Positions 1-64,000 of a DNA stretch of 64,000 bases are shown in pieces. The stretch covers positions 1 to 64,000 of the forward strand of contig JAISKF010000014.1 of assembly GCA_031261005.1 (NCBI GenBank), in the 5' to 3' direction. Position 1 is the first letter of the stretch. Every line of letters starts with the position of its first letter. The notes below the pieces were generated by a model. That model searched no databases. It was not told the origin of the DNA and saw nothing but the letters and a program-made list of their open reading frames with translations. Origin of the DNA: Enterobacteriaceae bacterium. Lineage in GTDB: Bacteria > Pseudomonadota > Gammaproteobacteria > Enterobacterales > Enterobacteriaceae. Both the position numbers and the translations under genes were made by a program.

Positions 1-61
1 GGGTATTGTCCAGATACGCTCTTATGACAGTGATTTTAAACTCAAGTGTATATTTGCTCAT
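1..61 (-). CDS. Transposase OrfA, N-terminal fragment (IS3 family)
   Basis: Only the first 20 codons are inside the window. They begin MSKYTLEFK and read on as ITVIRAYLD, which is the pattern of the first helix of the helix-turn-helix OrfA of IS150-like elements. The ATG is at 59-61 on the minus strand, with GAAGG about 10 nt upstream. The product would bind the IS ends and, in this family, is normally fused by a -1 frameshift to an OrfB with a DDE catalytic domain. Neither can be checked here because the gene leaves the window. Confidence 0.55.
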   Translation of the reverse strand, partial: MSKYTLEFKITVIRAYLDNT

Positions 62-117
62 TTTACTGCACCTTCATTAGTTAAATTTTTAGTGTCTAAC
101 TAATGGGGTGCAGTTCA
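1..117 (-). mobile_element. IS3-family (IS150-like) insertion sequence, left end
   Basis: The terminal inverted-repeat region lies at about 92-117 on the + strand and ends in GGGGTGCAGTTCA. It is followed inward on the minus strand by a ribosome-binding stretch and the first codons of an OrfA-type transposase. A second TGCACC/GGTGCA motif lies just inside the end. The element runs off the window at base 1, so its length, intactness and other end are unknown. Its outer end abuts the middle of a MITE-like repeat, so it appears to have inserted into that repeat. Family assignment rests on the 20 visible residues and the end sequence. Confidence 0.6.
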
Positions 118-202
118 CAATCTGCCGCCCGCTAAACTACGGTAAAATCAACGGGCGGGAGATTGCCGCTCTTACAAATGATTCTTTATTATTAATTTAT
201 TT
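118..202 (+). repeat. MITE-like repeat copy A, truncated by the IS
   Basis: The sequence starts inside the left hairpin (CAATCTGCCGCCCG), continues through a 25-nt spacer to the right hairpin and ends in the AT-rich right arm (ATTCTTTATTATTAATTTAT). The first 10 or so bases of the core (CGTAGGGGCGG in other copies) and the whole left arm are missing. The IS3-family end lies exactly at that break. Confidence 0.75.
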
Positions 203-206
203 AAGC

Positions 207-232
207 AAAAGGCGACGAAAGTCGCCTTTTTA
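207..232 (+). terminator. Rho-independent terminator
   Basis: A perfect 10-bp stem AAAAGGCGAC / GTCGCCTTTT with a GAAA loop is followed by T residues. It probably ends the gene upstream of the window. By E. coli synteny that would be purL, but that gene is not visible. Confidence 0.85.
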
Positions 233-296
233 ATGCCTTGATTTTGCATGTGTTTTAATAAAATGTTGGTAAATGCAGACAGTACCGCTATTTCGG

Positions 297-314
297 TGTC
301 GCAAATTGGAGACA
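297..314 (+). promoter_or_regulatory. GlrR binding site 1 for glmY
   Basis: TGTC-N10-GACA, a perfect match to the known GlrR half-site arrangement. It lies about 185 bp upstream of the sigma-54 promoter of glmY, the distance expected of an enhancer for a sigma-54 activator. Confidence 0.8.
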
Positions 315-316
315 TT

Positions 317-329
317 TAATTAATTGATT
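317..329 (-). promoter_or_regulatory. IHF binding site between the two GlrR sites
   Basis: TAATTAATTGATT is an exact match to the reverse form of the IHF consensus (YAANNNNTTGATW). It lies between the two GlrR sites, where a bend would bring the enhancer to the sigma-54 promoter. The site is AT-rich, so chance occurrence is possible. Confidence 0.55.
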
Positions 330-359
330 CAACAAAGAAAAATTTCTTTTACTAAACTA

Positions 360-377
360 TGTCTGGTTTTAGAGACA
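360..377 (+). promoter_or_regulatory. GlrR binding site 2 for glmY
   Basis: A second exact TGTC-N10-GACA palindrome, 63 bp after the first and about 107 bp upstream of the -24 element. Two exact sites in 80 bp make this a convincing enhancer for GlrR, which is encoded 3 kb downstream. Confidence 0.8.
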
Positions 378-483
378 GATTAACGTAGCTTATGTTTTCT
401 CTTTCGTACTTGTTAAGTTTTTCTGTATAAGGTTGAAAATAAAAATCATTAATTATCATTATATTAATGTTATTCTTGAAAAG

Positions 484-500
484 TTGGCACGCAAAGTGCA
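484..500 (+). promoter_or_regulatory. Sigma-54 (RpoN) promoter of glmY
   Basis: TTGGCACG-N4-GTGCA, with the GG of the -24 box (486-487) separated by exactly 10 nt from the GC of the -12 box (498-499). Transcription should begin near 511, which is where sequence similar to the GlmY/GlmZ 5' end starts. Confidence 0.85.
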
Positions 501-510
501 TTTATGATTA

Positions 511-703
511 TGTTGCTCATTCAACTTTTTATGTCAGAACACAAATTGTGGTGCTACATAAGCCTAAGAATGATGCCAAAGTTATGGTGCCTATCGTCTA
601 CGAAACCGATATTAACTGCTTTGCAGCTTATCAAACATTAGACGACACGTTGAGTGAGGTGCCAGCCCGTGTCTAGCTGTGATGAATCTGGTTTCATCAA
701 TTT
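511..703 (+). ncRNA. glmY: GlmY small RNA
   Basis: GlmY is a decoy RNA that sequesters the adaptor RapZ. This protects its homologue GlmZ, which activates glmS translation and so controls glucosamine-6-phosphate supply. Evidence here is the position between the presumed purL side and glrK, the sigma-54 promoter with GlrR and IHF sites, a 5' segment TTGCTCATTCAAC, a middle GGTGCCTATCGTC and the 3' GACACGTTGAGTGAGGTGCC block, all recalled as GlmY/GlmZ landmarks. The 3' boundary is placed after a 7-bp hairpin (680-699), giving 193 nt, close to the E. coli length. That hairpin lacks a good U tract, so transcription may run on to 889. Confidence 0.8.
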
Positions 704-796
704 AAGACACAATGGATGTTATTCGTCAGGTCTACCGATGACAGATTATTCTTCATCACTTTGAAGACGAAAACTCAGGACATCCGCGTATTCCTC

Positions 797-823
797 CGAT
801 AGAACGTTTGACGTTCTATCGGA
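797..823 (+). other. Strong perfect hairpin downstream of glmY
   Basis: CCGATAGAACGT and ACGTTCTATCGG pair perfectly over 12 bp around a TTG loop, followed by AATAAATG rather than a T run. It looks like a stable RNA hairpin rather than a terminator. It could protect the 3' end of an extended GlmY transcript or belong to a separate small RNA. Confidence 0.55.
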
Positions 824-853
824 ATAAATGTCATTTAGTAAACGAAATTCGTT

Positions 854-889
854 AAGCACTTAGCTCAATTTGGTTAAGTGCTTTTTTTT
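854..889 (+). terminator. Rho-independent terminator between glmY and glrK
   Basis: Stem AAGCACTTA / TAAGTGCTT followed directly by seven T residues. This is the first canonical terminator downstream of the glmY promoter and isolates glmY from glrK. Confidence 0.9.
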
Positions 890-1011
890 CGATTGGAGAA
901 AACTCTTTGATCAAAAAAATATCGCCCATACGAAAATCAGCAAAAATACTACTTTCTTCTCACAAGGTCAGTTAGCATCACCAGAGATTGATTCCTTATG
1001 AGAGTATTGCG

Positions 1012-2436
1012 TTGAAAAAGTTTAGTCATTTTCCTCATTCTCTTCGCCAACTGGTGCTGCTGGCTTTCTTACTGGTGCTATTGCCGTTGTTGGTGCTGGC
1101 ATATCAAGCCTATAAAAGTCTGGATCTTCTCAGCGAACAAGCCGCAGATATTAACAACACCACGCTGAAAGATGCTCGCCGCAGCGAGGCGATGACTAAC
1201 CTTGCTTTGAGCATGGAACGTAGTTATCGGCAATATTGCGTATTGGGCGATGACACGCTGGAAACGCTCTATTTAAACCAGCGTCAGCAATATGCGGAAA
1301 TGTTGGATATACACGCTGCGATTTTGCCTGATGAAAAATATTACACCACGCTGAAACAGCAAATTGCTGATCTGGCGGCAATACATTGTGAAAATAGCGG
1401 ACCAAATGCTTCAGCATCAGCATTATTAGAGAATTTTTCTAACGCCAATGCCGAAATGGTACAAGCAACGCGCGCGATTATTTTCTCTCGCGGCGAAAAG
1501 TTACAGCAGGCAATTGCCGATAAAGGCTATTTTTTCGGGCAACAAGCGCTGCTACTTTTCTTGTTGAGCATATTTTTAGTTCTCTTGTTTACCCGTATGA
1601 TTATCGGTCCTGTTAAGCGCGTGGAACGCATGATCAATCGGCTGGGCGAGGGAAAATCATTAGGCAATATTTCACTGATTAAAGGTCCGCGTGAGATTCA
1701 ATCGCTGGCACAGCGAATCGTCTGGTTAAGTGAGCGTTTATCGTGGCTGGAATCGCAGCGTCATGAATTTCTGCGTCATATTTCCCATGAATTGAAAACA
1801 CCGCTCGCCAGTATGCGTGAGGGGACAGAATTATTGCTGGATCAGGTCGTCGGACCATTAACGGACGATCAAAAAGAGGTGGTATCGATATTGGATACCA
1901 GCAGCAAAGATTTACAGCAATTGATTGAGCAATTGCTGGATTACAACCGTAATCAGTCCGACGTGCGTACTGAGAAAGAGCATATAGATCTGCAAGTAAT
2001 GGTTGCTGCTGTTGTTTCAGCGCATAGTTTACCGGCACGCGCTAAATTGATGTGTACCGAATGTCAGTTAGCACAAACTCACTGCTGGGCTGAATCTGTA
2101 TTATTAATGCGCGTTCTCGATAATCTCTATTCCAATGCCGTACACTATGGCAAGGAATCTGGTAACATTTGGATCACGAGCCGTCAGGTTGGGCAATCTA
2201 TTCAAATTGATATTGCGAATACCGGGGAGAAAATTCTTCCGCAGGAACAGGCGATGATCTTTGAACCGTTCTATCAAGGAAGCCGCCAGAGAAAAGGTGC
2301 GGTGAAAGGCAGTGGATTAGGGTTGAGTATTGCCCGCGACTGTATCCATCAGATGGACGGCAAATTGTTACTGGTCGATGTTGACTACGCCGATGTGTGC
2401 TTTCGTATTGAATTACCGTTAACTGCTGAGAAGTAA
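1012..2436 (+). CDS. glrK: Sensor histidine kinase GlrK (QseE)
   Basis: Membrane histidine kinase of the GlrK-GlrR two-component system, which drives sigma-54 transcription of glmY in response to envelope signals. The protein has a TM helix near residues 14-32, a periplasmic sensor region, a second TM near 178-196, HAMP-like sequence, the dimerisation box FLRHISHELKTPLASM with the phosphoacceptor His, and an ATPase domain ending GSGLGLSIARD. Length is 474 aa against 475 in E. coli. I chose the TTG at 1012 because it aligns with the E. coli N-terminus and has GAGAG just upstream; a TTG at 988 would add eight residues. It is first in a three-gene operon with qseG and glrR. Confidence 0.93.
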   Translation: MKKFSHFPHSLRQLVLLAFLLVLLPLLVLAYQAYKSLDLLSEQAADINNTTLKDARRSEAMTNLALSMERSYRQYCVLGDDTLETLYLNQRQQYAEMLDIHAAILPDEKYYTTLKQQIADLAAIHCENSGPNASASALLENFSNANAEMVQATRAIIFSRGEKLQQAIADKGYFFGQQALLLFLLSIFLVLLFTRMIIGPVKRVERMINRLGEGKSLGNISLIKGPREIQSLAQRIVWLSERLSWLESQRHEFLRHISHELKTPLASMREGTELLLDQVVGPLTDDQKEVVSILDTSSKDLQQLIEQLLDYNRNQSDVRTEKEHIDLQVMVAAVVSAHSLPARAKLMCTECQLAQTHCWAESVLLMRVLDNLYSNAVHYGKESGNIWITSRQVGQSIQIDIANTGEKILPQEQAMIFEPFYQGSRQRKGAVKGSGLGLSIARDCIHQMDGKLLLVDVDYADVCFRIELPLTAEK

Positions 2437-2499
2437 TGCACAATGCCTACAAGGTATCTAGAAAAATATAAACAGATTAGACAAATACTGACTTCGGTA

Positions 2500-3240
2500 A
2501 TGATTCCTGTGTCAGAAAATAAATTGCGCCGTGCGTTGGCGTTCTCGATGCTGGTTATGCCGTTGGCATTAACTGGTTGTCATCATTCGGGTTTAAATAA
2601 TACCTCGTCCGGTATGATGAACGCTGAAACGCCGAATCGTAAAGTAAGCGATTACTCACAAGTCAATTGTGACGGCAATATCTGGCAACATCAGAATGAT
2701 GAAGTCAACGCCAATTCGCTTTATTGGTTACGTTTGATCGACTGCGCGCGGACGCTATCCCCATCGCAGGCGCGAGTGATGGCATATAACGATGATATTA
2801 TTAAATGGGACGGCGTATTAAAACGCGCTATTTTGCTGTCGCGCGTTGAAACTTCTAGTGCAGAACGCCGTAATTCGCTGGAACAACTGAAAAGTTTCCG
2901 CATTTTATACCCGGATCACATCGCGCCATTAATTCACATTTGGAACGATAAACAAACACTCGAACTGAATCTGTCTGATGAACGGATACGTAATCAGCGT
3001 TTTAAAGAGAGCAACGATGTACGCTTTGATGCGTTACAAGAGCAGTTGCAAGAAACGAAACATCAGTTACATGAAACCACGCGCAAGCTGGAGAATCTGA
3101 CGGATATTGAACGTCAGCTATCTTCACGCAAATTGTCGCAGAGTGATGTAAAACCGGTTGTATCTGAAACTGCACCTGAAACGTTAGAAAAAAAACCGGC
3201 TGCATCAGAATCCGCCGCCTCAGCACCAACACAAAAATAA
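2500..3240 (+). CDS. qseG: Outer-membrane lipoprotein QseG
   Basis: QseG is a lipoprotein that interacts with the GlrK sensor and tunes its signalling. A lipoprotein signal ends in the lipobox LTGC (Cys27 from this start), followed by a soluble domain with the family-typical NSLYWLRLIDCART motif and a C-terminal coiled coil ending in TRKLENLTDIERQLSSRK. The start is uncertain. ATG 2443 has the better Shine-Dalgarno (GAGAAG) but gives an unusually long 45-residue pre-sequence before the Cys, while ATG 2500 gives a normal lipoprotein signal. It sits between glrK and glrR, 30 nt before glrR. Confidence 0.88.
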   Translation: MIPVSENKLRRALAFSMLVMPLALTGCHHSGLNNTSSGMMNAETPNRKVSDYSQVNCDGNIWQHQNDEVNANSLYWLRLIDCARTLSPSQARVMAYNDDIIKWDGVLKRAILLSRVETSSAERRNSLEQLKSFRILYPDHIAPLIHIWNDKQTLELNLSDERIRNQRFKESNDVRFDALQEQLQETKHQLHETTRKLENLTDIERQLSSRKLSQSDVKPVVSETAPETLEKKPAASESAASAPTQK

Positions 3241-3269
3241 GCCCTTAAAAGAGTCAGGAGTTTGGTGAT

Positions 3270-4607
3270 ATGACACAGCGTAAACCTGCCAATCTGTTAC
3301 TGGTTGATGATGATCCTAGCTTACTTAAACTGCTCGGAATGCGTCTGAGCAGTGAGGGTTTTCATGTCACGACAGCAGAGAATGGTCAGGAAGCGCTGCG
3401 TCGCTTGGCAAGAGAACAGATCGATCTGGTGATCAGTGACCTGCGAATGGACGAAATGGACGGCATGGCGCTGTTTAATGAAATCCAGAAACATCAACCG
3501 GGAATGCCGGTGATTATTCTTACCGCGCATGGTTCAATTCCTGATGCGGTTGCTGCTACACAGCAAGGCGTGTTCAGTTTCCTCACTAAACCTGTTGATC
3601 GTGATGCTTTGTATAAAGCTATTGATCAAGCGCTGGAAATGAAAATTCCTGCTGGCGATGAAAGCTGGCGCAAAGACATCGTAACGCGTAGCCCAATCAT
3701 GCTGCGTTTGCTAGAACAAGCGAAAATGGTCGCGCAATCCGACGTTAGCGTGCTGATCAACGGTATGAGCGGAACGGGTAAAGAAGTGCTGGCTAAAGCC
3801 ATTCATCACGCCAGTCCGCGCGCCAACAAGCCGTTTATCGCTATTAACTGCGGCGCGTTACCGGAACAGTTATTGGAATCCGAGCTGTTTGGACATGCTA
3901 AAGGCGCATTTACCGGCGCAGTCAGCAGTCGTGACGGATTGTTTCAGGCAGCAACCGGCGGTACGTTGTTTCTCGATGAAATCGGTGATATGCCGCTGGC
4001 GTTGCAGGTCAAATTATTGCGCGTGTTACAAGAGCGCAAAGTCCGTCCGTTAGGCAGCAACCGCGATCTGGACATCGATGTTCGCATTATTTCCGCGACG
4101 CACCGCGATTTACCGAAAGCGATGGCAAAAGGCGAATTCCGCGAAGATCTTTATTATCGCTTAAATGTGGTGACGCTAAAAATTCCGGCACTGAATGAAC
4201 GCGCGGAAGATATTCCGCTGCTGGCGGATCATTTGCTGCGCGAATCCGCTAAACGCCATAAACCGTTTGTCCGCAGTTTCTCTACTGATGCCATGAAGCG
4301 CTTGATGGCTGCCAGTTGGCCGGGCAACGTGCGTCAACTGGTTAACGTCATTGAACAATGCGTGGCATTAACCAGTACGCCGGTAATCAATGAAGCATTA
4401 GTGCAGCAAGCGTTAGAGGGCGAAAATACTGCATTGCCGACGTTTGCTGAGGCGCGTAATCAGTTTGAACTGTTGTATCTGCGTAAGTTGTTGCAGATGA
4501 CTAAAGGCAATGTGACACATGCCGCACGTATGGCGGGAAGAAATCGCACCGAATTTTATAAATTGTTATCGCGTCATGAATTAGATGCGAATGATTTTAA
4601 AGAGTAG
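3270..4607 (+). CDS. glrR: Sigma-54-dependent response regulator GlrR (QseF)
   Basis: Bacterial enhancer-binding protein phosphorylated by GlrK. It binds TGTC-N10-GACA sites and activates glmY. Domains in order: receiver (about 7-120) with the phosphoacceptor Asp57 in VISDLRM; AAA+ domain with Walker A GMSGTGKE (165-172), the sigma-54 contact loop GAFTGA (212-217) and Walker B GTLFLDE (231-237); a C-terminal Fis-type helix-turn-helix ending AARMAGRNRTEFYKLL. Length 445 aa, as in E. coli. GTCAGGAG precedes the ATG. Its predicted targets lie 2.9 kb upstream in the same window. Confidence 0.96.
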   Translation: MTQRKPANLLLVDDDPSLLKLLGMRLSSEGFHVTTAENGQEALRRLAREQIDLVISDLRMDEMDGMALFNEIQKHQPGMPVIILTAHGSIPDAVAATQQGVFSFLTKPVDRDALYKAIDQALEMKIPAGDESWRKDIVTRSPIMLRLLEQAKMVAQSDVSVLINGMSGTGKEVLAKAIHHASPRANKPFIAINCGALPEQLLESELFGHAKGAFTGAVSSRDGLFQAATGGTLFLDEIGDMPLALQVKLLRVLQERKVRPLGSNRDLDIDVRIISATHRDLPKAMAKGEFREDLYYRLNVVTLKIPALNERAEDIPLLADHLLRESAKRHKPFVRSFSTDAMKRLMAASWPGNVRQLVNVIEQCVALTSTPVINEALVQQALEGENTALPTFAEARNQFELLYLRKLLQMTKGNVTHAARMAGRNRTEFYKLLSRHELDANDFKE

Positions 4608-4746
4608 TTTTTAGCGGCTAGCTTTTAGCAAATAGTTTTTAATAACTAGTTGTTAATAATTGATTGTTAATAAATAACTTTTAACAAATGTTTTTTATCT
4701 GGGCGGCAATTATCACCGCCTGTCATAACTTGATAGCGAACAGTGA

Positions 4747-6724
<1,978 letters not shown>

Positions 6725-6774
6725 TTTCTCTCTATCCTCTTCTTCTCTCTTCCTCCTTTTATTCCTGTCTATAA

Positions 6775-6802
6775 AGAAAAGACGCAATTGCGTCTTTTCT
6801 GG
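6775..6802 (+). terminator. Rho-independent terminator after glnB
   Basis: AGAAAAGACGC / GCGTCTTTTCT palindrome around AATT. The U-rich arm makes it functional in either direction. It closes nadE-glnB. Confidence 0.8.
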
Positions 6803-6935
6803 ATTTAGTATCAATAGATTTGCCAACGCGTAATAATATTGCCGTAACGATGAAAAAGTAATCAGATGTGTTTAATTCAACAATATACAGAATTATTTAG
6901 TTATTAATTTATTGATTTTTATATTGTTGCTATAA

Positions 6936-6951
6936 AAGCAATCGTTTGCGT
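6936..6951 (-). promoter_or_regulatory. PurR operator upstream of glyA
   Basis: On the minus strand the site reads ACGCAAACGATTGCTT, matching the PurR consensus ANGCAANCGNTTNCNT at all fixed positions. E. coli glyA is PurR-repressed through a very similar site. The hmp gene, which is divergent from glyA in E. coli, is absent. Confidence 0.7.
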
Positions 6952-7066
6952 AAAAACCTGTAATTGGATCTATTTAACAAGATAAAAACATATTACACTG
7001 AGATAACGCTGTACTCAGTGATAGTGATACTTTTTATCAGTCAATTAGCTTATTCAGGAGAATCGG

Positions 7067-8320
7067 ATGTTAAAGCGAGACATGAACATTGCCGACTATG
7101 ATGCGGAATTGTGGCAAGCCATACAGCAAGAAAATACTCGTCAGGAAGATCATATCGAATTGATCGCTTCTGAAAACTATGCCAGTCCGCGAGCTATGCA
7201 GGCTCAAGGTACTCAGTTAACCAATAAGTATGCAGAAGGTTATCCGGGCAAACGTTATTACGGCGGTTGTGAATATGTTGATATTGTTGAGCAACTGGCG
7301 ATCGATCGCGCTAAAGCACTGTTTGGTGCTGATTATGCTAACGTACAGCCGCATTCCGGTTCTCAGGCTAACGCCGCGGTATACATGGCGCTGGTTAATC
7401 CGGGCGATACTGTATTAGGTATGAGTCTGGCGCATGGCGGTCATTTAACGCATGGTGCTGCTGTTAGTTTCTCTGGTAAATTCTACAACGCAGTCGCTTA
7501 CGGCATTGATGATGCTGGTCGTATTGATTATGACGAAGTGGCTAAACTGGCAGAAATCCATAAACCCAAAATGATTATCGGCGGCTTCTCCGCGTATTCC
7601 GGTATTGTTGACTGGGCTAAAATGCGTGAAATTGCCGATAGCGTCGGAGCTTACCTGTTTGTTGATATGGCTCACGTCGCTGGTTTGGTTGCTGCGGGCG
7701 TTTATCCAAATCCGCTTCCTCATGCTCACGTTGTTACCACAACTACGCACAAAACACTGGCGGGTCCGCGCGGTGGTTTGATTCTGGCGCAAGGCGGCAG
7801 CGAAGAGCTGTATAAGAAATTGAGTTCAGCCGTATTCCCTGGCGGTCAAGGCGGTCCATTAATGCACGTTATCGCGGCAAAAGCGGTGGCATTAAAAGAA
7901 GCAATGGAGCCAGAATTTACCACTTATCAGCAACAAGTGGTGAAAAACGCCAAAGCGATGGTAGACGTATTTAAATCTCGCGGTTACAAAATTGTTTCTG
8001 GCGGAACAGATAACCATTTGATGCTGTTAGATTTAGTCGGCAGAGACATCACCGGTAAAGATGCTGATGCCGCATTAGGCAAAGCCAACATCACAGTTAA
8101 CAAAAACAGCGTACCTAACGATCCAAGAAGTCCGTTTGTGACTTCCGGTGTGCGTATCGGTACACCAGCGGTAACTCGCCGTGGTTTTAAAGAAGCTGAT
8201 GTTCGTGAATTAGCAGGCTGGATCTGTGACGTGCTGGACAACATCAATGATGAAGCGATCAGCGCCAGTGTGAAAGCAAAAGTATTGGCGATTTGTAAAC
8301 GTTATCCTGTTTACGCATAA
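7067..8320 (+). CDS. glyA: Serine hydroxymethyltransferase
   Basis: PLP enzyme that converts serine and tetrahydrofolate to glycine and 5,10-methylene-THF, the main one-carbon source for purines, thymidylate and methionine. The 417-aa length and the start [16 protein letters not shown] match E. coli GlyA. The PLP-lysine motif [16 protein letters not shown] is present near residue 229, as are the LIASENY substrate motif and the [12 protein letters not shown] block. The ATG follows CAGGAG. A PurR operator lies about 120 bp upstream and a strong terminator follows, so it is a single-gene unit. Confidence 0.98.
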
Positions 8321-8341
8321 GATTTAAATAATTCATCAATG

Positions 8342-8376
8342 GGCGCTATCATATCGAATATAGCGCCTATTTTTTT
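8342..8376 (+). terminator. Rho-independent terminator after glyA
   Basis: GGCGCTAT / ATAGCGCC 8-bp stem with a 10-nt loop, followed by TATTTTTTT. Confidence 0.92.
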
Positions 8377-8398
8377 ACCAAAATTCAGAGGATCTCCT

Positions 8399-8773
8399 AT
8401 GAAAAAACATAATCCGGGCTTTGAACAATTGTGTGAAGCGGCACGTAAACATGTGCATGAAGTGGATATTCACCAGGTAAAAACCATGATGGACGATGGC
8501 AGTGTGCCGTTAGTTGTTGATGTGCGCGAAGAGAGCGAATTCGCTAAAGATCATTTACCGAATGCCAAGCATATCGGACGCGGTGTTCTGGAACGCGATA
8601 TTGAAACCATCGTGCCGGATAAAAAAACGCCAATGATATTATATTGCGGTGGCGGTTATCGCTCTGCGCTGGCAGCGGAAAGTATCCAGAAAATGGGTTA
8701 TAGCGCGGTGATTTCTATGGACGGAGGATACCGTGCATGGAGTGAGGCGGGTTATCCGTTAGTAAAAGAGTAA
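8399..8773 (+). CDS. Rhodanese-like sulfurtransferase
   Basis: Single-domain cytosolic rhodanese of 124 aa, starting MKKHNPGFEQLCEAARK after AGAGGA. It carries the VVDVREESEF substrate-entry motif and the active-site loop YCGGGYRSA with catalytic Cys83. Members of this family accept sulfane sulfur as a cysteine persulfide; the physiological acceptor is not known. The gene comes 22 nt after the glyA terminator stem-loop and 9 nt before the DUF1007 gene, suggesting a three-gene unit with the NicO transporter. No signal peptide is seen, so it is not a PspE-type periplasmic enzyme. Confidence 0.88.
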   Translation: MKKHNPGFEQLCEAARKHVHEVDIHQVKTMMDDGSVPLVVDVREESEFAKDHLPNAKHIGRGVLERDIETIVPDKKTPMILYCGGGYRSALAAESIQKMGYSAVISMDGGYRAWSEAGYPLVKE

Positions 8774-8782
8774 TTGTTTTAT

Positions 8783-9418
8783 ATGATACGAATTTGCCGC
8801 ATTACATTGACACTGTTCTTTTTGGTGAGTGCATACGTTAGCGCTCACCCGCACAGTTTTATTGATCTTGATGCTAGTTTGCTGATTGAAAAACAAGCGC
8901 TGGTTGGTATTAAGATGAGCTGGGAGATGGACGAGCTGACATCGGCAGAATTGCTGCTTGATGCGGCAATGGCAAAAGATAATCCCCATGTCTGGCAAAG
9001 TATGGCAGATGAGCTGATGGAAAATACCCGCAATCAGCTCTATTTCACCTACATGAAGTCCGGCGATAAGCCAGTAAAATTTGCTGAACAGACGAGCAAC
9101 TACTCACTGCATCGCAACGGTAATAAAGCGGTATTGACCTTTGTGTTACCGCTGGCAAAACCTGTCCCGCTGGCGAACAATACAATTAGTGTTTCCACGT
9201 ATGAAGAAAGTTACTATGTTGATATGCGTTATCTGTCTGATAAATCAGTACATATTCCGGCGGAGATTACAGAGATATGCAGCATGAAATTAGTGACACC
9301 AAAGCCCAGCACTTCGCTGTTGTCGTATGCCCGTTCGTTGGATAAAAACAATTCACCGGGAGAAGATATGCGGCTAGGCAGCAAATTTGCCCAAACTATC
9401 ACGCTAACATGCAAATAA
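8783..9418 (+). CDS. DUF1007 family periplasmic protein
   Basis: Secreted protein of 211 aa whose signal peptide (MIRICRITLTLFFLVSAYVSA) would be cleaved just before HPHSFIDL, exposing a mature N-terminus rich in His. The HPHxFID sequence is the hallmark of DUF1007, a family repeatedly found next to NicO/RcnA-type nickel-cobalt permeases and proposed to be their periplasmic partner. The ATG at 8783 is chosen; a TTG nine bases upstream would add three residues. It overlaps the transporter gene by 10 bp, so the two are translationally coupled. Confidence 0.85.
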   Translation: MIRICRITLTLFFLVSAYVSAHPHSFIDLDASLLIEKQALVGIKMSWEMDELTSAELLLDAAMAKDNPHVWQSMADELMENTRNQLYFTYMKSGDKPVKFAEQTSNYSLHRNGNKAVLTFVLPLAKPVPLANNTISVSTYEESYYVDMRYLSDKSVHIPAEITEICSMKLVTPKPSTSLLSYARSLDKNNSPGEDMRLGSKFAQTITLTCK

Positions 9419-10443
9419 CCAAAGCCTCCTCAGCCAAACAACCGATGCGTAGCTGGCGTAAATTTTTGCCGTTGTATCTGGCGATCATCATGCTGCTGGT
9501 GATCGCAGCGTTTGTGTCTTTTCGCTGGCATGATTTCTTGCTGCAAAGTGCGCTCTGGCAAAAAGAGCTGCATCAACAATTGGTGAAATTATTACAGCAA
9601 GTACAGCCGCAGCCCTTGAAGTACGGCGCATTATTGATGCTGTTTAGTTTTGTTTATGGTTTGCTGCATTCTGCGGGACCGGGGCACGGTAAAATGATTA
9701 TTGCTTCTTATCTGGCGACTCACCCGCTGAAACTAAAAGCCAGTTTGCTGCTGACGTTAGCCGCATCTCTGCTGCAAGGTGTAGCCGCGATTGTGCTGGT
9801 AACGCTGGTGCTATCGGTTTTTCAGCTTTCCGCCCGCGTGATCCATCAAAGTAGTTTTTGGCTGGAACAGGGCAGTTATCTTTTTATTGTTTTGATTGGC
9901 GTGATTCTGTGCTATCGGGCAATCAGTCAGTTGCTAAAAGTGATAAAAGCCAATCGTCGCGCGGCTTCATTCACTATTCATTCATTAACGCCGCTAAAAA
10001 CCGATCATGTGCATAGTAATAGCTGTGATTGCGGCTGTGGTCATCGTCATTTACCGACACCGAACGAACTTTCTGCTTCCGGCGACTGGAAAACTAATCT
10101 CGCAATTATTTTTTCTATTGGAATGCGTCCTTGCTCTGGCGCAATATTGGTGCTGCTGTTTGCCAAAGTTATCGATATTTACTATTGGGGAATGGCAGCA
10201 GCAATGGTAATGGCACTGGGAACAGCGACCACGATTTCTTTACTGGCGTTATTAGTTTATCTTGCCCGCAATGCAGCGGAAAAACTGATCACACGCTCTC
10301 ACCGTTCAAGCCTGATTTGGCAACGCATCGCGTTATCTTCGCTGTCGCTAATCGGCGGCGCATTACTGATTTTATTCGGCATTATTCTCTATTATGCCTC
10401 GACTCCGGCAGTTTCCGGCGGATTACGTTTTTTGGGTGTGTGA
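9409..10443 (+). CDS. NicO/RcnA-family nickel-cobalt transporter
   Basis: Inner-membrane protein of 344 aa with about six to seven hydrophobic segments. It has the family motifs GLLHSAGPGHGKMI and SIGMRPCSGAILVL, and a metal-binding type loop rich in His and Cys (TDHVHSNSCDCGCGHRH) between the two halves. Relatives move Ni2+ or Co2+, mostly outward in RcnA and possibly inward in other NicO branches; direction cannot be told here. It overlaps the DUF1007 gene, and the preceding rhodanese completes the set. No RcnR-type regulator is visible nearby. Confidence 0.85.
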   Translation: MQITKASSAKQPMRSWRKFLPLYLAIIMLLVIAAFVSFRWHDFLLQSALWQKELHQQLVKLLQQVQPQPLKYGALLMLFSFVYGLLHSAGPGHGKMIIASYLATHPLKLKASLLLTLAASLLQGVAAIVLVTLVLSVFQLSARVIHQSSFWLEQGSYLFIVLIGVILCYRAISQLLKVIKANRRAASFTIHSLTPLKTDHVHSNSCDCGCGHRHLPTPNELSASGDWKTNLAIIFSIGMRPCSGAILVLLFAKVIDIYYWGMAAAMVMALGTATTISLLALLVYLARNAAEKLITRSHRSSLIWQRIALSSLSLIGGALLILFGIILYYASTPAVSGGLRFLGV

Positions 10444-10454
10444 TGCGCGAGTAA

Positions 10455-10599
10455 TTAAATAATAATCCGTAGGGGTGACAATCTGTCGCCCGCATAAACA
10501 ACGCGGTGGGTTCACGGGCGGCAGGTTACTGTCCCTACGAAAAATCATATAATCATATGAAAGTTATCGTAAAAATATATTTTTATCCGAAGTTCAGGT
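10455..10599 (+). repeat. MITE-like repeat copy B
   Basis: The core begins CCGTAGGGGTGACAATCTG, has an inverted right hairpin, and continues into the long right arm ending TTATCCGAAGTTCAGGT. The left AT-rich arm is almost absent. It starts 11 bp after the NicO stop codon. Confidence 0.8.
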
Positions 10600-10617
10600 C
10601 TTTAATAATGGAAATAA

Positions 10618-11358
10618 ATGATGAGAAGAGTTTACGCCCATCGCGGTATGTCAACATTAGCGCCGGAAAATACGCTGTCAGCGTTTAAACTGTGCGCGGA
10701 GCATCAGGTTCGTTGGTTTGAGTGTGATGTTGATATTTTGCACGATGGTACGATTGTGATTTGCCATGATTCCACCCTCGATCGCTGTGCCGATCGTTCC
10801 GGTTCACTGTTTGATCTCACTAAGCAAGATCTGTCTCTGGTCGATGCAGGCAGTTGGTTTAGCGATGAATTTATCGGTGAACGTATTCCAACGCTGGATC
10901 AGCTTATCAGCCTGATGAATCGCTATCACCTAAACGCCAATATTGAGATCAAATCCTGTGATTCCAGTGCCGATGCTGCGCGTCATTTGCTGGCGGGCTT
11001 AAATCAGGCACTTGATAAATTAGATAGTGACTGTGAATATCTTATTTCCAGCTTTAACCCGTTGTTGCTGGCGGAGTTTAAAAAAATTCGTCCGCAAGCC
11101 ACCGTTGCTTGTTTGTTTGAAACGCATACTTTAAATGATGACTGGCATGTGGTTATGGAATGGGTTGGTGCTGAATATATTCACCCGCAAAATGAGGGAT
11201 TAACGCAAGAGCTGGTGGCGATGATGAAAGCGCGCGGTTACAAGATTAATGTCTGGACAGTGAATGCCAAAGATCGCGCTAATCAGTTATTTAACTGGGG
11301 CGTGGACGGTATCTTTACTGATTTTGCTCAGAGTTTTCCGCTAGCGCAAAGAAAATAG
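10618..11358 (+). CDS. Glycerophosphodiester phosphodiesterase (UgpQ-like)
   Basis: Cytosolic GDPD-family TIM-barrel enzyme expected to hydrolyse deacylated phospholipids to glycerol-3-phosphate and an alcohol. Evidence: YAHRGMSTLAPENTLSAF at the N-terminus (catalytic His and HRG/PEN motifs), FECDVDILHDGTIVICHD (metal-binding Glu/Asp and second catalytic His), NIEIKS, and NVWTVNAKDRANQLFNWGVDGIFTD at the end. Length 246 aa, close to cytosolic UgpQ and without a signal peptide, so it is not periplasmic GlpQ. ATG 10618 or 10621 could be the start. It stands alone between two MITE copies and is not next to ugpBAEC. Confidence 0.88.
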   Translation: MMRRVYAHRGMSTLAPENTLSAFKLCAEHQVRWFECDVDILHDGTIVICHDSTLDRCADRSGSLFDLTKQDLSLVDAGSWFSDEFIGERIPTLDQLISLMNRYHLNANIEIKSCDSSADAARHLLAGLNQALDKLDSDCEYLISSFNPLLLAEFKKIRPQATVACLFETHTLNDDWHVVMEWVGAEYIHPQNEGLTQELVAMMKARGYKINVWTVNAKDRANQLFNWGVDGIFTDFAQSFPLAQRK

Positions 11359-11360
11359 CC

Positions 11361-11501
11361 GAACCAGAGAGTCAGATAAGAAGTTATATTATTACGATAA
11401 CTTTCATATAATTATATGTTTTTCGTAGGGGCGGCAATCTGCCGCCCGTGAATCCACCGCGTTGTTTATGCGGGCGACAGATTATTTTTATTATCAATCT
11501 A
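11361..11501 (-). repeat. MITE-like repeat copy C, between convergent genes
   Basis: Left arm CAGATAAGAAGTTATATTAT, core CGTAGGGGCGGCAATCTGCC, spacer and a right hairpin whose distal half is lost, then ATTATCAATCTATT. It fills the space between the 3' ends of the GDPD gene and suhB, starting 3 bp from one stop codon and reaching the other. Confidence 0.8.
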
Positions 11502-12305
11502 TTAACGTTTTAACGCATCGCTTAAATCATCACGAATCGTTGAAAGCAATGCTTTTACTACGCGCGGATTACCTGCCACGATGTTGCCGGAAGCATACAT
11601 GTTATGAGCGCCGACAAAATCTGTCACGATACCGCCAGACTCACGCACCAGCAGTTCACCGGCGGCGAAATCCCACGGTTTTAAACCAATCTCAAAGAAA
11701 CCATCAACACGACCAGATGCGACATAAGCTAAATCCAGCGCAGCAGAACCGGTACGGCGGAAGTCCGCACATTGGGTGAACAGTTTATCCACCAGATTGA
11801 TATAAGTTGCAGCATGTTGTTTTTGTTTGAATGGGAAGCCAGTAGCAAGAATAGTACCAGACAGGTCTCTGGCAGCCGTACCGCGCAGGCGATAACCATT
11901 TAACTGCGCGCCCTGACCGCGAGTGGAAGTAAACAGCTCATTACGCATTGGATCGTAAACCACCGCCACTTCAGTGCGGCCTTTAACACGCACAGCGATA
12001 GAGACACAAAAATGAGGGAAACGTTTCAGGAAGTTAGCCGTGCCATCTAGTGGATCAATAACCCATTGAGTATCCTGATCTTCACCAGCAATTTCACCGC
12101 GTTCTTCACTGATAATGGTGTGTTGCGGATAGGCTTTGCGAATCACATCAATGATTAAATGTTCTGCTTCGCGATCGACGTTAGTGACGAAATCGTTATC
12201 ACCTTTTTGGCTTGCTTCAACAGCGTCAGGCGTTTCATAAAATTTGGCGATCAGGTTGCCAGCTTTACGCGCAGCGCGTACAGCGATGTTCAGCATTGGA
12301 TGCAT
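11502..12305 (-). CDS. suhB: Inositol monophosphatase family protein SuhB
   Basis: Mg2+-dependent inositol-1-phosphatase that also works as a Nus factor in rRNA antitermination complexes in E. coli. The protein is 267 aa, exactly the E. coli length, beginning MHPMLNIAVRAARKAGNLIAK. Metal sites are visible in ISEERGE, WVIDPLDGTANF and the C-terminal GLKPWDFAAGELLVRESGG. It is the only + to - switch in the first 39 kb and is transcribed divergently from trmJ, as in E. coli. Confidence 0.96.
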   Translation of the reverse strand: MHPMLNIAVRAARKAGNLIAKFYETPDAVEASQKGDNDFVTNVDREAEHLIIDVIRKAYPQHTIISEERGEIAGEDQDTQWVIDPLDGTANFLKRFPHFCVSIAVRVKGRTEVAVVYDPMRNELFTSTRGQGAQLNGYRLRGTAARDLSGTILATGFPFKQKQHAATYINLVDKLFTQCADFRRTGSAALDLAYVASGRVDGFFEIGLKPWDFAAGELLVRESGGIVTDFVGAHNMYASGNIVAGNPRVVKALLSTIRDDLSDALKR

Positions 12306-12544
12306 GAGTAGTTTCCACTAGATGTTAAAGAACGAATATTCCCGTTATGCCTCAAACTGCCTTGATGCTGTTTGAATTACTTGGGGATATAGAAAATATA
12401 TAAAACAAAACGGCGCGTAATTGTAGCAGAGGATTGATGTGTGTGGCTATGAGTATTGGAAACAATTACAGCGCACACTCAGTCCGGTGTGTTACCATTC
12501 TGCCCACAAATTTTTCGCTTATGCGTACACAGAATCGTATTCCT

Positions 12545-13321
12545 ATGTCAGAGCTTATTTCCAAAAATAGCGGATTAGATAACGTCCGTATTGTCCTTGT
12601 TGAAACGTCACATACTGGCAATATGGGATCAACTGCCAGAGCCATGAAAACGATGGGGCTGACCAATCTCTATCTGGTCAATCCGCTGGTTAAACCTGAT
12701 TCCCAAGCCATTGCACTTGCTGCGGGTGCCAGCGATATTATCGGCAATGCCTCTATTGTCGATACCCTTGATGACGCTTTAGCGGGTTGTCGTTTGGTGG
12801 TGGGAACTAGCGCTCGTTCCCGCACTTTACAGTGGCCGATGCTCGAACCGCGAGAATGCGGTGTAAAAATGACGCAGGAAGCGGCGCAATCTCCGGTAGC
12901 GCTGGTCTTTGGTCGTGAGCGCGTGGGTTTGACGAATGAAGAGTTACAGAAATGTCATTATCATGTAGCGATTCCGGCGAATCCTGATTACAGCTCGCTG
13001 AATTTAGCTATGGCAGTGCAAATTTTAGCGTATGAAATTCGTGTCGCATGGTTAGATCAACAGGCAGCAAGTCAGGGTGAAGTTAGTGCGGCAGAGCTGG
13101 AAGATCGCTATCCGCCAGCGGAAAATCTGGAGCGTTTTTATCAGCATTTGGAAAACGTGTTGCTGAATATCGGCTTTATTCGTGCCGCACACCCTGGTCA
13201 GGTGATGAATAAATTACGCCGCTTAATCAATCGTTCTCGTCCGGAAAGTCAGGAACTCAATATTTTACGCGGTATCCTTAGTGCAATAGAAAACCCTGAT
13301 ATAAGAAATAGGCATAAATAA
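12545..13321 (+). CDS. trmJ: tRNA (cytidine/uridine-2'-O-)-methyltransferase TrmJ
   Basis: SPOUT methyltransferase that 2'-O-methylates position 32 of several tRNAs using S-adenosylmethionine. Family motifs are [21 protein letters not shown] near the N-terminus, [26 protein letters not shown] and the knot motif [17 protein letters not shown]. Starting at ATG 12545 gives 258 aa and [18 protein letters not shown], slightly longer than E. coli (246 aa). ATG 12521 is an alternative. It is divergent from suhB and precedes iscR, the E. coli order with yfhR missing. Confidence 0.93.
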
Positions 13322-13437
13322 TGCCATATTTACGCCTTTTCAATTGTTATAATTCGCGCGACAATACTGCTTATGCCTTGATTTTACTGGCTTGAATTGC
13401 ATTGAGACGTATTTTCAATAATGAAAACGGCTTGTTA

Positions 13438-13462
13438 ATAGTTGACTAATTTACTCAAGTAA
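13438..13462 (+). promoter_or_regulatory. IscR type-1 binding site, distal
   Basis: ATAGTTGACT followed by a 5-nt AT spacer and ACTCAAGTAA fits the type-1 IscR consensus. It lies about 66-90 bp before the iscR start, where [2Fe-2S]-IscR represses its own operon in E. coli. Confidence 0.7.
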
Positions 13463-13487
13463 ATAGTTGACTGAAATAGTTGGGAAT
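13463..13487 (+). promoter_or_regulatory. IscR type-1 binding site, proximal
   Basis: A second copy, ATAGTTGACTGAAATAGTTG, directly abuts the first. Two adjacent sites over the iscR promoter match the arrangement known from E. coli. Confidence 0.7.
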
Positions 13488-13527
13488 GCCACACTATTGC
13501 ATCTTCACAAACAGATGGGCATTCACC

Positions 13528-14031
13528 ATGAAACTGACATCTAAAGGTCGCTATGCAGTAACCGCCATGTTGGACGTGGCTTTGCATTCGCAAGAAGGAC
13601 CTGTTCCCTTAGCTGATATTTCTGAACGTCAAGGGATCTCTTTGTCTTATCTTGAGCAATTGTTCTCCCGTTTGCGTAAGAATGGTTTAGTGACCAGCGT
13701 TCGCGGACCGGGCGGGGGATATTTACTAGGCAGAGATGCCGATGTTATTGCTATAGGTTCGGTGATTAATGCGGTTGATGAGTCGGTCGATGCAACGCGT
13801 TGTCAGGGCAGCGGCTCTTGTCAAGGCGGGACGCGCTGCCTGACACATACGTTATGGCATGATCTCAGCGAACGCATTAGTAGCTTTCTAAACCAAATCA
13901 CGTTAGCTGAATTGGTACAAAGACAAGAAATATTGGAAGTTGCCGGTCGTCAAAATAACGAATCTCCAAACGTGGTAGCTGGCACTCATCACTTATTAGA
14001 TGAGACAAAAAAGATCAATCTACGCGCGTAG
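13528..14031 (+). CDS. iscR: Fe-S cluster assembly transcriptional regulator IscR
   Basis: Rrf2-family regulator that carries a [2Fe-2S] cluster and represses the isc operon when Fe-S supply is adequate. The start [21 protein letters not shown] is the ATG at 13528. Winged-helix residues are followed by the cluster ligands Cys92, Cys98, Cys104 and His107, all present. Length is 167 aa against 162 in E. coli, with a divergent C-terminus. It heads the isc operon, 99 nt before iscS, with two type-1 sites upstream. Confidence 0.97.
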
Positions 14032-14130
14032 TCAGATATTAAATAAATTCACTGACTGGCGTCGTTGTATTTTACATACTAAGCATTATTTACTGGTTGC
14101 ATTATTTAGAAGTCGTGTACGGAGCAAAGC

Positions 14131-15345
14131 ATGAAATTACCTATTTATCTGGACTACTCAGCAACAACACCGGTCGATAAACGTGTTGCTGAGAAGATGA
14201 TGCAGTATTTAACCCTCGATGGCATTTTCGGTAATCCGGCGTCGCGTTCTCACCGTTTCGGCTGGCAAGCTGAAGAAGCGGTAGATATTGCCCGTAACCA
14301 GATTGCAGAACTGGTTGGTGCCGATCCGCGTGAGATTGTCTTTACCTCCGGCGCGACAGAAGCGGATAACTTAGCTATTAAAGGTGCAGCTAATTTTTAT
14401 CAGAAAAAAGGCAAACACATCATCACCGTTAAAACTGAGCATAAAGCAGTATTAGATACTTGCCGTCAGTTAGAACGCGAAGGTTTTGAAGTCACTTATC
14501 TGTCACCGAAATCCAACGGTATTCTTGATTTAAATGAATTAGAAGCAGCGATGCGCGACGATACATGCGTGGTTTCTATCATGCACGTTAATAACGAAAT
14601 CGGTGTGATTCAGGACATCGCTACAATCGGTGAAATGTGCCGCAGCCGCGGTATTATTTTCCATGTTGATGCGACCCAAAGCGTTGGCAAAGTAGCGATT
14701 GATCTGACTAAATTGAAAGTCGATTTAATGTCTTTCTCCGGTCACAAAATTTATGGACCTAAAGGTATCGGCGCGCTGTATGTTCGCCGTAAACCGCGCG
14801 TCAGAATTGAAGCGCAAATGCACGGCGGCGGTCATGAACGCGGAATGCGTTCCGGTACATTACCGGTTCACCAAATCGTCGGCATGGGCGAAGCCTACCG
14901 TATCGCTAAAGAAGATATGGACTCCGATATTTCCCGTATCCGTACTTTACGTGATCGCTTGTGGAATGGTCTGAAAGATATTGAAGAAGTTCATCTGAAC
15001 GGTTGTCTGGAACAGGGCGTAGCCACGATTCTCAACGTGAGTTTTAACTATGTTGAAGGCGAATCATTAATGATGGCGCTGAAAGATCTGGCAGTTTCTT
15101 CTGGTTCAGCCTGTACTTCAGCCAGCCTTGAACCCTCTTATGTGTTGCGCGCGCTGGGCATGAGTGATGAATTGGCGCACAGCTCGATTCGTTTCTCTTT
15201 AGGTCGTTTTACCACGGAAGAAGAGATCGACTACACCATTGATTTGGTAAAAAAATCTATTGGTCGCCTGCGTGATTTATCTCCATTGTGGGAGATGTTC
15301 AAACAGGGCGTAGACATTAATTCCATTGAGTGGTCACATCATTAA
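14131..15345 (+). CDS. iscS: Cysteine desulfurase IscS
   Basis: PLP enzyme that removes sulfur from cysteine and delivers it as persulfide to IscU, tRNA-thiolation proteins and others. The 404-aa protein starts [19 protein letters not shown]-Lys206 lies in [12 protein letters not shown], and the mobile catalytic Cys328 in [19 protein letters not shown]. The C-terminus SIEWSHH, which contacts IscU, is intact. Second gene of the isc operon. Confidence 0.98.
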
Positions 15346-15416
15346 TTGATTTGATATTGCATCGTTTATACCTATACGTATGTCTAAACGGTGCAATTTA
15401 AGCGGGAGTAAACATC

Positions 15417-15803
15417 ATGGCTTACAGCGAAAAAGTTATTGAACACTACGAAAATCCTCGTAATGTCGGTTCATTTGATAATGAAGATCCAACCATCGGC
15501 AGCGGCATGGTTGGCGCGCCCGCGTGCGGCGACGTAATGAAATTGCAGATAAAAGTTAACGATCAGGGTATTATTGAAGACGCTCGTTTTAAGACTTACG
15601 GCTGCGGTTCAGCGATCGCTTCCAGCTCTCTGATCACTGAATGGGTGAAAGGGAAATCTCTGGATCAAGCCGAAGCGATTAAGAATACTGAAATTGCAGA
15701 AGAACTGGCACTGCCGCCAGTAAAAATTCACTGTTCTATTCTGGCTGAAGATGCAATTAAAGCTGCTATTGCGGATTACAAAAATAAGCACGGCAGCAAA
15801 TAA
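15417..15803 (+). CDS. iscU: Fe-S cluster scaffold protein IscU
   Basis: Scaffold on which [2Fe-2S] and [4Fe-4S] clusters are built before HscA/HscB-driven transfer. All ligands are present: Cys37 with Asp39 (GAPACGDVMK), Cys63 (YGCGSAIASS) and Cys106 (VKIHCSILAED). The HscA-recognition motif LPPVK lies just before Cys106. Length 128 aa, as in E. coli. It starts after GCGGGAG, 71 nt beyond iscS and 25 nt before iscA. Confidence 0.98.
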   Translation: MAYSEKVIEHYENPRNVGSFDNEDPTIGSGMVGAPACGDVMKLQIKVNDQGIIEDARFKTYGCGSAIASSSLITEWVKGKSLDQAEAIKNTEIAEELALPPVKIHCSILAEDAIKAAIADYKNKHGSK

Positions 15804-15828
15804 AAAAATAAACGATTGAGGTTTGGCT

Positions 15829-16152
15829 ATGGCGATTACCATGAGCGATAGCGCTGCACAGCGCGTTCAGACTTTTTTAGCTAATCGGGGCAAAGGCATT
15901 GGTCTGCGTCTTGGGGTAAAAACGTCGGGCTGCTCTGGGATGGCATACGTGCTGGAATTCGTTGACGATATTCATGATGAAGATACCGTATTCGAAGATA
16001 AAGGCGTGAAAGTCATCGTTGATACCAAAAGTCTGGTTTATCTGGACGGCACCGAGCTGGATTTTGTTAAAGAAGGTTTGAACGAGGGGTTTAAGTTCAA
16101 TAATCCTAACGTTTCTAGTGAATGCGGCTGCGGTGAAAGTTTTAACGTTTAA
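15829..16152 (+). CDS. iscA: Fe-S cluster assembly protein IscA
   Basis: A-type carrier for Fe-S clusters. The 107-aa product starts [16 protein letters not shown] at ATG 15829, preceded by TTGAGG; a TTG six bases upstream is less likely. The three conserved cysteines are Cys35 ([13 protein letters not shown]), Cys99 and Cys101 ([10 protein letters not shown]). It lies between iscU and hscB. Confidence 0.97.
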
Positions 16153-16240
16153 TTGATGTGCGCTGCCTGATTCTGCCTTTTGTTGCTTATTTTTTAACGG
16201 ACAGCCTGTTAAACGATAACAACTGAAATTTTAGTTCTGG

Positions 16241-16281
16241 ATAATGCTCCTTTGCGGTTAATGCGGGAGCATTATTTTAAT
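16241..16281 (+). terminator. Attenuator-like hairpin between iscA and hscB
   Basis: ATAATGCTCC / GGAGCATTAT, a perfect 10-bp stem with a 15-nt loop, followed by TTTAATAT. It could act as a partial terminator separating iscRSUA from hscBA-fdx-iscX, or as an RNA-processing site. The short T run argues against full termination. Confidence 0.55.
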
Positions 16282-16338
16282 ATCACGAAAAATTCGCTTA
16301 ACTAATCGTTTGATTAACTAATGTTATCAGAGTACGTC

Positions 16339-16857
16339 ATGGACTATTTCACACTATTTAATCTGCCTGTCCGCTTTAATCTGGAAACTTCCGCACTCTC
16401 TTCCCGCTATCAGGAATTACAGCGTCAATATCACCCTGATCGTTATGCCACTGCATCGGAAAGTGAGAAATTGCAATCAATACAGCAAGCTGCAACGATT
16501 AATGATGCTTATCAGACATTAAAAAATCCCCTGCGCCGTGCGGAATATATGCTGTCATTACACGGTATCGATGTTCGCAATGAGCAGCAAACTATGCACG
16601 ATACTGCGTTTCTGATGGAGCAATTGGAGTTACGCGAAGAACTTGATGCCATTGAACGCAAAGCTGACGCCGAATCTGCCCTGTCTGCTTTTAGTCAACG
16701 CGTGAAAAAAATGACGCTTGCTCGCAACGAACAGTTAATACAACAATTAGATAACCAGAGTTGGCAAATAGCAGCGGATACTGTCCGCAAACTCTTTTTT
16801 CTGGATAAGCTTCAACAGCAAATTGAACAGCTTGAAGAAAAGCTGCTCGATGCCTGA
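16339..16857 (+). CDS. hscB: Fe-S cluster co-chaperone HscB
   Basis: J-domain co-chaperone that brings IscU to HscA and stimulates its ATPase. The N-terminal J-domain has the HPD motif in RQYHPDRYA. The C-terminal three-helix IscU-binding part contains [22 protein letters not shown] 16339 gives [14 protein letters not shown] and 172 aa, as in E. coli (171). An in-frame ATG at 16321 would add six residues. Twelve nucleotides separate it from hscA. Confidence 0.96.
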
Positions 16858-16869
16858 CGGAATTTGAAC

Positions 16870-18741
16870 ATGGCTTTATTACAAATTAGCGAACCGGGAA
16901 TGACTGCCGCACCGCATCAACGCCGGTTAGCTGCGGGTATTGATTTAGGTACGACCAATTCGCTGGTGGCGACAGTCCGCAGCGGGCAAACAGAAACGCT
17001 GCCAGATGATCAAGGGCGGCACTTGCTGCCGTCAGTAGTGCATTATCAAGTTGATTGCATTGATGTGGGTTGGGCTGCTCGCGCTCAGGCAGCGGTCGAT
17101 CCCGCCAATACATTAAGCTCTGTAAAACGCATGATGGGGCGCTCGCTGGACGACATCGTACAGCGTTACCCAAATTTGCCTTATCAACTACAAGCAAGCG
17201 AAAACGGTTTGCCAATGATAGCGACGGCGGCAGGAGTGGTGAATCCGGTGCAGGTTTCTGCTGACATTCTTTCCGCGCTGGCGCAGCGCGCGCAAGAAAC
17301 ATTAGGCGGTGAACTAGAGGGCGTGGTGATTACTGTCCCTGCCTATTTTGATGATGCACAACGGCAAGGCACTAAAGATGCCGCGCGTTTAGCCGGATTG
17401 CACGTATTACGTCTGCTTAATGAACCAACGGCGGCGGCGATCGCTTACGGGCTGGACTCCGGTCAGGAAGGCATTATCGCCGTTTATGATTTAGGCGGCG
17501 GCACATTTGATATTTCTATTCTGCGTTTAAGTCGCGGTGTGTTTGAAGTGCTGGCAACGGGCGGCGATTCTGCGCTCGGCGGTGATGACTTCGATCATCT
17601 GCTGGCAAATTGGCTGCGTGAACAAGCCGGATTTAGCGATCATCAATTCATTGATAATCAACTTACGATTCATCAACTACAGCGCCAACTGCTTGATGCT
17701 GCAATTGCTGCCAAAATTGCCCTTAGCAGCAGTGATAGCGCGCAAGTGAATGTCGGAAACTGGCAAGGCACTGTTACTCGCGAACAGTTTGATAGCCTGA
17801 TTGCGTCGCTGGTGAAGAAAACGCTGCTGGCTTGCCGTCGTGCGTTGAAAGACGCCGGAGTGACAGCCGATGAAGTGCTGCAAGTGGTGATGGTTGGCGG
17901 TTCAACACGCGTACCGTTAGTACGGACGCAAGTCGGCGAATTTTTTGGTCGCACGCCGTTGACAAGTATTGATCCTGATCGCGTAGTGGCTATCGGTGCA
18001 GCGATTCAAGCTGATGTGCTGGTTGGCAATAAACCGGATTCCGATCTACTGCTATTGGACGTCATTCCGCTTTCCCTCGGCATTGAAACTATGGGCGGCT
18101 TGGTGGAAAAAATCATTCCGCGCAATACCACGATCCCTGTTGCCAGAGCGCAAGAGTTCACTACGTTTAAAGATGGGCAAACCGCCATGATGGTGCACGT
18201 TCTGCAAGGTGAGCGTGAACTGGTGAACGATTGCCGCTCACTGGCGCGTTTCACTTTGCGCGGTTTACCGCCAATGCCTGCGGGCGGGGCGCATATTCGC
18301 GTGACTTATCAGGTTGATGCGGACGGATTGCTTAGTGTCACAGCGATGGAGAAATCCACTAACGTACAGGCTTCGATTCAAGTCAAGCCCTCTTATGGTT
18401 TGAGCGATGATGAAATCGCCACCATGATTAAAGACTCAATGGTTAACGCGCAGCACGACATCAGCGCGCGCATGTTAGCGGAGCAAAAAGTAGAAGCCGC
18501 GCGGGTTTTAGAAAGTCTGAATGCCGCATTAACCAGCGACAGAGATTTATTAACCGAATCCGAGTTGGAAAATATTCATCATGCGGTTAATCAGTTAGAA
18601 GTATCGGCGCAAGGCAGCGATGCGGCTGCGATTGAAGCGGCGATTAAACATGTTGATTCCGCCACACAAGATTTTGCCGCCCGTCGTATGGATTCTTCTA
18701 TCCGTCGCGCTTTGGCGGGTCATTCTGTAGATGAGGTTTAA
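16870..18741 (+). CDS. hscA: Fe-S cluster assembly chaperone HscA
   Basis: Specialised Hsp70 that releases clusters from IscU. Nucleotide-binding domain motifs are [42 protein letters not shown] and [14 protein letters not shown]. The substrate-binding domain begins after [17 protein letters not shown]. Length 623 aa against 616 in E. coli. I use ATG 16870 ([11 protein letters not shown]); the TTG six bases upstream is less likely. The gene is unusually GC-rich compared with its neighbours but otherwise regular. It is followed by fdx after 2 nt. Confidence 0.97.
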
Positions 18742-18743
18742 AT

Positions 18744-19082
18744 ATGCCTAAGATTGTTTTCCTGCCCCATCAGGACTTATGCCCGAACGGTGCAGTTGTT
18801 GAAGCACGAGAGGGGGAAACCATACTGGACGCCGCATTACGCAACGGCATTGAAGTGGAACATGCCTGTGAAATGTCTTGTGCCTGCACCACTTGCCACT
18901 GCATCGTGCGCGAGGGCTTTGACTCGCTGGACGAAAGCAGCGAACTGGAAGACGATATGCTGGATAAAGCATGGGGTCTGGAGCCAGAAAGCCGGTTAAG
19001 TTGTCAGGCAAAAGTCGCCGATGAAGATCTGGTGGTTGAGTTGCCGCGTTATACTGTTAATCACGCTCGTGAAAAAAACTAA
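18744..19082 (+). CDS. fdx: Adrenodoxin-type [2Fe-2S] ferredoxin
   Basis: Electron donor for Fe-S assembly on IscU/IscS. The 112-aa protein shows the ligand set Cys42, Cys48, Cys51 (ACEMSCACTTCHC) and Cys87 (RLSCQAK), plus the VELPRYTVNHARE C-terminus typical of Isc ferredoxin. It starts 2 nt after hscA. Confidence 0.97.
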   Translation: MPKIVFLPHQDLCPNGAVVEAREGETILDAALRNGIEVEHACEMSCACTTCHCIVREGFDSLDESSELEDDMLDKAWGLEPESRLSCQAKVADEDLVVELPRYTVNHAREKN

Positions 19083-19097
19083 TTTTAAGAGGCGCGT

Positions 19098-19298
19098 ATG
19101 AGCCTGACCTGGCGAGACAGCCGTGAAATCGGCGAGACACTTTATGATCAATTCCCTGATATTGATCCAAAAACCGTGCGTTTTACTGATTTGCACCGTT
19201 GGGTTTGTGAACTGGACGATTTCGACGATGATCCGAATGGATCAAATGAAAAAATTCTGGAAGCCATTCTCTTAGTCTGGCTTGATGAAGCGGAATAA
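19098..19298 (+). CDS. iscX: Fe-S assembly protein IscX
   Basis: Small acidic protein that binds IscS and modulates sulfur transfer. The 66 residues, including [18 protein letters not shown] and the ending [14 protein letters not shown], match E. coli IscX in length and character. GAGGCGCGT precedes the ATG. It is the last gene of the isc operon, 15 nt after fdx. Confidence 0.97.
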
Positions 19299-19320
19299 TC
19301 TTTGTCTGAGTATCACGCCG

Positions 19321-19350
19321 GAGCTGCCATTTGGCAGCTCTAAATTTATT
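19321..19350 (+). terminator. Terminator after iscX
   Basis: GAGCTGCC / GGCAGCTC 8-bp stem with a TTT-type loop, followed by TAAATTTATT. It ends the isc operon 22 nt beyond the iscX stop. Confidence 0.8.
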
Positions 19351-19369
19351 CACAGAGTTAAACGATGCG

Positions 19370-19414
19370 GGAGTTTTCCGTTGGGGCTGACTTGGCGTAA
19401 ACCAACGAAACTCC
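19370..19414 (+). other. Long imperfect hairpin between iscX and pepB
   Basis: GGAGTT...CGTTGG pairs with CCAACG...AACTCC (two 6-bp blocks around a small internal loop), followed by TTTGGGAAAGG. It lies beyond the operon terminator and before MITE copy D. It could be a small RNA or a second terminator; no identity is recognised. Confidence 0.4.
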
Positions 19415-19450
19415 TTTGGGAAAGGTAGATCTATCGCACGCTATTCCTGA

Positions 19451-19651
19451 TAACATCAGGTTTAGATAAGAAAATGGTCAAAAATAGATTAATATATTGA
19501 TAATAAAGAATAATTCGTAGGGGCGGCAATCTGCCGCCCGCATTAATAACGTGGTGGATTCACGGGCGACAGATTGTCGCCCCTACGGAAAATGACATAA
19601 TTATTTGAAATTTATTGTAAAAATATAATTTCTTATCTAAAGCTCAGATTA
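19451..19651 (+). repeat. MITE-like repeat copy D, full length
   Basis: One of the most complete copies. Left terminal part CATCAGGTTTAGATAAGAAA, AT-rich arm, core CGTAGGGGCGGCAATCTGCC, spacer, inverted right hairpin ending CGCCCCTACG, right arm, and terminal TTCTTATCTAAAGCTCAGAT followed by TA. The ends are inverted repeats of about 20 bp. It is about 150 bp downstream of iscX and 137 bp before pepB. Confidence 0.85.
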
Positions 19652-19787
19652 AATAGATTCAGTATATTTTCAGCATTGATAGCTGTATAAAAAGTTATAT
19701 AGAAGTTATAAAGTCATAAATAATTTATATATAGCTAATATATTTCAAAACTACGCAAACAAAGTGAAAAGAACGGGAGAAAAAATA

Positions 19788-21083
19788 ATGACCAATCAAT
19801 TTATGCCTGTTTATCTGTCTGACAAACCAGCGAGTATGGTTTGGGGCGAAAAGGCATTACTGAGTGCCGCAAATGATGGCATGACGATTCATTTTACCGG
19901 TAATAATAAATTATGTGCTATTCAGCGCGCAGCGCGCAAGCTGGACAGTCAAGGCATCAGAAATGTGCAGCTTGACGGCGATGGCTGGGATTTGGAATCC
20001 AGTTGGAGTTTCTGGCAAGGTTTTCGCTCACCAAAAGGTGAAAGAAATGTTGAGTGGGCGCAGCTAGAAGAAAAAGATCAGCAAGAATTAGAACGCCGCT
20101 TGCAAATCATCGACTGGGTTCGTGACACTATCAATATGCCAGCAGAAGATCTAAGCCCTGAGATACTGGTTAAACGTACCATCGATCTGTTCTGTGATTT
20201 AAGCTGTGATGATGTTAGCTATCGCATCGTAAAAGGCGAAGATCTGCGTGAACAAGGCTATATGGGAATTCACACCGTCGGGCGCGGCTCTGATCGTAAA
20301 CCCGCTTTGCTGGAACTGGACTATAACCCAACCGGCAATCCAGAAGCCCCCGTATTAGCGAGTCTGGTTGGTAAAGGCATCACCTTTGACTCCGGCGGTT
20401 ACAGCATGAAACAAAGCGCATATATGGATTCGATGAAATCCGATATGGGCGGTGCAGCGACTATTGCCGGTGCGCTGGCGCTGGCGATTAGTCGCGGCTT
20501 GAATCAACGCGTAAAACTGTTTTTGTGCTGTGCAGATAACTTAGTTAGCGGTAACGCTTTCAAATTGGGCGATATTATCCGTTATCGTAACGGCAAAACC
20601 GTTGAAGTAATGAATACTGATGCGGAAGGGCGTTTAGTTCTCGCTGATGGCTTGATCGATGCTGAAGCACAAAATCCACAAATGATCATCGACTGCGCGA
20701 CGCTAACCGGTGCAGCTAAAACCGCATTGGGTAATGATTACCATGCGCTGCTGAGTTTCGATGACCAATTAGCCAGTGATATGCTGACCAGTGCCAGTAA
20801 CGAAAATGAACCATTCTGGCGTTTACCGCTGGCAGAATTTCATCGCAGCCAGTTACCGTCAAACTTCGCCGAACTAAATAATACCGCCGCAGGCGCATAC
20901 ACAGCCGGTGCCAGCACCGCAGCGGGCTTCCTGTCTCACTTTGTGAAAAACTATCAGCAAGGCTGGCTGCATATCGACTGCTCCGCTACTTACCGCAAAG
21001 CCGCCGTAGAACAATGGTCAGCGGGCGCAACAGGATTAGGAGTACGCGCTATTGCTAATTTGTTGTTGAGTAAGGGGAAATAG
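19788..21083 (+). CDS. pepB: Aminopeptidase B (PepB)
   Basis: Cytosolic M17 leucyl-aminopeptidase-family enzyme that releases N-terminal residues from peptides with two Mn2+/Zn2+ ions. Metal and catalytic motifs are [32 protein letters not shown] and the family signature [14 protein letters not shown]. Length 431 aa from ATG 19788, preceded by GGGAG; an in-frame ATG at 19764 is less likely. It follows iscX as in E. coli, but sseB and sseA, which come next in E. coli, are missing. Confidence 0.96.
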
Positions 21084-21084
21084 A

Positions 21085-21309
21085 TAACCTGAGTTTTGGA
21101 TAAAAAATTATATTTTTACAATAAATTTCAAATAATTATGTCATTTTCCGTAGGGGCGACAATCTGTCGCCCGTGAACTCTCCACATTATTAATGCGGGT
21201 GGCAGGTCGCCGCCCCACGAGTTATTCTTTATTATCAATCTATCAATCTATCAATCTATCAATCTATTAATCTATATTTTTACCATTTCCTTATCCAGAC
21301 ATCAGGTTA
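21085..21309 (-). repeat. MITE-like repeat copy E, with TA at both ends
   Basis: It begins TA-ACCTGAGTTTTGGATAA two bases after the pepB stop codon and ends CATCAGGT-TA, so both ends carry the TA dinucleotide expected of a Tc1/mariner-type MITE target. Core hairpins are CCGTAGGGGCGACAATCTG and GGGTGGCAGGTCGCCGCCCC. The right arm is expanded by an 8-bp tandem repeat. Confidence 0.85.
21233..21272 (+). repeat. 8-bp tandem repeat (TATCAATC)x5 inside MITE copy E
   Basis: Four perfect copies of TATCAATC and one variant (TATTAATC) in a row. Other MITE copies have only one or two copies of this unit (TATCAATATATT), so this is a local slippage expansion and a likely variable-number locus. Confidence 0.85.
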
Positions 21310-21333
21310 GATAGATTTGGTGTATGAATCCGT

Positions 21334-21370
21334 ATGGGTAACTTTTGTAGTTGCCCATTTATTTTATTAA
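21334..21370 (+). terminator. Terminator, probably of pepB
   Basis: ATGGGTAAC / GTTGCCCAT, nine consecutive pairs including one G-T, with a 7-nt loop, followed by TTATTTTATT. It lies 250 bp after pepB with MITE E between them, so the MITE probably inserted between pepB and its terminator. Confidence 0.75.
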
Positions 21371-21587
21371 ATTATGTGATTTTCACTCTACTTCGTTATG
21401 TGATGTATAACAGCAAGTTATCATTTTAATTTTATTCCTATCCAATATGTTAGATTCAGAATTGAATATAACTATTTTTGAATAAGTAGTGTTTTTCCTC
21501 TCTATTCTGATTAATATATCGTCCGTTTGCTTCATCTGTTTTTATGATTTTCCATTCTGGTCTTAACTATTTCAGAGAGAATCGCTT

Positions 21588-24500
21588 ATGCGTCAAGGAC
21601 GTTCTGATTTTGTTTCACTTAAAAGTCTGCTTTTAGCCTCGTTTATTGGCTTTACTTCGTTATCTCTTTATGCTGCTCCAGCGCAAAGTACCACAGCGGC
21701 TAAGGCGACTCCGGCAGCACAAACTACTGCACCAGTATCAGCCGCGCAGACGAAAGAGCAGCAGTTAGCTGCCCGTTATGTCGGTAAAGAACTGACAATT
21801 CTTGATGCTTCTGAAGTACAGTTAGACGGCGCGAGTGCAATGGTTGTCACTTTTTCTATTCCATTGGCATCTAATCAAACATTTTCATCGTTGCTGCATT
21901 TAGTTGATGAAGATAGCGGTAGTGTTGATGGCGCGTGGGAATTGTCCGATAACATGATGGAGCTGCGTCTGCGTCATCTGGAACCAGCGCGTAAATTAGT
22001 GCTGACGGTAGATAAAAATGTGTTCGGTGTTAATGGTGCGAAGCTGGATAAAGAATTTCAGAAAAAGCTCACCACACGTAACATCGAACCCTCTATCGGC
22101 TTTGCCAGCCGCGGCTCATTACTACCCAGTAAAGTGATTAGCGGACTGCCCGTTATTGCTCTGAACGTTAACAAAGTTGATGTGAATTTTTTCCGTATTA
22201 AGCAGGAATCTCTCTCTGATTTTTTGGCAGATTGGGAAGGTACTGGCACTAAAGGTTATTGGGAATCAAGAGAGTTTCTGGAAAAAGCAGATCTTGCCTA
22301 TACTGGCCGCTTTGACCTGAATCCGCAGCGTAATACCCGCGAGCAAATCCTGTTGCCGTTAAACAGCATCAAAGAGTTACAGCAGCCCGGCGTTTATATC
22401 GCCATGATGCAGGAGGCTGGAACTTACAATTACAGTCTTCCGGTCACGTTGTTTACCCTGAGCGATATTGGTATTTCTCTGCATCGTTACCACGATCGTA
22501 TGGACGTCTTCACTCAAGCTCTGGACGGCGGTAAAGGCATCGCTGACGTAAAAGTAGAGTTGCTTGATGAAAAAGGTCATTCATTAGCGGAGGCAAAAAC
22601 GACTGCTGACGGTCATGCTCAACTGATTAAAGAAGAAAAAGCACGCATTCTGTTGGCAACCAAAAACGGGCAAACCAGTATGCTTGATTTGAGTAAATCA
22701 GCGCTGGATTTATCGGAATTTGATATTGCAGGACCAGAGGGTTTCGCCACGCAATTTTTCGTTTTTGGTCCGCGAGATCTCTATCGTCCGGGTGAAACCT
22801 TGATCGTTAACGCACTGCTGCGTGATGCCGATGGCGCTGAATTACCGGATCGTCCGGTAAAAGTTGATGTTTTGAAACCGGATCATCAAGTAACACGTAG
22901 TTTTGTCTGGCAGCCGCAGAAAAATGGCTTCTATCAATTCCAATATGATATTGCAAATAGTGCACCAACCGGTGAATGGTCGCTACGCATTAATTTAGGC
23001 GATAAGCAACCGCGTTTTTATAAATTTAAAGTGGAAGATTTCCTGCCAGAACGCATGGCATTGGAGATAAAATCTGAAGCAAGTGAACCGGTATCGCCAG
23101 CGCAAGAGATCACGTTTACCGCAACAGGTCGTTATCTTTACGGCGCGCCTGCTTCCGGTAATCATTTACAAGGGCAAATACTCTTACGTGCCGCGCGTGA
23201 AGCGGTGTCAAAGCTGCCAGGTTATGAGTTTGGTTCTATTCTTGAGACTGAAATGAATCGTTCATTAGATGAGTTTGATCTGACGATGGACGAAGAGGGC
23301 GATAGCAGCATTACTGTGCCAAGTAGCTGGGAAGAGAGCAAATCACCGATGAAAGTGATTGTGCAAGCCAGCTTGATGGAGTCAGGCGGTCGTCCTGTGA
23401 CGCGCCGTGCAGAACAGGCGATTTGGCCTGCTAATGTTATGCCGGGTATTCGTCCGCTATTTAATAAAAAACAGGTCTACGATTACCGCTCAGATCGCTA
23501 TAAACCGAAACTGATGGTTGATTTTGATAGTCTGGCAGGTTTCGACATTGTTTATGCTGACGCGCAAGGAAATAAACTGGCAGCAGATAATCTGACAGTA
23601 CGTCTGGTACGTGAACGCCGTGATTATTATTGGGAGTGGTCATCGAGCGATGGCTGGAGTTCTCGTTATGATCAAAAAGAACTCATCATCAATCAGGAAA
23701 CAATGGCAGTTAAAGCGGGTCAGGTACTACAGGTTAATTATCCGGTTGAATGGGGTCCGTACCGCATCGAAGTGGCAGATCCGCAAACGGGTGTCGTCAG
23801 CAGCCTGCGTTTTTGGGCAGGTTATGATTGGGAAGATAATACTGGCGGTACAGGGGCATTACGTCCTGATCAGGTAAAACTGAAATTAGACAAACCGGCT
23901 TATAAAGCGGGCGAGAAAGTTCAGTTGCACGTTGAAGCGCCAACCGCAGGTAAAGGCTACCTGATGATAGAGTCCAGCGATGGTCCTCTGTGGTGGCAAG
24001 AAATTGATGTACCGGTTGGCGGAGCTAACTTTGAAGTGCCGATTAATGAAGAGTGGAGCCGCCATGATCTCTATCTCAGCGCATTAGTGGTTCGTCCGGG
24101 TGACAACGCCAAACAAGCGACACCAAAACGTGCAGTAGGTTTATTGCATCTGCCTTTGGTTGATGAAAAACGCAAAATTTCGCTGACATTAGATGCGCCG
24201 GAGCGTATGCGCCCGAATCAGACATTAACGGTAAAAGTGAAAGCTGCCATAAAAGATGGCGAATTGCCGAAATCAATTAATGTACTGATGTCCGCTGTAG
24301 ATAGCGGTGTGCTAAATATTACTGATTTCGTTACACCAGATCCGTATGACGCATTCTTTGGACGTAAACGCTATAGCGCCGATCAGTTAGATATTTATGG
24401 TCAACTGATTGAGGGTAAAGGTAAAACCGCTAAACTCCGTTTTGGCGGTGATGCTGAAGATGATGCGCTGTCACGCGGCGGTAAAAAACCGGTAACAGTG

Positions 24501-26576
24501 GTGAAGATTGTCGCGCAGCAAGCCCTGCCGGTGGTGCTAAATGATCAGGGCGAAGGTGAGATTCAGATGCCAATTCCTGATTTCAACGGTGAACTGCGTC
24601 TGATGGCGCAGGCGTGGAGCGCAGAAGAATTCGGCAGTGCAGAAAGAAAGATGATCGTTGCTGCGCCATTAATCGCTGAACTTGCTATGCCGCGCTTTAT
24701 TGCTGGCGGCGATCGCAGCATTTTGGCGCTGGATCTAAGTAATCTGACTGATACTGAACAAACGCTAGATGTGACGTTTGAAACCAAAGGCTTGGTGAAA
24801 CTGAACGGTGAAGCGAAGCAGAGCGTTAAGTTAACCAAAGGTCAGCGCCAAACATTAAGTATTCCGATTGAAGCGCAATATGGTTTTGGTCAGGGTGATA
24901 TTACTGTACGGGTAAAAGGGCTGGTTCTGCCGAATGAGTCGTCTACTGCTTTTGAACGCAACTGGACGCTTGGTGTTCGTCCGGCAACACCAGCGGTAAC
25001 GAAGAGCTATGCCCCGGTGCTTAATCCAAGCCGCAGTTGGTCGTTGCCGCCAGAAGCACTGAACGGGTTGTCAACGCCAACGGTTGAGGGTTTGATGACC
25101 TTAACTGCAACACCGCCGCTGAATATTGCTCAACATATCCGTGAGTTGTTCGCTTATCCTTATGGTTGTCTGGAGCAAACAACCAGCGGTATTTTCCCTG
25201 CGCTGTACAGTAATCAAGCTCAATTAGCTGCATTAGGTATTAAGAGTGACAACGATGATGTGCGTCGCCGCAATGTCGATATTGCTATTGAACGTTTGTT
25301 AGGAATGCAGAAAGACAACGGCGGTTTCTCTCTGTGGGATCGCGGAGGGCATGAACAGTTCTGGTTAACGGCTTATGTCACCGATTTCCTTACCCGCGCC
25401 CGTGAACAGGGCTATACGGTTCAGGAAGACGCCCTGAAACAAGCTAATCAACGTTTACTGCGTTATTTACAAGATCGCAATCAAATTGATATTTTTTATA
25501 CCTATGATAAAGATGCTTCTCAGTTTGCGGTACAAGCCTATGCCGGATTAGTGCTGGCTCGTCAGCAACAAGCGCCGTTAGGGGCATTGCGCCAACTGTA
25601 TGATCGTCGCGGTGATGCGCTTTCTGGCTTGCCGTTAGTTCAGCTTGGGGTTGCGCTGCAACTAATGGGTGATATACCAAAAGCGGAACAAGCGATTCAG
25701 CAAGGTGTGACGATGGGCGGCGGGAATCGTCCACTTTGGTTGGGTGATTATGGCAGCGATTTACGTGATAATGCGCTGATTCTGGCGTTGTTACACGAAT
25801 ACCGCTTATTACCAGAACAACAGAGCAGCGCGTTGTTGGCACTGTCTGATGAGTTAATCTATAAGACTTATCTATCGACGCAAGAACGTAATGCACTCTA
25901 TCTTGCTGGTCGTGAACTGGAAAATCAAAAATCTGCTGAATGGGAAGTTGAGGTTTCCGGCGCTGAGAGTAAATCTCTGGAAGGGACGAAAACCATTTCT
26001 CGCAACTATGATGTTAACCAACTGAGCAAAGGCTTGACGTTGGAAAATACTGGCGGTGTTTCCGTTTATCCGCGCGTTGATGTGGTGGGCTATCCGCTGA
26101 AACAACCGGAACCGATGAGTAATGAACTGAATATTGAACGCCGCTATCTGAATCTTGATGGATCGACAGTATCGCTGGAGAACATTCGCAGCGGGCAATT
26201 GCTGGTGGTGATTTTGAATATCTGGACATCGAAAGAGTCTGTGCCTGATACGCTGGTGGTTGATCTGTTGCCTGCTGGTTTTGAGTTAGAGAATCAAAAT
26301 CTCGGCAACAGCAGTGCTAATTTAAGTGACAGTGCCGTTCGATTAGCCGAATTACAACGCGAGATGCAAAATACTGAGATTCAGTATCAGGAATATCGTG
26401 ATGATCGTTATGTTGCAGCGATAAAAATCGATCGTTATCGACCTGCCACGCTGCTTTATCTGGTGCGGGCTGTTACTCCGGGTCGTTATAGCGTACCGGC
26501 ACCACAAGTCGAATCAATGTATAAACCAGAATGGCATGGTATTGGCTCAACGCCGGATAAGGTTGAGATCAAATAA
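21588..26576 (+). CDS. yfhM: Alpha-2-macroglobulin family protein (YfhM type)
   Basis: Large periplasmic protease trap of 1662 aa (E. coli 1653). It is thought to inhibit invading proteases by covalent capture and to work with PBP1C in envelope repair. The thioester motif YPYGCLEQTTSG has its Cys at residue 1194, and I see no other cysteine in the protein. MG-type beta-sandwich domains precede it (FGPRDLYRPGET, QQALPVVLNDQGEG) and an alpha-toroid follows (DNGGFSLWDRGG). The N-terminus MRQGRSDFVSLKSLLLASF ends in LYAAPAQ, a signal peptidase I type site. The lipobox Cys found in E. coli YfhM is absent, so this version should be soluble. AGAGAG precedes the ATG. pbpC follows 141 nt later. Confidence 0.95.
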   Translation: MRQGRSDFVSLKSLLLASFIGFTSLSLYAAPAQSTTAAKATPAAQTTAPVSAAQTKEQQLAARYVGKELTILDASEVQLDGASAMVVTFSIPLASNQTFSSLLHLVDEDSGSVDGAWELSDNMMELRLRHLEPARKLVLTVDKNVFGVNGAKLDKEFQKKLTTRNIEPSIGFASRGSLLPSKVISGLPVIALNVNKVDVNFFRIKQESLSDFLADWEGTGTKGYWESREFLEKADLAYTGRFDLNPQRNTREQILLPLNSIKELQQPGVYIAMMQEAGTYNYSLPVTLFTLSDIGISLHRYHDRMDVFTQALDGGKGIADVKVELLDEKGHSLAEAKTTADGHAQLIKEEKARILLATKNGQTSMLDLSKSALDLSEFDIAGPEGFATQFFVFGPRDLYRPGETLIVNALLRDADGAELPDRPVKVDVLKPDHQVTRSFVWQPQKNGFYQFQYDIANSAPTGEWSLRINLGDKQPRFYKFKVEDFLPERMALEIKSEASEPVSPAQEITFTATGRYLYGAPASGNHLQGQILLRAAREAVSKLPGYEFGSILETEMNRSLDEFDLTMDEEGDSSITVPSSWEESKSPMKVIVQASLMESGGRPVTRRAEQAIWPANVMPGIRPLFNKKQVYDYRSDRYKPKLMVDFDSLAGFDIVYADAQGNKLAADNLTVRLVRERRDYYWEWSSSDGWSSRYDQKELIINQETMAVKAGQVLQVNYPVEWGPYRIEVADPQTGVVSSLRFWAGYDWEDNTGGTGALRPDQVKLKLDKPAYKAGEKVQLHVEAPTAGKGYLMIESSDGPLWWQEIDVPVGGANFEVPINEEWSRHDLYLSALVVRPGDNAKQATPKRAVGLLHLPLVDEKRKISLTLDAPERMRPNQTLTVKVKAAIKDGELPKSINVLMSAVDSGVLNITDFVTPDPYDAFFGRKRYSADQLDIYGQLIEGKGKTAKLRFGGDAEDDALSRGGKKPVTVVKIVAQQALPVVLNDQGEGEIQMPIPDFNGELRLMAQAWSAEEFGSAERKMIVAAPLIAELAMPRFIAGGDRSILALDLSNLTDTEQTLDVTFETKGLVKLNGEAKQSVKLTKGQRQTLSIPIEAQYGFGQGDITVRVKGLVLPNESSTAFERNWTLGVRPATPAVTKSYAPVLNPSRSWSLPPEALNGLSTPTVEGLMTLTATPPLNIAQHIRELFAYPYGCLEQTTSGIFPALYSNQAQLAALGIKSDNDDVRRRNVDIAIERLLGMQKDNGGFSLWDRGGHEQFWLTAYVTDFLTRAREQGYTVQEDALKQANQRLLRYLQDRNQIDIFYTYDKDASQFAVQAYAGLVLARQQQAPLGALRQLYDRRGDALSGLPLVQLGVALQLMGDIPKAEQAIQQGVTMGGGNRPLWLGDYGSDLRDNALILALLHEYRLLPEQQSSALLALSDELIYKTYLSTQERNALYLAGRELENQKSAEWEVEVSGAESKSLEGTKTISRNYDVNQLSKGLTLENTGGVSVYPRVDVVGYPLKQPEPMSNELNIERRYLNLDGSTVSLENIRSGQLLVVILNIWTSKESVPDTLVVDLLPAGFELENQNLGNSSANLSDSAVRLAELQREMQNTEIQYQEYRDDRYVAAIKIDRYRPATLLYLVRAVTPGRYSVPAPQVESMYKPEWHGIGSTPDKVEIK

Positions 26577-26633
26577 CCTGATATTTTGATGTAATTGACC
26601 TTTATTTGCAGATAAATCTGCGGATAAAAATTC

Positions 26634-26664
26634 ATAAGGGCAGCCTTTGTGGTTGCCCTTATAC
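26634..26664 (+). terminator. Hairpin between yfhM and pbpC
   Basis: ATAAGGGCA / TGCCCTTAT 9-bp stem with an 11-nt loop, followed by ACTTGTC rather than T residues. Probably a weak terminator or mRNA-stabilising hairpin between two functionally paired genes. Confidence 0.5.
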
Positions 26665-26717
26665 TTGTCATCTTTCCTGTATCTCAATCACTGAGCAAAT
26701 AACATTGCACTTATTAT

Positions 26718-29069
26718 ATGAATTTGCAGTTTTCTGGATTATTGACCTTTCGTTTCTGGCGTAAGTTTACCGGCGCAATAGCGATCTGCGCGGTTATCGC
26801 TGCTGCGGGATTGTGGCTGGCGGATAAAATTTGGCAACTGCCTGATCCCAACGTACAAGCTGCGAAAGTTGTCGTCGCTGATGATGGTACTCCTTTGTGG
26901 CGTTTTGCTGATGCGGAGGGAATATGGCGTTATTCAGTCTCATTAGAGGAGGTTTCGCCTTACTATCTTGAAGCATTACTCACTTATGAAGATCGCTGGT
27001 TTTATTCCCACCCTGGTATTAATCCGTTATCTATCGCCCGCGCGGCATGGCAAAATCTGACCAGTCAACGCATTATTTCTGGCGGCAGTACGCTTTCTAT
27101 GCAGGTTGCTCGTTTGATTGAACCCCATGACAGATCATTTATGGGCAAGCTGTGTCAACTGTTTCGCACCCTGCAATTGGAATGGCACTACAGTAAAGAT
27201 CAAATCTTAACGATTTATATTAATCGCGCGCCATACGGAGGAACGTTGCAGGGAATTGGCGCTGCAAGCTGGGCTTATCTGGATAAACCGCCGTCGGAAT
27301 TAACTCGCTCCGAAGCGGCTCTGTTAGCCGTGTTACCGCAAGCACCGAGTCGTTTACGTCCCGATCGCTATCCTGAACGGGCGCAAGCTGCGCGGGATAA
27401 AGTGCTGGATCGTTTAGCTGAGTACGGTATCTGGGACTTATCTCAAGTCAACGAGATTAAACAAGAAACTGTGTGGCTGGCAAAACGGCAATCACCGCAA
27501 TTAGCGCCGTTACTGGCGCGCAGACTGCTCGCTGAAAGTAAGTATGACGTGATTCATTCTACTATTGATGTTTCGTTACAGCGGCGATTAGAAGATATGG
27601 TGATGGGCTGGAAAAGTCAGTTGCCTGCCGGTACATCGATGGGCGTTTTAGTCGTTGATCATACTGATATGGCGGTGAAGGCTTATATTGGTTCGGCAGA
27701 TCTCAACGATAACAGCCGTTTTGGTCATGTGGATATGGTAAATGCCTGGCGTTCACCAGGTTCAACGTTAAAGCCATTTGCCTATGCGATGGCGTTAGAT
27801 GACGGGCTGATTCACGCAGAATCTTTGCTGCAAGATGTTCCGCGTCAGTTTGGTGATTATCGTCCAGGTAATTTTGATACCGGATTCAGCGGAGCGGTAA
27901 GTGCTTCTGATGCTTTGGTACGTTCTCTGAATTTACCTGCGGTACAAATTCTCGAAGCCTATGGACCAAAACGGTTTACCGGCAATATGCGTAATGCCGG
28001 TGTTGTTTTACGTTTTCCGCTAAACAGTGAACCGAATCTCTCGCTGATTTTGGGCGGTACGGGTATGCAGATGGATCAACTGGTAAGCGCTTACAGTGCG
28101 TTTGTGCGTCAGGGAAAAGTAGCGGCGCTGCGTTTTCGACCAGAAGATCCGTTAATTGAGCGCCAGTTAGTTTCAGCAGGCGCGGCATGGATTGTCCGGC
28201 GGATTTTGTCGGGAGAAGCGCGGCCAACAGAGAATGATCAAATATCGGATATTCCGCAGTTGGCGTGGAAAACCGGTACCAGTTATGGCTATCGCGATGC
28301 GTGGACGATCGGCATGAATGGCGGCTATCTGATCGGTATTTGGGTTGGGCGTCCTGATGGTACGCCGGTTGCCGGTCAATTTGGTTACGCAACGGCTGTA
28401 CCGATTTTGCACCAGATCGATCATCTACTGGTTGATCGCCATCGCCAGAAAATACAAAACTGGCAAAAAGATCCGCGTCCGCGGAGTGTCAGCCGCGCGG
28501 TGATTTGCTGGCCGCAAGGACAGAGTTTAAGTGCAGGCGATACGAATTGTCGTCAGCGCCGACAGGCATGGATACTTGATGGCACGATTCCGCCAACATT
28601 ATCGTCAGTTGGTCAAGATACGAGCAGCGGTGGCTGGCTGAATTACTGGGTAAATGCGGCGGGTAAACGAGTTTCCTCCGATTGCAGCGGAGCGATTAGC
28701 CAGCGTATCGCTTTATGGCCGATAGCACTGGAAACATGGCTGCCGAATTCTGAGCGTCGGGCGAACCGATTACCGGAAAATGATCGACAATGCCCGCCAA
28801 TTGGTAATGATACCAGCCCGCCTTTGTTGATTTTAGGGCTGAAAGATGGCGCGATCCTTAAACGGCTGCCAGGTACATTATCCCTTGATTTACGTTTGGA
28901 TACACAAGGCGGCAGAGGAAAACGCTGGTGGTTTATTAACGGCGAAGTGTTGACGGAGACAGAGCAAAATCAACCAATGATCACTACGCTGACGACGGCG
29001 GGGAAATATCAAGTCAGTGTGCTTGATGAAAGCGGTCAGGTCAGCAGCGTTGGCTTTGTGCTGGATTAG
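26718..29069 (+). CDS. pbpC: Penicillin-binding protein 1C (PbpC)
   Basis: Bifunctional peptidoglycan synthase anchored by an N-terminal TM helix (about residues 15-33). The glycosyltransferase domain has EDRWFYSHPGINPLSIARA and GGSTLSMQVARL. The transpeptidase domain has the acylation motif SPGSTLKPFAYAMALD and the KTGTS box, and a C-terminal penicillin-binding C domain ends the 783-aa protein. It follows the alpha-2-macroglobulin gene as in many Proteobacteria, supporting a joint role in repairing damaged envelope. Confidence 0.96.
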   Translation: MNLQFSGLLTFRFWRKFTGAIAICAVIAAAGLWLADKIWQLPDPNVQAAKVVVADDGTPLWRFADAEGIWRYSVSLEEVSPYYLEALLTYEDRWFYSHPGINPLSIARAAWQNLTSQRIISGGSTLSMQVARLIEPHDRSFMGKLCQLFRTLQLEWHYSKDQILTIYINRAPYGGTLQGIGAASWAYLDKPPSELTRSEAALLAVLPQAPSRLRPDRYPERAQAARDKVLDRLAEYGIWDLSQVNEIKQETVWLAKRQSPQLAPLLARRLLAESKYDVIHSTIDVSLQRRLEDMVMGWKSQLPAGTSMGVLVVDHTDMAVKAYIGSADLNDNSRFGHVDMVNAWRSPGSTLKPFAYAMALDDGLIHAESLLQDVPRQFGDYRPGNFDTGFSGAVSASDALVRSLNLPAVQILEAYGPKRFTGNMRNAGVVLRFPLNSEPNLSLILGGTGMQMDQLVSAYSAFVRQGKVAALRFRPEDPLIERQLVSAGAAWIVRRILSGEARPTENDQISDIPQLAWKTGTSYGYRDAWTIGMNGGYLIGIWVGRPDGTPVAGQFGYATAVPILHQIDHLLVDRHRQKIQNWQKDPRPRSVSRAVICWPQGQSLSAGDTNCRQRRQAWILDGTIPPTLSSVGQDTSSGGWLNYWVNAAGKRVSSDCSGAISQRIALWPIALETWLPNSERRANRLPENDRQCPPIGNDTSPPLLILGLKDGAILKRLPGTLSLDLRLDTQGGRGKRWWFINGEVLTETEQNQPMITTLTTAGKYQVSVLDESGQVSSVGFVLD

Positions 29070-29113
29070 GCTTTCCAGCTAACATGTTATTTTTATATAA
29101 AATAGTGTGTATC

Positions 29114-29304
29114 AACCTGTAGTTTTGATAAGAAAATGGTAAAAACAATAGTTTAATATATTGATAATTTGTAGGGGCGACAATCTATCGCCCGCATAAA
29201 CGGCGCTGTGGGTTCACGGGCGGCAGGTTGCCGCCCTACACAAAATCATATAATTCTTTGAAATTTATAGTAATAATATAACTGTTTATCCGAAGTTCAG
29301 GTTA
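29114..29304 (+). repeat. MITE-like repeat copy F
   Basis: Left end ACCTGTAGTTTTGATAAGAA, AT arm, core GTAGGGGCGACAATCTATCG, inverted right hairpin GGGCGGCAGGTTGCCGCCC, right arm and end TATCCGAAGTTCAGGT followed by TA. Lies between pbpC (45 bp after its stop) and ndk. Confidence 0.85.
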
Positions 29305-29332
29305 GAATAAGAAACAATTACCAGAGGTCAAT

Positions 29333-29764
29333 ATGTCTATCGAACGTACTTTTTCTATCTTAAAGCCTAATGCCGTCGCTAAAAATGTGATTGGGTCTAT
29401 CTATTCACGTTTTGAGCGTGCAGGTTTTACCATTGTTGCTGCCAAGATGCTGCATCTGACCAGAGAGCAGGCAGCCGGTTTTTATGCAGAACATAATGGC
29501 AAACCTTTCTTTAATGGTTTGTTAGATTTCATGACTTCTGGTCCTGTCGTTGTGCAGGTGTTAGAGAGTGAAAATGCGGTGCAGCGTTATCGTGATTTGA
29601 TGGGGGCAACCAATCCTGCCAATGCGCTCGCCGGTACATTACGTGCTGATTACGCCGATAGCATGACGGAAAATGCAGTACACGGTTCTGATTCTGTTGC
29701 TTCTGCGGCGCGTGAAATTGCCTATTTTTTCAGTGATGATGAAATTTGCCCGCGTACACGTTAA
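29333..29764 (+). CDS. ndk: Nucleoside diphosphate kinase
   Basis: Cytosolic enzyme that balances nucleoside triphosphate pools by phosphotransfer through a phospho-histidine. The 143-aa protein starts [18 protein letters not shown] and has the active-site His117 in ENAVHGSDS, with the NGKPFF and GPVVVQVLE segments of the family. CAGAGG precedes the ATG. Followed by a 470-bp gap before rlmN. Confidence 0.98.
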
Positions 29765-29995
29765 TTAATATTTTAAAGTCAGTCTATTTTCAGGGGCGGT
29801 GAATTATTTTACTGTTCCTGAATAATAAAATTAATTTCTTAATTATTTAATAAAAGCTATTTAAAATTTTTCCGCTATAAATAAATTTTTTTACCGTTAT
29901 TTATTATTTTCCTGCTAACGTAACAGCCTATTTTTAACATTGTCATGACGTTTACCATCATGCCGATGTACATAGAATTTTCTAGCCAAAAGCAT

Positions 29996-30001
29996 TATAA
30001 T
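29996..30001 (+). promoter_or_regulatory. Candidate -10 box upstream of the rlmN leader
   Basis: An exact TATAAT at a position that would start a transcript near 30008, covering the structured leader below. The -35 (TAGAAT at the right distance) is weak. It is the best promoter-like sequence in the 470-bp ndk-rlmN gap. Confidence 0.4.
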
Positions 30002-30079
30002 ACTTTCGCATCGCGCTCTGTCGGACTGATTCTGATAGAGAATATTTTTAAAGCCCTTTAATTTCTATGCCCTAATCGC

Positions 30080-30175
30080 TTTCGAAATGCAGACCGGCGG
30101 CAATCGAGAGAACCCTGTGAGCTTACATAAGTAATTAGGGTGAACGAGGGCAGCCAACACCCCTGCATTTTGAAA
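30080..30175 (+). ncRNA. Candidate structured RNA / 5' leader of rlmN
   Basis: A 13-bp closing stem joins TTTCGAAATGCAG (30080-30092) to CTGCATTTTGAAA (30163-30175), with a single G-U pair. Inside, ACCCT (30112-30116) can pair with AGGGT (30137-30141), while CCCTAAT (30070-30076) just outside could pair with ATTAGGG (30134-30140), giving two mutually exclusive folds. The segment is less AT-rich than its surroundings (GACCGGCGG, GAGGGCAGCC). It lies 60 nt before the rlmN ATG. I do not recognise the family; it may be a leader element or an independent small RNA. Confidence 0.45.
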
Positions 30176-30234
30176 AATGACGGGTATATAGATTTTCTAG
30201 CGCCATAAAGTGTAATAACGAGGCTCTTATTAAT

Positions 30235-31422
30235 ATGTCTGTAATCAGTTCTATATCCGCAGAAGCTACGATTCCTGCGGCTGTTGCTGCTGTCTTACCA
30301 GAAAAAACAGCAGGAAAAATCAATCTATTAGATCTCAACCGTCAGGCAATGCGTGAGTTTTTTACTTCTATGGGTGAAAAACCGTTCCGTGCTGATCAGG
30401 TGATGAAGTGGATCTATCAGTTTGGTTACGATGATTTTGAACAGATGACGGATATTAATAAAGTTCTGCGTGCGAAACTTCAGCAAGTTGCGGAGATTCG
30501 CGCCCCGGAAATTGTGACAGAACAACGTTCATCTGATGGCACAATTAAATGGGCGATTGCCGTTGGTGATCAACAAGTTGAGACGGTTTATATTCCCGAA
30601 GAAGATCGCGCCACGCTGTGTGTTTCATCACAGGTCGGCTGCGCGCTGGAGTGTAAATTCTGTTCAACTGCACAGCAAGGATTTAACCGTAACTTGCGCG
30701 TATCGGAAATTATTGGTCAGGTATGGCGCGCGGCGAAAGTCATTGGTCCTGCCAGAGTTGCTGGTCAGCGTCCGATTACCAATGTCGTTATGATGGGAAT
30801 GGGCGAGCCATTGCTGAACCTGAATAATGTGATTCCGGCGATGGAAATTATGCTCGATGATTTCGGTTTTGGTCTGTCGAAACGCCGCGTTACGATCTCC
30901 ACTTCTGGCGTTGTTCCGGCGCTGGATAAATTAGGCGAGATGATTGATGTCGCACTGGCGATTTCGCTGCATGCGCCGAATGATCAGATCCGTGATGAGA
31001 TTGTGCCAATCAATCGTAAATATAATATTGAGACTTTTTTGGCATCGGTTCGCCGCTATTTAGATAAATCCAATGCTAATCAAGGGCGTGTCACCGTTGA
31101 ATATGTCATGCTGGATCATGTTAACGATGGCACTGAACATGCTCATCAATTGGCGGAATGCCTGAAAAACACGCCTTGTAAAATTAACCTGATCCCGTGG
31201 AATCCGTTCCCTGGTGCGCCTTATGGACGCAGCTCTAATAGCCGCGTGGACAGATTCTCAAAAGTATTGATGGAATATGGTTTCACCGTCATTGTACGTA
31301 AAACTCGCGGTGATGATATTGATGCCGCTTGCGGTCAATTAGCAGGCGATGTTATCGACCGAACGAAGCGAACATTAAAAAAACGTATGCACGGAGAACC
31401 AATTTCAATAAAGTCAGTCTAA
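30235..31422 (+). CDS. rlmN: Dual-specificity 23S rRNA/tRNA m2A methyltransferase RlmN
   Basis: Radical-SAM enzyme that methylates C2 of A2503 in 23S rRNA and A37 in some tRNAs. Cluster ligands are Cys136, Cys140 and Cys143 in [15 protein letters not shown]. The second catalytic Cys is in [12 protein letters not shown] near residue 366. The 395-aa protein is 11 residues longer than E. coli's because of an Ala-rich N-terminus before [16 protein letters not shown]. It heads the gene string rlmN-pilW-rodZ-ispG-hisS-yfgM-bamB-der. Confidence 0.97.
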
Positions 31423-31502
31423 AACATGATATGTTACAATTATATATGTAGCTGAGTTGTTAATCTTGGCATGATAATTGATAAACATAGGAAACTGATC
31501 AC

Positions 31503-32267
31503 ATGCGGAATACGCTGTTAGTTATGCTGTTGTCTATACTGTTTTTTAGTGGTCTTTTATCGGGTTGTGGTCATAACGATAGCAATGAAAATGTTACAGA
31601 TAAGCAACAAGCGGCAGAAATTCGGCTGACTTTAGGCATGAAATATTTAGCGTTAGGTGATTTGCAAGCGGCGCGTATCAATATTGAACGCGCGGTGAAT
31701 TACGCTCCGCAGGATTATCGAACTCAATTAGGTATGGCACTTTATTTACAGAGTATCAGTGAGAACGAATCAGCGGACGCCCGTTATCGGCAGGCTTTAA
31801 GTTTAGCGCCAGATAATGGAGATATATTGAATAATTACGGTGCGTTTCTTTGTACTTTAGGGCAGTATGATGCAGCTCAAAATTATTTCGATAGCGCAGC
31901 GAAAACAACGAGTTTAGAAGGAATTGCAAATAGCCTTGAAAACTCAGGTTATTGCCTGTTGCAGGCAGGGCAGGTGGATAAAGCTCAAATTAAATTGAGC
32001 CGAGCATTAAAACAAGCTCCGGAGAAAGGTGAGCGTGTATTAAAAATGTCCACAACATATTTTCAGCAGCAGAAACGGGTAGAAGCGTTAGCGTTGTTAA
32101 ATCTTTACCAGCAGGTATTACCTGTCAGTGCTGAAAGTTTATGGATTCAGATTCAATATGCGGCGTCAGATAATCGCTTAAATGATGTTCAACGTTATGG
32201 TAAGCAACTGGCGCAAGATTTTTCACAATCAAAACAATACCAATTATTCTTAGCTCATGAATACTGA
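31503..32267 (+). CDS. pilW: Type IV pilus biogenesis lipoprotein PilW/PilF-like
   Basis: TPR lipoprotein of 254 aa. In other Proteobacteria PilW/PilF is the outer-membrane pilotin for the secretin PilQ. The signal ends in the lipobox LLSGC (Cys22), and the remainder is a run of TPR helices (GDLQAARINIERAVNYAP, YRQALSLAPDNGDILNNYGAFL, YDAAQNYF). Genes at this locus between rlmN and rodZ are standard in Yersinia-like genera but absent in E. coli K-12. No other pilus genes are in this window. The end overlaps rodZ by 11 bp. Confidence 0.9.
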   Translation: MRNTLLVMLLSILFFSGLLSGCGHNDSNENVTDKQQAAEIRLTLGMKYLALGDLQAARINIERAVNYAPQDYRTQLGMALYLQSISENESADARYRQALSLAPDNGDILNNYGAFLCTLGQYDAAQNYFDSAAKTTSLEGIANSLENSGYCLLQAGQVDKAQIKLSRALKQAPEKGERVLKMSTTYFQQQKRVEALALLNLYQQVLPVSAESLWIQIQYAASDNRLNDVQRYGKQLAQDFSQSKQYQLFLAHEY

Positions 32268-33228
32268 TGCACCACACGAACAGACTCCGCTAGCTGAAAT
32301 CGGTCGCCGACTCAGTGATGCCAGAAAAGAATTAAATCTCAGTCAGGAGACTGTGGCTGAACAACTGCGCTTAAAAGTTACGACTGTGCGGGAACTTGAA
32401 GATGGATTAAATCCTCTGGCGCTTGCTCCTACCTTTATTCGCGGTTATATCCGCTCTTATGCCCGATTAGTTCAACTGCCAGAAGATGAGCTGGTTGCTA
32501 TGTTGCCGAAAGGTCCGGCAGAGAGAAACCTGATTGAATCGAATCGGATTAAGGGATTTACGCTGGGTAAACCGCGTAAGAGACTTGATCGCTGGTTAAC
32601 TTTATTTACCTGGTTGATTTTGTTTGTCGTTCTTGGTTTGACTGGCGCTTGGTGGTGGGAGAACCATAAAGCGCAGCAAAATGAAATCTCATCGTCTAAT
32701 ACGCAGCAAAATCAAATTTTATTGCCGACAGCGCAACCAGTTAACCCGCCAAGAGATGTTGCTATTTCTCTTGGCAGCTCGAATAACAATACGAATATCA
32801 GCACGGCGGAAAACAATCCGTCAGCACTATCTGGTGAAAATACTGCTCAAACAGCAAATCAAAATGCAGTGTCAGCGCCGGAAACTGCTGCACATACAAC
32901 GCCAACGCTGGAACAAGCGGTAGCCGCGCAAGTTGCTGAAGCAGAAGCGGCAGGCGGTACTCCGGCTGCTTATGTTCCTGATGGTAACGACATCAATATG
33001 ACATTTACGGCTGAATGCTGGGTGGAAGTGATTGATAGCCGCGGTCAGAATCTCTACAGCGGTTTGCAACATAAAGACGGCAAATTGTCATTGACTGGTC
33101 AGGCTCCTTACCGCATCAAACTTGGCGCTCCGGCAGGTGTTGATATTATTTACAAAGGCAAACAAGTAGATTTGAGTCAATACAGAAATTCTAATCGTAC
33201 TGCTCGCCTAACGTTAGCGGCTGAATAA
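32257..33228 (+). CDS. rodZ: Cytoskeleton protein RodZ
   Basis: Inner-membrane protein that ties MreB to the elongasome and sets rod shape. An N-terminal Cro/C1-type helix-turn-helix (about 12-75, RLSDARKELNLSQETVAEQL) that binds MreB is followed by a basic segment, a TM helix (about 113-134), a low-complexity periplasmic linker rich in Asn, Ala and Thr, and the C-terminal DUF4115 beta domain (FTAECWVEVIDSRGQNLYSG). Length 323 aa against 337 in E. coli; the difference is in the linker. Confidence 0.95.
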   Translation: MNTDAPHEQTPLAEIGRRLSDARKELNLSQETVAEQLRLKVTTVRELEDGLNPLALAPTFIRGYIRSYARLVQLPEDELVAMLPKGPAERNLIESNRIKGFTLGKPRKRLDRWLTLFTWLILFVVLGLTGAWWWENHKAQQNEISSSNTQQNQILLPTAQPVNPPRDVAISLGSSNNNTNISTAENNPSALSGENTAQTANQNAVSAPETAAHTTPTLEQAVAAQVAEAEAAGGTPAAYVPDGNDINMTFTAECWVEVIDSRGQNLYSGLQHKDGKLSLTGQAPYRIKLGAPAGVDIIYKGKQVDLSQYRNSNRTARLTLAAE

Positions 33229-33262
33229 TTCAGGCGTGGTTGTTTTCGTGGAGAGCTTATAA

Positions 33263-34378
33263 ATGAATGATGAAACGCCGATAGTGCGTCGTAAATCAAA
33301 ACGTATCTACGTCGGCAATGTCCCAATTGGTGACGGCGCGCCGATTGCGGTTCAATCCATGACCAATACCCGCACAACTGATGTTGATGCGACTGTGAAG
33401 CAAATTGAGTCGCTGCAACGTGTTGGCGTGGATATTGTCCGGGTTTCTGTCCCCACAATGGAAGCGGCTGAGGCTTTCAAATTCATTAAGCAACGTGTTG
33501 CTGTTCCTTTAGTTGCGGATATTCATTTTGATTACCGTATTGCGCTGCAAGTGGCAGAGTACGGTGTCGATTGCCTGCGGATTAATCCGGGCAATATCGG
33601 ACGAGAAGATCGCATTCGTGCAGTAGTTGATTGCGCGCGCGATAAAAATATTCCTATCCGCATCGGAATTAACGGCGGATCGCTGGAAAAAGATATTCAG
33701 GAAAAATATGGCGAACCCACGCCGGAAGCGCTGGTTGAGTCAGCATTGCGTCATGTGGAAATTTTGGATCGCATGAATTTTGATGCCTTTAAAGTCAGCG
33801 TGAAAGCCTCCGATGTTTTTCTGGCAGTGCAATCGTATCGCTTGCTGGCACAACAAATTGAACAACCTTTGCATTTAGGGATCACCGAAGCAGGCGGTAT
33901 TCGCAGCGGGTCGGTGAAATCTGCAATTGGCTTAGGAATGCTGCTATCGGAAGGCATTGGTGATACCTTGCGAATCTCCCTTGCTGCCGATCCGGTCGAA
34001 GAAGTTAAAGTGGGTTTTGATATTTTAAAGGCTCTGCGTATTCGTTCGCGCGGTATTAATTTTATCGCTTGCCCGACCTGTTCTCGTCAGGAGTTTGACG
34101 TTATTGGTACGGTCAATGCGCTGGAACAACGCTTGGAAGATATTTTAACGCCGATGGACGTTTCTATTATCGGCTGCGTGGTGAATGGTCCCGGTGAAGC
34201 ACTGGTATCCGATATTGGTGTCACTGGTGGTCATAATAAGAGCGGTTATTATGAAGGCGGTGAACGGCAGAAAGAGCGTTTTGATAACGATAATATGATC
34301 GACCAGCTTGAGGCGAAAATCCGCGCCAAAGCCTCAATGTTAGATAAAACGAAGCGTATTGATGTTCGTCTGGATTAA
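33263..34378 (+). CDS. ispG: 4-hydroxy-3-methylbut-2-enyl diphosphate synthase (IspG)
   Basis: [4Fe-4S] enzyme that converts MEcPP to HMBPP in the MEP isoprenoid pathway. Cluster-binding segment [13 protein letters not shown] and the later [12 protein letters not shown] supply the three cysteines, and the adjoining GEA gives the conserved Glu. The N-terminal barrel shows [20 protein letters not shown]. Length 371 aa (E. coli 372). Located 34 nt after rodZ. Confidence 0.98.
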
Positions 34379-34461
34379 AAAATAAAAAGCAATTCAGTAA
34401 CAAACAAGTAAAAAGATAGACTTAGAGGGTGGTATTACGGTGTAATAATCGCCTGTTTGCG

Positions 34462-34491
34462 TTGATGCGGAGTGTGGATACCTCCTATAAT
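34462..34491 (+). promoter_or_regulatory. Sigma-70 promoter of hisS
   Basis: TTGATG, an 18-nt spacer and an exact TATAAT, 32 bp before the hisS start. In E. coli the sRNA SroE maps to the equivalent ispG-hisS gap; sequence here is compatible with a short RNA but I cannot confirm it. Confidence 0.65.
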
Positions 34492-34522
34492 CAGCAAAAT
34501 TTTAAAGATATAGAGAATTGAC

Positions 34523-35797
34523 GTGGCAAAGAAAATTCAAGCCATTCGCGGGATGAACGACTATCTGCCGGAGGAGACAGCGCTTTGGCAGCCGATTGAG
34601 CGTGTCCTAAAGCAAGTCCTCGCGAGTTATGGTTACGGTGAAATTCGTACTCCGATTGTAGAACAAACTCCGCTATTTAAACGTGCGATCGGTGAAGTGA
34701 CCGATGTTGTCGAAAAAGAGATGTATACCTTTGAGGATCGCAATGGTGATTCTCTGACGCTGCGTCCGGAAGGCACCGCCGGTTGTGTGCGTGCCGGTAT
34801 TGAACATGGCTTGGTATATAATCAGGAACAGCGTGTTTGGTATATCGGTCCGATGTTCCGCCACGAACGTCCGCAGAAAGGGCGTTATCGTCAATTTCAT
34901 CAAATCGGTGCTGAAGTGTTTGGTCTGCAAGGTCCTGATATTGACGCCGAGCTGATTATGCTTACCGCCCGTTGGTGGCGTGAGTTGGGGATTGCCGAGC
35001 ATGTTACGCTTGAGCTGAATTCTATCGGATCTTTAGACGCGCGCGCTAAATATAAAGAAGCATTAACCGCGTATTTAGAGCAATTCAAAGATCAACTGGA
35101 CGAAGATTGTCAGCGCCGCATGTACAGCAATCCAATGCGTGTTCTGGATTCCAAAAATCCAGATGTTCAGGCATTGCTGAACGATGCGCCGACTTTACCT
35201 GATTATCTTGATGAAGAATCGAAACAGCACTTCGCTGGTCTTTGTGCATTTCTGGATAATGCAGGAATTAGTTATAAAATTAATCCACGACTGGTTCGTG
35301 GTCTGGATTATTACAATCGCACTGTATTTGAATGGGTGACAAATAGCTTAGGCGCACAAGGCACTGTTTGTGCTGGCGGTCGCTATGATGGGCTGGTGGA
35401 GCAATTGGGTGGTCATTCCGCGCCAGGTGTAGGCTTTGCTATGGGGCTGGAGCGTCTGGTTTTGCTGGTGCAAGCAGTTAATCCTGATTTCAACGCCGAC
35501 AAAGCGGTTGATGTGTATCTGATTTCATCTGGCGAAGGTACGCAAATGGCAGCAATGACACTGGCGGAAACGCTTCGTGATGCTGCACCGCAATTGCGCT
35601 TGATGACGAATTACGGCGGCGGGAATTTCAAGAAACAATTTGCCCGTGCTGATAAATGGGGCGCTCATATCGCTCTGGTATTGGGTGAAACAGAAGTGGC
35701 TGCCGGTCAGGTCGTGGTTAAAGATCTGCGTAACGGCGAACAACAAACTATCGCGCAGGCTGAAGCTGCTGCGTATCTGGTAAAACTGATTGGTTAA
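34523..35797 (+). CDS. hisS: Histidyl-tRNA synthetase
   Basis: Class II aminoacyl-tRNA synthetase, 424 aa as in E. coli. It begins with GTG (protein [16 protein letters not shown]). Motif 2 is [19 protein letters not shown], histidine-A motif [12 protein letters not shown] and motif 3 [14 protein letters not shown]. The C-terminal anticodon-binding domain follows. It has its own promoter and then continues into yfgM after 14 nt. Confidence 0.98.
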
Positions 35798-35811
35798 TCA
35801 AGAGGGACACC

Positions 35812-36414
35812 GTGGAACTTTATAATAATGAAGACGAACAGCTAGATGCGGTGCGTAACTTCTTCCATGAAAATGGCAAAGCGATAATTGTCGGCGTTGT
35901 GTTAGGGATCGGTGGTTTATTCGGCTGGCGTTATTGGCAGTCTCACCAACAGCAAAGCATTGCTGCGAGTTCGATCTCTTTCGATCAGGCAGCTCGTAGT
36001 AATAATACGGCTAATCTTGAGGTTTTTATTCAGGCAAACGATAACACTTATGGCGTTTTTGCTGCGATGAAACTGGCTCAAGATCTAGTAAATAAAGATG
36101 ATTTTGCGGCAGCGAAGCAACAACTTCAGTGGGCGCAAAGTCATACTAAAGATGATAATTTATTGCCAGCCATCAATCTGCGTCTGGCGCGCATTCAACT
36201 GCAAGAAAAGCAGTTTGATGATGCGCTGAAAACGTTAGAAAGCGTACAAAAAGGCGGATGGTTTGCACAGGCTCAGGAAATTCGCGGCGATGTTTTAGCC
36301 GCAAAAGGTGATGCTAAAGGCGCGCGTGAGGCATATAACCTCGCGTTAGATTCCAAACCATCACTGACACTGAAAGAATTACTGAGTATTAAACTGAACA
36401 ATCTGGCAGCATAA
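35812..36414 (+). CDS. yfgM: Ancillary SecYEG translocon subunit YfgM
   Basis: Single-pass inner-membrane protein with a periplasmic TPR-like domain that associates with SecYEG and PpiD and links translocation to periplasmic chaperones. The 200-aa product begins at GTG 35812 (MELYNNEDEQLDAVRNFF), preceded by AGAGGG. The TM helix is IVGVVLGIGGLFGWRYW (about 26-42) and the rest is helical repeats ending LKELLSIKLNNLAA. Sits between hisS and bamB as in E. coli. Confidence 0.95.
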   Translation: MELYNNEDEQLDAVRNFFHENGKAIIVGVVLGIGGLFGWRYWQSHQQQSIAASSISFDQAARSNNTANLEVFIQANDNTYGVFAAMKLAQDLVNKDDFAAAKQQLQWAQSHTKDDNLLPAINLRLARIQLQEKQFDDALKTLESVQKGGWFAQAQEIRGDVLAAKGDAKGAREAYNLALDSKPSLTLKELLSIKLNNLAA

Positions 36415-36424
36415 GGGGATTTTA

Positions 36425-37633
36425 ATGAAGTTACGTAAAATTTTTTGCGTAGGATTGCTATCTGCAACCATGTTGAGTGGTTGTTCACTATTTAGTGGTG
36501 ATGATGATTCAACGCAAATGTCTCCGCTGCCTAAAGTGGAAAATCGCTTCTCACCAAAAGAAATGTGGAGCACCTCCGTTGGTAGCGGTGTCGGCGAATA
36601 TTACTCACATTTAAGTCCGGCATGGCAAGATGGCAAAATTTATGCCGCAGCGCGTAACGGTGTGGTTAAAGCGCTTGATGCCACCAGCGGTAAACAGATT
36701 TGGAAAGTTGATTTAACCGAAAAAACCGGTTATCTGGCTTCAAGTTCTTGGTTCTCTTTCTTATCTTCGTCTAAATCACCCAAATTATCGGGCGGATTAA
36801 CGGCAGAGAATGGTCATGTTTATGTTGCTGGTGAAAAGGCGGAAGTTTTTGCTTTGAACAGCGAAGACGGTAATCTGGCGTGGAAAACCACGGTGGCAGG
36901 CGAAGTGCTTTCTCGTCCTGTAGTGGACAGCGGCATCATCTTAATTCATACCACTAACGGTATGCTGCAAGGTTTAAATGAAGCTGACGGCAGCATTCGC
37001 TGGACAACGAATCTCGGTATGCCATTGCTGTCTTTACGCGGTGAATCCGTACCAACTGCGGCACATGGTGCAGCGATTGTCGGCGGCGATAATGGCCGTG
37101 TGAATGCCGTGATGATGGATCGCGGTCAGTTAATCTGGCAGCAAGGTATTTCCCAGCCAAGCGGTGCAACAGAAATTGATCGCTTAGCTGACGTAGATAG
37201 CTCACCTATCGTGGTAAATAACGTGGTTTATGCTCAGGGTTACAACGGTAGTTTCACTGCGTTGGATCTGCGTTCAGGTCAACTACTGTGGAAGCGCGAT
37301 GTCGGCTCTGTACAGGATTTCGTGATCGACGGCGGTAAAGTTTACTTAGTTGATCAAAGTGATCGCGTTGTTGCGTTAAGTCTGAACGGCGGTGATGTAT
37401 TATGGCGTCAGGGTGATTTACTTCATCGCGGATTGACTGCACCTACGTTGTTTGATGGCTACATCGTAGTCGGTGACTCTGAGGGCTATCTGCACTGGCT
37501 GGATACCAGCGACGGTTCGTTTGTTGCTCAGAATAAAGTTGATGGCAGCGGCTTGCTGGCAGCACCCGTTGTTGCTGGCGGAAATTTAGTTATTCAAGCG
37601 CGTAACGGTGACGTTTATTCATATAGTCACTGA
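36425..37633 (+). CDS. bamB: Outer membrane assembly lipoprotein BamB
   Basis: Eight-bladed beta-propeller lipoprotein of the BAM complex that helps fold outer-membrane proteins. The signal ends in the lipobox LSGC (Cys20). PQQ-type blades recur as GxxxALDxxSGxxxWK segments (for example VKALDATSGKQIWKVDL and TALDLRSGQLLWKRDVG). Length 402 aa against 392 in E. coli. Begins 10 nt after yfgM and is closed by a strong terminator. Confidence 0.97.
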   Translation: MKLRKIFCVGLLSATMLSGCSLFSGDDDSTQMSPLPKVENRFSPKEMWSTSVGSGVGEYYSHLSPAWQDGKIYAAARNGVVKALDATSGKQIWKVDLTEKTGYLASSSWFSFLSSSKSPKLSGGLTAENGHVYVAGEKAEVFALNSEDGNLAWKTTVAGEVLSRPVVDSGIILIHTTNGMLQGLNEADGSIRWTTNLGMPLLSLRGESVPTAAHGAAIVGGDNGRVNAVMMDRGQLIWQQGISQPSGATEIDRLADVDSSPIVVNNVVYAQGYNGSFTALDLRSGQLLWKRDVGSVQDFVIDGGKVYLVDQSDRVVALSLNGGDVLWRQGDLLHRGLTAPTLFDGYIVVGDSEGYLHWLDTSDGSFVAQNKVDGSGLLAAPVVAGGNLVIQARNGDVYSYSH

Positions 37634-37676
37634 GTTGCTATTTATTGATCGGCATAAATGAATTTGTGCCAGTTAA

Positions 37677-37710
37677 AAACGGCTCCTGATGTCAGGAGCC
37701 GTTTCGTCTT
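37677..37710 (+). terminator. Rho-independent terminator after bamB
   Basis: A perfect 13-bp stem AAACGGCTCCTGA / TCAGGAGCCGTTT with a 2-nt loop, followed by CGTCTTATAT. It separates bamB from der. Confidence 0.9.
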
Positions 37711-37803
37711 ATATAGAGCTAATGATTATTTATCCTTTATTGGCTATGAATCATATAGTTATCATGTAGTTATTGTATTGTTATAAAGAAAGAGGCATTA
37801 ATC

Positions 37804-39297
37804 ATGATCCCTGTAATCGCGCTGGTCGGGCGTCCCAACGTGGGTAAATCTACGCTATTTAACCGCTTAACGCGTACTCGTGATGCTTTGGTTGCTGATT
37901 TCCCCGGCTTAACCCGTGATCGCAAATATGGCAAAGCGGAAGCCGCCGGACATGAATTTATCGTTATTGATACCGGCGGTATTGACGGTACAGAAAATGG
38001 GGTGGAAACCCACATGGCTGAACAATCATTACTGGCGATTGAAGAAGCCGATGTCGTTTTGTTTATGGTTGATGCCCGCGCTGGCTTAATGGCAGCAGAT
38101 CAGGGCATTGCCCAACATTTGCGTATGCGTGAAAAAGCGACCTTTTTGGTGGCGAATAAAACCGACGGACTCGATCCTGACAGTGCGGTAGCTGATTTTT
38201 ATGCGCTGGGTTTAGGTGAAATCTATCCGATCGCCGCTTCTCACGGGCGCGGCGTGACGTCATTGATTGAAATGGTATTCGGTGAAGCAGAAGAGTCGGA
38301 AGCCAAAGAGTCCGAAAATATTGATGATGAACCTATCGCAATTGGTGAAGAAATCTGGGACGAAGAGTTTGATGAGCAGTCAGAGGAAGAGGGCGAAAAT
38401 GACTCCTCCTATCTGGAAAACTTGCCGATCAAGCTGGCGATTGTCGGGCGGCCAAATGTCGGTAAGTCCACACTGACTAACCGTATTTTGGGCGAAGATC
38501 GTGTTGTGGTTTACGATATGCCGGGTACGACGCGTGACAGTATTTATATTCCGATGGTACGCGATGAGCGTGAGTACGTACTTATCGACACAGCCGGAGT
38601 ACGTAAGCGCGCCAAAGTGACTGAAACCGTTGAAAAGTTCTCGGTGATTAAAACCCTGCAAGCCATTGAAGATGCCAACGTCGTGCTGCTGGTTATTGAT
38701 GCGCGCGAAGGGATCTCCGATCAGGATCTTTCCCTGTTGGGCTTTATTATCAATAGCGGACGCTCATTAGTGATCGCCGTGAATAAATGGGACGGCTTAT
38801 CCCAAGATGTCAAAGAGCAAGTGAGAGAAACATTAGATCAGCGTTTAGGCTTTGTTGATTTCGCGCGTGTTCACTTTATCTCTGCTCTTCACGGCAGCGG
38901 TGTAGGTAACTTATTTGAATCCGTACAGGAAGCCTACCGTTGTGCGACACGCCGAGTCAGCACGTCATTACTGACGCGTATCATGCAAATGGCGCAGGAC
39001 GATCACCAGCCGCCATTAGTAAAAGGTCGCCGTGTGAAACTGAAATATGCCCATGCTGGTGGTTATAATCCGCCAATTGTGGTGATCCACGGCAATCAGG
39101 TGAAAGATTTGCCCGATTCTTATAAACGCTATTTGATGAATTACTTCCGCCGCTCGCTGGAAGTTATGGGAACGCCAATCCGTATCCAGTTTAACGAAGG
39201 GGATAATCCATTTGCCGGTCGTCGTAATAAGCTGACGCCAACTCAGCAGCGCAAACGCCGCCGCTTAATGCAGCATATTAAGAGCCGTAGCAAATAA
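37804..39297 (+). CDS. der: Ribosome-associated GTPase Der (EngA)
   Basis: Essential tandem GTPase for 50S subunit assembly. Two G domains each have a P-loop GRPNVGKST (about residues 8-16 and 216-224) and G3/G4 motifs (DTGGI, NKTD; DTAGV, NKWD). An acidic linker ([16 protein letters not shown]) separates them and a KH-like C-terminal domain ends in [14 protein letters not shown]. Length 497 aa (E. coli 490). Its stop codon directly abuts MITE copy G. Confidence 0.98.
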
Positions 39298-39443
39298 TAT
39301 TATTACAATAAATTTCAAATAATTATGTGATTCTTGTAGGGGCGGCAACCTGCCGCCCGTTGATTTCACCGTTGTTTGTGCGGGCGACAGATTGTCGCTC
39401 CTGCGAATTATTCTTTGTTATCAATATATTAATTTATTTTTTA
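39298..39443 (-). repeat. MITE-like repeat copy G, first of a tandem pair
   Basis: It starts at the base after the der stop codon with the inner part of the left arm (TATTATTACAATAAATTTCA). Core TTGTAGGGGCGGCAACCTGCC and an inverted right hairpin, then the AT arm. The outermost left terminal bases are missing. Confidence 0.8.
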
Positions 39444-39612
39444 TTCAGATAAATTTTAAATAATTATATGATTCTTGTCAGGGCGGCAACCTGCCGCCCG
39501 TTAATTTCACCGTTGCTTATGCGGGCGACAGATTGTCGCCCCTGTGAATTATTCTTTATAATCAATGTATTAATTTATTTTTACCACTTTGCTTATCTAA
39601 ATCTGAGGCTAG
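39444..39612 (-). repeat. MITE-like repeat copy H, second of a tandem pair
   Basis: A near-identical second copy (core TTGTCAGGGCGGCAACCTGC; spacer TTAATTTCACCGTTGCTTATG). Its right end CTTATCTAAATCTGAGGC-TA overlaps the stop codon of the Kef-type gene, so the pair fills all the space between der and that gene. Confidence 0.85.
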
Positions 39613-41489
39613 TTAGCCGTTTGCGGCGCTGATGTCGATATATTTGATACCGCAACACTCGGCGCGGTAGTTTCAGCGCGTTTTTCCTCCAAAGAAGATT
39701 CAAAATCTATCGCGATCTGAACGCGTTCTTCATTATTTTTTGCATCTTCAAGCTCAATCTCCGTGTCATTTTCTGCTTCTGCTTCTGCTTCTGCTTCTGC
39801 TTCTTCTGTGGTCATACTCTCATCTTTACGCAGAGTATCCACCAGGACAGAAACTTCATGATCTGCCACACCAAGCACTTTCAGCGCTTCGGCACCGATA
39901 TGCAGGCTGCTTTCCAGCGTTTCGACGACAACCCAATTAGCACCGGCTTTTTGTAGTTTCTCTTTTAATTCTTTATCAAGAACACGCGCCAGAATTTTCA
40001 GCATTGGATAGAGTGAACGCAGGGTCGAAACTGCTTTTACTGCGCTGGCATTATGATCGATAGAGACAATCACCATTTGCGCTTGCCCTACGCCAATGAC
40101 GTCCAGCAATTGAGGATCGGTAATATCGCCGAAATAGGCGGGAACACCATCTCGCTTCGCTTTTCTCAGCACATCAGGATTTTTCTCAATTACAATATGC
40201 GGGATTGATGAATCTTGCAGCATTTTCGCTAACACATAACCGGTATCACCATAGCCCGCAACGATCACTTTAGCTTTGTTGGCGGTTTCTTGCTGAATCA
40301 ACTCATGATCGAATTCAGACGGCTCGGTTCTTCTGGTTAAGCGGCAACCAAAGGCATACAGGCTTGGTGTAAATGCCATACTGACGGAAATCACGCCAAT
40401 ACCCATAATAAACGTCGTATCGTCGATCACGGCAAAGGCTTTTGCTACGCCGAACAACACAAATCCGAATTCTCCGCCCTGACACAGCAGGAATGCCACT
40501 TTCGTTGCCGCCTCTTTTGACGTGCCAAACAGCAATGCCAGCAGGAACAGAACAGCGATTTTTATCAATAGGATAACCGCAACATTACTGACAAATAGAA
40601 ATGGTGTATGCGCCAGCGTGACGAAATCGATAGACATACCAACGGAGATAAAAAAGATGCTCATCAGCAAACTTTTCGCCGACTCAACGCTGGCGTGGAT
40701 CTGAAACCCGTATTTAGACGTAGAAAGCATCATTCCCATGATAAATGCGCCTAACGCCATAGATAAACCAAAATGCTCCATGACATAAGCCGCTAATATC
40801 ACTGCAAACATAACAAATAGCGTGAATGTTTCGCGGTAATCTTTGCGCGCCATATAATTAAGCACGCCGGGAACGATCCAGCGACCAAAAACAATTACTG
40901 CAAACAGCGCACCGATAACGGAAATACTCTGCATCCACAGCGGGGAATCGCTTGGCAGTACAGAGATTTTATCCGCCAGCAACGGTACCAGCGCTAATAG
41001 CGGTACGATCGATAAATCCTGCATCAGCAAAATAGCAAAACCAATTTTGCCGTGTTCGCTGGAAAACTCGTTGTGCTCTTGCAATATTTGAATAACAAAA
41101 GCGGTAGAAGACAACGCCAGCGTCAGACCAATAATAATCGCCGCGTTCATTTGATAACTAAGCAGGAAGAAATAAGAACCGATAGCCGCGCCGCACAGCA
41201 AAATTTGCAGCGTACCTAAACCAAATACCACGCGGCGCATTGCCCATAAACGTTTGGGCTGCATTTCTAATCCAATAATAAATAACAGTAACACAATGCC
41301 AAATTCGGAAACGTCCCGAATGTTTGCAACGTGTTCTTTAAGAATAACCTTACCGGGCGTATAAGGGCCAATGATGATGCCAGTAATCAGCAAACCCAGA
41401 ATAGAACCTAACCCGATCTTCTTCGATAATGTAACAGTAACTGCGGCAACGAATAAAATAATAACCAGTAATAAGAGTAATTCATTCAT
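39609..41489 (-). CDS. CPA2-family cation:proton antiporter (KefB/KefC-like)
   Basis: Membrane protein of 626 aa with 12 or so helices (residues 1-380), followed by a cytosolic RCK/TrkA-N domain starting at VIVAGYGDTGYVLAKML. Conserved antiporter segments include LLLFIIGLEMQPKRLW and LLMQDLSIVPLLALVPLL. KefB/KefC expel K+ when glutathione adducts accumulate; the RCK nucleotide-binding motif fits, but I cannot assign B or C and see no KefF/KefG partner. The C-terminus carries an Ala-Glu run from a hexanucleotide repeat. In E. coli nothing similar lies between der and xseA. The stop codon is formed at a MITE boundary. Confidence 0.88.
   Translation of the reverse strand: MNELLLLLVIILFVAAVTVTLSKKIGLGSILGLLITGIIIGPYTPGKVILKEHVANIRDVSEFGIVLLLFIIGLEMQPKRLWAMRRVVFGLGTLQILLCGAAIGSYFFLLSYQMNAAIIIGLTLALSSTAFVIQILQEHNEFSSEHGKIGFAILLMQDLSIVPLLALVPLLADKISVLPSDSPLWMQSISVIGALFAVIVFGRWIVPGVLNYMARKDYRETFTLFVMFAVILAAYVMEHFGLSMALGAFIMGMMLSTSKYGFQIHASVESAKSLLMSIFFISVGMSIDFVTLAHTPFLFVSNVAVILLIKIAVLFLLALLFGTSKEAATKVAFLLCQGGEFGFVLFGVAKAFAVIDDTTFIMGIGVISVSMAFTPSLYAFGCRLTRRTEPSEFDHELIQQETANKAKVIVAGYGDTGYVLAKMLQDSSIPHIVIEKNPDVLRKAKRDGVPAYFGDITDPQLLDVIGVGQAQMVIVSIDHNASAVKAVSTLRSLYPMLKILARVLDKELKEKLQKAGANWVVVETLESSLHIGAEALKVLGVADHEVSVLVDTLRKDESMTTEEAEAEAEAEAENDTEIELEDAKNNEERVQIAIDFESSLEEKRAETTAPSVAVSNISTSAPQTAN
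39771..39800 (-). repeat. Hexanucleotide microsatellite in the Kef-type gene
   Basis: Five perfect copies of TTCTGC on the + strand (GCAGAA in the gene) encode an alternating Ala-Glu tract. Because the unit is 6 bp, copy-number changes keep the frame and only alter the length of the acidic tail. Confidence 0.9.
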
Positions 41490-41550
41490 ATCGCAGTTTT
41501 CCTCTAGTTAGTGCACAGCTAGTTCCTGTTGTCAGGGGGAAGCTATCCAT
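41482..41550 (-). CDS. Possible 22-aa leader peptide overlapping the antiporter start
   Basis: A short frame reads MDSFPLTTGTSCALTRGK and ends in a TGA that overlaps the antiporter start as ATGAATGA. Its ATG has GAGGAA at a suitable distance, and the antiporter's own AGAGGA lies inside it. The arrangement would couple translation of the two. It has no recognisable homologue and could be chance. Confidence 0.3.
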   Translation of the reverse strand: MDSFPLTTGTSCALTRGKLRYE

Positions 41551-41735
41551 GGCGTGGTGTTCCTCGACGGATTTTTAGTTGATGATGTTGTGATGCAGTT
41601 TCCCAGTTGAGAGTGATTAATATCTAAACAATATTATGAACACAGAGCATGGTGACTGACTTTTTGCGTAGTTAGTATACGCAACTGTAACAGTTTCTTG
41701 CAGACGATTTTGTAGAAATATCATATTAATTTTTA

Positions 41736-41756
41736 TTAATACCCAACGGGTATTAA
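41736..41756. other. Perfect palindromic hairpin in the xseA-kef gap
   Basis: TTAATACCC and GGGTATTAA around AAC: nine perfect pairs. It lies in the AT-rich 648-bp gap upstream of the antiporter gene, either as a protein operator or an RNA hairpin. Apart from this, the leader frame and MITE I, I see no gene in the gap. Confidence 0.55.
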
Positions 41757-41949
41757 GCGATATTAATTATTTACGATGAATTTGCTCGAAATATGAATAA
41801 AATTATCTGGTCATAAAGGTGTTTTTACTGTTGCATAAAACAGGTTTATTTAATGAGGTTAATATGATGGAAGCACTTTGTTCCCATACCGAGAGTTGAG
41901 AAATCGGAAGCTGAGAAAATAATCTTGGATAATCAGTTAACCTGAGGGT

Positions 41950-42138
41950 TTGGATAAGAGGTTATATTTCGACGATAAAAATCAAATAATTATATGATTT
42001 TTGCGTAGGGGCGACAACCTGTCGCCCGCCAAACCACAATGAAATCAACGGGCGGCAGGTTGCTGCCCCTACAAATTATTCTTTATTATCAATTCATTAA
42101 TCTATGATTCTTGCCATTTCTTTAGCCAAACCTTAGGT
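41950..42138 (-). repeat. MITE-like repeat copy I
   Basis: Left end TA-ACCTGAGGGTTTGGATAAG, arm, core CGTAGGGGCGACAACCTGTC, spacer, inverted right hairpin GGGCGGCAGGTTGCTGCCC, right arm and end TTTAGCCAAACCTTAGGT. The last base coincides with the xseA stop codon. Confidence 0.85.
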
Positions 42139-43490
42139 CAATTAGTTAATTTATTAACCCCGCAAACACAACTCTCCACCCAGCCATCACTTAATCGTGT
42201 TTTCAGGGTATCGCCGACTTGTATCTGTCTGGTTTTTTTTAGTGTAGCGCCATCGCTGGTGCTGGTGACGCTATAACCGCGCGCTAATGTAGCCAGCGGG
42301 CTGACGGCTTCCAGTTGAGAATATCCGACACTAAAACGCTGTTTAGCCGCGTTCATTTGCCGTTCTAATGCTTGTTGTAACTGATATTGCAACTGTTGCA
42401 ATTGCTGTTGGCTGCGATGTACGCGTCTTTGCGGCTGTGTTTGTATTAATCGTTGTTGAAGTTGCTCGTTGTTGCGGCTATTTTGACGCAGCCGTGTTTG
42501 CATTACATCTTCTAAACGATTTTGCAGTTTGAGCAACGTTGTTTGCTGGCGTGATAAGCGAAGCTGCGGGTGTTGCTGTTGTAATCGGCTGTCCTGACGC
42601 GCTAAACGCTGGCGCAGACGAGAAAGATAATAATCCATCGCCATTTCCAATCGCTGTTGCTGTGATTGCAACTGGCGCACCAACTCTAACTGATTACGGC
42701 TCACCAATTCAGCGGCGGCTGACGGCGTTGGAGCGCGTAAGTCAGCGACAAAATCAGCGATAGTCACATCAGTTTCATGTCCAACGGCGCTGACAATGGG
42801 GATTTGACTGCTGGCAATGGCTCTGGCAACTAATTCTTCGTTAAAACACCAAAGATCTTCCAGCGAACCGCCGCCGCGCCCGACGATCAACACATCACAC
42901 TCGTTACGCTGATTCGCCAGCTCAATTGCCTGCACAATTTGCAGCGTGGCATCTGCGCCCTGAACCATCGTTGGATAAATAATTACTGGCAGCGAGGGAT
43001 CGCGGCGTTGCAGTATATGCAAAATATCGTGCAGCGCCGCACCGGACTTTGATGTCACAATACCAATGCAAGTTGCCGGAGCAGGTAACGGATGTTTGCG
43101 AGCTTGATCAAACAATCCCTCTGCGGATAATCGCTGTTTAAGCTGCTCAAAACGCTGTTGCAGCAAACCATCACCCGCAGGCTGCATACTTTCAGCAATC
43201 AACTGATAGTCACCGCGCGGTTCATATAACGTGATAGATGCGCGAATTAAGACCTGCTGACCGTTTTGCGGCTGAAAAGTGGTTTTACGATTGGCGGTAC
43301 GAAACATGGCACAGCGCACTTGCGCGCGATCATCTTTCAGCGTGAAGTACCAATGCCCCGAAGAGGGTTGGGAAAAATTAGAGATTTCCGCAGACAGCCA
43401 AATCTGCCCCATTTCCATTTCTAATAGCTGACGAACCGTTTGATTTAAACGGCTAACGGTAAAAACCGGCGGTGAAGAGGGTAGCGACAT
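42138..43490 (-). CDS. xseA: Exodeoxyribonuclease VII large subunit
   Basis: Large subunit of exonuclease VII, which degrades single-stranded DNA and assists mismatch repair. An OB-fold N-terminus ([20 protein letters not shown]) is followed by the catalytic region ([67 protein letters not shown]), a long Gln-rich coiled coil and the conserved LARGYSVT segment. Length 450 aa (E. coli 456). Divergent from guaB as in E. coli. Confidence 0.97.
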
Positions 43491-43578
43491 GTGACGGAGA
43501 TCAAACTCGTGGGTGACAACTTAATTGACTGATACTACATAGCTGTACCAGCGAATCAAGCATTTTTTGAGAAAAGTG

Positions 43579-43607
43579 TGGTCAAGCCCTCACTGGTTCT
43601 GTATAAT
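43579..43607 (+). promoter_or_regulatory. Candidate sigma-70 promoter of guaB
   Basis: Exact TATAAT at 43602-43607 with TGGTCA at the 17-nt spacing, 67 bp before the guaB ATG in the xseA-guaB divergent gap. The -35 match is modest. No clear PurR operator was found in the gap. Confidence 0.5.
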
Positions 43608-43673
43608 GCCACGGCAATATTTTATCTGTTTTTCTCTCGTCAACCCTTGTTTTAACCCAGTGAGATATTGCCC

Positions 43674-45143
43674 ATGCTACGTATTGCCAAAGATGCTCTA
43701 ACATTCGACGACGTTCTGCTCGTTCCCGCACATTCCACTGTATTGCCTAACACGGCTGAATTATCAACGATGTTGACCTCAACCATTCGTTTGAATATTC
43801 CCATGCTTTCCGCTGCGATGGATACCGTTACCGAAGCCAGACTGGCTATCGCTTTAGCGCAAGAGGGCGGAATCGGTTTTATCCACAAAAATATGTCTAT
43901 CGAACGTCAGGCGGAAGAAGTGCGCCGCGTGAAAAGACATGAAAGCGGCATCGTTACTGATCCCATCACCGTTACGCCTGAAACCACAGTGCGCGAAGTT
44001 AAAGAAATGGCGCAAGTGAACGGTTTCGCCGGTTATCCGGTGGTGGCAGCCAATAATGAACTGGTCGGGATTATTACTGGTCGTGACGTGCGTTTTGTTG
44101 TCGATTTAGATCAACCCGTCAGCGGGCTGATGACACCGAAAGAGCGCTTAGTCACTGTTAACGAAACAGAAGCGAAAGATCGCGACATCGTATTCCAAAG
44201 AATGCAGGAAAAACGCGTTGAAAAAGCGCTGGTTGTTGACAGCAAATTTCATCTGTGCGGCATGATTACGGTGAAAGACTTCCAAAAAGCAGAGCGCAAA
44301 CCTAACGCCTGTAAAGACGAACAAGGTCGTTTGCGTGTCGGTGCTGCGGTTGGTGCCGGTGCAGGTAACGAAGAGCGTGTGGCTGCATTGGTTGAGGCTG
44401 GTGTTGATGTATTGCTGATTGACTCCTCTCATGGTCATTCCGAGGGCGTTTTACAGCGCATTCGTGAAACTCGCGCCGCTTATCCTAATCTGCAAATCAT
44501 CGGCGGTAACGTAGCAACGGCTTCCGGCGCTCTGGCACTGGTTGAGGCTGGCGTTAACGCCGTGAAAGTCGGTATCGGTCCGGGTTCAATCTGTACTACG
44601 CGTATCGTAACTGGCGTAGGTGTTCCGCAAATTACTGCTATTGCTGATGCCGTTGATGCTGTTGGCCATTTAGGTATTCCGGTTATCGCTGACGGCGGTA
44701 TCCGTTTCTCTGGTGATATTTCTAAAGCGATTGCCGCCGGTGCTTCTTGCGTTATGGTTGGTTCAATGCTGGCAGGTACAGAAGAATCTCCGGGTGAAAT
44801 TGAACTGTATCAAGGTCGTTCATTTAAATCCTATCGCGGAATGGGTTCGCTGGGCGCGATGTCTAAAGGCTCGTCTGACCGTTACTTCCAGACCGATAAC
44901 GCCGCCGACAAACTGGTGCCGGAAGGTATTGAAGGTCGCGTCGCGTACAAAGGCTATCTGAAAGTGATTATTCACCAGCAAATGGGCGGATTACGTTCTT
45001 GTATGGGATTGACCGGTTGCGCGACGATTGATGAACTGCGTACCAAAGCTGAATTTGTGCGTATTACCGGTGCAGGCATTCAGGAAAGCCATGTTCATGA
45101 TGTGACGATTACTAAAGAGTCACCAAATTATCGTATGGGTTAA
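43674..45143 (+). CDS. guaB: Inosine-5'-monophosphate dehydrogenase
   Basis: Oxidises IMP to XMP, the first committed step to GMP. The 489-aa protein starts [21 protein letters not shown] at ATG 43674, with TTG 43668 as a less likely start. Two CBS domains (about 95-205) interrupt the TIM barrel. The catalytic loop [15 protein letters not shown] holds the active Cys, and the flap [10 protein letters not shown] is present. First gene of the guaBA operon. Confidence 0.98.
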
Positions 45144-45294
45144 TATTTAGATCTCTTCTGAATATCATTAGATAAGAGGCGGATTATCTATCCGCCTCTC
45201 GTATTCTCCCCATCAAAACAGCTATAATGCTGCGAAATTTCTCCTTGTCCGACCTGCTATCAGGTCTCACATTACCGTTTTTGGAAAGCGATAC

Positions 45295-46872
45295 ATGTCA
45301 AAAAATATCCATCAGCAGCGCATTCTGATTCTGGATTTTGGTTCTCAATACACCCAGTTAATTGCTCGCCGCGTTCGTGAAATCGGCGTTTATTGCGAAT
45401 TATGGGCGTGGGACGTCAGTGAAGCGCAAATTCGTGAATTTAATCCCACGGGTATTATTCTGTCCGGCAGCCCTGAAAGCACCACCGAGGCAGGCAGCCC
45501 GCGCGCGCCGGAATATGTGTTTAACGCTAATGTACCGGTACTCGGCATTTGCTACGGTATGCAAACGATGGCGATGCAGCTTGGCGGTCAGGTTCAGGGT
45601 TCTGACGAGCGTGAATTCGGCTATGCCAAAGTAGATATTATCAACGATAGCGAGTTTATCCGCGATATTCGTGATTCTCTGTCCGCTGACGGCAAACCGC
45701 AGCTTGATGTCTGGATGAGTCACGGCGATAAAGTCACCGCGATCCCCGCCGGTTTTAAAACCATTGCCAGCACCGATACTTGCCCGTTTGCTATTATGGC
45801 GAACGAAGAAAAACACTTCTACGGGCTGCAATTCCACCCCGAAGTAACGCATACCAAACAAGGTTTACCGCTGTTAAAACGCTTTGTGCTGGATATTTGC
45901 GGCTGTGATGCGTTATGGACGCCTGCTTCCATTATCGACGATGCTATCGCGCGTATTCGTCAGCAAGTCGGTGATGATGAGGTGATTCTTGGCTTGTCCG
46001 GCGGTGTCGATTCCTCTGTTACTGCTATGTTGCTGCATCGTGCTATCGGCAAACGCTTAACTTGCGTATTTGTCGATAACGGCTTACTGCGCCTGAACGA
46101 AGCGGATCAAGTAATGGACATGTTCGGCGATAAATTTGGTCTGAACATTATCCACGTTGCCGCTGAACAGCGCTTTTTAAGCGCCCTGTCTGGTATTAGC
46201 GATCCCGAAGCGAAGCGTAAAACCATTGGTCGCGTATTTGTCGAAGTGTTTGATGAAGAAGCCACAAAACAAACCAATGTGAAATGGTTAGCGCAAGGGA
46301 CGATCTACCCTGATGTGATCGAATCCGCTGCGTCTGCTACCGGTAAAGCCCATGTTATCAAGTCTCATCACAATGTCGGCGGATTACCGGAAGAGATGAA
46401 AATGGGACTGGTTGAACCGCTGAAAGAGTTGTTCAAAGATGAAGTGCGTAAGATCGGTCTGGAACTCGGCTTGCCATACGACATGCTATACCGCCACCCA
46501 TTCCCCGGACCAGGTTTAGGTGTGCGCGTACTGGGCGAAGTGAAAAAAGAGTATTGCGACCTGCTGCGCCGTGCTGACGCCATCTTTATTGAAGAACTGC
46601 ACAAAGCCGATCTGTACCATAAAGTCAGTCAGGCATTCACCGTATTTCTACCAGTACGCTCCGTCGGCGTAATGGGCGATGGTCGTAAATACGATTGGGT
46701 TGTCTCACTGCGCGCCGTCGAAACCATCGACTTTATGACCGCACACTGGGCGCACCTCCCGTATGATTTCTTAGGCCGCGTCTCTAACCGGATAATTAAT
46801 GAAGTCAATGGAATCTCGCGTGTGGTTTATGATATTTCCGGCAAACCACCGGCGACGATTGAGTGGGAGTGA
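45295..46872 (+). CDS. guaA: GMP synthase (glutamine-hydrolysing)
   Basis: Aminates XMP to GMP. An N-terminal class I glutaminase domain has the nucleophile in [15 protein letters not shown] and the His/Glu pair in FHPEVTHT. The ATP pyrophosphatase domain has the PP-loop [15 protein letters not shown], and a C-terminal dimerisation domain ends PPATIEWE. Length 525 aa, as in E. coli. It follows guaB by 151 nt and is the last gene of the E. coli-like block 1. Confidence 0.98.
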
Positions 46873-46910
46873 TGGGTAGTTTTTGTTAGTGATTAGGATT
46901 AGTAAGGTTT

Positions 46911-46953
46911 AAAACCGCTAGTGAAATCTTTTGAGATTGCTGGCGGTTTTTTA
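46911..46953 (+). terminator. Rho-independent terminator after guaA
   Basis: AAAACCGC / GCGGTTTT stem with further inner pairing (AAATCT / AGATT), followed by TTATATTT. Confidence 0.88.
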
Positions 46954-47104
46954 TATTTGTAATATTTCGTTAATCTGTGAAAATATACTATTGACCTCTG
47001 TATTTTTAATAGAATAGATTTATTCTTTTAATAAACAAGATGAATAAAATAATTTCCCCATTCGACTTAGTTGTATATACCAAAATTCATATCCTGGTAA
47101 TCCA

Positions 47105-47773
47105 TTATACTGAAATATATGATTTTTTATTACTGTAATCTAATACACCTAATGAACTTAGATGGTCTATATAAGTATAGATATGTTGTGGTAATGATAA
47201 AATTTCTGGATTTATTGTGATTTCTATAAGACTATTTTTTTCTTCTTGTATTAATGAACTATTTTTAATTGCGTTTTCAATTTCTTTAAAGGTAAGGTTT
47301 TCATCTAATTTTACATGATTAGAGTCAACAGATTGAAAATATATTGATATATCATGTCGAGATAATTTATCTATTAAGTTAACTTCATCTGGAGCTAATT
47401 GGCTAATGATAAATAAAGTTGCAGGGTGGATATTTTCAGCTTTATCTTTATCTATAGAACAGGCAAGTAGCTGAATATACATTTCATTAATTATACTTCC
47501 TTCATCTTGGAATTTAAGTTTATCTATTATTTGTAAGAAAATTGATTCAACAGGTTTTACTCGATTATTTTCTGGTACTCTATCAAGAGCAGCTTGAATT
47601 TTATCTTGAAGTCTTGCAATGTATTGAATTGGAATAAGAGTGAGTCTAAATGTTTTTATTAGGTCTACTCCAAGTTTACCAAATTCTTTTACTAGTCCTT
47701 TGAATCCATCATCATAAATATCTTGTATCACTTGAGGAGGAATATTTTTTATGAAATTTTCAGGATCTGCCAT
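47105..47773 (-). CDS. Abi-alpha (DUF4393) family protein, putative phage defence
   Basis: A 222-aa soluble helical protein with the DUF4393/Abi_alpha central region: PVESIFLQIIDKLKFQDE, then MYIQLLACSIDKDKAENIHP and FIISQLAPDEVNLIDKLS, the spacing typical of that family. Members were linked to abortive-infection loci and are often lone accessory genes; the mechanism is unknown. The gene is much more AT-rich than guaA and rluA on either side and sits exactly where the two E. coli-like blocks meet, consistent with horizontal transfer. ATG at 47773 with AGAG upstream. No partner gene is visible. Confidence 0.72.
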   Translation of the reverse strand: MADPENFIKNIPPQVIQDIYDDGFKGLVKEFGKLGVDLIKTFRLTLIPIQYIARLQDKIQAALDRVPENNRVKPVESIFLQIIDKLKFQDEGSIINEMYIQLLACSIDKDKAENIHPATLFIISQLAPDEVNLIDKLSRHDISIYFQSVDSNHVKLDENLTFKEIENAIKNSSLIQEEKNSLIEITINPEILSLPQHIYTYIDHLSSLGVLDYSNKKSYISV

Positions 47774-47962
47774 TTTTAACTCTAATTAAGTAGGACATTA
47801 AATTCATTATGTTTCTATAGATATTATACATTATCACTATATTATTCATCATGATATTTTAATTCCCCTGCTGATTTATTTTCTAATTCTGCTCCATAAA
47901 CAATGACAATCTCATCAAACTTTATAATTTAACTAGTTTAAAAATAAATAAAATTTAGTCAA

Positions 47963-47998
47963 TTACGTTATTTTGTGTGAAGTAGCAAAATGACGTAA
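47963..47998 (-). terminator. Hairpin downstream of rluA
   Basis: TTACGTTATTTTG pairs with CAAAATGACGTAA over 13 positions with one G-U, around a 10-nt loop. On the minus strand it begins 38 nt after the rluA stop and is followed by AATTGACTAAATTTTATT, a plausible but weak terminator of rluA. Confidence 0.55.
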
Positions 47999-48035
47999 AA
48001 AGCAGGAGGAATTTAAGGCTTAAAAAACCAACCCC

Positions 48036-48689
48036 CTAAATCCCCTCACACCGAAATGTCATCACCGTACCAAACGCTGGGTGTGTAATTGAAAGTTCCT
48101 GTGCGTGTAATTGTAATCGGTCTGCCATCGCTTTGGCTTCGGGGTGGGCGTAGAATTTGTCGCCTAAAATCGGGTGTCCGATTGCCAGCATGTGTACGCG
48201 TAGTTGGTGGGAGCGTCCGGTGACGGGCATTAGTTTGACTCTGGTTGAACCATCATCATCGCGGCTAATAACCTGATATTCTGTCTGCGCGCTTTTACCG
48301 GTTTCGTAACAGACTTTTTGTTTCGGGCGATTTGGCCAGTCGCAAATAAGCGGTAGATCGACTAATCCCTCGTCTTTTTCCAAATGTCCCCAAACGCGCG
48401 CGATATAGGTTTTTTTCGTTTCCCGTTCGCGGAACTGGCGTTTTAATTCTCGTTCTGCGGCTTTGGTCAGTGCGACGACTATCACGCCGCTGGTTGCCAT
48501 ATCCAAACGATGCACGGATTCAGCGCTGGGATAATCGCGCTGGATTCGCGCCATAATGCTGTCGTGATGCTCCGGCGCTTTACCCGGTACGGAAAGCAAT
48601 CCGCTTGGCTTATTTACCACCATAATGTGTTCGTCCTGATACAGGATATATAAATAAGGTTCAGTCGGCGGGTTATAGGACAACATCAT
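48036..48689 (-). CDS. rluA: 23S rRNA / tRNA pseudouridine synthase RluA
   Basis: Makes pseudouridine 746 in 23S rRNA and 32 in several tRNAs. The 217-aa protein has the catalytic HRLDMATSG (Asp63), the N-terminal VVNKPSGLLSVPG and the later PVTGRSHQLRVHML, and no S4 domain, which is characteristic of RluA among the Rlu family. It is the last gene of the polB-rapA-rluA set, separated from rapA by two MITE copies. Starts MMLSYNPP; the second ATG is equally possible. Confidence 0.96.
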   Translation of the reverse strand: MMLSYNPPTEPYLYILYQDEHIMVVNKPSGLLSVPGKAPEHHDSIMARIQRDYPSAESVHRLDMATSGVIVVALTKAAERELKRQFRERETKKTYIARVWGHLEKDEGLVDLPLICDWPNRPKQKVCYETGKSAQTEYQVISRDDDGSTRVKLMPVTGRSHQLRVHMLAIGHPILGDKFYAHPEAKAMADRLQLHAQELSITHPAFGTVMTFRCEGI

Positions 48690-48751
48690 AGCGGTTTATA
48701 GCTCCAAGAATCAGAATACCAGCGTATGTGCCAGTATACCGAATCATTATT

Positions 48752-48950
48752 TAACCTGAATTTCAGATAAGAAATTATATTATTACGATAAATTTCAAAT
48801 AATTATGTAGTTTTTCGTAGGAACGGCAACCTGCCGCCCGCCAGGCAATGGTGAAATTAACGGGCGGTTGACAACCGCCCCTACGAATTATTCTTTATTA
48901 TCAATATATTGATTTATCGTTTTTACCATTTTTTATCTAAACCTGAGGTT
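48752..48950 (+). repeat. MITE-like repeat copy J, first of a tandem pair
   Basis: TA-ACCTGAATTTCAGATAAG at the left, core CGTAGGAACGGCAACCTGCC, right hairpin GGGCGGTTGACAACCGCCC, right arm and terminal TTTTATCTAAACCTGAGGTT. Full length. Lies between rapA (3' end) and rluA. Confidence 0.88.
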
Positions 48951-49093
48951 TATTACGATAAATTTCAACCGATTATATGGTTTTCCGTAGGGGCGGCAAC
49001 CTGCCGCCCGCCAAGCAATGGTGAAATCAACGGGCGGTTGACAACCGCCCCTACGAATTATTCTTTATTATCAATATATTGATTTACCATTTT
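48951..49093 (+). repeat. MITE-like repeat copy K, second of a tandem pair
   Basis: It starts at the end of copy J without the outer left arm (TATTACGATAAATTTCAACC). Its core and right half are almost identical to copy J (spacer CCAAGCAATGGTGAAATCAA against CCAGGCAATGGTGAAATTAA). The right end stops at CCATTTT next to the rapA stop codon, missing the terminal bases. Confidence 0.88.
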
Positions 49094-52000
49094 TCACTGA
49101 TGCGTCACCACAATCATACGCAGCGCGTCGAGCCGCCAACTGGCTTGCTGCAAGCAGGCGAGGATCTGTTGACGATTTTCTTCGATGGCTTCCAGTTCAT
49201 CATCACGAATCGTTGGGTTTATCGCTTTTAAGGCATTCAGGCGATTCAGCTCCAGCGTCAGTGTATCATCAGCTTCCTGTTTGGCGGCATCAATCAATGC
49301 CTGTGCTTGTGCGGCGATCTCTTTTTCGCCCATCTGCAATACGTCATGAATATCTTTCTGCACCGCGTTGACCAGTTTGCTGCCGGTATGACGATTCACC
49401 GCATTAAGCTGGCGATTGAAGCCCTCAAAGCTCACTTGTCCGGCGAGATTTGTACCTTTGCGATCCAGCAGTAAACGGATTGGCGTTGGCGGTAAGAATC
49501 GCGTTAATTGCAGATTTTTCGGCGCTTGCGCTTCCACTACATAAATCAGTTCCATCAGCATAGTGCCGACAGGCAGCGCTTTATTTTTTAGCAGCGACAC
49601 GGTACAACTGCCGGTATCACCGGATAGGATCAAATCCAGCCCGTTACGCACGATCGGGTGTTCCCAACTGATAAATTGAGTATCTTCCCGCGACAGCGCT
49701 CTTTCACGGTCAAAAGTGATAGTGCAGCCATCTTGCGGAATGCCCGGAAAATCCGGTACCAACATATGATCAGACGGCGTGAGGATCACCAGATTATCGG
49801 TGTCATCTTCCTGATTAATTCCAACAATATCAAACAGATTCAGCGTAAAACCAATCAAATCAACGTTGTTATCCTGTCCGGCAATGGTTTCAACTAATTT
49901 TTGCGCTTGCTCACCGCCATTAGAGTTCATTTCCAGCAGGCGATCGCGCCCGTTTTCCAGTTGCGCTTTCAGGTTGTTGTGCATGGTACGGCTGCGCTGA
50001 ATAAAATCATCGAATCCGCTTTGCTCGGACGGTTCGGCTAAATATGCCATCAGATCATCATGCAGCGCGTCATACACCGGACGACCGGTGGGGCAGGTAT
50101 GCTCAAATGCGTCGAGACCCTCATGGAACCAGCGGATCAGAATTGCCTGCGCGGTATTTTCCAGATACGGCACGATAATCTGAATATCGCGGCTCTGACC
50201 GATACGATCCAGACGACCAATGCGTTGTTCCAGCAAATCAGGATTAAACGGCAGATCGAACATCACTAAACGGCTGGCAAACTGAAAGTTACGCCCCTCT
50301 GAACCGATTTCAGAGCAAAGCAAAACCTGCGCGCCGTTTTCTTCCGTGGCAAAGTAAGCCGCTGCGCGGTCGCGCTCGATAATGGATAAACCCTCGTGGA
50401 ATACTGCGGCATGAATCCCCTCGCGTTCGCGCAGGGTTTGCTCCAGTTTCAGTGCGGTAGCGGCTTGCGCGCAGATCACCAGCACTTTTTCATCACGATT
50501 TTGTTTCAGGTATTCCATCAACCATTCAACACGCGGATCGAAGTTCAGCCAGCTAACGCTATCGCCCTCAAATTCCTGAAAAATCTGTTCAGGATAGAGC
50601 ATATTATGCGCGCGCACGTCCAGCGTTTTTTTGCCGTTCATTAACTTAGCAACTTTAAACGCGGTTTGATATTGCGTTGGCAGCGGCAGTTTGATTTGAT
50701 GCAGATAACGCAGCGGGAAGCCTTTCACGCCCTGACGAGTATTGCGGAACAACACGCGGCTGGTGCCATGCCGATCCATTAGCATATTGACTAATTCAGT
50801 ACGCGCGGATTCGCTCTCTTCGCCGCCAAGATTGACCGCTTTCAGCAGCGGTTCAATGTCTTGTTCGTTAATCAGCTCACCTAACGAATTTAGCGCGCTG
50901 TTATCCAGTTTTTCACCGCTGACCAGCAAACTCACGGCATCAGCAACCGGACGATATTTCTGCTGTTCTTCAATAAATTCGTGGTAATCGTGAAAACGAT
51001 CGGGATCGAGCAAACGTAAACGAGCGAAATGGCTCTCTTGCCCCAACTGTTCTGGTGTTGCAGTTAATAGCAACACCGCAGGGATATTCTCCGCCAGTTG
51101 TTCAATCGCCAGATAATTACGGCTTGGCGCTGCTTCGCTCCAGACCAGATGATGCGCTTCGTCAACGACCAGCAAATCCCATTCAGCCTCGACTAAATCG
51201 CTTAAACGCTGTTTGTTTTGACAAGCAAAATCCAGCGAGCAAATCACCAGTTGTTCTGTCTCAAAAGGATTACTGAAATCAAGACGCGCTTCTGCGTAAC
51301 GCTCTTCATCAAACAATGAAAAATGCAGATTAAAACGGCGCAGCATTTCTACCAGCCATTGATGCTGCAACGTTTCCGGCACGATAATCAACACGCGCTC
51401 AACGCGACCAGCCAATAGCTGCTGATGGATAATCATGCCTGCTTCGATGGTTTTCCCCAGACCGACTTCATCAGCCAGCAATACACGCGGCGCATGACGA
51501 TGCCCGACTTCATTGGCAATATGTAATTGATGCGGGATCAGGCTGGCACGCACGCCGGTTAACCCGCTCCACGGCATTTTGTATTGTTCGCTCTGATATT
51601 TTCTTGCCCGATAACGCAAACAGTAGCGATCCATACGATCAAGCTGACCAGCGAACAGGCGATCTTGCGGTTTACTAAAGGTGAGTTTGCTGTCGAGCAT
51701 CACTTCACGCAGCGTCACATCAGGCTCATCGGTATCCAAACGGCGACCGACATACGCCAGCACGCCGTTTTTTTCTTTTACTTCTTCGACCAATAACTGC
51801 CAACCCTCGTGGCTGGTAACGGTATCGCCGGGGTTAAACATAACGCGGGTGATAGGGGAATCATGCTTGGCATACAGGCGATTTTCGCCGATTGCAGGAA
51901 ATAGCAGCGTTACGGTTCGTGCGTCCTCTGCGACAACTGTTCCTAATCCTAAGTCACTTTCCGTGTCACTGATCCAGCGTTGACCTAAAGTAAAGGGCAT
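49094..52000 (-). CDS. rapA: RNA polymerase-associated ATPase RapA
   Basis: Swi2/Snf2-type ATPase that recycles RNA polymerase stalled after transcription. N-terminal Tudor-like domains ([20 protein letters not shown]) precede the helicase motifs: Walker A in [20 protein letters not shown] in [12 protein letters not shown], and the second RecA lobe motif [37 protein letters not shown]. Length 968 aa, as in E. coli. Downstream of polB as in E. coli. Confidence 0.97.
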
Positions 52001-52127
52001 ATATTTTTCGACTTCTCGTTTAATGAGAAAAACAACAATAAAAGGGATTAGCCTTATTGTTGTTTTGCTCTTTTGCTATGGTTTGGGGGGATAGAAATAA
52101 GGGCGCTATGGTAATGATCAGCGGCAG

Positions 52128-54536
52128 TTAAAACAAGCCCATCTGACCGCTAATCAGCGTTTCAAAATTATCGTGCATAAATGGCAAAATTGCATCTGCA
52201 ATTGGCTCTAATTGACGAGAAATATAGTGCTGATAATCGATGGGCGCGTGCCGGTTTTCCAGCGGTTCAGGACCTTGCAGCGTCATCAGATAACGGATTG
52301 TGCCGCCATTTTGGTATTGCAGCGGTCTGCCGTGCGCCTGATTATATTCATCTGCCAGTTTTGCAGCTCTGGCATGAGGCGGCACATTGCGTTGATATTC
52401 AGCCAGTTTTCTCCGCAGGCGCTTGCTGTAAATCAGCAGCGCATCAAATTCACCATTTAAGGTTTTTGCTACATAATCACGAATAAAATCCTGATAAGGC
52501 TGATTGTGGAAAATCCGCTGATAAAGCTGTTGCTGGAATTGCTGCGCCAGCGGCGTCCAGTCGGTGCGGACGGTTTCCATGCCTTTGTAAATCATTTCAT
52601 CGCTGCCGTCATCGTGGATAATTAAACCGGCATAACGTTTTTTACTGCCTTGCTCGGCACCGCGAATGGTCGGCATCAGAAAGCGATTAAAATGGGTTTC
52701 ATATTCCAGTTCCAGCGCGGATTCCAGCTTCATATCTTGCTGTAACGTTTCCCGCCACCATTGATTAACATGATTCACCAACGCGCGCCCGATCTGATCG
52801 GCTTGTTCGTTAGTATGGGCTTTTTTCAGCCAGACAAAGGTGGAATCGGTATCGCCGTAAATCACCTGATAGCCTTGCTGTTCAATCAACGCTTTGGTTT
52901 TTAACATGATTTCATGCCCGCGCAGCGTAATGGACGATGCCAGCCGCGGATCAAAAAAGCGACAACCGCTGGAACCTAGCACGCCGTAAAAAGCATTCAT
53001 AATAATTTTTAGCGCTTGAGATAACGGCTTATTGTTAGTCCGTTTTGCCTGCTCACGCCCTTGCCAGATCTGCGCGACAATATCAGGCAAGCAGTGAACT
53101 GAGCGTGAAAAACGCGCTTGCCGAAAACCGGCGATAGAATCCTGCTCTTTATCCTTTAACGTGCCTTCAATCAGACCAACGGGATCGATCAGAAAAGTGC
53201 GGATAATCGAGGGATACAGACTTTTATAATCCAGCACTAACACCGAATCATATAAATCAGGCGTGGACGACATTACATAACCGCCAGGGCTATGCTCTTC
53301 CGGCAGTGAGCCGAGATTCGGCGCAACATAGCCGATGCGGTGCATTCGCGGCAGGTAGAGATGAGTAAATGCAGCGACAGAACCGCCGCTGCGATCCGCA
53401 GCCAGACCCGTGACAGTGGCGCGCTCCAGTAAAAACGTCATTAGCTGCGTTTTGGCAAAAATTTTGGCAACCAGCACGCAATCCATCAGGTTGTAATAGG
53501 CAAGTGCCGGTTTATCTTCGCGGAACATACGATTGATTTCGTCCATGCGCTGATACGGATTATCAATCGCCTTGCCCTCGCTGAGCAACTCTCTGGCGAC
53601 ATTTTCCAGACTGAAAGAGGCGAAATTCCACGTCGCACTTTTCAGCGCTTCAATACCATCAATAATCAAACGACCGCTGGCAGAAGCAAAAAAATGCCCC
53701 TGCTTAAATCCGTGTTCGCGCCATTCAAGCACGCTGCCATCACGTCCAAAAGTCAGCGGAACCTGATAACGTTCGGCGTGTTTTTGCAAAATCCGCAAGT
53801 CAAACTGCACCAGATTCCAACCGATAATGGCATCGGGATCGTACTGCGCGATCCATTGATTGAGTTTTTGCAGCAATAAAGGACGGCTGGCAACATATTC
53901 CAGATCAAAATCGCGCTGTTGCTGTGATGAATGAGGTGAATTTGATGAGTGCGGGGAATCGGTCGCCGATCCCAACATATATACCTGATTTTGCCCGCAG
54001 CCATGTAAACCGATACAGTACAATTCACCATGTTCGGTGGTTTCAATATCCAGAGAAACAAAGCGCAGCGTCGGGCGATAATCCGGCGCAGGTTTGATGC
54101 GTGCGTTAATCAGCGAGCTATCGGCGATTTGATCGCCCTGAAACCAGACCGGCGCAGTAATAAAACGCTCCATCAAATAACGTTCCGGCGGACGAATATC
54201 CGCCTCATACAGAGTAATTCCCGCTTCATTCAATAGTTTTTCAATACGCTGCAACTGGCGATATTGACGGCAATACAAACCTAGTACCGGCTGACAATGA
54301 AAATCCTGCATCGCCAGCGGACGCAAACTCCAACCGCGCTCATTCGCTAACAACGCCGAAACCCGCGCCTGATTCACCGCAGGCACAAACGCTACTGCCT
54401 GCTGCAACGGCAAACGAATTCGCCGCGCACCGTTATCCGTCGCCAGCCAATAGTCGATCTCAATACCCGCAGGCGAATCCCGCCAGTGTCGGGTAAGGAT
54501 AAAACCTTGTTGCAGAGTTTGTGGCGTAGTGGTCAA
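52128..54536 (-). CDS. polB: DNA polymerase II
   Basis: SOS-induced family-B repair polymerase with proofreading. The exonuclease motif is [16 protein letters not shown], later [14 protein letters not shown]. Polymerase motifs are [14 protein letters not shown], the helix [17 protein letters not shown], and [11 protein letters not shown]. Length 802 aa (E. coli 783). An exact LexA operator lies about 46 bp upstream of the start. It is followed by rapA. Confidence 0.97.
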
Positions 54537-54573
54537 GATGATTGCCTACCGGTTTTTCGTGTAATTGATAGGG

Positions 54574-54597
54574 ATTATAGCCTGTATGTTTGTACAG
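54574..54597 (-). promoter_or_regulatory. polB promoter with LexA operator (SOS box)
   Basis: CTGT-N8-ACAG (54582-54597) is an exact LexA box. On the minus strand it lies immediately before TATAAT (complement of 54574-54579), so LexA would block the promoter spacer. This fits SOS control of polB. Confidence 0.88.
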
Positions 54598-54767
54598 GGG
54601 CAGTATAATATACTAATAAATATAGTGTTCATATTCACTATTACAATGTAATTATAATTTTTTATATTTGTATTAAGTAAAATAGTTATTTCTTATTAAG
54701 ATTCTGTTACTAATATGTGAGAATGAAATGGAGAAAACTATTGTAGTTTTAGCATGTTCAATAAAAC

Positions 54768-54866
54768 ATGATTATTGATACTGAAAAATATGTTGAGGCT
54801 ACGGGCGGAAAATTGCATATAGATATTGAGCTGGAAGATGGAACGCATTATTGTCTTCCGATATGA
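54768..54866 (+). pseudogene. C-terminal remnant of an XRE/HigA-type antitoxin gene
   Basis: A 32-codon open stretch contains KYVEATGGKLHIDIELEDG, which resembles the C-terminal segment of helix-turn-helix antitoxin-type regulators (typically YVEALGGxLxxxVxLPDG). The DNA-binding part is missing; the 60 bases before it read in another frame (MEKTIVVLACSIKH then stop). It looks like a decayed toxin-antitoxin gene in the accessory region next to polB. Confidence 0.5.
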
Positions 54867-54974
54867 AATTTGAAAAATTTTAATTTAAATAAAAATATTA
54901 GATTAAAAATGCTGATTCCATATTTTTATGCAACCAGCGTTTTGCTTTATACAATAGTTGTTGTTTAATTAATC

Positions 54975-55013
54975 AAAAATTTGGATAAGGAAATGGTAAA
55001 AATGATAGGTTAA
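54975..55013 (+). repeat. Solo end of the MITE-like repeat
   Basis: TTTGGATAAGGAAATGGTAA and the following AATGATAGGTTAAT match the left arm of full copies. There is no GC-rich core. It borders the 3' end of the ATP-grasp gene and marks one edge of the accessory operon. Confidence 0.6.
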
Positions 55014-55020
55014 TTATCTC

Positions 55021-56268
55021 TTATTCATAAATTACTCCTTCATTCTCGTTATTACGAACGATTTGAAGGTCTGCCATCAATTGCTTTCTATCTTGATTAA
55101 AAAGAGAAAGGGTACCTAGTGCTGTTTTTAGGTCTTTTGTTACACATGTTGTTTTATTCATAAAGAAGTTTTGTTTATAACTAACAAAAGAAGGTAATTC
55201 CTCCAGTTTTGTCCAGTAATCTTTTCTCAGTGTTTTATTCGAAAGAGGTGACCGGAGTAATACATGCATTGCTTGCCCATAGAAATTAGGATGTGTTGAT
55301 CGTGAAATAGTAAAATAATTTGGGGAAAGTAAAGAAGAAATAACATCCTGAACGTGATTGCGACCACAGGTATAAGTCGTCAAACGAAGATCAAGACTAC
55401 CGTGTAAGCGGCAGTTGAGTTCGACTATTATGGGTTCTTTTTCTGTCATGATAATTTCAAGGTGTGTTGGACCATTGCGAACGCCAAGAGCATTTAATAC
55501 TTTAGTTGCATAATTGCGAAGTACTGCATATTCAGGAAGTCCATGATCAACAGTTTCCATATAATCTAAAAAAGGAGATATACCATTGTCACGCTTTACA
55601 GCCCAAATGCTAGTTAAATAGTGTTGTCCGTTTAGGGATACATTGTCGAGAATAAATTCCTGTCCACATAAATAGCTTTGTATTAATACAGTAGTATTAG
55701 GAGACCCATAGTATGATGCTGAGTTCATGACCTCATTGAAAGCTTGATGAACAGCTTCTATAGAATTGCATTTGAAAACACCTTTTACCCCTGCACTTTC
55801 AACTGGTTTAATGATAACTGGATATTGATTATGTTGTTCAGCCCAGTTTGAAATAGCATGTATATCATCTGATAGCATTTGTTCAGGTACTTTTAGTCCT
55901 GATTTACTAACTGTGTTGATCATCTCAAACTTATGTCGTCTGGCGGCACTTAGCTCTGACACATTTATATATGTCAGATTCATTGCAGTAGCGAGTATAT
56001 CAACTAATTTGAGAGCCGAATCTAAACCATGTAATACAGCAGAAAACTGCCATTTAGAAAGGGTGCTAAGAGTTTGTCGTATATTTCCTTGATGAATAAA
56101 ACAAGCCACATAATCTTGCTGGTTGAGTGCTTCACCGAAATCGGTCGCTATTGTTAGATCGCTGAATAGATGGACACATTGTATTCCGTAAGCACGAAAA
56201 ATGGGGGCGTAATTCTCTGCGGTTGAAATACCATCAATAATCAGAATAGCTTTAATACTATTTTTCAT
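55021..56268 (-). CDS. ATP-grasp ligase (carboxylate-amine ligase), specificity unknown
   Basis: A 415-aa ATP-grasp enzyme that would activate a carboxylate as an acyl phosphate and join it to an amine, as in dipeptide (L-amino acid) ligases. Seen: ATP-binding Lys154 in YPVIIKPVESAGVKGVF, then EFILDNVSLNGQ, and the Mg2+-binding Glu271, Glu283 and Asn285 in THLEIIMTEKEPIIVELNCRLHG. The N-terminal preATP-grasp domain is present. The start is ATG 56268, with GGAGATAT, overlapping the MFS gene by 11 bp. AT-rich; third gene of the operon. It could instead serve cofactor or siderophore tailoring; no substrate can be inferred. Confidence 0.82.
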   Translation of the reverse strand: MKNSIKAILIIDGISTAENYAPIFRAYGIQCVHLFSDLTIATDFGEALNQQDYVACFIHQGNIRQTLSTLSKWQFSAVLHGLDSALKLVDILATAMNLTYINVSELSAARRHKFEMINTVSKSGLKVPEQMLSDDIHAISNWAEQHNQYPVIIKPVESAGVKGVFKCNSIEAVHQAFNEVMNSASYYGSPNTTVLIQSYLCGQEFILDNVSLNGQHYLTSIWAVKRDNGISPFLDYMETVDHGLPEYAVLRNYATKVLNALGVRNGPTHLEIIMTEKEPIIVELNCRLHGSLDLRLTTYTCGRNHVQDVISSLLSPNYFTISRSTHPNFYGQAMHVLLRSPLSNKTLRKDYWTKLEELPSFVSYKQNFFMNKTTCVTKDLKTALGTLSLFNQDRKQLMADLQIVRNNENEGVIYE

Positions 56269-57643
56269 GTGATATATCTCCATCATTAGATTCATAAAAT
56301 TTGATGTAGGAAAGAAAAGTAGATAGCATCATCACTAGTGCTGCGATAGAAAAGCCAAATGTTGCCCCATATCTGATTGAAAAACTTACTCCTGATACTA
56401 ACAACCCTAACAATGCGACACCTATTGCCCCTCCAATTTGGCGCGTAGCATTAATGGCAGCTGACGCTGTAGCTGTCATTTCTGGCGGTGCAGAATGGAT
56501 AAATGTAGACAGTAATGTCGGCAGAGCGATTCCTCCACCGACCGGCATTAAGAAAAGAAATAAAACAAAGGTCAGAAAATCTGCATCAATATGCGTTAAA
56601 ACAGCGAGGGATATGTAACTTATCATGGCGATAATTACGCCTATTATGATCGTTAAACGCGAGCCAAATCGTTCTGATAAATAACCGCTGGCAGTGTTCG
56701 CTAAGGCAATAATAGTGAATGTGAGTAAAGCCAGTCCGGTCATTACCGGAGAAAATCCGCGATACATCTGAAAGTAAATTGTTAGCAGGAAAATTGAACC
56801 ATAAAAAGAAAAGTTCATTGCTGCACCGAGAAATAATCCCAAAGAAAAAAATGGTGTTTTAAATAAACTGGCTGGAATAAATGCTGTTTGATTATTGCTG
56901 ATATGGCGTACCAGTTGGATCAATGAAATTAGGAAAATCACAGCAAATACTAAATCTGAAAAGGTATAACTTGCATCCTTGCCAGATTTTATCAGTACGA
57001 AAATCAGTGAAAAACTGGTAACAATAAAAAGCAGAATTCCTTTGTTATCGATTTGGCGCGCGTTAAAATGAACTGGTTCATTGATAAAAAGAAGAGTGAA
57101 TAATATACCAATAAGACATATCGGTATATTAATCAGAAAAAGCGAGTGCCAAGAGTAATACTCTAACATCAAGCCGCCAAAGAAAGGTCCGGCAGCACTA
57201 ATGATCCCGCCTATTGCACTCCACCAACCGATAGCTTTTGTTCGTAATACCGCATCTCCGCCACTAGCAATAGTAAGTAACGCTAGTGATGATGGTAGAA
57301 TCAGTGCCGCACCGACCCCTTGTCCAATACGACCTGCAATCATGATTTCAATCGTTGATGAAAATGCACAAATAAGAGAGGAAAGCAGAAAGAAAACCAT
57401 GCCTAGCAGATTGACGATTCGGTTGCCGTAGCGATCACTTAATCCACCAGCAGCGAGAAGTAGTGTAGCAAAGACAATCACGTAAGCATCAGGAATCCAC
57501 TGTAATGCGGATATATCCGTCTGAAATATATTGGCAAATGTAGGTAAAGCCACATTGACGATTGTGACATCGAGCTGAACAACTACATAGCCCATTGACG
57601 TAATGAGAGCAGTTGAAAGCATTGATGAACGGTGCGCTTTCAT
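56258..57643 (-). CDS. MFS exporter, DHA2 (14-helix) family
   Basis: A 461-aa drug:proton antiporter of the EmrB/QacA type. TM1 carries the family motif LDVTIVNVALP, motif A is GGLSDRYGNR and motif C is GPFFGG. Fourteen hydrophobic segments are spread over the length. There is no EmrA-type adaptor gene beside it, so export is probably across the inner membrane only. Its RBS GGAGTGAG overlaps the stop of the small upstream gene and its end overlaps the ligase gene. This indicates a coupled set in which it likely exports the ligase product or protects the cell from it. Confidence 0.9.
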   Translation of the reverse strand: MKAHRSSMLSTALITSMGYVVVQLDVTIVNVALPTFANIFQTDISALQWIPDAYVIVFATLLLAAGGLSDRYGNRIVNLLGMVFFLLSSLICAFSSTIEIMIAGRIGQGVGAALILPSSLALLTIASGGDAVLRTKAIGWWSAIGGIISAAGPFFGGLMLEYYSWHSLFLINIPICLIGILFTLLFINEPVHFNARQIDNKGILLFIVTSFSLIFVLIKSGKDASYTFSDLVFAVIFLISLIQLVRHISNNQTAFIPASLFKTPFFSLGLFLGAAMNFSFYGSIFLLTIYFQMYRGFSPVMTGLALLTFTIIALANTASGYLSERFGSRLTIIIGVIIAMISYISLAVLTHIDADFLTFVLFLFLMPVGGGIALPTLLSTFIHSAPPEMTATASAAINATRQIGGAIGVALLGLLVSGVSFSIRYGATFGFSIAALVMMLSTFLSYIKFYESNDGDISHEK

Positions 57644-57646
57644 AAC

Positions 57647-58012
57647 TCACTCCATCACAAGATAAACGAAAGCTCGACGCTCTCTATCAGGAATAAATTG
57701 TGGTGCGTATGATAGATTGACTAAATTGTTAACTAGTTGACCAGTTTCGTTATTAAGTGGACTCCCAATGATTACATCATCAATGGGAAGATTAGTGATT
57801 TTGATACCTGAATATTCTGAAAATGGTTTTTTAAAATGTTCTAGTGCGTTGGTTACTGTATTAGGAAGAATATGCCACATCTGTTTCCTCATAATACTTA
57901 TATACTCGTTGTCTCCATCCGGTGAATAAAGAAGATCTGTAATTCCTTGGGAAATAGTTAACTTTTCTTCATTAGTAAGTTCTATTACCTTCAGTGTATT
58001 CTCAGTATTCAT
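57647..58012 (-). CDS. Small protein resembling the N-terminal domain of clavaminate-synthase-like oxygenases
   Basis: A 121-aa protein beginning MNTENTLKVIELTNEEK. The stretch WHILPNTVTNALEHF, then SGIKITNLPIDDVIIGSP, resembles the N-terminal domain of AsnO/clavaminate synthase (pattern LPxxLxxALxxF...GxxxLRGLPVDxxxxxTP). The Fe2+-binding HxE/D...H jelly roll that should follow is absent: the frame ends in YLVME and a TGA within the next gene's ribosome-binding site. Either it is a truncated enzyme or a domain kept for another role. GGAG lies 6 nt before the ATG. First gene of the operon. Confidence 0.55.
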   Translation of the reverse strand: MNTENTLKVIELTNEEKLTISQGITDLLYSPDGDNEYISIMRKQMWHILPNTVTNALEHFKKPFSEYSGIKITNLPIDDVIIGSPLNNETGQLVNNLVNLSYAPQFIPDRERRAFVYLVME

Positions 58013-58756
58013 ATTTTTCTCCGTCTGAAATGGTTATATGCGGTCATCTTTTAAGTTGTCGCCTACCTGCGTCTTGAGAGCTCTTTGATATGAATTAATA
58101 ATAGGAATATATGTTATGTATTTGTTAATAAAATAACAAAAATGAATAAACATATTACTTTTTAGAATATAAATATTTTTCAAATATATTTATATAGGGG
58201 TGTTTTTGATATAACTCATTATATATCAATGTATTATTGATATTTTTTAGTTTGGTGACTTTGCTTTAAATGAGATTATATGATGTTTAATTATAGATTG
58301 ATTAATCTATAATTAATGTAAAAGATTATTAATGTGTTTAAACATAGTAACTAAAATGAAAAAAAAGTGAAATATATCGGTAGGCTAAGACAGTTTCATC
58401 CTAAAAATTTTCATTTAACTAATCTGTCCCTAAAGTTATTTCCGCCTAATTATTTACAGGGTTGATTAAAAGTGACTGCTTAATTTAAGGGTAGAAGAGT
58501 TTGGTTATACACATTTTCTAATCTCTTCTAACATTTATCTAAATTCAATAATTACTGCTTCAAAAGCTCTAATCCTCTGATACGATCAGTCCTAAAAAAA
58601 TCCCATTCTTTCACCAAAACCTTTCTAGGATTAATAACAACATTTTTGTTAAATGATAAGGTCAGTAATAACGTTTACCTTTATAAAATTAAAACGCTAA
58701 TCACAATCTACTTCTGCAATTAGCGTTTTATCTTACATCACATCATAACTAACTTC
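58013..58756. other. AT-rich 744-bp intergenic region with a palindrome
   Basis: No credible gene is seen on either strand. It contains the promoter region of the three-gene operon and a perfect 11-bp inverted repeat AATTATAGATT / AATCTATAATT with a 4-nt spacer at 58289-58314, which could be a regulator operator. A GC-containing patch at 58395-58445 (AGACAGTTTCATCC to TCTGTCCC) might be an old insertion-element fragment. Base composition is far more AT-rich than the thi and pol genes. Confidence 0.6.
58690..58730 (-). terminator. Terminator of the DUF1090 gene
   Basis: TAAAACGCTAAT / ATTAGCGTTTTA, a perfect 12-bp inverted repeat with a 17-nt loop, 27 bp beyond the stop codon. On the minus strand the stem's T-rich 3' side runs on into TTTTAATTTTATAA. 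Confidence 0.85.
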
Positions 58757-59245
58757 TTATTTAGCAGCAGGTTCGGTAGTTCCGCTTGCCTGATTCAACT
58801 GTTCTTCAAATTTAGTCAGGCGTGCTTTTTCTGCTTCCAGTTTTTTATCTAACTTAGCGGCTTGTTTTGCTTTGCCTGCATCTAGTGCTTTTTGCTTATC
58901 CGCTTCGATTTTCTTGATGTTTTCTTGTCCTTGTTGGACGCGCTTTTCTAACTTAGCAGCTTGTTTTTGCGGATCAAGCGCGGCTTTGGTGTCGCCTTTG
59001 AACTTCTTCACATCGCCTTTAATCTGATTTTTCGCGTTGCAGTTATCAGTCACTTGCGATAATGCACTTTCCAGACTGGTAACACGATCAGTGTTGTTCT
59101 CTGCTTTAGCTTGGGTGATCTGTTCGTTCAGCTTGGCAATTTTAGATTCACAGCCGCCTTGATGTTTGCCTTTCGCACTGGCGCTGCCAGCACTGATAGC
59201 AACAAGCACTAATGGTAATAGAACAACTTTAGTGATGGTTTTCAT
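58757..59245 (-). CDS. DUF1090 family periplasmic protein (YqjC-like)
   Basis: Secreted protein of 162 aa with a signal peptide cleaved near SAGSASAKGKHQGG. The mature part is highly charged and predicted almost entirely helical/coiled coil (KIAKLNEQITQAKAEN, KAKQAAKLDKKLEAEKARL). Two cysteines (CESK and NCNAK) match DUF1090 positions and may form a disulfide. YqjC is associated with the yqjCDEK envelope-stress genes in E. coli; here it stands alone. Function unknown. Confidence 0.82.
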   Translation of the reverse strand: MKTITKVVLLPLVLVAISAGSASAKGKHQGGCESKIAKLNEQITQAKAENNTDRVTSLESALSQVTDNCNAKNQIKGDVKKFKGDTKAALDPQKQAAKLEKRVQQGQENIKKIEADKQKALDAGKAKQAAKLDKKLEAEKARLTKFEEQLNQASGTTEPAAK

Positions 59246-59274
59246 CTTTCTTCCTTATTTAATGTCTCAAGATA

Positions 59275-59354
59275 TATACCCGTCATGCTTCAGGCTCATC
59301 GGGACTTGCTTACTCACTTGCCGCTTCGATGCAACTTGAATTATTTAGGGTATA
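59275..59354. repeat. Enterobacterial palindromic intergenic repeat (TATACCC...GGGTATA)
   Basis: An 80-bp element bounded by TATACCC and GGGTATA, with inner CTTCAGGCTCATC and GATGCAACTTGAA. It resembles the roughly 120-bp palindromic repeats dispersed between genes in Yersinia, Serratia and Photorhabdus, here shortened in the middle. Different from the MITE family of this window. Confidence 0.6.
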
Positions 59355-59458
59355 AATATCAATTACGAGTTGATATTAGAGCAGCTATTTTCGCGCTTTG
59401 AGTTACCAAAAAAGCGCTATTTTTACTGTGATACAGCTAAAATTTTAGCCTATCCTCG

Positions 59459-60142
59459 TCATCTTTCAAAATACAGGGGATTGGCTGCCAGCAAATCTTT
59501 AGTGAAACCATCAAATATGATATTTCCTTCTGCAACTAACAGTGCGCGCGGTGCGATTCGTGCGGCATCATCAAGATTATGGGAGACCATCAAGAGTGTT
59601 AATAATTGTTCATCGCACACCTCTTCCAGCAGCGACAACATATCGTAACGCAGGGCGGGATCGAGGGCGGAGAAAGGTTCGTCCAGCAGCAAAATCGGTT
59701 TATCGCGTACCAGACAACGCGCCAGCGCGGTTCGTTGCCGTTGCCCGCCGGAAAGCTGTGAGGGCAGGCGATGGAGATAATCGATCAAACCTACGCGGCG
59801 GCAAATATCCAGCCGTTTTTGTTGCTGCTCTGGCGTTAATTTCAAGCCGGGATTTAATCCCAAACCAATATTTTGCTCAACGCTAAGATGGGCAAACAGA
59901 TTATTTTCCTGAAACAGCATCGATACCGGACGCTGTGATGGCGCTGTATGGCTGTGATCCGCGCCGTTTAGCAGTAAACTTCCGCTTTGCGGCATGATAA
60001 ATCCGGCGATCAGATTCAGCAGCGTACTTTTTCCCGCGCCGCTGGAACCAAGCACCGCCACGCGCTCACCGGCATTGACTTGTAAATCAAAGCACATATT
60101 AAGCGGCGGATAGAGATAACGCAGGTTATTGAGTGTGATCAT
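59459..60142 (-). CDS. thiQ: Thiamine ABC transporter ATP-binding protein ThiQ
   Basis: ATPase of the ThiBPQ importer for thiamine, TMP and TPP. Walker [19 protein letters not shown]-loop [15 protein letters not shown], signature [16 protein letters not shown] and Walker [14 protein letters not shown] are all present. ATG 60142 gives [13 protein letters not shown] and 227 aa, overlapping thiP by 17 bp; an ATG nine bases upstream is possible. Last gene of thiBPQ. Confidence 0.96.
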
Positions 60143-61748
60143 GGCGTCCAATCAGTCGTTCAATCAACGTAAACAGGCAAAAACACAGTAACAGCAGTAC
60201 CAGAGCGGTGACTGCGGCGGATTCGCTGCGATAATTACCGAGTTGTTGATAAAGGTAGTAAGGCAGCGTGCGGAATTGTTCATTGCCGAACAGAGCAATC
60301 ACGCCGAAGTCACCGATAGACAGTACGCAGGCAAAGGCTAACGCTTGTGCCATCGGGCGTTTTAGTGCCTTGAATTCGATCCAGCGCAGGCGATTCCAAC
60401 CGTTTAATCCCAGCGATTGACAGAGTAATGTGTAGCGCTCTGCCAGATCGCGCATCGGATTTTCCAGCACTTTTAACGCGTAAGGGATTGCCATCAGCGC
60501 ATTGGTCAGGATCACGATGCCATCGGCGGATTTTGGCAAACCTACGCTGTTATTGAGCAGCAGGAAAAAGCCTGTCGCCAGTACAATAGCTGGCATAGCG
60601 AGGATCACCATACCGCTGATTTCCAGCCGTTCGCCCCAGCGATTATGGCGTAATTTTAGTTCACGGCTGCTCCACAGTAGCATCATGGTTAATAGCAAAC
60701 ACAGTGCACCGGAAACGATGGCAATCCGCAGCGAGGTTGCCAGTGCCAGCCAGAGCGCGGGTTGGCGAAGTACGTTACTCATGGCGCTGTTCATGCCATC
60801 ACTGATCACGGCAAGCAGCGGTGGCAGAAATAACGCTAAGGTTAACGTTATCAACAGGGCATCAAAAATTTTTGCGGTCAGAGAATCTTGCGGATCGTGC
60901 CATGTTCGTCCGTCCGTATTTCCCACGGGCAGAGATTGGCTAAAACGTTGGCTAATTAACACGATGGATAAACAGCAAATCAACTGGATCAATCCAAGCA
61001 ATGCGGCGCGTTGCGGATCAAAATCGTAGGTGAGTGCCTGATAAATCGCTAACTCAATCGTTGTGGCTTTCGGTCCGCCGCCCAGCGATAGCACCGTCGC
61101 AAAGCTGGCAAAGCAGAGCATAAAAATCAGCGCGCCAGTAGGAAGAAGCTGGCGTTTGATAGCGTGCCATTCCACAAAACGAAAACGCTGCCATGCGTTC
61201 ATGCCGAGTTGTGCCGCTAGCTGGCGCTGTTCAACCGCGATCCCCTCCAGCGATTGTAATAATAATCGGGTTGCCAGCGGTAGATTAAAGAATGCGTGAG
61301 CTAATAGAATGCCCTGTAAGCCGTAAGGGGAAAATTGATAATCCAGCCCAAGTATATTGCACAACTGTGCCAGCCAGCCCTGTTTGCCGTAGACTGTTAA
61401 AATGCCAAACACTGCCACCAGCACTGGCAGTACTAGCGTCATCGCGCATAGTCGCAGTAACAACGTTCGCCCTGCAAACTGGCGGCGGTATAACGCACCA
61501 GCAATAAAAATCGCAGGAATCAGTGAAACCAGCACCGAAAGCGAGGCTTGCCAAAAGGTGAAACCAATCACATGCCAGAGATAGCTATCACGAAGCCAGC
61601 TATCACGCAGCAGCGCGTAAATATCGCCTGTAGGTGAATAGATCCACAACGCAATAAACGCCGATAGCGCGATGCCGAGTATCAGCGTTGCCGCGATCAG
61701 CCCCGACAGCAGCCAGAGCGGAATTAACGGCTGACAGCGTTTTGCCAT
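60126..61748 (-). CDS. thiP: Thiamine ABC transporter permease ThiP
   Basis: Inner-membrane permease with two homologous halves, about 12 helices. Each half carries an ATPase-coupling EAA loop ([22 protein letters not shown] and [21 protein letters not shown]). ATG 61748 gives [16 protein letters not shown], 540 aa against 536 in E. coli. It overlaps thiB by 25 bp and thiQ by 17 bp, indicating tight coupling. Confidence 0.96.
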
Positions 61749-62737
61749 GCCTGAATCCATGACGTGCGCTGTTCGGCGACTTGCTGCGGGCTAAACTCCA
61801 GTGTGATGGCAGGTTTTGGCATATTGGTAAAGGCTTCCGGCAACGGAATATCGATCACCGGATACATCCAGTTGGTGGTGGGGATATGCTGCTGAAACGC
61901 AGGCGTGGTGATAAATGCCATAAATTCTGCCGCTAATTCGGGCCACTTGCTGGCGGCAAGCTGACCGGCGATTTCCACCTGCATATAATGCCCCTCGCTA
62001 AACGGAGCGGCGGCGTAACGGTTATCTTGTTCTTCAATAATGTGGTAAGCAGGAGACGTCGTGTAACTTAAGACCAGATCCGCTTCGCCTTTGAGGAACA
62101 AGCCGTAAGCATCACTCCAGCCTTTTGTGACGGTAACGGTTTTTTGCGCTAATTGCTGCCATGCCTGCGGCGCTTTATCGCCGTAGACTTTCTGTATCCA
62201 TAACAGCAAACCTTGCCCCGGTGTACTGGTACGCGGATCTTGATAGATCACGCGCCATTTTTCCGGGCTTTCGATTAATTCATGCAGGCTTTTCGGCGGA
62301 TTTTTTAACGTTTGCTGGTTGTAAACAAAAGAAAAATAGCCGTAATCATAAGGGATAAACGTGTCATCTTGCCAGCCGTCAGGCAGGGTGAGCGCTTGAG
62401 TTATTTGTTGATGAGGAACAAACAGACCGGATTGTTTCGCTGCGGCTAACAGATTGTTATCTAAGCCCAGCACCACATCAGCAGTGCTATTTTTGCCTTC
62501 CATCTTTAAGCGATTGAGTAAAGCAGCACCGTCAGCCATCGCAACAAAATACAGTTGACATCGGCAATTTTCTTCAAAGGCTTGCTTGATTTTTGGACCA
62601 GCGCCCCAGTCAGAAGCAAAGGAATCATAGGTATAAACCGTTAGTCGGGGAATTTTTGAGGCAAGAACTTCTGAGGCATTGACGGTCAGCGGTGCGGTAA
62701 TCAGCAGTAGGGCAGCGATAATAAATTTATGCAACAC
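61724..62737 (-). CDS. thiB: Thiamine-binding periplasmic protein ThiB
   Basis: Solute-binding protein for thiamine and its phosphates. The signal peptide ends near LTVNASEV. The mature protein starts with PRLTVYTYDSFASDWGAGP and holds DVVLGLDNNLL, the binding segment YGYFSFVYN and GWSDAYGLFLKGEADLVLSYTTSPAYH. GTG 62737 is the start, with AGGAG 8 nt before it. Length 337 aa (E. coli 327). No TPP riboswitch is visible in the 127-bp gap to leuD, unlike E. coli, and a MITE core occupies that gap. Confidence 0.96.
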   Translation of the reverse strand: MLHKFIIAALLLITAPLTVNASEVLASKIPRLTVYTYDSFASDWGAGPKIKQAFEENCRCQLYFVAMADGAALLNRLKMEGKNSTADVVLGLDNNLLAAAKQSGLFVPHQQITQALTLPDGWQDDTFIPYDYGYFSFVYNQQTLKNPPKSLHELIESPEKWRVIYQDPRTSTPGQGLLLWIQKVYGDKAPQAWQQLAQKTVTVTKGWSDAYGLFLKGEADLVLSYTTSPAYHIIEEQDNRYAAAPFSEGHYMQVEIAGQLAASKWPELAAEFMAFITTPAFQQHIPTTNWMYPVIDIPLPEAFTNMPKPAITLEFSPQQVAEQRTSWIQAWQNAVSR

Positions 62738-62775
62738 GTTGTGCTCCTATGGAGAAAGGTTCCTTTTTGCTTTTG

Positions 62776-62856
62776 CGTAGGGCGGCAATCTGCCGCCCGT
62801 TGATTTCACTGTAGTTTAGCGGGCGACAGATTGCGCCCTTACAATGATTAATTTAT
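62776..62856. repeat. MITE-like repeat copy L, core only
   Basis: GCGTAGGGCGGCAATCTGCC, a spacer TTGATTTCACTGTAGTTTAG and the inverted hairpin GGGCGACAGATTGCGCCC, with little of either AT-rich arm. Lies 9 bp from the leuD stop codon and fills most of the leuD-thiB gap. Confidence 0.8.
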
Positions 62857-62864
62857 TACTCGAT

Positions 62865-63467
62865 TTACCGTAAAAATGCTAGTTGATTCGCTTCATAAGC
62901 GCTGATCGCATCATTATGTTGCAGCGTTAAACCGATGCTATCCAGCCCGTTGATCATGCAGTGTTTGCGGAATGGATCGATATTAAAGGCATAACGTTTA
63001 CCGCCTGCGATCACGACCTGATTTTCCAGATCGACGGTGAATTGCGTTCCCTCCTGGTTTTCGACCAGTTTGAACAGCTCATCAACGTCGGCTTCGCTTA
63101 ACGCAACAGGTAATAGCTGATTATTGAATGAGTTACCGTAGAAAATATCGGCAAAACTTGGGGCGATCACGACTTTAAAACCGTAGTCGGTCAGCGCCCA
63201 CGGCGCATGTTCACGGGAAGAGCCGCAACCGAAGTTTTCTCTGGCTAACAAAATCGATGCACCTTTATAGCGCGGTTTATTCAGCACAAAATCAGGGTTC
63301 GGCTGCTGACCGGCGTTATCCAGAAAACGCCAGTCATTAAATAGATTCTGACCAAAACCAGTGCGCGTTACGCGCTGTAAAAATTGTTTAGGAATAATGG
63401 CGTCGGTATCGACATTGGCAGCGTCTAACGGTGCAACAATACCAGTATGTTGGGTAAATTTAGTCAT
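62865..63467 (-). CDS. leuD: 3-isopropylmalate dehydratase small subunit
   Basis: Forms isopropylmalate isomerase with LeuC in leucine synthesis. The 200-aa protein has [20 protein letters not shown], the swivelling-domain motif [14 protein letters not shown] and [11 protein letters not shown] near the end. It starts 12 nt after leuC with GGAGAG. E. coli is 201 aa. Confidence 0.97.
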
Positions 63468-63479
63468 GTTTTTCTCTCC

Positions 63480-64000
63480 TTAGCTCAACTTGCGAATGTC
63501 AGCAAAACGACCAGTAACAGCGGCGGCTGCTGCCATTGCAGGGCTGACTAAGTGAGTTCGCCCGCCGCGACCTTGACGACCCTCAAAGTTACGATTGCTG
63601 GTGGACGCGCAGCGTTCGCCCGGATTTAAGCGGTCATTGTTCATGGCTAAACACATGGAGCAACCTGGTAAACGCCATTCAAAACCGGCTTCGATAAAGA
63701 TTTTATCCAGCCCCTCCTGTTCAGCCTGTGCTTTGACTGGACCAGAACCCGGAACCACCAGCGCAACAACGCCCGCAGCAACTTTGCGGCCTTTAGCGAT
63801 TTCAGCGGCAGCGCGCAGATCCTCAATACGAGAGTTAGTGCAAGAACCGATAAAGACTTTATCGATCGCCACATCAGTTAATTTGATGCCGCCTTGCAGA
63901 TCCATATATGCCAGCGCTTTTTCCACGGAGGCGCGCTCAATCGGATCACTGAAAGATTCTGGTTTAGGAATCGTTTGATCGATGGACATGACTTGACCGG
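63480..64000 (-). CDS. leuC: 3-isopropylmalate dehydratase large subunit, C-terminal part
   Basis: The last 172 or so residues of the aconitase-type large subunit; the gene continues beyond base 64000. Cluster ligands are visible in [18 protein letters not shown] and in [15 protein letters not shown], along with [27 protein letters not shown]. The codons at the window edge read GQVM, so the ATG at 63987-63989 is internal and not the start. The order leuC-leuD-thiB-thiP-thiQ lacks the sgrR-setA genes that separate leuD from thiB in E. coli. Confidence 0.96.

Follow-up and report, generated by a model that had tools for sequence, protein, structure and literature searches.

The 64,000-nucleotide stretch of DNA analyzed here (the window) carries, between polB and thiQ, what is very probably a small, horizontally acquired operon for making an NRPS-independent modified small peptide, now broken by a deletion that has joined the front of an oxygenase gene to the end of a gene for an ATP-grasp ligase (AG2). 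Behind the fused stub follow a full-length exporter gene and the gene for another ATP-grasp ligase (AG1). In support of this reading, the two halves of the stub match, significantly, two separate genes of the same cluster. The features of the locus are as follows:

55021–56268, minus strand: ATP-grasp ligase AG1, 415 aa, of the L-amino-acid-ligase type (the longest open reading frame runs to 56295, 424 aa)
56258–57643, minus strand: DHA2-type MFS exporter, 461 aa, full length (MFS_1, 218 bits)
57647–58012, minus strand: 121-aa open reading frame (the fused stub), first of the three genes
57737–58012, minus strand: 5′ part of the stub, oxygenase residues 1–92 (VioC/AsnO/clavaminate-synthase-like, Fe(II)/2OG), from alignment and profile
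57647–57751, minus strand: 3′ part of the stub, the C-terminal ~33 residues of AG2, in frame
57737–57751, minus strand: apparent deletion junction at shared Glu-Thr-Gly codons, where the alignments to both sources overlap (ETG)
58690–58730, minus strand: terminator-like hairpin, a 17-pair stem followed by a T-rich tail (consensus match only)
58757–59245, minus strand: yqjC/DUF1090 gene, between the island and thiQ

The locus and its fused first gene

The preliminary description of this DNA had proposed an AT-rich island, inserted between polB and thiQ, with three genes that overlap or abut. The open reading frames, a ribosome-binding site in a stop region, an 11 bp gene overlap and the base composition all agree with this. 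The three genes have a GC content of 0.34–0.40 and a GC3 of 0.25–0.34, compared to ~0.50 and 0.51–0.55 for the core genes rapA, polB, thiQ and thiP, and the flanks of the island are ~26% GC. The placement in the polB–thiQ interval also holds, except that the yqjC/DUF1090 gene intervenes before thiQ. This gene has a GC3 of 0.39 and is absent from the stretch examined in the nearest relative. About 7 kb from the three genes lies a member of the Abi_alpha abortive-infection family (47105–47773, minus strand; PF14337, 88.5 bits).

A plausible ribosome-binding site is present at all three starts. That of the exporter is a GGAG within the final codons of the 121-aa open reading frame (ATGGAGTGAGTTATG). 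If AG1 starts with the ATG of position 56268, which has a GGAG in front of it, its gene overlaps the exporter gene by 11 bp; with the ATG of the longest frame, at 56295, the overlap would be 38 bp. The terminator-like hairpin lies upstream of the three-gene operon, after yqjC, and suggests that the operon has its own promoter.

Stub residues 10–92 align with the N-terminus of the oxygenase, at 39% identity over residues 9–92 of the Burkholderia pyrrocinia protein and 31–32% identity to those of Pantoea and Rahnella. Pfam profiles gave no match to this part. A profile made from the real relatives scored 57 bits against the stub, compared to 11 bits for the best of 20,000 shuffles. The clavaminate-synthase/AsnO-like affinity suggested earlier for this gene holds. 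At the other end, stub residues 89–118 are 50% identical to residues 343–372 of the B. pyrrocinia AG2, and the corresponding ends of the ligases from Pantoea and Rahnella are 43–53% identical to it. The AG2 profile scored 30 bits, compared to 8 bits for the best of 20,000 shuffles. When a whole Pantoea genome (G268) was scanned with the 121-aa protein, both genes were matched independently, with the ligase part covering residues 88–118.

The oxygenase part stops at residue 92 and is consequently without the HxE motif (150–152) and H294. The earlier statement that the first gene lacks a catalytic domain was correct in that the HxE…H site is missing, and a deletion fusion accounts for it. The HxE motif, the distal histidine and the arginine are retained in all 12 intact relatives examined, always beyond residue 92, and the oxygenase is full length in each of these. 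Two features of the cluster family as defined here, a full-length oxygenase with HxE…H and a full-length AG2, are lacking in the window copy, where only ~33 C-terminal residues of AG2 remain. Judging from the lengths of the intact proteins, ~265 residues of oxygenase and ~340 residues of AG2 are missing, altogether ~600 residues or ~1.8 kb. Both losses are most simply explained by one in-frame deletion, likely between short homologous sequences at ETG, which would imply a microhomology mechanism.

To judge from its sequence, the 121-aa open reading frame is an in-frame deletion scar and not a genuine N-domain protein. That it should be a stand-alone N-domain protein, with the trio forming a minimal biosynthetic operon, is very improbable. 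The frame is intact and has a ribosome-binding site, but the final ~33 residues belong to the C-terminus of another enzyme family encoded in the cluster, and the intact relatives examined all have full-length oxygenases. Nor does the locus represent the minimal combination for which it was taken. An intact set comprises four genes or more, and of these the window has lost the oxygenase core and nearly all of AG2.

The join could in principle be an assembly artefact, with an intact oxygenase and AG2 in the true genome. This is a draft in 54 contigs, 94% complete. However, the two sides are homologous over just a few residues where they meet, which is short for a mis-join by an assembler, the reading frame is kept, and the rest of the assembly contains no remaining oxygenase or AG2 sequence, making such an error very unlikely. 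The AT-rich flanks yielded no decayed pieces of either gene, and single-protein searches of the 54 contigs found no second oxygenase or AG2 elsewhere in the genome, although at 94% completeness distant copies of the missing genes could sit in gaps.

Intact clusters in other bacteria

The intact set consists of a VioC/AsnO-like Fe(II)/2-oxoglutarate oxygenase, an exporter and the two ATP-grasp ligases, AG1 and AG2. Such sets are found in at least 12 Burkholderia species, Robbsia andropogonis, Erwinia aphidicola, Pantoea and Rahnella. A first single-sequence scan of genome contigs gave no relatives. Translated searches of plasmids and genomes led to B. pyrrocinia, B. cenocepacia, Pantoea agglomerans, P. 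alfalfae and Rahnella sikkimica, and a later, alignment-based scan did find relatives among the contigs, adding further Burkholderia species, R. andropogonis, E. aphidicola and Pantoea sp. Mb-10. E. coli genomes gave no match. The gene-neighborhood comparison that had been proposed as a check finds the oxygenase, exporter and ligase families together in Burkholderia, Robbsia, Erwinia, Pantoea and Rahnella.

Nearly every cluster locus has a full oxygenase, an MFS exporter, a PRK07206-type AG1 and an AG2, the exception being B. lata (L021), where no AG2 was found within the stretch examined. The arrangement varies. In E. aphidicola (L031, 4311–9254) the four genes are contiguous in the order oxygenase–exporter–AG2–AG1, with no additional cluster gene among the kinds searched, while the order in Robbsia is oxygenase–exporter–AG1–AG2. 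In Burkholderia the oxygenase gene is divergent, and a LysR regulator and another protein are encoded between AG1 and AG2. The clusters of P. agglomerans FL1, P. alfalfae and Rahnella include an extra, third ligase, a PRK07505 PLP-dependent acyltransferase-like enzyme and an NtaA/DmoA FMN monooxygenase. The PLP enzyme (53%) and the FMN monooxygenase (41%) of this larger Pantoea cluster are also encoded near the core genes in B. cepacia LK29 (L024, 14364–16895). The Rahnella AG1 is annotated as a shortened protein of 303 aa (L008, 10118–11029), and the cluster on that plasmid may be damaged too. Another genome (G325) has a related oxygenase, 47% identical to that of Pantoea (L071, 7943–8956), around which no MFS/ATP-grasp cluster was found.

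The clusters of Burkholderia, Robbsia, E. aphidicola, P. agglomerans, P. alfalfae and R. sikkimica share with the window the families that survive there, with the exporter beside the ligase (identities of 39–43% for the ligase and ~40–42% for the exporter). In contrast to the window, both the oxygenase and the second ligase are complete there, and the gene order is different. The fusion itself implies a parent with the putative order oxygenase–AG2–exporter–AG1, which was not seen in any cluster locus examined, a point against the reading as a broken operon.

The cluster oxygenases are of the GntD/clavaminate synthase/VioC/AsnO type. The intact relatives belong to this family and carry HxE…H, although the one intact cluster oxygenase that was tested scored under every equivalog cut-off; the window copy differs from all of these in breaking off after 92 N-terminal residues, short of the active site. 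In the intact set, the predicted task of the oxygenase is to hydroxylate or desaturate an amino acid that serves as a building block. The two ATP-grasp ligases would join the modified amino acid to other amino or carboxylic acids via acyl-phosphates, and the DHA2 exporter would carry the product out of the cell and protect the bacterium that makes it. These roles are assigned from the protein families.

The open-access literature yielded no described product for the cluster family and nothing relevant on an oxygenase/ATP-grasp pathway in Burkholderia. A survey of Pantoea antibiotics lists 12 clusters, of which PNP-2 is 5,784 bp long (PMC11350110). A six-gene block in P. agglomerans CFSAN047154 (L009, 3458–9242) matches PNP-2 in length and number of genes, and is called PNP-2 here by size and gene number only (PMC11350110). 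Like the window, this block has an MFS gene and a related ATP-grasp ligase (H11, 32% identity), but the ligase is distant in the tree, and in place of the other cluster genes the block carries those for a diiron oxygenase, an iron-sulfur protein, an arylamine N-acetyltransferase and a hydrolase. PNP-1 was rejected as a match, as it is a different cluster with a GntR regulator, a carbamoyltransferase and a formyltransferase. PNP-3 comprises eight ORFs in 8,487 bp and is reported to be restricted to Pantoea (PMC11350110). It was considered for its eight ORFs and, judged by its description, is a rather unlikely match, because neither its length nor its distribution fits: the Pantoea relative of the cluster has seven genes in 8,941 bp and is also found in Rahnella. 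Plasmid pPag3 of P. vagans C9-1, the carrier of PNP-3, was covered but is not one of the three plasmids that matched.

The exporter and the remaining ligase

The two genes behind the stub are adjacent and full length, one of the features by which the cluster family is defined here. Their assignments as an MFS transporter and an ATP-grasp ligase were far above chance in profile searches, and the earlier reading as a DHA2 exporter and an ATP-grasp ligase was right. By its profile matches, the transporter is a DHA2/EmrB-like MFS protein: it matches MFS_1 at 218 bits (218 against 33 in the comparison with the cut-off), and its best model is that of EmrB/DHA2 (TIGR00711), although the 205.6 bits scored there are below the cut-off of 230.2. 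It is 42% identical to the MFS protein of the Pantoea cluster.

AG1 matches ATP-grasp_4 at 56 bits and PRK07206 (NCBIfam) at 308.1 bits, above the curated cut-off of 302, and is 41–43% identical to AG1 proteins of the clusters. Its AlphaFold model (pLDDT 89) is closest to the PDB folds 3vot, 4wd3 (RizA) and 3vmm (BacD) in Foldseek, and its nearest solved structure by sequence is 30vh, an L-amino acid ligase (E = 4e-43). AG1 thus shares both fold and sequence family with bacterial L-amino acid ligases (BL00235, RizA, BacD; 3vot, 4wd3, 3vmm, 30vh), but the identity in the Foldseek alignments is 12–17%, with 30vh closer by sequence. With these ligases as its most similar ATP-grasp folds and the invariant residues of the family in place, AG1 is assigned to the PRK07206/L-amino-acid-ligase type, and its ligase activity is predicted. 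It also belongs to the same wider family of ATP-grasp amide ligases as DdaF, the dapdiamide A synthase of P. agglomerans, which acts in a small non-NRPS peptide pathway. However, AG1 falls far below the equivalog cut-off of the DdaF model (209.3 against 840 bits).

A routine cellular role for AG1 is hardly credible. PurD, RimK and CarB share the ATP-grasp fold, but AG1 falls far short of the profiles of housekeeping enzymes, a close match to which had been named beforehand as a way to overturn the biosynthetic reading (PurD, 28 of 288 bits; RimK, 32 of 143). In the tree, AG1 groups with the cluster ligases (support 100/100), and it is rare in the family, with no orthologues at a conserved site.

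AG1 retains its catalytic residues and 21 of the 22 columns that are invariant across all 36 relatives. Of the columns that are invariant within the cluster-ligase clade, AG1 retains 110 of 166, and the corresponding figure for the exporter is 104 of 153; with a single window genome, these counts do not separate relaxed from purifying selection. The AG1 branch is long (1.56).

Origin and fate of the operon

The polB–thiQ site is variable. In the nearest sampled relative (G396; PolB 86%) the interval holds 1.9 kb of other genes, which by eye are a FrnE/DsbA-like oxidoreductase and a HigBA-like toxin–antitoxin pair. At 54783–54848 (plus strand) the window has 22 codons left from the C-terminal end of a HigA-like antitoxin, which is intact at the same site in that relative (L064, 6995–7294), and it is this sharing that marks the site as variable. 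No AG1 of the cluster kind was found in G396. Among 392 genomes of the family, a cluster-level AG1 is present in two, the window's own and one Pantoea, while a third (G668) has only a distant one. The AT-rich composition, the lack of AG1 in the nearest relative and the rarity in the family make horizontal gain the simplest account.

With the oxygenase core and AG2 lost, the locus could yield its original product only if the missing enzymes were supplied from elsewhere, and this product is probably no longer made; the gene content is that observed in this assembly, and the chemistry is deduced. The in-frame join lets the ribosome run on to the start of the exporter gene, and the exporter and AG1 can still be made. 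The pair is either decaying or retained for some remaining function.

It is possible, though doubtful, that the operon is reduced but working, with the exporter and ligase selected for immunity to a related compound made by a neighbor or for a simpler dipeptide, and the stub acting merely as a leader whose translation is coupled to that of the exporter. Both proteins are full length with starts, ribosome-binding sites and stops, the ligase keeps nearly all of its deep invariants, and the in-frame fusion preserves the ribosome-binding site of the exporter. However, a recent deletion alone could explain the retained reading frames, and selection is not measurable from one genome. The long AG1 branch counts against a working operon and is equally a counterpoint to a plain remnant. 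A narrower version, to which we give less credence still, is that a producer has turned into a resistant non-producer, in which the exporter and ligase are selected as immunity to the related peptides of neighbors, or to modify them, and the stub couples translation. With a single genome of the genus, the proposed deletion is neither datable nor seen as a polymorphism.

The resemblance to small dipeptide antibiotic loci that was noted at the outset holds, and the three families are conserved together elsewhere; the locus itself is a remnant, and an antibiotic product is putative for every member of the family. As a broken operon, the window copy would show clearly how an in-frame deletion can disarm a peptide operon while leaving its exporter untouched. 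The more useful outcome is judged to be the compact set of oxygenase, exporter and two ATP-grasp ligases that is shared by the Burkholderia species, Robbsia, Erwinia, Pantoea and Rahnella, and whose four-gene form in E. aphidicola is small enough to be expressed whole in a laboratory strain.
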